Positions 1 to 25,127 of a DNA stretch of 25,127 nucleotides are shown here, one piece after another. Every line of letters starts with the position of its first letter. The stretch's first letter is position 1. A model generated the notes under the pieces. That model saw nothing but the letters and a program-made list of their open reading frames with translations. It was not told where the DNA came from and did not search any database. Position numbers and translations under genes: made by a program. The stretch covers positions 1-25,127 of IMG/VR virus record IMGVR_UViG_3300042090_000800. The stretch is one strand, 5' to 3'. The DNA is from a virus.

Positions 1-1
1 T

Positions 2-2404
2 GGAGGGACCGCCAACGCGATTACTTTGGCGTCAATCAACCCAATTACGACCCTCGCAGCAGGCACTCAGGCCGTTTTCAAAGCAGCCAATTCAACCACG
101 GCGACCGCACCGACAATTGCCCTTGATGGGTTAGCCGCGAAGGCTGTGCAGCAGGGCGGCCAGCCGTTGGTGCCAAACGCTATTCAGCCCGGGGCGAGCT
201 ATATTGTCGAATTCGATGGTACCTATTGGCAGTTGATCGGCGCGGTTGGCGGTAATCTGCTGAATGCCGTCAACGAGAACTATGTCAGCGGCGTAGCCTC
301 GGCGGCGACGGTAGACCTTGGCATCCAGACTGGGAATTATATCCAAATCACCGGAACCACGACCATTACCAGTTTTGGCTCGACAGGGCAGGCCGGACAG
401 CGGCGCACCATCGTTGCGGCAGGCGCGTTTACCATTACCAATAGCGCGAATATTCTCATCGGTGGCGGTAGCTATACGACCTCGGTGGGCGATGTGCTGA
501 CCTTCAATTATGAAGGTGCGGGAGTTTGGCGGCAAACCGGCGCAGCGTTGGCTTCGGGCGGCCCGCTGGTTGCCCCAGGCATTCGCACCGTTCAAATGGT
601 GGCAACCAGTACGACCCTTGCGGTCTATAATCTTTACGTTTCTTGCCAGATGACGGCCATCGGGCAGTCGGTAACGCTCCCTTCGGCAGTGAGCGGCGTT
701 CTCGGGGGGCCGGACTTCATCATTGACAATACCAAGGGCGCTTATCCGGTTGGTATTCGCAACAACGCAGGAACGCTTTTGGGGGCGGTGGCGGCGGGCG
801 GCCAAGCATTGGTTTCGCTGCAAGCAACCGGTACGCAAGCGGGCGTTTGGTCGATCACTGGTTCGGGCTTGGAGCCCGGCCTTATGACCTACGATACGAC
901 TTTGAGCCTGACCTATTCGACGCCTTCGGATGTCAACTGCGTCCTGAGCGCGAACCTCTCGATGCACTTTGTCACGCTGGCGAGCGGCGGCGTCGCGGCG
1001 TTCTTGCTCGACAACATCACCGAAGTCGCCACAACCCCAGTGACGATCACCGCAACGGCCAGCTCGCAAGTTTGCGCGGCTTTCCCGCTGACCGCGACTA
1101 CGGCCCTTGTCCTCTATGGCGCAAGCGCAACCGATAACCATGCCGTGGTGATTTCTGTCACCGGATCGGTCGGCTCTTATGGGCTATCGGTCGGCACGCC
1201 GCAGGCATTGACGGCTACCATGCAGGTCGGACAGCCTTGGAATTATATGCACTATGTCAACTATGCGCTGAGCAATCCTTTCGTGGCTACGCTGGTTGCG
1301 GGTTCTCTTTATCTGGCAGTCTATCAAGACACAACTTCGACGCAGCAAGTCTATGCGGTCGCAATTGGCGTAAGCGGAACTACCGTAACTATTGGAACGC
1401 CTTTAAGCCTTATTCAGAACGCCAATCTGTACGGTGAATATTTGGGCGTGTACCCAATTACGGCCTCGACGGCGACCGTAATTTACAACATTAACGGAAC
1501 GGTCGGCGCGGTGGTGGTCAGCGTGAGCGGGACCACTTGCTCAAAAGGAACTGCGGCCAACTCCCCCACTGGGTCATCGAACGCGAACGGCTTTCCGGCC
1601 TGCCAGCTTTCGAGCGGCACTATCGTCCTCGGCGTAGATGGCGGATCGGGATCAACCATTTCTTACGCAATCACGCTTTCGACCAGCGGCACGACCGTCA
1701 CTTGGGGCACTGCGCTGACCATTGAGAGTAGCATGGTCTCTTTTCAGGCAACGGGGGCCTCGGAGTGCGGTTGGACCGTCTCGGCCCCGCCGATGTTCCC
1801 GATCACCGCCACCACCTGTCACTACACCTACACCCCGGCAGGTTCCAACCCGTCGCGTAGCGTCGTTCTGACCAACAACAGCGGGACACTAACGGCGGGC
1901 ACGATCATGTTTGGGAACGTGCAAGACACCGGTACGCCTACAAATCAAGGGTACGGCATTGCTCTCCCGCCAACCGGAGGTAATACGGCCTATCTGTCTT
2001 TGAAACAAGGCGTGGCCGTTGCCAACGGCGTCGCCCCCTACATCATGCCATCGCAAATTTCGGGGACCACTATCACCTACGGTTCCGGTCGGGTGATGAA
2101 GGAGCTACCGAACGCCATCCCGTCTCAGGGCAGCGCCGCGATTTTATCGAACGGCGACTATGTGTTTGTGGGACAGCCCGGCGCTTCTGCGCCATCGCTT
2201 GCTGTCGTGCGAACCAACGGGGTGGCTGTCAATTTCCGGGGTACCATTTCCGTGCCCCCGCTTGAAGTCCCGGCATTTGTCTTTTCGTACACTCCCGCTG
2301 TTGCGGCAAACCGAGTGGCAATTTTTGGGCAGACTTATGACGGCACGGCGGGGAGCAAATCTGTGACGCAGCCGCGCCTGCTTAATGTGGAGATTGCGGC
2401 ATGA
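2..2404 (+). CDS. Tail fibre / receptor-binding-type protein, 5' end outside window
   Basis: The frame is open to the left edge. In-frame residues GGTANAIT come before the first possible start (a TTG at 26), so the true start is upstream and this is the C-terminal 800 or so residues. The first 75 residues (NAITLASINPIT, a GAKA/AVQQ-like stretch, then GASYIVEFDGTYWQLIG) match a domain often seen in phage tail fibres. From about base 880 on, the protein is almost entirely beta-type with recurring units that end in VSGTTVTIGTP-like strands (for example near 1370, 1520, 1690, 1880 and 2070), which suggests a beta-propeller or stacked beta domain. It lacks charged residues and is rich in Ala, Thr, Gly and Ser. 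The likely role is in the virion, at or near host recognition. The exact fold and receptor are unknown. It ends in an ATGA overlap with the next gene. Confidence 0.75.
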   Translation, partial: GGTANAITLASINPITTLAAGTQAVFKAANSTTATAPTIALDGLAAKAVQQGGQPLVPNAIQPGASYIVEFDGTYWQLIGAVGGNLLNAVNENYVSGVASAATVDLGIQTGNYIQITGTTTITSFGSTGQAGQRRTIVAAGAFTITNSANILIGGGSYTTSVGDVLTFNYEGAGVWRQTGAALASGGPLVAPGIRTVQMVATSTTLAVYNLYVSCQMTAIGQSVTLPSAVSGVLGGPDFIIDNTKGAYPVGIRNNAGTLLGAVAAGGQALVSLQATGTQAGVWSITGSGLEPGLMTYDTTLSLTYSTPSDVNCVLSANLSMHFVTLASGGVAAFLLDNITEVATTPVTITATASSQVCAAFPLTATTALVLYGASATDNHAVVISVTGSVGSYGLSVGTPQALTATMQVGQPWNYMHYVNYALSNPFVATLVAGSLYLAVYQDTTSTQQVYAVAIGVSGTTVTIGTPLSLIQNANLYGEYLGVYPITASTATVIYNINGTVGAVVVSVSGTTCSKGTAANSPTGSSNANGFPACQLSSGTIVLGVDGGSGSTISYAITLSTSGTTVTWGTALTIESSMVSFQATGASECGWTVSAPPMFPITATTCHYTYTPAGSNPSRSVVLTNNSGTLTAGTIMFGNVQDTGTPTNQGYGIALPPTGGNTAYLSLKQGVAVANGVAPYIMPSQISGTTITYGSGRVMKELPNAIPSQGSAAILSNGDYVFVGQPGASAPSLAVVRTNGVAVNFRGTISVPPLEVPAFVFSYTPAVAANRVAIFGQTYDGTAGSKSVTQPRLLNVEIAA

Positions 2405-2778
2405 CGACCATCATTCTGTCCGGCACGGCGGTACTCCAGACGTGCGATAGCGCGACGACCGACGCGGCGGGTGATGTCATCGCAATCATTGGCGGCAAAC
2501 CTGATTGCGTCTATCCGGCGGCATTAGGGGTGACAGCGGTCAATAGCGTCACCCTACCTTCGCCCTGGCCGGGAAATGGCTATACTTATTCGGGCGGTAT
2601 TTTTGTTCAAAAGCCACCAAATCCCGCGCAAATTTCCGTGCAGCAAGGATTGCAGGCACCCCTTATCACCGCGTCCTATAACGCTTCATTGCAGCGGCAA
2701 GCCGCTAAACTCGCCGCTAAGGGCAAGACTGCCCAAGCGACCGCCCTTTACCTTAAAGCCGCAGGAGTATTGTCATGA
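2401..2778 (+). CDS. Small protein following the tail fibre, possible fibre partner
   Basis: This 125-residue protein starts at an ATGA overlap with the fibre gene, so translation is probably coupled. The middle (NGYTYSGGIFVQKPPNPA) resembles the short WTYDGGTF-PP segment found in many tail-fibre-linked proteins. The last 40 residues are Ala/Lys/Gln-rich and likely helical. No catalytic motif is visible. Its position suggests a fibre assembly or attachment role, which is inference only. The next gene again starts in an ATGA overlap. Confidence 0.6.
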   Translation: MTTIILSGTAVLQTCDSATTDAAGDVIAIIGGKPDCVYPAALGVTAVNSVTLPSPWPGNGYTYSGGIFVQKPPNPAQISVQQGLQAPLITASYNASLQRQAAKLAAKGKTAQATALYLKAAGVLS

Positions 2779-3080
2779 GCGCCCTTATCGTCAACGGGGC
2801 CACCCCGCTCGGTGGTATGTCTAATTCGATGGTTGAGAATTTCTTTCAGCTCGACCAGCAAATTAGTCGTCTTGCCGGGGCCGTGGCCGATGCCGCCAGC
2901 GGCTTCACCGGAACGGCGGGGACCGAGTATGAAACCGGCTCCAATTTCGGTGTGGTGCCGAACGCGACGCCGGGGGCGCAGGGCACCGTCTTCGCCTATC
3001 AGATCAACACCATTGCCCCGGCTTGGGCGACGTTCAGGGCGGCGGTTCTCGCCGCGATGACGCAGCTCGACAACGGCTAA
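2775..3080 (+). CDS. Hypothetical small phage protein (101 aa)
   Basis: The ATG overlaps the previous stop (ATGA), with an AGGAG ribosome site about 8 bases upstream. The N-terminal half (MVENFFQLDQQISRLAGAV) looks like an amphipathic helix, and the middle is Gly/Thr-rich. I do not recognise a family. It lies between fibre genes and the lysis cassette, so either a structural or a lysis accessory role is possible. Confidence 0.55.
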   Translation: MSALIVNGATPLGGMSNSMVENFFQLDQQISRLAGAVADAASGFTGTAGTEYETGSNFGVVPNATPGAQGTVFAYQINTIAPAWATFRAAVLAAMTQLDNG

Positions 3081-3096
3081 GACGGAAGACCGGATT

Positions 3097-3372
3097 ATGG
3101 CGGCTGAGCTGACGACTTGGGAAATTCTTACCGGCATCTTCATGCCCATTGCCGCCGGGGCTTTTGGCTTGGTATGGAAACGGCAGGAGAAGGTGGTGGA
3201 CACCAACGAAGCGCACCATGACGAGTTGTGGGAAGCGATCAACGAGCAGCGCAACGGGCTGGCCGCGCACCGGGAAGCTACTGCCAAGGATTACATCACC
3301 AAAGTCGATTTCAACCGCCTGGAGGCAAAGATTGACAGACTAGGCGACATTCTACGGGAGAGCAGAGAATGA
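3097..3372 (+). CDS. Membrane-anchored coiled-coil protein, possible spanin/holin accessory
   Basis: This 91-residue protein has one hydrophobic segment at about residues 9-27 (ILTGIFMPIAAGAFGLVW) followed by a charged, heptad-like helical region to the end (residues 30-91, rich in Glu, Arg, Lys and Asp). One membrane helix plus a coiled coil just before the endolysin is the architecture of inner-membrane spanin (Rz-like) or holin-accessory proteins. The small lipoprotein three genes downstream could be an outer-membrane partner. The family is not certain. It ends in an ATGA overlap with the endolysin gene. Confidence 0.6.
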   Translation: MAAELTTWEILTGIFMPIAAGAFGLVWKRQEKVVDTNEAHHDELWEAINEQRNGLAAHREATAKDYITKVDFNRLEAKIDRLGDILRESRE

Positions 3373-4037
3373 GCAGGGGACAGGACTTTCTTGACAGCGT
3401 GATCGTGCCAGCGCTCGACGCGCTGATGCTCGACAGCGTTGTGGCGCGGCAATTGCTGCTTGGCACCGCCATGCAGGAAAGCGGCTTGCGCGACATCAAC
3501 CAGATCGGCGGCGGCCCGGCCAAGGGGCCGTTTGAGATTGAAGACGCTACCCGCGCCGACATCACCCATTGGGCGACGGTGCGCCATCCCGAGTGGGCTG
3601 AAGCGCTGGAGCGCCTAGAAGGCGACATCAAGGACGCGGCGACCGCCCGGCTGCTCTATGAGCGTGCCCCCGGCACCATCGGCACGACGCCCGAGGAACA
3701 GGCCGCTTACTACAAGCAGTGGTACAACACGCCGCGAGGCGCGGCCACCGTCGCCGAGTATCTGGCGAATTGGAAAGTCGTTTCCGAGGGGGTGGTCTTC
3801 GATCTCCTCCCTTTGGAGCAAGCAGCCCTCCCAGCCTCGCCGCCGAGCCCGACGCCGTTGCCGGTGTTGCAGCCGGTGGAGACGGGAGCGGTCCTGTCGA
3901 ACCTGGACGAGCCGGTGACGGAGATAGTGGACCACGGCCTGCTGCCGGAGCCGGTGACGACCGTGGAGGATCAGGGCGGCCTGACGGTCACGGTGATGGA
4001 CCTCGGCCCGGCCCCCGCACCGGAGCAACCGGCGTGA
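3369..4037 (+). CDS. Lysozyme-like endolysin (peptidoglycan hydrolase)
   Basis: Residues about 20-140 carry the lysozyme/transglycosylase pattern of phage endolysins: AMQESGLR with probable catalytic Glu37, followed by QIGGGPAKGPFEIE (residues 47-59), which corresponds to the G-P-A-x-G-x-x-Q/E substrate-cleft motif. The protein would cut the glycan strands of the cell wall at lysis. There is no signal peptide, so export would need a holin, and a holin-like gene follows at once (GTGA overlap). The last 75 residues are a Pro/Val-rich, acidic, probably disordered tail with a loose repeat (EPVTEIVDHGLLPEPVTTVED), unusual for a small endolysin. A virion-associated wall hydrolase is the main alternative, but the lysis-gene neighbours favour endolysin. 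Confidence 0.72.
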   Translation: MSRGQDFLDSVIVPALDALMLDSVVARQLLLGTAMQESGLRDINQIGGGPAKGPFEIEDATRADITHWATVRHPEWAEALERLEGDIKDAATARLLYERAPGTIGTTPEEQAAYYKQWYNTPRGAATVAEYLANWKVVSEGVVFDLLPLEQAALPASPPSPTPLPVLQPVETGAVLSNLDEPVTEIVDHGLLPEPVTTVEDQGGLTVTVMDLGPAPAPEQPA

Positions 4038-4216
4038 GCGCGTGGCTTCTGGCGCGACTGGATGAACCGTCAACTAAGGCGGCCCTCTATTTCGCCATAG
4101 GCCACACGGCGGCGCTGGTCGCCGGTCCCGGCCCGATCAATTGGCACGCCCTTGGGGCTGTCCTCCTGCTGGCTCTCCAGCAGGCCATTACTGCTGACAA
4201 AGGAGCAACAGCATGA
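4034..4216 (+). CDS. Small holin-like membrane protein (GTG start)
   Basis: This 60-residue protein starts with GTG in a GTGA overlap with the endolysin stop and ends in an ATGA overlap with the lipoprotein gene, which fixes both ends. The same frame stays open far upstream, but that part only shadows the endolysin. Two hydrophobic stretches (ALYFAIGHTAALVAG and LGAVLLLALQQAITA) separated by a Pro-Gly turn suggest a two-helix membrane protein with a short charged C-terminus. Size, topology and position between endolysin and lipoprotein fit a holin that releases the endolysin. No specific holin family was recognised. Confidence 0.6.
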   Translation: MSAWLLARLDEPSTKAALYFAIGHTAALVAGPGPINWHALGAVLLLALQQAITADKGATA

Positions 4217-4419
4217 ACCGTGGAGCTATCTGTGCGATGCTGGCGGTGCTTACGCTATCCGGCTGTGCCGGGACATCCGTTACCGATGCCGCGAACGCGC
4301 TCAAGGACGATAAGACGAATGTTTGTGTTGTCGTTCACAACGCTTTCCCCCCCTTTGCCAACGACTTTACTATGATCCGTATGGGCGACCCTACGGGCAC
4401 AGCCCCGACTTGCAAATGA
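4213..4419 (+). CDS. Small lipoprotein, possible outer-membrane spanin (Rz1-like)
   Basis: This 68-residue protein has a lipoprotein signal: short basic N-terminus, hydrophobic core, and the lipobox L15-S-G-C18. After processing only about 50 residues would remain, ending in a Pro/Thr-containing segment with two more cysteines. A short lipoprotein next to an endolysin and holin is typical for the outer-membrane part of a two-component spanin. It is not as proline-rich as classic Rz1, so other lipoprotein roles (for example superinfection exclusion) remain possible. It starts and ends in ATGA overlaps. Confidence 0.6.
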   Translation: MNRGAICAMLAVLTLSGCAGTSVTDAANALKDDKTNVCVVVHNAFPPFANDFTMIRMGDPTGTAPTCK

Positions 4420-5153
4420 CCGACAACCAAATCCTGCTTCGCTTGGCGAAGCTTTCCGCAGCGGCCTATCTGATGGCCGAGACGGACGTGAAGGCGGCGG
4501 TGGAGGCATTGGATTACACCTATGTTGCCCGCGTGGCGTCGGATGAATGTGTGGCGATCATCGCCTCGGAAGAGGTTGATGGCGTGCCGGAGGCAGCGGT
4601 GTGCTTCCAGGGCACGCGCTTCGCGCAGAATACCGACCCCCAAGAGATTTGGGACGATCTGGACGATGGCACCATTGACCTCGGCCCCGAGGGGCAAGTG
4701 CATAAGGGCTTCTATGCGCCGATGTACGCCATTTGGCCGGATATCCTCGCCGCGTTGCCGGTCGGCTGCACCATCATCACCTTCACCGGGCACAGCCTCG
4801 GGGGCGTGCGGGCTAACCTTGCGCAGCGGCTCGGCCATGACGCGGGCTATTCCGTCGCCGCCGTCAGCTTCGGCGCTCCCAAGGGAGCCAACAAAGCCTT
4901 TTGGGACGCGCTCGGCATCAACCCGGTGCGGGTGGTGAACCGGCACGATTTCGCGCCCTTGTGGCCGCTCGCGGATATGCGCTGGTCGCAGCCGGAGCCG
5001 ATGACGTGGCTCAACAAGACGGGCTCAATGGAAATGGTCATCGGCTGGCGGGGAATATTGCCGTCCATCGGCGACCACGACATTGACAAGTATATCGCCT
5101 CGCTGGAGGGGATTATCGGGGCAAATCTGGACAGCGCGGCAGCGATGATTTAG
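4416..5153 (+). CDS. Class-3 lipase-like alpha/beta hydrolase
   Basis: The ATG at 4416 sits in an ATGA overlap with the lipoprotein stop; the same frame is open from 4323, but that part only shadows the lipoprotein. The 245-residue protein has the lipase class 3 layout: an N-terminal helical part, a strand with AAVCFQGT (residues 60-67), KGFY (97-100), the nucleophile elbow GHSLGG with Ser127 (125-130), VSFGAPKGAN (150-159), the probable acid Asp178 in NRHDFAP, and the probable His221 in IGDHDID. All three catalytic residues are in place. No signal peptide is visible. Inside a lysis cassette it may attack membrane or envelope lipids at the end of infection, comparable in idea to mycobacteriophage LysB esterases. 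That role is inference. Confidence 0.75.
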   Translation: MTDNQILLRLAKLSAAAYLMAETDVKAAVEALDYTYVARVASDECVAIIASEEVDGVPEAAVCFQGTRFAQNTDPQEIWDDLDDGTIDLGPEGQVHKGFYAPMYAIWPDILAALPVGCTIITFTGHSLGGVRANLAQRLGHDAGYSVAAVSFGAPKGANKAFWDALGINPVRVVNRHDFAPLWPLADMRWSQPEPMTWLNKTGSMEMVIGWRGILPSIGDHDIDKYIASLEGIIGANLDSAAAMI

Positions 5154-5179
5154 ATTGCAGCAGGCAAACGCCTAACTTT

Positions 5180-5185
5180 GGAGGG
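5180..5185 (+). promoter_or_regulatory. Shine-Dalgarno site that decides the start at 5190
   Basis: GGAGGG lies 4 bases before the ATG at 5190. It rules out the in-frame TTG at 5178, which overlaps this site, and places a clean signal peptide at the N-terminus. Confidence 0.7.
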
Positions 5186-5189
5186 TACT

Positions 5190-6389
5190 ATGCGTAAATT
5201 TTCCGCTCTCGTTGCGGCGTTTGCTATGGTTGCGAACACCGCTTTTGCTGCCAGCGTGCCGCAGGTAACGCTCGGCCAGTCTTCCTTGCCCGGCGATCTG
5301 CCGGATGTGAACCTCGCCATCACCAACGTCAATAATGCCGTCACGCCGCAGAGCATGGCGACCTTCTCGGCGTGGCGCAATTACGTCGATAACGGCGAGT
5401 TTGCCGTGCAGCAACGCGGCACCGCCGCGACGGCGGGCGGCACGACCGGCGCACCCGTTTATGTGCCGGATCGTTGGGCCGTTTCGACCAACGTGACTTC
5501 GGGCGCGGGCTACGGTCAGATCATCACCGGCACCCCGTCGCCGGTTACGGGCTCGGCGCAGAGCTTCAAAGTTTATCGCAACTCGGGCGCATTGACCCAG
5601 CCGGTTTGCACCATACACGAAGTCCCGACCTCGGAAAGTCAGGACTTGCAGGGCCAGCCGGTCACGCTGTCGTTCTATGCCCAGGCTCTCAGCGGCTTGG
5701 CGGCGGATAACGGCAATGTCATCAACGCCTATATCATCTATGGCACCGGCACCGATCAGGGATTGGGCACGCTGACCGCCTCCCCGGCGATCACCCCGGC
5801 CTGGACCGGCATCAACAGCTCCATCACGGCGGCTTACACCTTGTCGGCCTCCACCTGGAACCGTTACACCCTGACTGGCTCCATTCCGACCACCGCCAAC
5901 GAAATTGGCGTCGAAATCTGCTTCACCCCAACCGCGACGGGTGCCGGATCGACGGATGGCTTCGCTCTTGCCGATGTCCAGCTTGAACAAGGCACCACGG
6001 CTTCGGCTTTTGAGTACCGTCCTTACGGTATCGAGCTGGCGAAATATCAGCGGTATTATGTCCAGGTCGCCGATCTGGCCGCTACCTACACCTTCCCGTC
6101 CGTCTGCAACGTAGTGACGGCCAACACCACCGTCCGGTGCAGCTACATCCTGCCGGTCACGATGCGGGCCACCCCGACCACCACCGTTTCGACGGCTACC
6201 AGCTTCGGTATCTGGCTGACGGCGGGCACGGCGGGCACCTGCACCACCTTGGCGGCCACGGCCTCGGCGAGTACGCCAAATGCCGCTGCGCTGACTTGCA
6301 CGACCGGCGGCACCATCGCCCTCGGCACCGGGACCGCGCTAATCGGCGGGGGTACGGCGGGCACGCTCGGTATCTCGGCTGACTTCTAA
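5190..6389 (+). CDS. Virion-type protein with carbohydrate-binding-like domain and signal peptide
   Basis: The 399-residue protein begins with a Sec-type signal peptide: MRK, a hydrophobic core, then AFA before Ala21, a good signal peptidase I site. The mature part starts with a short helical region and then a pattern common in phage tail or minor structural proteins: NYVDNGEFAVQQRGT, VPDRWAV, a jelly-roll-like beta region with TLSFYAQAL and STWNRYTLTGSIP, DVQLEQGTTASAFEYRPYG, and then ELAKYQRYYVQ. This resembles carbohydrate-binding modules in tail proteins. The C-terminal 100 residues are Ala/Thr/Gly-rich beta sequence. A secreted form of a virion-type protein is unusual; it could act outside the cell or on the host surface. 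A strong hairpin terminator follows directly. Confidence 0.65.
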   Translation: MRKFSALVAAFAMVANTAFAASVPQVTLGQSSLPGDLPDVNLAITNVNNAVTPQSMATFSAWRNYVDNGEFAVQQRGTAATAGGTTGAPVYVPDRWAVSTNVTSGAGYGQIITGTPSPVTGSAQSFKVYRNSGALTQPVCTIHEVPTSESQDLQGQPVTLSFYAQALSGLAADNGNVINAYIIYGTGTDQGLGTLTASPAITPAWTGINSSITAAYTLSASTWNRYTLTGSIPTTANEIGVEICFTPTATGAGSTDGFALADVQLEQGTTASAFEYRPYGIELAKYQRYYVQVADLAATYTFPSVCNVVTANTTVRCSYILPVTMRATPTTTVSTATSFGIWLTAGTAGTCTTLAATASASTPNAAALTCTTGGTIALGTGTALIGGGTAGTLGISADF

Positions 6390-6391
6390 AT

Positions 6392-6422
6392 GAGAAGGGG
6401 GCTTCGGCCCCCTTCTCTTCTT
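6392..6422 (+). terminator. Intrinsic terminator, C(UUCG)G hairpin
   Basis: A perfect 11-base-pair stem (GAGAAGGGGGC at 6392-6402, matching arm at 6407-6417) closes a TTCG tetraloop and is followed by TTCTT. The very stable C(UUCG)G loop and its place 3 bases after a stop codon support a Rho-independent terminator. The T-tract is short, so read-through to the next gene is likely. Confidence 0.8.
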
Positions 6423-6432
6423 GGAGAGATAG

Positions 6433-7497
6433 ATGCCCCCATTTATCGTTTATGCTCTCCCGCGCAGCCGCACCGCTTGGGCGGCCAAATTTCTTTCTTA
6501 CCGGGACTGGTATTGCGGCCATGACGAGCTGCAACACATGCGCAGCCTGGACGACATTCGCGCTTGGTTCACCCAGCCCAACACCGGCACCGTCGAGACT
6601 GCCGCCGCGCCTTTCTGGCGGCTGGCGCGAACCTATTGCCCCGAGGCGGGGGTGGCAATTATCCGCCGCCCGATCCCCGAAGTAGTGGACAGCCTGCGCC
6701 GCGCTGGCGTGCCCGGCGACACGGCGCTGCTGACTAGGGCGATGGAAGTACACGCCCGCAAGCTGGACCAGATCGAACGGCGCATTCCCGACGCTCTCAC
6801 CATCACCTTTGACGAGCTGCGTGGTGAGGACGCTTGCGCCCGACTGTTCGCCCATTGCCTGCCCTATGCGCCCGATCCGGCTTGGTGGGAAAAGCTGGCT
6901 GACGAGAATGTGCAGATCAACATGGCCGCGCTGCTGCGCTATGTCGCCGCCTACAAGCCGCAGCTCGACAAGCTGGCGGGCATGGCGAAGCAAACCATTC
7001 TGTCCGGTTTAGCGGTGCGCCAGATCGCCGGGGCCGAGGGGCTAGTGATCGCCGCCGAGCCCTTTGAGGACTTTTACCGCGACAGCGGCAAGCTGTTTGC
7101 CGAGCATCTTGTGGAAGTCGGCGAAGCGCCGGACGCTTATTCGACCAAGAATTTGCCGCTCATGCGGGTGCTGGAAAAGCTCGGGGGGCTCCAGGTGGTG
7201 ACGGCGCGATGCAATGGCCGTGTTTTCGGCTATCTCATGTCGCTGATTGGTCCATCGCTGGAGCGCGAGGATATCAAGGTCGCCATGCATACCACATTCT
7301 TTGCTTCGCCTGACTTTCCGGGGCTTGGGTTGAAACTTCAACGGGCTTCCATTAGGATGTTGAAGGAGCGCGGGGTTTCCGAAGTCCTGTTGCGTGCCGG
7401 GCCGCGAGGCAGTGGCCCCCGGATGTCGGCACTCTATCGTCGCTGCGGGGCGGTCCCGGATGGCGAGCTGTTCAAGATTGCGTTTGAGGGAGACTAG
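6433..7497 (+). CDS. Sulfotransferase-like / GNAT acetyltransferase fusion
   Basis: GGAGAG upstream supports this start. The N-terminal half (residues 1-180) resembles phage sulfotransferase-family proteins: FIVYALPRSRTAWAA (P-loop-like 5'-phosphosulfate site at residues 10-17) and AIIRRPIPEVVDSL (residues 76-88, the 3'-phosphate-type Arg/Ser site). The C-terminal part (about 250-354) has a GNAT pattern: a strand VVTARCNGRVFGYLMSL, then FPGLGLKLQRASIRMLKERG (acetyl-CoA loop and helix, residues 295-314), then LYRRCGAV near the end. The combination suggests group transfer by two chemistries or one active and one structural domain. Substrates are unknown. It lies just before genes for probable internal virion proteins, so its product could be packaged or could modify capsid or host surface. 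Confidence 0.65.
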   Translation: MPPFIVYALPRSRTAWAAKFLSYRDWYCGHDELQHMRSLDDIRAWFTQPNTGTVETAAAPFWRLARTYCPEAGVAIIRRPIPEVVDSLRRAGVPGDTALLTRAMEVHARKLDQIERRIPDALTITFDELRGEDACARLFAHCLPYAPDPAWWEKLADENVQINMAALLRYVAAYKPQLDKLAGMAKQTILSGLAVRQIAGAEGLVIAAEPFEDFYRDSGKLFAEHLVEVGEAPDAYSTKNLPLMRVLEKLGGLQVVTARCNGRVFGYLMSLIGPSLEREDIKVAMHTTFFASPDFPGLGLKLQRASIRMLKERGVSEVLLRAGPRGSGPRMSALYRRCGAVPDGELFKIAFEGD

Positions 7498-7500
7498 GCT

Positions 7501-9189
7501 ATGGGGCTCGCAGCGGCAGGGGTGGCAATCGGTGCGGGCACTTTGGGCCTCGGCATCGCCAATTCGGTCAGCGGCCCCAGCGGCGGCTCGGCGGGCGCGG
7601 GCAGCGGCGGCGCAGCCCCCAATATCTACATCCCGAACAACCTTTCGGGCCAAGACGCCAATTTCAACACCCAGCAGAGCTACATTACCGGGCAAAGTCC
7701 TTGGGGCACTTTGGCCCCCGAATTTGGTTCGGTCGCCAATAATCTTTACAATGACCCCTACAATACGTCTTACCAGAACGCCTCCAACACGGCGGGCGCG
7801 ACTTCGGGTTGGGCGGGCAATGTCGCCTCGGGAGGCGTGGGGATGCTCGGCAACACTGCCGGGATGATTGGCGATGTGGGCGGCCTTTATTCGCAGGCCG
7901 CGAACAATCCCGGCTATGGCCTTGCGATGGGCGAAGCTCAGACCGGCGGCCAGTATCTCATGAATGTTGGCACCGGAGCTTATAATCAGGGTTCGCAGCT
8001 TGCCTCCACCGACATGGGGATGCTCCCGGCGGCGGCGAACACCTATAACGCCACGGTCAACAACCCCTATAACGCGCAGACCATCGGCGCGGCGGCGCAA
8101 GGCGGCCAATTGATGCAGGGCCAAGCGCTGACCGATTATGGCAATGCTGCGTCTATGTCGGGTGCGGGCAATTCGATCCTCAACACCGCCTTCGATCCGC
8201 AGCAGGCGCTCTATAACCAGCAATTCCAGCTCAACACCGATCAGACCCGCGCCGGGCTGGAAGCTCGCGGGCTCGATACCAGCGCCGCCGGGCAGGGGAT
8301 TGAGAACAACAGCGACCAGAATTTCAATATCGCTTGGCAGAATGCGCAGCTTGGCCGACAGGCGCAGGGGCTCTCCAGCGCCGCCGCCGCCGACCAGACC
8401 GCAAGCAGCTTGGGGACCGGCGCGGGTACCAATTACGCGACCGGCGGGGCGATGCCCGGCACGGCTTACACCGGCATCCAGAATGTCAATCAGGCGGCGC
8501 TAGGGAACTATGTCAACGCCGTGGGGGGCATCGGGCAGAACACCAACGCTGCAAACTCAATGGCGGCGACCGGAGCGCAACAGACCGCACAGGGCGGGGC
8601 GATGGGCTACAATTTAGCCCAACAGAACACCAACAACCAGATTGCCGCCTATGGCAATCTCGGCAACGCCGCCACCACCTATGGTAATATGTACACGCAG
8701 GGCGCGGCGCTCGGCAACTCGGCGGCGACGCTCCAGCAGAACGCCGGGGCGATGCCCTACAATGCCAGCCAAACCATTTATGGCAACCAGGGCAATGCGC
8801 TGAATAATTACCAGCAAGCTTACAACACTGGCATGATCCCCTATCAGCAGAGCATCCAGAACTCGCTCAATTACATGAACAATGGCACCAACGCCGGGAA
8901 CGCTTACGCCAGCGCGGCGCGGGGCTCTTGGGCGCAGGGGCAGCAGGCCAACCAAGCCTTCGGTGCCGGGCTCCAGGGCTTGAGCAACACCTTGATCGGC
9001 AATCAGAGCAACAGCGGTGGCTTGCTCGGGCAGGCGTCCAACCTCTATAACAATTGGAACAGCGGGGGCAGCAGCAACGGCGGTGGTGGCTCCAGCGGCT
9101 ATAGCTCAATGGGCGATCTGTCGAACTATCCGAGCTACACGCCGGTCACGACCACCGACCTCGCCGCGCCGACCTTCCCAACCCCCTAG
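7501..9189 (+). CDS. Asn/Gln/Ala/Gly-rich probable internal virion protein
   Basis: This 562-residue protein starts after a GAGGGAG site. The N-terminus is a hydrophobic Gly/Ala segment (GLAAAGVAIGAGTLGLGIA) that could insert in a membrane. The rest is strongly enriched in Asn, Gln, Ala, Gly and Tyr, with almost no Lys. Around residues 228-300 there is a more ordered segment (FDPQQALYNQQF, TRAGLEARGLDTSAAGQG, FNIAWQNAQLGRQAQG) of a type I associate with proteins near podovirus head/tail genes. With the next two genes it forms a trio similar in order and style to ejection (core) proteins that leave the capsid with the DNA. That role is inference. Confidence 0.6.
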   Translation: MGLAAAGVAIGAGTLGLGIANSVSGPSGGSAGAGSGGAAPNIYIPNNLSGQDANFNTQQSYITGQSPWGTLAPEFGSVANNLYNDPYNTSYQNASNTAGATSGWAGNVASGGVGMLGNTAGMIGDVGGLYSQAANNPGYGLAMGEAQTGGQYLMNVGTGAYNQGSQLASTDMGMLPAAANTYNATVNNPYNAQTIGAAAQGGQLMQGQALTDYGNAASMSGAGNSILNTAFDPQQALYNQQFQLNTDQTRAGLEARGLDTSAAGQGIENNSDQNFNIAWQNAQLGRQAQGLSSAAAADQTASSLGTGAGTNYATGGAMPGTAYTGIQNVNQAALGNYVNAVGGIGQNTNAANSMAATGAQQTAQGGAMGYNLAQQNTNNQIAAYGNLGNAATTYGNMYTQGAALGNSAATLQQNAGAMPYNASQTIYGNQGNALNNYQQAYNTGMIPYQQSIQNSLNYMNNGTNAGNAYASAARGSWAQGQQANQAFGAGLQGLSNTLIGNQSNSGGLLGQASNLYNNWNSGGSSNGGGGSSGYSSMGDLSNYPSYTPVTTTDLAAPTFPTP

Positions 9190-9199
9190 GAACAGGATC

Positions 9200-10471
9200 A
9201 TGTCGCTCAACTCGTCCATCGGCGCACTCGGCAACGGCTATATCGGTGCGGCGGCGCTGCAAAATCAGCAGAACGCCAATCAGCTCCAGCAGCTCCAGAT
9301 GCTCGCCGATCAGCAGCAGCTCGCGCAGAACCAGCAGCAGAGCCAGGACGCCAACGCGCTCAACACCGCCATCGGCAACTTCGCGCCCGATCAGATCGCC
9401 AATCTCTTCGCCAGCGCCGGGCAGAACACCGGCACCACGCCGCCGCAAGGCGGCCTGCCGCAGCCCCCAATGGGCGGCCCTCCGCCGCCCCAGCCCGCTC
9501 CGCAGATGGGGGCGCCGCCTCCGCAACAGGGTAGCCCGCAAATGCCGCCCCCGGCTCCGTCGCTTGGCGGGCCGCCGCCTAGGACCGCGCCGCCGGGCGT
9601 CGGTGGTGGTCCTCCGCCACAAGCACCGCCCCCGCCCAATCTTGGCCCCAACCAGCAAGGGGCGCAGGGCGCGGCAGCGGGACCGACGCCGCAGCAAATT
9701 CAGCAAGCCGCGCAGTCGCCGGACCCCTTCGTGCGTCAATCGGCGGAGATTGCCCAAAATCTGCCGCCGCCGTTGCGCGGACAGTTCTACCAGAAGTTTT
9801 TTATGCCGCTGATGCAGCAGAAAGCCGAGACGCAGGCCGCCGCCACGTCGCTCCAACTCAAGCGGCGCGGTATGGACTTGGCCGAGCGCAAGGAAGACGA
9901 TCTGGTGGATTACCGCTCAAGCGTTGTGGACAACAAGAGCGCCGAGCTGGCCATTAAGCAAGCCTCCGCCGAAGCGCGGGCTGCAGTGGCGGAAGGGCGT
10001 CTGTCTGTTGCCCAGGCGCAATCCAAGCTGGAAGAGACACAGAAGGGCATCAATCAGCAGCTTGCCGATATCCAGAAGCAAAAGCTGGAGCTGGACAAGG
10101 GCAAGGTTGACGCGACCGGCGACAAGGCCGAAGTGGATATGGCTTACAAAGAGTTTGACGAGAACCGCAAACTCTATGGCCAGCTTGCCGCCAGCCCTAC
10201 AGCTTCTCCAGATGATGTTGCGGCGGCCAAGGCTGCGATGCTGGAAAGCAAGAAGACCTATGAGGCTTCCGCCAACGCTTTTAAAGCTAAGCGCGGCGGC
10301 GCAGGCAAGCCTGCGGCACCAGCAAAGCCCGACGCGGCCCCCGCTACGCTTGACGCTTATAAATCCACCGACGATGTTGCCGCAGCCTACAAGGCGGGCA
10401 AGATTGACCGGGCAACCGCCGAGAAGATTTTGACGGACAAGTTCGGGGTTTCGGGCAATGCCCAGCCTTGA
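9200..10471 (+). CDS. Gln/Pro-rich coiled-coil probable internal virion protein
   Basis: The ATG at 9200 follows AGGAACAGGATC; the frame is open from 9017, but that part is a shadow of the previous gene. The 423-residue protein has a Gln-rich N-terminal helix (about 20-50), a long Pro/Gly/Gln-rich, surely disordered stretch (about 75-165), and a charged coiled-coil region (about 190-330, with many Lys, Glu, Ala and Gln). After an Ala/Pro/Lys linker it ends in a small helical domain (STDDVAAAYKAGKIDRATAEKIL) of a type often found at the end of phage structural or scaffold-like proteins. No enzyme motif is visible. It overlaps the next gene by 14 bases. Confidence 0.6.
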   Translation: MSLNSSIGALGNGYIGAAALQNQQNANQLQQLQMLADQQQLAQNQQQSQDANALNTAIGNFAPDQIANLFASAGQNTGTTPPQGGLPQPPMGGPPPPQPAPQMGAPPPQQGSPQMPPPAPSLGGPPPRTAPPGVGGGPPPQAPPPPNLGPNQQGAQGAAAGPTPQQIQQAAQSPDPFVRQSAEIAQNLPPPLRGQFYQKFFMPLMQQKAETQAAATSLQLKRRGMDLAERKEDDLVDYRSSVVDNKSAELAIKQASAEARAAVAEGRLSVAQAQSKLEETQKGINQQLADIQKQKLELDKGKVDATGDKAEVDMAYKEFDENRKLYGQLAASPTASPDDVAAAKAAMLESKKTYEASANAFKAKRGGAGKPAAPAKPDAAPATLDAYKSTDDVAAAYKAGKIDRATAEKILTDKFGVSGNAQP

Positions 10472-13190
10472 TGATATCCTCGGCCCTCCGCCGCCTGTAG
10501 CTCCGGCGATCAAGAAGGATGGCAGGGTAGTGCCGGGGACGCTCGGCCAGACCCATGACGATATTCTTGGCCCGGCGACGCCGGATAAAGCCCGGGGCTT
10601 CGTCACAGCCAAAGGACAGTTTGAAGCCCGCGAGACTGCGGGTAAGGGGGCGCAGGCCGCAGGGCTTGATGTCCCCACCCGGCTTCATAGCGAGGAATTG
10701 AACGGGGCCAAGCTCTCCGTGGATAGTGTCCTTGGGGCCGCCCCCGACGCAAAGCCGTCTCGGGGCCGCCAGCTTCTTGACGCCGCTACTGCGCCGATCC
10801 GCGACTTCGCGCCGACCTATGACAAGAAATGGCGCGAAAATTTGGAGCAGGCCAAGACCGGCGTGAAGCGGATTGGCAAGGGTGAAATCCTTGGGGGGGC
10901 CAAAGACGCAGCCCTTGGAACGCTCGGCTATATTGCTTCCCCGATTGACGCCGCTGTTGAAAGCATCGTCTCCAAGCCTGTTGAAAAGGCAACGGGCACC
11001 CCCAAGGATGTGACTACGGCGGCGGTGGAAATGCTCGGCCCCGGACTGGTTGCGCGGATTGGCAAGGTGCCGGGGCTTATCTATGACGTGACCAAGGGCA
11101 CGACCATTGAAAAAATGCTGTCGCCTACGACCGTTGATAAATCTTCCCAGGCGGCGGAGGGGACAATCCGCAGCGCGATTGGGCGCGGCGAGCGTGACAC
11201 AGCCCGCACCGAAGCCGCGTTGACCCAGCACGCGCCGATGATCGCCAAGCTACCCGAGGCCGCCCGGCTCAACCTGATTGATTATATGGAGAACCGCAGC
11301 AAGGGGGCGACGATCCCGAGCCCCGCTTTGCAGAAGGTGGCCGACGATATTCGTGAAGCCAATCAGCTTCGCGCAGCCAAATATCGGACGTTGCCCTCCA
11401 CCCAGCAGGCAGGCTTCATTGAGGATTACTTTGTGCATGAGTGGGAGAACCCGCAGAAGGCGGCGCAGTTTGCCAGCGATTTCGTGGGCAAACAGGGCAG
11501 CGGGCGCAACCTCAAAGCCCGCGAACTGCCCACCGTGGCAGATGGCCTCCGCGCCGGGCTCAAGCTCAAGACGACCGATCCGGTGGAAGCTACCATCCGC
11601 TACGCTGCAAACATGGATCGCTTCCTCGCCACCAACGAAATTGTGGACACCATGCGCGGTAGCGGGCAGGCCAAATATTTCAAGCCCGGCACCGCGCCGG
11701 ATGGCTGGATGGAGATGAAGGGCCGCCTGTCGCAGAAGATTACGCCGGTAGGGCCGATGAAGCTCTACGCACCGGAGGGTGCCGCCACCGTCTTCAATAA
11801 TTTCGTTTCTCGCGGCTTTGCGGATATCGGCCCCAATGCGGCCAAAGCCTATGACACGGTGCAGCGCGCCGCTAATACAATTACCAGCCTCAAGCTCGGC
11901 CTGTCGGCCTTCCATGCAACGACGATGGCCAATGAGGCGGTTATCAATGACGTGGCCCGCGCTGTCGGGCAGGCTGGACGCGGCGACTTGCTGCGGGCCG
12001 CCAAGACTGCGGGGCTGGCAATCACCGCCCCCGTCAAGACCTATCAGCGCGGGCGCGAGCTGCTGAAAGAATATCTGGCAACGCCAACCAGCACCAATCG
12101 CCCGACACCGCTTTCCAAGATCGCGCAGCTCGGCTCCGAAGCCAATATGCGGATCATCAAGCGCGATCCAACCATGATGGCTTCCGACAAGGGAAGCTAT
12201 TGGAAGTCCTATCAGCGCGGCACGCTTGGCAAGGAAATGAAGACCGCCGGGGCGCAGGTAATGACGGCCAAGGGCTTCGCGCCGGAAGTCATCAAGCAAG
12301 CCGGGCGGCTTATGGATACCATCGCCGCCCCGCTGTTCGACAAATATATTCCGACCCTTAAAGCCGGAGCCTTCTATGACAACATGGCCGAATGGCTGCG
12401 GGCCAATCCAAGCGCTGCTGCCGCCGAGGAACAAAAGGCGGCGCGGGCGATATGGGATAGCATTGACAACCGCTTTGGCGAGCTGGTGCAGGATAATCTT
12501 TTTTGGAACAAGATCGGCAAGCAGATCGCCCAAGTGGTCACGCTGTCGCCGGGGTGGGGCATCGGCACAATCCGCGAGATTGGTGGAGGCGTGAAGGACA
12601 TTGCGACCGGCAAGGGGCTGACCGAGCGGGCCAAGTATGTTGTGGCGCTCCCGATTGTCACCGGCTTGACCGGCTCAATCCTGCAATATTTCAAGACCGG
12701 CCAGACGCCCGACGAGCGCACGCTGCTGGGGCTTTATAAAACCGGAGGCAAAAACCCTGACGGCTCCGACGAGCGGGGAATGGTGCCGGGCTATATGAAG
12801 GATGTCATTGGCTACGCACACGATCCGGGGCAAGAAATTGCCAACAAGGCCAACCCGGCGCTGTCGCTTGGCGTTGACCTCGCCACCAATAAGGATTGGC
12901 GCGGTCTGCCGATTGCCAACCCCACCGACAGCGCCAAGCCGGGCGAGCGTACCAAGGAGCGCCTTGGCTACGCCGCCGAGCAGATTGAACCTATCGCGGT
13001 CGGCTCTTTGATGCACCAGAAAGCGGGCTCCAACATCTCCCCGATGGAACGTATTCTTGGCGTGCGCCCGGCACCCGCCTATGAACAGAACCCGGAGAAG
13101 GTGGAGAAGATCGAAAAGGGCTTGGCAACTCGCGCCTGGACGAAGAAACTACGGGCTGACGCCCTCGCCAAGAAGCGGGAGAAACCTTGA
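10458..13190 (+). CDS. Large helical internal virion / polyvalent-type protein (910 aa)
   Basis: This long, mostly helical protein lacks a signal peptide. The N-terminal 100 residues are disordered and carry a short motif three times: DDILGP at 5-10 and 34-39, and DSVLGA at 89-94. A central segment (about 440-505, VFNNFVSRGF, TITSLKLGLSAFHATTMANE) and a later one (about 665-720, AIWDSIDNRFGELVQDNLFW, TLSPGWGIGTIREIGGG) resemble regions of very large phage polyvalent or ejection proteins. A hydrophobic stretch near 727-745 (YVVALPIVTGLTGSILQYF) may cross a membrane. The C-terminus is Lys/Arg-rich. The likely role is a large ejected protein that helps DNA entry; this is inferred from size, place and composition. 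A hairpin overlaps its stop codon. Confidence 0.6.
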   Translation: MPSLDDILGPPPPVAPAIKKDGRVVPGTLGQTHDDILGPATPDKARGFVTAKGQFEARETAGKGAQAAGLDVPTRLHSEELNGAKLSVDSVLGAAPDAKPSRGRQLLDAATAPIRDFAPTYDKKWRENLEQAKTGVKRIGKGEILGGAKDAALGTLGYIASPIDAAVESIVSKPVEKATGTPKDVTTAAVEMLGPGLVARIGKVPGLIYDVTKGTTIEKMLSPTTVDKSSQAAEGTIRSAIGRGERDTARTEAALTQHAPMIAKLPEAARLNLIDYMENRSKGATIPSPALQKVADDIREANQLRAAKYRTLPSTQQAGFIEDYFVHEWENPQKAAQFASDFVGKQGSGRNLKARELPTVADGLRAGLKLKTTDPVEATIRYAANMDRFLATNEIVDTMRGSGQAKYFKPGTAPDGWMEMKGRLSQKITPVGPMKLYAPEGAATVFNNFVSRGFADIGPNAAKAYDTVQRAANTITSLKLGLSAFHATTMANEAVINDVARAVGQAGRGDLLRAAKTAGLAITAPVKTYQRGRELLKEYLATPTSTNRPTPLSKIAQLGSEANMRIIKRDPTMMASDKGSYWKSYQRGTLGKEMKTAGAQVMTAKGFAPEVIKQAGRLMDTIAAPLFDKYIPTLKAGAFYDNMAEWLRANPSAAAAEEQKAARAIWDSIDNRFGELVQDNLFWNKIGKQIAQVVTLSPGWGIGTIREIGGGVKDIATGKGLTERAKYVVALPIVTGLTGSILQYFKTGQTPDERTLLGLYKTGGKNPDGSDERGMVPGYMKDVIGYAHDPGQEIANKANPALSLGVDLATNKDWRGLPIANPTDSAKPGERTKERLGYAAEQIEPIAVGSLMHQKAGSNISPMERILGVRPAPAYEQNPEKVEKIEKGLATRAWTKKLRADALAKKREKP

Positions 13191-13217
13191 GCGCCTTGCC
13201 CCGCGCTCAAGTATTTT
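13186..13217 (+). terminator. Hairpin overlapping the stop codon, probable terminator or attenuator
   Basis: A perfect 9-base-pair stem (CTTGAGCGC at 13186-13194 with GCGCTCAAG at 13203-13211) closes an 8-base loop and is followed by TATTTT. The stop codon of the 910-residue protein lies in the left arm. This fits an intrinsic terminator with a moderate T-tract, separating the structural genes from the peptide/PurD-like unit. Confidence 0.6.
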
Positions 13218-13241
13218 CATGCGGGCATAGGAGTACCGATC

Positions 13242-13313
13242 ATGACAACAAAGACGATGAAAGCAAAGGCAGCGCCCAAAACCAAAGGCAAAACCGTCTC
13301 CAGGAAGGCGTGA
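13242..13313 (+). CDS. Tiny Lys-rich basic peptide (23 aa)
   Basis: The ATG at 13242 has an AGGAG site 9 bases upstream (13228-13232). The frame runs 23 codons to a TGA that lies within the GAGGA ribosome site of the next gene. The product contains eight Lys and one Arg, no Asp or Glu, and several Thr, Ala and Pro residues; it begins MTTKTMKAKA. Composition resembles histone H1 or protamine tails, so nucleic acid binding is one possibility. A leader peptide, or a substrate of the following ATP-grasp enzyme, is another. It is too short for family assignment; the ribosome site and fit between two genes are the main support. Confidence 0.5.
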   Translation: MTTKTMKAKAAPKTKGKTVSRKA

Positions 13314-13317
13314 GGAA

Positions 13318-14640
13318 ATGGCCCGCATCCTTATTATCGACAAGGGCGGCTACGTCGTCGATTGGGCGCTGCGGTGCCAGAATGACGGCCACAAGGTCAA
13401 GGTCTATATCCGGCAAACCGAAAAGACCCGGTTCATCGGTAAGGGGCTCCTTGACCTTGTGGCAGATTATCGGGAATGGAAGCGGTGGGCTGACCTCGTT
13501 TTCCTCCCCGACAACACCATGTATATTGACGAGCTGGAAGTATGGCGCAAAGAAGGCATCCCCGTTGTCGGCTGCAATGTTGAATGCGCCAAGTGGGAAC
13601 TGGAGCGCGGCACCGGGCAAAATATTTTCCGCCGGGCCGGGATTGAAGTTCCCAACTCCAAAGTTTTCAACGACTATGACGCGGCGATTCGGCATGTGAA
13701 GCGCGAAATGAAGCGCTTCGTGTCGAAGCCGGACGGCGACGCCGACAAGGCGCTGTCCTACTGCTCAAAAAACCCCGCCGATATGGTGTTCATGCTGGAG
13801 CGGTGGAAGAAGACCAACAAGCTCAAGCGGTCTTTTATTTTGCAAGAATTTATCCCCGGCACCGAAATGGCGGTTGGCGGCTGGTTCGGCCCCGGCGGCT
13901 TCAATGATGGCTGGTGCGAGAATTGGGAATTCAAAAAGCTGATGAATGGCGACCTCGGGGTTGCGACCGGCGAGCAGGGCACCGTGCTACGGGTAGTGAA
14001 GAAATCAAAGCTGGCCGATAAGGTATTGGTGCCGGTGGCCGACGCGCTGGAAAAAGCGGGATATGTCGGCTACATTGACGTGAATTGCATTATTGACGAG
14101 AACGGCACGCCGCTGCCCCTGGAATTCACTTGCCGCCCCGGCTGGCCGCTTTTCAATATTCAGCAATCGTTGCACCAAGGGGACCACGCGGAATGGCTGC
14201 TCGATCTGGCCGAGGGACGGGACGCAAACAACTGGCTGATGGACACCATCGCCGTGGGAGTGGTGCTGTCGATCCCGGACTATCCCTACAGCCAATTCAC
14301 CCGGAAGGAAGTGCGGGGGATACCGATCTATGGATTGAAGCCCTCGCTGATGTCCCAAATATCCCCCTGCGAGATAATGATGGGGGAAGCCCCGCAGATG
14401 TTCGGGGACGCGATAGAGACGGGGCCGATCTGGACGACAGCGGGGGACTATGTGCTGGTGACGCACGGCACCGGGCAGACGATCCTGCAAGCCAAGAACG
14501 CGGCCTATCGGGTCATGAAGAAGCTGGAGCTTCCGAACTCCCCGATGTACCGGACGGACATTGGGGATCGCTTGAAGAAGCAATTGCCCACACTGCAAGC
14601 CCAGGGCTACGCGCTGGGGATGCAGTGGACGACCGCGTAA
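13318..14640 (+). CDS. PurD-like ATP-grasp ligase (divergent GAR synthetase homologue)
   Basis: The 440 residues align by eye with PurD (phosphoribosylamine-glycine ligase, about 430 residues) over the full length. Matches include the N-terminal strand-loop ARILIIDKGG, GIPVVGCNVECAKWELERG (PurD: KIFGPTAGAAQLEGSK), FILQEFIPGTEMAVGGWF (ATP-grasp strand, Glu177), GDLGVATGEQGTV in place of DTGPNTGGMG, GYVGYIDVNCIIDENGTPLPLEFTCRPGWP, and a C-terminal GDYVLVTHGTGQTILQAKNAAYRVM like the PurD C domain. Two signature sites differ: the glycine-rich substrate loop and the metal-site EFNCRFGDPE, which reads EFTCRPGWP (Glu269, Thr271 for Asn). An ATP-dependent acyl-phosphate ligation is likely, but the substrates may not be phosphoribosylamine and glycine. 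It follows the basic peptide gene by 4 bases and overlaps the next gene. Confidence 0.75.
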   Translation: MARILIIDKGGYVVDWALRCQNDGHKVKVYIRQTEKTRFIGKGLLDLVADYREWKRWADLVFLPDNTMYIDELEVWRKEGIPVVGCNVECAKWELERGTGQNIFRRAGIEVPNSKVFNDYDAAIRHVKREMKRFVSKPDGDADKALSYCSKNPADMVFMLERWKKTNKLKRSFILQEFIPGTEMAVGGWFGPGGFNDGWCENWEFKKLMNGDLGVATGEQGTVLRVVKKSKLADKVLVPVADALEKAGYVGYIDVNCIIDENGTPLPLEFTCRPGWPLFNIQQSLHQGDHAEWLLDLAEGRDANNWLMDTIAVGVVLSIPDYPYSQFTRKEVRGIPIYGLKPSLMSQISPCEIMMGEAPQMFGDAIETGPIWTTAGDYVLVTHGTGQTILQAKNAAYRVMKKLELPNSPMYRTDIGDRLKKQLPTLQAQGYALGMQWTTA

Positions 14641-14870
14641 CCCTCAATGATGGGGTGGGGCTGTCGCTCGGCAAGCTGACCGAGATTGTCGGGATCAAGT
14701 TGGACACCACCAGCCCTGACTATCTCAAGCTCATGTCGATCCAGAAGGACGCGGCGGTGGCGTTGCTCAACACCGCCGTCAAGGTGGACGAAACCCGCCT
14801 CAAAGCCCGTGCCGAGAACAGCCTCAACCGGCTGCTCGACAAGATCAACCAGCGGCGACTGACGGCTTAG
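14625..14870 (+). CDS. Hypothetical small helical protein (81 aa, GTG start)
   Basis: The best start is a GTG at 14625 preceded by GGGGA, overlapping the PurD-like gene by 16 bases; upstream the frame only shadows that gene. The product is helical and charged (GKLTEIVGIKLDTTSPDYLKLMSIQKDAAV, then KVDETRLKARAENSLNRLLDKI). It looks like small phage proteins near packaging genes, but I cannot assign it. Its last 26 bases overlap the 3' end of the primase-helicase gene on the other strand. Confidence 0.5.
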   Translation: MDDRVTLNDGVGLSLGKLTEIVGIKLDTTSPDYLKLMSIQKDAAVALLNTAVKVDETRLKARAENSLNRLLDKINQRRLTA

Positions 14871-17667
14871 GGACTTCGCGGGGCACCCCCGACACCGCCG
14901 GGTTGGTCAGATCGACCTTCCACACCTTCACCTGCCCGCTGGCGTGCAGCGTGCCCTTGCCCATGACAAACAGATGGCCGCCCTGAATCAGTGTGCCGTC
15001 TTCCAGGCATTGGCGACGCACTTCCAGCGGGTTATGGCCCATTTTCAGCAGCCATTGCCGGAAAGCCTTCTGCTCGAAATAGGCCGTGATGGGAGCGCCA
15101 TCGGTCGCCAGCTCGCGGCGGATAAATAGCGGGCCGGTAGGGTCTTTGTGGACGGTGTATTTCCGCTGCGCGTTGGGCTCGCCGATCACGGTCAAGGTGT
15201 TGGCCGGGTGCGCATCAATGAAGCGCGAAATGACGTTGCCGTGGCTCTCGCTGTTGGCGAGGTTGTTGATCTTGAGGTTGACGATCTGGTCCACCGCCCA
15301 ATCCATCACCCAGGGGGTGGAGAACTCCAGGATACTCATTGCGTTGGTCAGCCGGGCCGCCGCCGCCACGCAGGCCAGCAGGCGCACCCAAAAGCGGTCC
15401 TCGGGGCGGTTGCCCAGCACCCGGCTATAGTGCGTCACGCTGTCGCTGACAAGCTTGGCGACGGCAGGGTAGTTCTTCACCAAGCGGCGCACATAATAGT
15501 CGCCAGCGACGCCTCGGTTAGCCCACAGCGCTCGCATTTGCCGGTGGCCTTCCTCCAGCGTCACCTTGTCGCCGAACTTCGGCACCGGGAACTCGAAAAT
15601 GCGCTTGGCGTCCTCCGGCGTGCCGATCTTGTCCACCAGCGAGTGGTTGCAGGTGGCGATCAGGATGGTGGACCAGCTCGCCGACGACATCTTGACGCTG
15701 CCATCCATCTGCGAGCGCAGTTTGTCCCGGCCATCGGTGAAATTGAGCGCGTAAGCCCGCGCCTCTTCCTCGGTCATCTTGTGCGCGTCATCGACCACGA
15801 TGGGGAAATTGTTGATGACGCCGAACGAGTTGAAACGCGAGCTGGGAGTATCGCCGGTTTTGAACACCAGCGATTTTTCCTCGCCCCAAATCGACACCGC
15901 GCCAAAGGCGGCCTGCGACTTGCCGCCGCCGCTCTCGCCGACCAGCGACACGATGACGCCGGGGCTCTCGGTGAAGTGCATGAGGGGCGCGGCAAAGCCG
16001 CAGAGGAAGGTGAAGGCGTGCGGCTGCATGTCGGCGCAAAAGAACTGCTGCGCGGCCCGCTGCCACTCGGCCAGGGTGCCACGCGGCTCCATCATCGCGC
16101 CGCGCTGCTCAACCTGGATGATGCCGCCGACCGGCGTCACCGAGCCGTCCGGCTTGTACTGCCGCAAGCCAAACACAAAGGAGTTGTCGGCCTTCCAGCC
16201 GAATTGTTCATAGCCCATTTCACGCCTCATTTTCTCAACACAGTCGGCGATGCTGACATGCAGATAATCCTGCATCCGCTTCATTTTGCTGGCGGCGATC
16301 TTCACCCCATAGGTCGCCAGGAAGCCCATGAGCTGGGAGCCCGCCGCGTCCATTGCATTGAGGGTAAAGGTGCGCCAGCCAATGCCGGGGGTCCAATGCC
16401 GGACCACATATTGCGTCTTAACCGAAGTCTCGCCCTCGCGGATCGCCTCCAGATAAACCGGATAAGGGTAAAGAACCTCCACGATCCGCGTGCCGCTCAT
16501 TTTGTCGGTTTCTTCATAGCAGACCGAATTGCCATGACCCCAATGGTAGCCGATGGGCATCTTGGGCAGGCCGTTGGCCTCAATGTCGGGCGTGCTGGCC
16601 GGGTCCAGCTTGTCGGTGACGCCCAAAGTGATCGGGGATTTGATCTTGCCCTTGTTGATGCAGTTGTTGCAGGGGCCGGAATTGAGCGCGGCGAACTGGA
16701 GGCAGGTGGCGGGGCCGGGCGCGGCCCTTGCGTGCGCCAGCTTCTTGTCCGTCTCCTCCTCGGAATAGTTGGGGTGCCCGGCACTCCACTCATGCGCCAG
16801 ATTGTCGCCATCGGCGCAGCGACCAATGACGGTCAAGCCAGCATACCAGATGGGCTCGGGGACGTTGCCGCGCAGATCGCGGATGATTTTGAGCTGGGGG
16901 CAGACCGGAGCGATCTGCGCGGCATAGGACGGTTTATAATCCCCCCCTCCAATCTTTCCTGCGTCGAAATGGGTAATTTCCGCAGCTTGAATTTCGGCGG
17001 GGGCAGCGCCTAGATTTGAGGGAACCGTGGAGGGTTGCAAAATGCCTAAGATTTCATCGTTGGTGAACGGTCCTTTCTGCGCGAGCAGCGCCACCCCTAT
17101 CGGGGAGGACTTGTAATTATGCGTGCCCGGCGTGCGGAGGATACTGGCTTGGTCGCTGGTACGCGAAGTATCGACCTTGAGCCCATGCTGCACGGCGAGC
17201 GCTTTGAGCGCTTGAGCGTGCTTGCGCCAGACCGTCGCCTCAAGCGGCGTCGTCAGCGGCCAATAGACGTGCAAGCCCCGGCCCGAGCTGACGATGGTTG
17301 GCATGGGCAATTTGGTGGCTTGGCAAAACTGCCCAAGAGCAAGGGCGGCGGCACGCTGGTCCGAGTAATCCTTTTGGGGGCCGCAGTCGATATCAAGCCA
17401 GAATGATCTGACGGCCTCCACCTTGGCCTGCGACCGGCCCTTGTAGGCCGTGCCCGCCTCGCTGTAGCTGGCGCAGGCGTGATAGGTATCGAAGCCCTTG
17501 GCGCTCCAGAACAGCACCCGGTCGGCCACTTCCTGCGCCGAGCCATACCACTCATGGGTGGCGATGGGCTTGGGCTCCGCAGGGACGAAATGGATGGCGC
17601 AGAAAATGCCGGTTGGCGGCAGGATCAGCTCAAGGAAGTTTTTGGCCTGTTGCGACATGGAGGACAT
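14845..17667 (-). CDS. Primase-polymerase (AEP-like) fused to P-loop helicase
   Basis: This 940-residue replication protein has two parts. The N-terminal part looks like an archaeo-eukaryotic primase: FWLDIDCG with Asp92 and Asp94 (metal site), SSGRGLHVYWPL (127-138, with His133), and DTSRTSDQASILRTPGTHNYK (166-186). A Cys cluster (C322, C333, C336) may bind zinc. The second part is a helicase of the phage SF3/DUF927 style: Walker A GESGGGKS (577-584), Walker B FPIVVDDA (621-628), and sensor ILIATCNHS (668-676). It should lay primers and open the fork for the phage polymerase encoded upstream. Start is ATG at 17667 or the fourth codon (also ATG); it overlaps the preceding HTH gene by 38 bases, arguing for coupled translation. 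Confidence 0.8.
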   Translation of the reverse strand: MSSMSQQAKNFLELILPPTGIFCAIHFVPAEPKPIATHEWYGSAQEVADRVLFWSAKGFDTYHACASYSEAGTAYKGRSQAKVEAVRSFWLDIDCGPQKDYSDQRAAALALGQFCQATKLPMPTIVSSGRGLHVYWPLTTPLEATVWRKHAQALKALAVQHGLKVDTSRTSDQASILRTPGTHNYKSSPIGVALLAQKGPFTNDEILGILQPSTVPSNLGAAPAEIQAAEITHFDAGKIGGGDYKPSYAAQIAPVCPQLKIIRDLRGNVPEPIWYAGLTVIGRCADGDNLAHEWSAGHPNYSEEETDKKLAHARAAPGPATCLQFAALNSGPCNNCINKGKIKSPITLGVTDKLDPASTPDIEANGLPKMPIGYHWGHGNSVCYEETDKMSGTRIVEVLYPYPVYLEAIREGETSVKTQYVVRHWTPGIGWRTFTLNAMDAAGSQLMGFLATYGVKIAASKMKRMQDYLHVSIADCVEKMRREMGYEQFGWKADNSFVFGLRQYKPDGSVTPVGGIIQVEQRGAMMEPRGTLAEWQRAAQQFFCADMQPHAFTFLCGFAAPLMHFTESPGVIVSLVGESGGGKSQAAFGAVSIWGEEKSLVFKTGDTPSSRFNSFGVINNFPIVVDDAHKMTEEEARAYALNFTDGRDKLRSQMDGSVKMSSASWSTILIATCNHSLVDKIGTPEDAKRIFEFPVPKFGDKVTLEEGHRQMRALWANRGVAGDYYVRRLVKNYPAVAKLVSDSVTHYSRVLGNRPEDRFWVRLLACVAAAARLTNAMSILEFSTPWVMDWAVDQIVNLKINNLANSESHGNVISRFIDAHPANTLTVIGEPNAQRKYTVHKDPTGPLFIRRELATDGAPITAYFEQKAFRQWLLKMGHNPLEVRRQCLEDGTLIQGGHLFVMGKGTLHASGQVKVWKVDLTNPAVSGVPREVPKPSVAAG

Positions 17668-17920
17668 CCCTAATATAACTGCGGCGCGTATATTGGCTCT
17701 TGCCGGGGGGCACCGGGAAGGGGCTTGTCGGCTTATTCAGCAGCTTGACCAAGACCATAAGCCGGGCGTGCAACGCCTCGCGCTTGAATTCGTGCGGCTG
17801 GACGCCCTGCAACCAGTTGTAAATTGAGGATCGCGGCACTCCGAACCACAGGGCTAGGTCGGAGGTAGAGAGTGCCGCCCGCAGGCGGCACTCGTCCAAC
17901 AGCGCGTTGAAGTCGCGCAT
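17630..17920 (-). CDS. Helix-turn-helix DNA-binding protein (96 aa)
   Basis: Residues 18-40 (STSDLALWFGVPRSSIYNWLQG) form a clear helix-turn-helix of the type found in phage and XRE-like regulators. A helical and then basic C-terminal part follows (KREALHARLMVLVKLL; YTRRSYIRDVL). It may control the replication operon or bind an origin. The start forms a TAATG overlap with the upstream gene, and the end overlaps the primase-helicase start by 38 bases, so it is made together with replication proteins rather than from its own promoter. Confidence 0.68.
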   Translation of the reverse strand: MRDFNALLDECRLRAALSTSDLALWFGVPRSSIYNWLQGVQPHEFKREALHARLMVLVKLLNKPTSPFPVPPGKSQYTRRSYIRDVLHVATGQKLP

Positions 17921-19023
17921 TACCCGAAGTCAATCCCGCTCAGGATGCCGTCCAGGGCGGCGTCGGAGGGGACCGCCGTACCGGCTGCGCCGGGAGCATC
18001 GTCAAAGCCTCCCTGCGCCTGCTGCGCGGCCTGCGGGGCCGGAGCAGCGCCCAGGCCACCGAAGGAACCGAGCCCCCCGCCAACCGCGCCCTGTTGCGCC
18101 GCCGCTTGCGCGGCGTTGTCAGCGGCCACCTGCGCCGCCGAGCGCCGGGTGCGCTTGGGAGCCTCGGCTTGCGGCTGCGAAGCCGGTGCCGCCCGCTGCG
18201 CGGCGGCCTGCTGGACATGCGCCGGAGCCTGCTGGAGCGACACCACATTGCTCGGGGCAGCGGTGGCGGTCTGCGCGGGCACGTCCTTGGTACCTACGGC
18301 CTCGGCGATTTCCTCGCCCTTGTCGCGCAGGGTTTCCTGCACCACCGGCAGCTCCGTCTTGGCGTCCACATAGCGGGTTGCCTTGAAAGCCAGCTTGGGA
18401 TAGGTCGCCTGCTGGTCGAACGACAGGGACAGCACGACCATCGGCAGGGGCACGCCCCGACCTTTCAGATCGTTGTTGACCGCGCCGAACGCCTTCATGC
18501 TGGCGGCGGGCACCCGCAACTCATAGACCGGCCCCTGGATGTCCTCGGTCAAGATCACGGCCAGCTTCTTGGCGTCGGCACATGCCTTGATCGCCGCGCC
18601 GCCGGGGGTGACTTTCGAGCCCCAGGCATTATGCGGGCAGGCTGCGCAGGTGGCGCACTGTGGCGTCTCGGCGCGGGATGACGGGCCTATGCCGTTATCC
18701 GAGAAGCAAGTGGGGGACACCGGCTCCGTGGTGGAGGGATCGAAAGGCTTGTCATAGTAGATTTTGGAAATGGCCGGATTGGCACCGACCACAATGGCGT
18801 CAACGAAAACCCCGACTTGCTGCGAGAAGTTGCCAACCCGCACTTCGTCACCATCCATCGTGATTGCGGTGAACTGGCGGCCCTTGATCGACAGCCGGGG
18901 ATGACCGCCGCCCTGGATGCCGCCGCCAGCGGCGTCGGCCAGCCCGAGCAGGCCGGTCGCCCACTCCTTCAAGCTAGCCGGAAGCCCCGACAATTCCGGG
19001 GCGAGGACCAATTGATTGCTCAT
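17920..19023 (-). CDS. Zinc-finger replication protein with SSB-like C-terminal tail
   Basis: The N-terminal 230 residues are ordered beta-type sequence with a Cys cluster: C106, then CATCAACPH (C123, C126, C129, H131) and C148, a likely zinc site. The remaining 130 residues are Ala/Gln/Pro/Gly-rich and disordered, ending in DGILSGIDFG, an acidic-hydrophobic tip of the kind that single-stranded DNA-binding proteins use to dock partners. Similar Cys-pattern proteins occur next to small replication genes in other phages. I infer a single-strand DNA-binding or replication scaffold role, comparable in layout to T4 gp32 (zinc in the core, acidic tail), but homology to gp32 is not shown. ATGA overlap upstream, TAATG downstream. 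Confidence 0.6.
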   Translation of the reverse strand: MSNQLVLAPELSGLPASLKEWATGLLGLADAAGGGIQGGGHPRLSIKGRQFTAITMDGDEVRVGNFSQQVGVFVDAIVVGANPAISKIYYDKPFDPSTTEPVSPTCFSDNGIGPSSRAETPQCATCAACPHNAWGSKVTPGGAAIKACADAKKLAVILTEDIQGPVYELRVPAASMKAFGAVNNDLKGRGVPLPMVVLSLSFDQQATYPKLAFKATRYVDAKTELPVVQETLRDKGEEIAEAVGTKDVPAQTATAAPSNVVSLQQAPAHVQQAAAQRAAPASQPQAEAPKRTRRSAAQVAADNAAQAAAQQGAVGGGLGSFGGLGAAPAPQAAQQAQGGFDDAPGAAGTAVPSDAALDGILSGIDFG

Positions 19024-19232
19024 GCGTGTTCTCCTTTCAAGAATTTCTCAAATTCCCCGGCGCTGGCGACGAGCTGCGCCGCCGACTTGGCCGGGAAATA
19101 ACGAAGGGCCATATCCAGCGCGACTTGCCGGGTCTGGCGGTCATTGAAGATCACTTGCAGCGCGGCTTGCTGCTGGTGAAGGGCTTGCGCTTCCTCATTG
19201 GAAGCCAGCCGTCCCTGTACTTTTTCGGTCAC
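19020..19232 (-). CDS. Small helical phage protein (70 aa, GTG start)
   Basis: The GTG at 19232 lies in a GTGA overlap with the upstream gene and has a good ribosome site. The product has a Gln/Glu/Ala-rich helix (SNEEAQALHQQQAALQVI) followed by a second helical part (TRQVALDMALRYFPAKSAAQLVASAGEFEKFL). I do not recognise a family. It ends in an ATGA overlap with the zinc-finger protein gene and may work with it. Confidence 0.6.
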   Translation of the reverse strand: MTEKVQGRLASNEEAQALHQQQAALQVIFNDRQTRQVALDMALRYFPAKSAAQLVASAGEFEKFLKGEHA

Positions 19233-19714
19233 GATGCTCTCCTCACGTTGACTTTGGTGATATGCTCCACGGCCACGCCCGGCGGCACCTGCCCGCCGTT
19301 CATTTCCATGAACTCCTTGACGCCCGTCTTGTTGACACGGACATCGGCCAGCGACCAATCGGCGGCCAGCAGCGCCCGCACTACGCGGACACCCAAATCC
19401 TCGGCCCATTGCTCCTTGGGGACGGGGATATGCTTCATCAACTCGCCCGCCACCGGGCGCAGGACTGCAACCATGAAGCTCTCCCGATCTTCCAGGCGAG
19501 CGCTCATGGTGGTGGACTTGTAGGCGGTGCCCATAGCCGTCTTGTAGCTGTTCACCCCGTCCTGATTGAGATTGGCGAGCAGCCAAGCCTCAATCTTCTC
19601 CATCTGCTCATTGAATGGGGTCAGCTCGGCGGTGTGCCGCTCGCTGATTTCCTTGATCTGGTCGCGCAGGGCAACATATTTGCCGATCACGACATCCTTG
19701 GTAATTGCAGTCAT
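19229..19714 (-). CDS. Conserved phage protein of unknown function (161 aa)
   Basis: The layout is one I associate with a widespread phage family: an N-terminal helical part (KYVALRDQIKEISERHTAELTPF), then KIEAWLLANLNQDGVNSYKTAMGTAYKS, a middle helical part, and a C-terminal NKTGVKEFMEMNGGQVPPGVAVEHITKVNVRR. Such proteins usually sit among replication and recombination genes next to single-strand DNA-binding proteins, as here, but no activity is known to me. The motif SYKT-GTAYKS is the best anchor. ATGA overlap with the helicase gene upstream and GTGA overlap downstream. Confidence 0.65.
   Translation of the reverse strand: MTAITKDVVIGKYVALRDQIKEISERHTAELTPFNEQMEKIEAWLLANLNQDGVNSYKTAMGTAYKSTTMSARLEDRESFMVAVLRPVAGELMKHIPVPKEQWAEDLGVRVVRALLAADWSLADVRVNKTGVKEFMEMNGGQVPPGVAVEHITKVNVRRAS
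19237..19243 (-). promoter_or_regulatory. Ribosome binding site for the GTG start at 19232
   Basis: AGGAGAG on the minus strand ends 4 bases before the GTG. It decides this start, since the frame is open much further upstream as a shadow of the 161-residue gene. Confidence 0.65.
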
Positions 19715-21252
19715 TTCCCGTTCTCCACGATCTTGAGTATGGCACCCTGCAAGCTCTCCTTCTCGCTCAAGCGCCGGTATATTTCCCGTTCAACCGGCGT
19801 CGAAGCCAGATGAACCACCAACATCCGATTTTTCTGGCCGGGCCGGTTGATCCGTGCATTGGCCTGCAAATAGACCTCCAGGCTGTCAATCGGCCCGAAC
19901 CACACGATGGTATTGGCGGCGGTCAAAGTCAGGCCGTGCGCCATTGCCCTCGGGTCTGCGACGATCACTTGCGGGTTGGCCTCCGATTGGAAAGAGCGGA
20001 AAATCTCCGTCCTGTTCTTTTGGCTTACCGAACCCGTCACCATCGCGGTCGGATACTCTTTAGAAAGGGCACGATAGAGCATATTGACCACGCTGGTCAA
20101 TGGGGCAAAAACGATGGTTTTGGCAGAAACGCTATCGAGTACCTGTTTTAGTTCATCCACCTTGGCCCCGGCGTCCAAGTGATGTACTTCATGGTCGGGG
20201 CCATAGATCGCGCCGCAGGCGATTTGTATTAGCTTGCCGCGTAGCACCGCCTCGTTCACCGCGTCGATCTGCGTGCCGTCCGTCATGGTCAGCGCGAGCT
20301 GCTTTTTCATGTCGTCATAGGCTTTCTTCTGCTTGTCGGACAGCGGCACTTCCCGCGTCTCGGTCATGCACTCCGGCAGATCAATGCAATCCTCGCGCTT
20401 GAAACGGATCGCGGGCTGGAGGGTGGCGGCCACGGTCTGCGCGGCGTCATGCCGGGCCACCCACTTAAATTGGGATAATTTAACCATCGTCCGGTCGCGG
20501 AAACCGAAAAAGCTGGTGTTGGTCGCGCCGATCAGCTTGGCGATGCCCCAGGCATCGGTTGGGGTGTTGGCGGCGGGGGTGCCGGTCAGCAGCCAAGCAC
20601 GTGGCTTGCCCGCCAGAATGGCGCGGAGCATCCGATAGCGGATATTGCCGGAGTGCTTGAAGGCGCTGGCCTCGTCCACAATGACCAGATCAATGTCGGT
20701 GCGCTTCGCCAAGGCGTCGGCCATGCCGCGCACTTTGATGCCGTCATGGTTGATGATGTAAAAATCCACGTCCTTCGCCAGCTCGTCCATGCGCTTCTCC
20801 ACCGAGCCGTGCAGGATCGAAAAATAGCGCTGGCCGAGGAAGTGGCGGTAAATCTCGTCCCCCCAGGCGTTATTCATGGTCGATAAGGTGCAGACGATCA
20901 GCACCTTTTTGACCAGCCCCAGCTTCATGAGATAATCGGCGGCCCACAGGCACCCGAGCGTCTTGCCGGTGCCCATGTCGGACAGGTTGAAGCATTTGGC
21001 TTGCAGCGCCATGAAGCCCGCCATGACGCGCTGGTGATTGAACGGCGCGAAGCGGCCCGGCCAATCATAGGTCACGTTCATCGGGTTGACGGTGGGGAGC
21101 CCGAGCTGGTGGCAAATCAGCATCGTGTCATGGCGCACCGGCACCGCCACGGTATGGGCGTCGATCTTCTTGGCGATTGGGATGCACTGCAACACCTGTT
21201 CGGGCGAGCGCAGCTTGTAGACCACGGCCTTATGCTGCTCAGAAAAATACAT
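19711..21252 (-). CDS. SNF2-type superfamily 2 helicase/ATPase
   Basis: The start is the ATG at 21252, which overlaps the VRR-NUC gene by 14 bases; the frame extends further upstream only as a shadow. The 513 residues carry the SNF2/SF2 motifs in order: FNHQ (71-74, Q-like), SDMGTGKT (91-98, Walker A), IVDEAS (191-196, motif II), LLTGTP (221-226, motif III), and QANARINRPGQ (463-473, motif VI). This is a compact phage version with both RecA-like lobes and little extra sequence. It likely moves along double-stranded DNA during recombination or fork repair. The adjoining VRR-NUC gene is a common phage partner, sometimes fused with such helicases. Confidence 0.85.
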   Translation of the reverse strand: MYFSEQHKAVVYKLRSPEQVLQCIPIAKKIDAHTVAVPVRHDTMLICHQLGLPTVNPMNVTYDWPGRFAPFNHQRVMAGFMALQAKCFNLSDMGTGKTLGCLWAADYLMKLGLVKKVLIVCTLSTMNNAWGDEIYRHFLGQRYFSILHGSVEKRMDELAKDVDFYIINHDGIKVRGMADALAKRTDIDLVIVDEASAFKHSGNIRYRMLRAILAGKPRAWLLTGTPAANTPTDAWGIAKLIGATNTSFFGFRDRTMVKLSQFKWVARHDAAQTVAATLQPAIRFKREDCIDLPECMTETREVPLSDKQKKAYDDMKKQLALTMTDGTQIDAVNEAVLRGKLIQIACGAIYGPDHEVHHLDAGAKVDELKQVLDSVSAKTIVFAPLTSVVNMLYRALSKEYPTAMVTGSVSQKNRTEIFRSFQSEANPQVIVADPRAMAHGLTLTAANTIVWFGPIDSLEVYLQANARINRPGQKNRMLVVHLASTPVEREIYRRLSEKESLQGAILKIVENGK

Positions 21253-21514
21253 GGCGGATCGCCTCCACGTCGCGCACCAGCATCCATAAACCCCCGGCCA
21301 GCATAATCTCGCGCTGCATCCGCTCCTGCCAAGGCGACAAGGTGCCCGTCTCGCTCTTGGCCTCCAGGGCGAAGAAGCGGCCCCGGTAGCAGCCAATAAA
21401 GTCGGGGATGCCGCGTACCCCGTATCCGGTCGGCACCGGCATGAAGAACCAGCAGCCCTCAATATCCTTGAGGAAGGTTTTGATGTCGCGCTTGACCAGC
21501 GCCTCGGACTTCAT
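21239..21514 (-). CDS. VRR-NUC family nuclease
   Basis: This 91-residue protein is a minimal PD-(D/E)xK nuclease of the VRR-NUC type: GVRGIPDFIGCYRGRFFALE with Asp38, then Glu51-Ala-Lys53, and the helix SPWQERMQ with Gln63. All catalytic residues are present and the length is normal for the stand-alone phage form. VRR-NUC domains cut branched DNA such as Holliday junctions (known for the family). It overlaps both neighbours, an upstream 90-residue protein (ATGA) and the SNF2 helicase (14 bases), which suggests a helicase-nuclease team. Confidence 0.85.
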   Translation of the reverse strand: MKSEALVKRDIKTFLKDIEGCWFFMPVPTGYGVRGIPDFIGCYRGRFFALEAKSETGTLSPWQERMQREIMLAGGLWMLVRDVEAIRHVFF

Positions 21515-21783
21515 CGGGGCACCAGCATGAGCATATCCTGGAAACAGCGCAGCGCCATAGCGGCCACGCCGACGCCAACCAACAGCTTGTCGTTAGGGAT
21601 TGCCCAGGCATTGCCGCCCGTCCCGTTGGGGCGGAGGATGCCGCCGACAAAGCCGGTCACTTCGCCTCGCTTGGCCTCGGCCAGCAAGTCCTCCAGCAGC
21701 TTGACCACCACCGGGTTAATCTCGCCCGCGTCAACCGGCTTGCGGTCGAACATGCTGACGACTTTGGGGGGCTCCTCGGTCAT
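21511..21783 (-). CDS. Hypothetical 90 aa protein in replication operon
   Basis: This protein has a charged N-terminus, a helix NPVVVKLLEDLLAEAKRGEVTGFVGGI, a Gly/Asn-rich turn, and a hydrophobic C-terminal part (LLVGVGVAAMALRCFQDML) that may be a membrane or buried helix. I recognise the first helix as typical for small conserved phage and proteobacterial proteins of unknown role. It lies between two nuclease genes with ATGA overlaps on both sides. Confidence 0.6.
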   Translation of the reverse strand: MTEEPPKVVSMFDRKPVDAGEINPVVVKLLEDLLAEAKRGEVTGFVGGILRPNGTGGNAWAIPNDKLLVGVGVAAMALRCFQDMLMLVPR

Positions 21784-22454
21784 GATTTCCTCGGGTTATG
21801 GGGACACGAAAAGACCGGGCACCAGCCGCACAAGGGCGACGGTTTGGCCCGCCAATCCCCCGTTTCCTCGGCCCGACGCACCGCGTTGATGGTCGGCAGG
21901 ATGGCCGACCATATCTTGCCCTGGTCGGCCCGGTGGAAGGTGCGCGGCGTGCCGATCTTACCGACTTTCAACCAAATATTGGCTGTGGTGATCGTTTCGA
22001 CGCTCGGCCAATGGGCGAAGCCAAACAGGGCGAACAGCTCCAACTGCATGGGCTTTTCCTTCACCTTGCCGGTCTTCCAATCGAAGATCGCCGCAGCTCG
22101 CGGCCCGGCCAGCGCCACGTCCAGCACGCCCCGGCCATCCACATCCGGCGCAAAGAAGCCGGTCGGGGTGAAGTCCTTGCGGATGCCAACCTTGAACTCG
22201 GTCAGCACCGGTACGTCCAGTTTCTTGGCCTGCGCCTCTATCGACGCGCAAGCGGCCTCATAGAAGCCCGGCGCGGGCGGCAGCGGGCGGCCCTCTTTCA
22301 GCCGCAGCTCCAGCGCCTTGTGATCCGCGTTGCCCTTGGCCTGCTCCGGGGTATCCGGCTCGGGCTTGATGTCCTTGGCGACGTGCTTGTGATACGCCCA
22401 CTTGCCGCAGGTGGTGAACAGATCAAGCGAGGAATAGGACCAGACCATGCTCAT
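21780..22454 (-). CDS. Cas4/RecB-like PD-(D/E)xK nuclease with probable Fe-S cluster
   Basis: The 224-residue protein has the order typical of Cas4/AddB-like nucleases. It starts with WSYSSLDLFTTCGKWAYHK (Cys16), then GNADHKALE (His45), GVLDVAL (Asp112), AIFDWKTGK (Asp125, Lys127), a Gln137 helix (MQLELFAL), and a C-terminal PLCGWCPVFSCPH (Cys209, Cys212, Cys217). One Cys at the N-terminus and three at the C-terminus is the known arrangement for a 4Fe-4S cluster in this family. It would act as a DNA exonuclease in phage replication or recombination. No cas1 or CRISPR repeats are nearby, so a CRISPR adaptation role is not supported. ATGA overlaps on both sides. Confidence 0.82.
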   Translation of the reverse strand: MSMVWSYSSLDLFTTCGKWAYHKHVAKDIKPEPDTPEQAKGNADHKALELRLKEGRPLPPAPGFYEAACASIEAQAKKLDVPVLTEFKVGIRKDFTPTGFFAPDVDGRGVLDVALAGPRAAAIFDWKTGKVKEKPMQLELFALFGFAHWPSVETITTANIWLKVGKIGTPRTFHRADQGKIWSAILPTINAVRRAEETGDWRAKPSPLCGWCPVFSCPHNPRKS

Positions 22455-24286
22455 TTGTCGTACCTCTCGCTATGGCCGCCCTCGGCGTCAAGGGGAATGC
22501 CGGGGCACCAGCTCGGCACCCGCTTCATTTCGGCCAGGGCAAACGCTAGGGCTTCATCGGCCTCCGCCTCGGGGGCGAGAAATGTGATGTCGTCATGCAC
22601 TTGCAGCACCACCGGATAGCGAGCGCCGATGCGCAGCATGGCTTCCCGGATCAGCAGGCCGGAGAACAGGGCTTGCGTGATGTTCTCGACCAGCAGCGCC
22701 CCATAGACGCGCTGCGGCCCGCGCCCCCGGTCCACGGTGAACTGCACCCGGCCATTGTCCATGTGCCGCTCCAGGCCGCGATACCACAACGGCGCACCGT
22801 TCGGAAGCCATAGGGCTTGGCGGTGACAGCGGAGCGGCCCCCAATCGCAGCTCGCACCGGAGAACAGGGCTTCCAGTATCCGGTCGCCCTCTCGCCACAG
22901 GCGCACCACCTGCGGGTGGCTGGTGCGGTACAGCGACACGGCGGCCTTGGCCTCGTCATCGGTCAGGACAATCGGCGGCCCGCCCAGCGCGCCTTGACGG
23001 CAGACAATTTGGAACTTTCCCGCGCTCATGCCGTAGCCGCAGCCCAGCTCAATTGTCTTGCCCAAATGGCGCTCCTTCTTGTCGGTCCGCGTGATCGGGC
23101 GGCCATAGAAGGCGGTGCTGTTCTCGCTGTAGATGTCGATGCCGCGTGCAAACTTGTCCAGGACATCCCATTGCCCGGCCAGCCAGTTGACGCCCCGGCA
23201 CTCCACCTGCGAGCTGTCCACCGTGACGACGCGATAGCCTTTAGGGGCGACGATGCACTTTTTCAGTGCTGGGGTGAAATTCTGCCAATTCACTTTGTCC
23301 CCGCCAGCGAAGCGGATGGTGTGCGCTCCGGCATATTTGAGATAGACCGGCAACGGTCCCCGCGTCGCCATGCCCAGCAGCCGCTCGGCCCGCGTCTCGC
23401 CGATGGTCGATTTGACGCCCAGGCGGGCGGCGGCCATCGCCTGCACCGTCTCGTTCTCATGCTCCAGCAAATCCTTCATGCCCTGGTCGGTCTTGCTCAG
23501 GGCCGGGATCTCCTTTTCGGGATTGGTCGGGCTGGTCTTCATCGGGCAGGGCACGCCCAGCGCCTCCAGCAGCGTCTTGAACTGCGCCGAGCTTGCCATT
23601 TCCTCCGCCGTCGCGCCGATCTTCGCCAATAGGCTGGCCTTCTTTGCCCGCTGGCTATCCAGCTCGGCCTGACAGGCGGGCACGTCCAGCAGCAATTGCG
23701 GTTCGGTAAACATGCGGATGGTTTGGTCAATGATCCGCAGCTCGGAGCGCGGGATCAGCGGCAGTAATTTTTTGAAAATAATATGGGTCAGCTCCACGTC
23801 ATGGGCGCACCCCGCGCCAAGCTGTTCCGTGATGTCTCTCGGAAGGTCGCGCAGCCCCTTGAACAGATCATAGGGCACGTTCTTGTCCGGCAGCTTGAAA
23901 TGCTTCGCCAGCTTGGCAAGGCTTCCACCGACTTCGGTGCCAAAGATCAGCCGCGACATTGAGAGGGTATCAAACCAAAAGGCCGGTTTGAGGCCATAGA
24001 CGTGCGATAAAATAGCGCCGTCAAAATGAGCGTGATGACATAACACGGCGGAGGTTGAAATCAGCTCGCGCAAGCGGGCGTCTTTAAACGGCAGCGCCGG
24101 GTCGGCATCCTCTACAAAATTCTTGTCGTTCGGCCCGGCCAGCCAGGAGGCGGGCTGATCGCCGAGCTTGAGCCCGACCAAATGCACCTTGAAACGCGGA
24201 TCGCGGATATATTCCTCTGTCGTCATCCGCGACAGAGTGTAGTCATTTGAGAAAAATGTCTCAAAGTCCAGCGTTACAAGGCGCAT
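22451..24286 (-). CDS. Family A DNA polymerase with 3'-5' exonuclease domain
   Basis: The start is the ATG at 24286 behind GGAGACAG, giving 611 residues; an in-frame TTG at 24304 is less likely. Exonuclease acids are present (Asp7 and Glu9 in LDFET, Asp89 in HFD, Asp163 in CAHDVELT), but the motif III Tyr is Gly159. Polymerase motif A is VDSSQVECR (356-364). Motif B is RHLGKTIELGCGYG with Arg406, Lys410 and Tyr418; Leu414 sits at the site of E. coli Phe762. Motif C is VHDD (563-566), with Asp in place of the usual Glu. There is no 5'-nuclease domain. This is the replicative polymerase of the phage, working with the primase-helicase at the end of the operon. Confidence 0.92.
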   Translation of the reverse strand: MRLVTLDFETFFSNDYTLSRMTTEEYIRDPRFKVHLVGLKLGDQPASWLAGPNDKNFVEDADPALPFKDARLRELISTSAVLCHHAHFDGAILSHVYGLKPAFWFDTLSMSRLIFGTEVGGSLAKLAKHFKLPDKNVPYDLFKGLRDLPRDITEQLGAGCAHDVELTHIIFKKLLPLIPRSELRIIDQTIRMFTEPQLLLDVPACQAELDSQRAKKASLLAKIGATAEEMASSAQFKTLLEALGVPCPMKTSPTNPEKEIPALSKTDQGMKDLLEHENETVQAMAAARLGVKSTIGETRAERLLGMATRGPLPVYLKYAGAHTIRFAGGDKVNWQNFTPALKKCIVAPKGYRVVTVDSSQVECRGVNWLAGQWDVLDKFARGIDIYSENSTAFYGRPITRTDKKERHLGKTIELGCGYGMSAGKFQIVCRQGALGGPPIVLTDDEAKAAVSLYRTSHPQVVRLWREGDRILEALFSGASCDWGPLRCHRQALWLPNGAPLWYRGLERHMDNGRVQFTVDRGRGPQRVYGALLVENITQALFSGLLIREAMLRIGARYPVVLQVHDDITFLAPEAEADEALAFALAEMKRVPSWCPGIPLDAEGGHSERYDK

Positions 24287-24319
24287 GGTCTTCTGTCTCC
24301 ACAAAATTGAGGGTAGAGC

Positions 24320-24505
24320 TTAATTCCCTTGTTCTAGTTTGTCCACCCCCTTGAGCTGCAAGCGAAGCATCTTGTTCTCGGCGCTCACTTCGTCGGCATA
24401 GAGTTTGATGCCGCCGAGCTGCGCCCGCAGGCTGGCAACTTCCATCTGCAATTCCCTTTCGCGCTCGCTGGAGCGCTGCAAATCAAGTTCAAGCTGTCGG
24501 TTCAT
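24320..24505 (-). CDS. Small coiled-coil protein (61 aa)
   Basis: A GGGGGA site precedes the ATG. The product is a nearly continuous charged helix with heptad-like spacing of Leu (LELDLQRSSERERELQMEV, then LRLQLKGVDKLEQ), so a coiled coil is likely. Family unknown. It lies 33 bases upstream of the polymerase gene and may be a protein partner or regulator. Confidence 0.6.
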   Translation of the reverse strand: MNRQLELDLQRSSERERELQMEVASLRAQLGGIKLYADEVSAENKMLRLQLKGVDKLEQGN

Positions 24506-24514
24506 CTGGTCCCC

Positions 24515-24652
24515 CTAATACAAAGATTTGGTCTTGAATGTGAAGCGGCCTCTTGCGTCGCGGGGCGGCAGCTTGTGCCGCCAGCGCAACCCATAGCCTA
24601 CCAGCCCGCCGCCGAAGGCGGCCAGCAGGATCAATGCGATTTGCACGGCCAT
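24515..24652 (-). CDS. Tiny single-pass membrane protein (45 aa)
   Basis: ATG at 24652 with GAGG about 10 bases before it. The first 22 residues (VQIALILLAAFGGGLVGYGL) form one membrane helix with a small-residue face, followed by a basic tail rich in Arg and Lys (RWRHKLPPRDARGRF). The positive tail suggests a cytoplasmic C-terminus. No family known. It ends 9 bases before the coiled-coil gene. Confidence 0.55.
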   Translation of the reverse strand: MAVQIALILLAAFGGGLVGYGLRWRHKLPPRDARGRFTFKTKSLY

Positions 24653-24680
24653 GATGTGATATCCTCAATCTGGTGCCAGT

Positions 24681-24782
24681 TCATAGCGCCACCCATGCGG
24701 CATAGAGCAGGGTGAACACCCCGAGCAGGGCCAGGAAGTCCAGCGCTGCGCGGCGGAGCTGGCGGGCTTGGCGGCGGGTCAT
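24681..24782 (-). CDS. Tiny membrane protein (33 aa)
   Basis: The ATG at 24782 sits in an ATGA overlap with the end of the pentapeptide-repeat gene, which supports coupled translation. The first 12 residues are basic (TRRQARQLRR), followed by one hydrophobic helix (ALDFLALLGVFTLLYAAWVAL) that ends the protein. This fits an N-in single-pass membrane peptide. Its stop forms another ATGA with a 17-codon frame that I did not annotate. Confidence 0.5.
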   Translation of the reverse strand: MTRRQARQLRRAALDFLALLGVFTLLYAAWVAL

Positions 24783-25127
24783 TTCCGGCCATCCGCCGCA
24801 GCCAGGGCGAGCAGCGCCGGGCCGTAGGCGTCCCAAAATTTCCGCGCCTTGACGCCACCCATGCGGGCAATCCGCTTATTGTCAAACGTCGCCCAATCGG
24901 CCAGCTTGTGCAGCTCGCACCCGACCTGCATGCGATCGTCCAGGATGTAAACCATATAAGGCAGGCCTGAGAGCTGGAGTGGGGCGCGGGTGATAATCAT
25001 CCTGTCGCGCCATTTCGTATTTTCGAATTTGGCACCCGTGAGATTGGCACCCGTGAGATTGGCACCCGCGAGATAGGCACCCGTGAGATAGGCACCCGTG
25101 AGATTGGCACCCGTAAGATTGGCACGC
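24779..25127 (-). CDS. Pentapeptide-repeat protein, C-terminal part (5' end outside window)
   Basis: The frame is open from the right window edge without a stop; the ATG at 25000 is internal. The visible N-terminal part consists of repeats ANLTG, ANLTG, AYLTG, AYLAG, ANLTG, ANLTG, then AKFEN, the classic A(N/D)LXX pentapeptide-repeat pattern, which forms a right-handed beta-helix. The C-terminal 73 or so residues (IITRAPLQLSGLPYMVYILDDRMQVGC, then WATFDNKRIARM and KFWDAYGPALLALAA) make a small separate domain, with a pattern that I associate with phage pentapeptide-repeat proteins. Function is unknown; members of the repeat family can mimic DNA (for example against gyrase), but nothing here shows this. 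First gene of the visible operon. Confidence 0.78.
   Translation of the reverse strand, partial: RANLTGANLTGAYLTGAYLAGANLTGANLTGAKFENTKWRDRMIITRAPLQLSGLPYMVYILDDRMQVGCELHKLADWATFDNKRIARMGGVKARKFWDAYGPALLALAAADGRK
25031..25120 (-). repeat. Six tandem 15-base repeats coding pentapeptides
   Basis: Six full units of GGCACCCGTGAGATT (plus-strand reading) stand head to tail from 25031, with at most two changed bases per unit, and a seventh begins at 25121. They encode A(N/Y)L(T/A)G on the minus strand. The near identity, including at silent sites, points to recent expansion by slippage or unequal exchange. Confidence 0.9.

Follow-up and report, generated by a model that had tools for sequence, protein, structure and literature searches.

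A lipoprotein-lipase gene pair in a phage lysis cassette and its recurrence beside unrelated endolysins

The viral contig IMGVR_UViG_3300042090_000800, a partial genome of 25.1 kb that we analysed over its whole length (hereafter the window), carries at 3097-5153 a probable late lysis cassette; the virus would be a tailed phage, probably with a Gram-negative host. This cassette ends with genes for a small lipoprotein and a class-3 lipase. Similar lipoprotein-lipase pairs lie beside unrelated endolysins in other phages, making the pair a concrete and testable candidate for the question posed by spanin-less phages; Kongari 2018 lists such phages and calls for another route, and does not mention lipases in its text (PMC6139136). 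Reasoning from the sequences, we lean towards a role as a third lysis enzyme, in which the lipase would leave the cytoplasm with the endolysin and, partnered by the lipoprotein, attack phospholipids of the outer membrane. If true, this would be a parallel to mycobacteriophage LysB outside the mycolata and, unlike the spanins, an enzyme; outer-membrane breakage by such a pair would be an enzymatic route not described for these phages.

A five-gene cassette ending in a lipase

The first-pass annotation of this DNA described a compact five-gene lysis cassette that includes a lipase, and the genes are indeed present at 3097-5153 and form a lysis-type set (Table 1). There is a 4-nt overlap at every junction within the set of five, which suggests translational coupling. 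Genes for a PolA-like polymerase, a DUF927 primase and an SNF2-type helicase share one strand of the window, with the tail and lysis genes on the opposite strand.

The cassette order is kept in two independent viral contigs, one represented by two records that are near copies of each other across this region (L002/L003) and the other by L004. In each, a coiled-coil/TM protein is followed by an endolysin, a two-TM protein, a lipoprotein, a lipase and a fibre protein with a signal peptide. Their lipases are 69% (L002/L003) and 59% (L004) identical to that of the window, and for endolysins and lipases together the range is 56-69%. A lipase gene lying far from the lysis genes in related phages had been named in advance as the observation that would count against a lysis role; in these close relatives the order is conserved instead. 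The tail-fibre-like gene is the next one downstream of the lipase in both the window and L002-L004, and is probably outside the lysis set. Scans of bacterial genome contigs for relatives found none, and hence gave no prophage or host.

Table 1. Genes of the cassette and the gene that follows it in the window.
Feature	Position	Strand	Remarks
Coiled-coil/TM protein, 91 aa, phrog_462-like	3097..3372	+	N-terminal TM, charged coiled-coil-like region
Putative endolysin, 222 aa, lytic-transglycosylase/lysozyme-like	3369..4037	+	phrog_3108
Holin-like protein, 60 aa, GTG start	4034..4216	+	two hydrophobic stretches
Lipoprotein, 68 aa	4213..4419	+	lipobox LSG-C18
Class-3 lipase, 245 aa	4416..5153	+	PF01764; S127, D178, H221
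Tail-fibre-like protein, 399 aa, Sec-type signal peptide	5190..6389	+	phrog_4492 E 3.2e-28

The lipase

Lipase_3 (PF01764) is the only Pfam family matched by the window lipase (E 1.8e-10; 41.3 bits against a curated cut-off of 22), and in PHROGs the protein belongs to phrog_21992 (esterase/lipase). A profile of three relatives matched the Thermomyces lanuginosus lipase at 8e-10. Our structure models have moderate or low confidence; with the partly low-confidence lipase model as the Foldseek query, ranks 1-22 consisted entirely of class-3 lipases and esterases together with a phospholipase A1. The intact class-3 triad claimed earlier (Ser127-Asp178-His221) is borne out by the family match and by both alignments: a GXSXG serine followed by Asp and then His is invariant at S127, D178 and H221 in a three-member alignment of close relatives, and equally so in a five-member alignment that reaches distant relatives and includes FLC9 and Cr-LKS4. 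The oxyanion region is Q65-G66-T67. The ATG at 4416, which overlaps the stop codon of the lipoprotein gene, is the best start and gives 245 aa; by inspection we found no signal peptide. Compared with the Thermomyces/Rhizomucor-type class-3 lipases, the family, triad order and oxyanion region are alike, but the window enzyme is phage-encoded, lacks a signal peptide and belongs to a lysis cassette. A role as a virion enzyme was considered and dropped, as no structural domain was seen and the gene is placed after the genes for the holin-like protein and the lipoprotein.

Two observations on other class-3 lipases were made along the way. Some from marine phages carry a lipobox at their own N-terminus, making them lipase lipoproteins (L079 4653-5405, L082 4882-5601, L092 4884-5639 and L103 4884-5618); those of L079 and L103 lie outside recognised lysis cassettes. 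MT836410.1 (L026), labelled Bacteriophage sp., encodes a VgrG-like protein, a lipoprotein and a 697-aa lipase-domain protein and resembles a bacterial type VI secretion locus. Because of the VgrG-like gene it reads as a bacterial secretion-effector locus, and we rejected it as a phage match.

The other cassette proteins

The endolysin is putatively lysozyme/SLT-like, an assignment drawn from weak profile matches. It matches phrog_3108 at E 1.6e-20 and no Pfam family, while its relative in L008 matches SLT at E 0.001, PDB lytic transglycosylases are reached at E 0.07, and phage PP99 has a relative with the annotation lytic murein transglycosylase. Among 11 endolysin relatives, E37 S38, G49 and N120 are invariant, and the common E-S, G, Q and Y-N positions are reminiscent of SLT enzymes; the C-terminal tail is Pro/acidic. 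A Foldseek search with the low-confidence endolysin model returned nothing significant.

The hydrophobic stretches of the holin-like protein were identified by eye, and one scores 1.33 in a hydropathy scan. No family match was strong enough for naming it, and the counterparts in L002 and L004 have the same position and form. The first protein of the cassette (phrog_462, E 1.7e-5) has a single TM at about residues 9-27, ahead of its charged region. The KR following this TM would probably leave the C-terminal region in the cytoplasm, and the protein is therefore probably not an i-spanin, as judged from these flanking charges. In L004, the TM of the first protein is at the opposite end to that in the window.

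A lipoprotein accompanies the lipase

Across the sequences compared, the constant companion of the lysis-linked lipase appears to be a lipoprotein, which usually is encoded immediately upstream and has two additional cysteines. The window's lipobox (LSGC) is the sole match in a six-frame lipobox scan of the whole window. The mature part comprises 51 aa, of which 7.8% are Pro, and contains two Cys besides C18 (21, 50); the residue at +2 is Ala, which we take to indicate an outer-membrane type by the +2 rule. Its best 19-mer has a mean hydropathy of 1.06; the hydropathy scan found no second hydrophobic segment or C-terminal TM, so this protein does not have the make-up of a unimolecular spanin. 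In several longer lipoproteins, unlike the window's, a hydrophobic stretch is present, and these may be unimolecular spanins.

Near lipases, we counted 34 lipoprotein-like ORFs where 4.9 would be expected from the same contigs, the loci being partly redundant. The lipoprotein gene is directly upstream of the lipase in 14 compared loci, the window included, and its stop overlaps the lipase start at all 12 junctions checked. Exactly two Cys beyond the lipid-bearing one are present in 13 of these 14 lipoproteins (for L087 by visual reading), and Asp is not found at +2 in any of them. The stop of an Rz1-like gene overlaps the lipase start likewise in L074. In another lipase clade the lipoprotein is downstream, between lipase and endolysin; here the pair is constant, and some members have a GH24 endolysin, others an M15 one.

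Recurrence across phages

To investigate how widespread the arrangement is, we used a five-sequence lipase profile, which gave 80 IMG/VR loci with Lipase_3. Many of these adjoin endolysins, and once named phages are counted at least seven unrelated endolysin types are represented. The named phages include BgManors32 (gp42) of Burkholderia gladioli and QDWS (gp14) of Shewanella baltica, in which related class-3 lipases are found in the same cassette order as in the window. The first-pass annotation, which called a lipase not usual in lysis sets of Gram-negative phages, thus understated how often one recurs there. No title or abstract in the open-licence literature searched reports a lipoprotein-lipase pair in lysis cassettes. 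Shewanella phage QDWS (OK094664.1) and "Hujiaoplasma phage zrk29-1" (OP650936.1, Tenericutes host) are both 47902 bp long and have identical lipase match scores; one of the two host labels may be wrong.

Pfam searches of about 50 of the 80 lipase records detected endolysins of the GH24, GH108, M15_4 and M15_3 families, and most records with such a detection had the endolysin near the lipase. Within these 50 records Amidase_2 was absent, GH19 occurred only at a distance from the lipase, and SLT matches lay more than 10 kb from it, several in very long frames. Reading the neighbouring genes added GH19 (BgManors32, QDWS), glucosaminidase (L104) and Hydrolase_2 (L033), all confirmed by Pfam. The lipase is at most 2.6 kb from a recognised endolysin in 14/18 records (3.9 expected), and in 9/13 (1.8 expected, p 5e-6) of a strict subset with short contigs and near relatives removed; both expectations assume uniform gene placement, a lenient null since late genes cluster, and the records are partly related.

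This association is not shared by all phage lipases. About half of the sampled phage Lipase_3 genes are outside lysis cassettes, and a tree of 62 lipases, labelled by hand from their gene neighbourhoods as lysis-linked or other, has 6-7 label changes, indicating that the association was gained or lost repeatedly. We dropped lysis as a universal role because the lipase of P-SSM2 and others are found elsewhere: P-SSM2 PSSM2_200, a related class-3 lipase, has no annotated endolysin within 5 kb. Roughly 4 kb separate XacN1 ORF279, also a related lipase, from a chitinase gene.

Relationship to spanins

BgManors32 and QDWS are complete genomes that carry the pair, and we found no recognisable two-component spanin in either. 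A six-frame scan of QDWS gives a single lipobox ORF, the lipoprotein next to the lipase; BgManors32 has one credible lipobox ORF, its other three lying within a tail-fibre gene or on the strand opposite annotated genes. A hydropathy heuristic likewise detected no type-II membrane protein on the coding strand at the lysis genes of these two phages. The window itself is a fragment, and spanins could lie elsewhere in its genome.

Two further loci show how the two systems relate. L010 has an endolysin of the same family as the window's and no lipase; an Rz/Rz1-like pair follows the holin, where the window has its lipoprotein and lipase. This locus carries both a relative of the first protein and an Rz-like protein. 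L074 has an overlapping Rz/Rz1-like pair as well as a lipase, so the lipase can add to spanins and is not simply their substitute; we dropped strict spanin replacement for this reason.

A possible mechanism and its alternatives

In the reading we lean towards, the endolysin and the lipase, neither with an export signal, would be made in the cytoplasm and reach the periplasm once the small two-TM protein, as the holin, opens the inner membrane. The endolysin would then cleave peptidoglycan and the lipase, with the lipoprotein as partner, would attack outer-membrane phospholipids, so that an enzyme does the job done elsewhere by spanins. Here we infer the holin role, the release route, the outer-membrane target, the phospholipid substrate and the lipoprotein-lipase interaction.

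The functional precedent is LysB of mycobacteriophages, a serine esterase that performs a third lysis step against an outer membrane (PMC6116114). In phage Ms6, loss of lysB is reported to delay release and leave virions trapped. The two enzymes are alike in having GXSXG, Ser-Asp-His and a place in a lysis module with an endolysin and a holin, both putative in the window. However, LysB is cutinase-like and cuts the ester linking mycolic acid to the wall polymer of mycolata, whereas Lipase_3 is the sole Pfam family matched by the window enzyme, its gene is paired with that of a lipoprotein, and its named counterparts belong to phages infecting Gram-negative hosts. Spanins (both Rz/Rz1 and unimolecular) have in common with the pair a lipoprotein in the lysis cassette, predicted to be of the outer-membrane type in the window, and a presumed outer-membrane disruption step; the window differs in having no recognised i-spanin, and an enzyme in place of membrane fusion. 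In colicin systems, the lysis lipoproteins are activators of outer-membrane phospholipase A (PMC9517006), so that a small lipoprotein and a phospholipase damage the envelope and release cell contents. For a lipoprotein-lipase pair this is the nearest analogy, but an analogy only: the colicin system's phospholipase is a host outer-membrane protein, and the window encodes a soluble class-3 lipase.

Lysis-cassette lipoproteins are usually o- or u-spanins, and 31 genomes in Kongari 2018 have a lipoprotein without a linked i-spanin (PMC6139136). The lipoprotein alone could therefore be the outer-membrane lysis factor, as a u-spanin or as an o-spanin with the cassette membrane protein, and the lipase a passenger late gene that, for example, degrades host lipids. 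The longer relatives in L087, L090 and L106 do have a hydrophobic C-terminal stretch, but the 51-aa mature lipoprotein of the window has no second hydrophobic segment, and the TM of the coiled-coil protein is towards the C-terminus in L004, L029, L104, L106 and L107, which is wrong for a type-II i-spanin. As lipase and lipoprotein also remain adjacent while endolysins change, we consider this explanation unlikely. We give still less weight to the lipoprotein being an inhibitor of the lipase, as in toxin-immunity pairs, with the lipase acting on host or competitor membranes after release. A distant lipase relative is indeed encoded next to a lipoprotein gene in a VgrG-type secretion locus, and the window lipoprotein weakly matches a model of a putative immunity lipoprotein of T6SS (E 0.005), but this match covers largely the signal peptide. 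Moreover, a periplasmic inhibitor would meet a lipase without an export signal only after the holin fires, and a gene placed between holin and lipase seems to fit co-release better.

Class-3 lipases have varied substrates, and the target could also be a host-specific envelope ester (e.g. lipid A acyl chains, sphingolipids or storage lipids) rather than ordinary phospholipids. The same type of pair is nevertheless found in Burkholderia and Shewanella phages, whose hosts differ in special lipids; this would favour a shared substrate, such as phospholipid, and make a host-specific target improbable. Beyond the window, we tentatively propose, at rather less than even confidence, that an outer-membrane lipoprotein with two extra cysteines and a class-3 phospholipase made in the cytoplasm form a widespread and distinct enzymatic route of outer-membrane disruption in Gram-negative phages, exchangeable between endolysin types and able to replace spanins.

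Other observations

Sec-type signal peptides begin several tail-fibre- or spike-like proteins (e.g. MRKFSALVAAFAMVANTAFA-A), namely those at 5190-6389 in the window, at 4483-7659, 7992-9236 and 9256-10683 in L018, and at 7788-9053 in L022; such signals are unexpected on virion proteins, whose assembly takes place in the cytoplasm. The window also encodes a PurD/GARS-like ATP-grasp protein at 13318-14637 (TIGR00877 E 6.6e-25, below cut-off), and at 6433-7497 a protein in which a phage hydrolase-like domain (phrog_10855) seems to be fused to an acetyltransferase-like part (phrog_1249) at the C-terminus.
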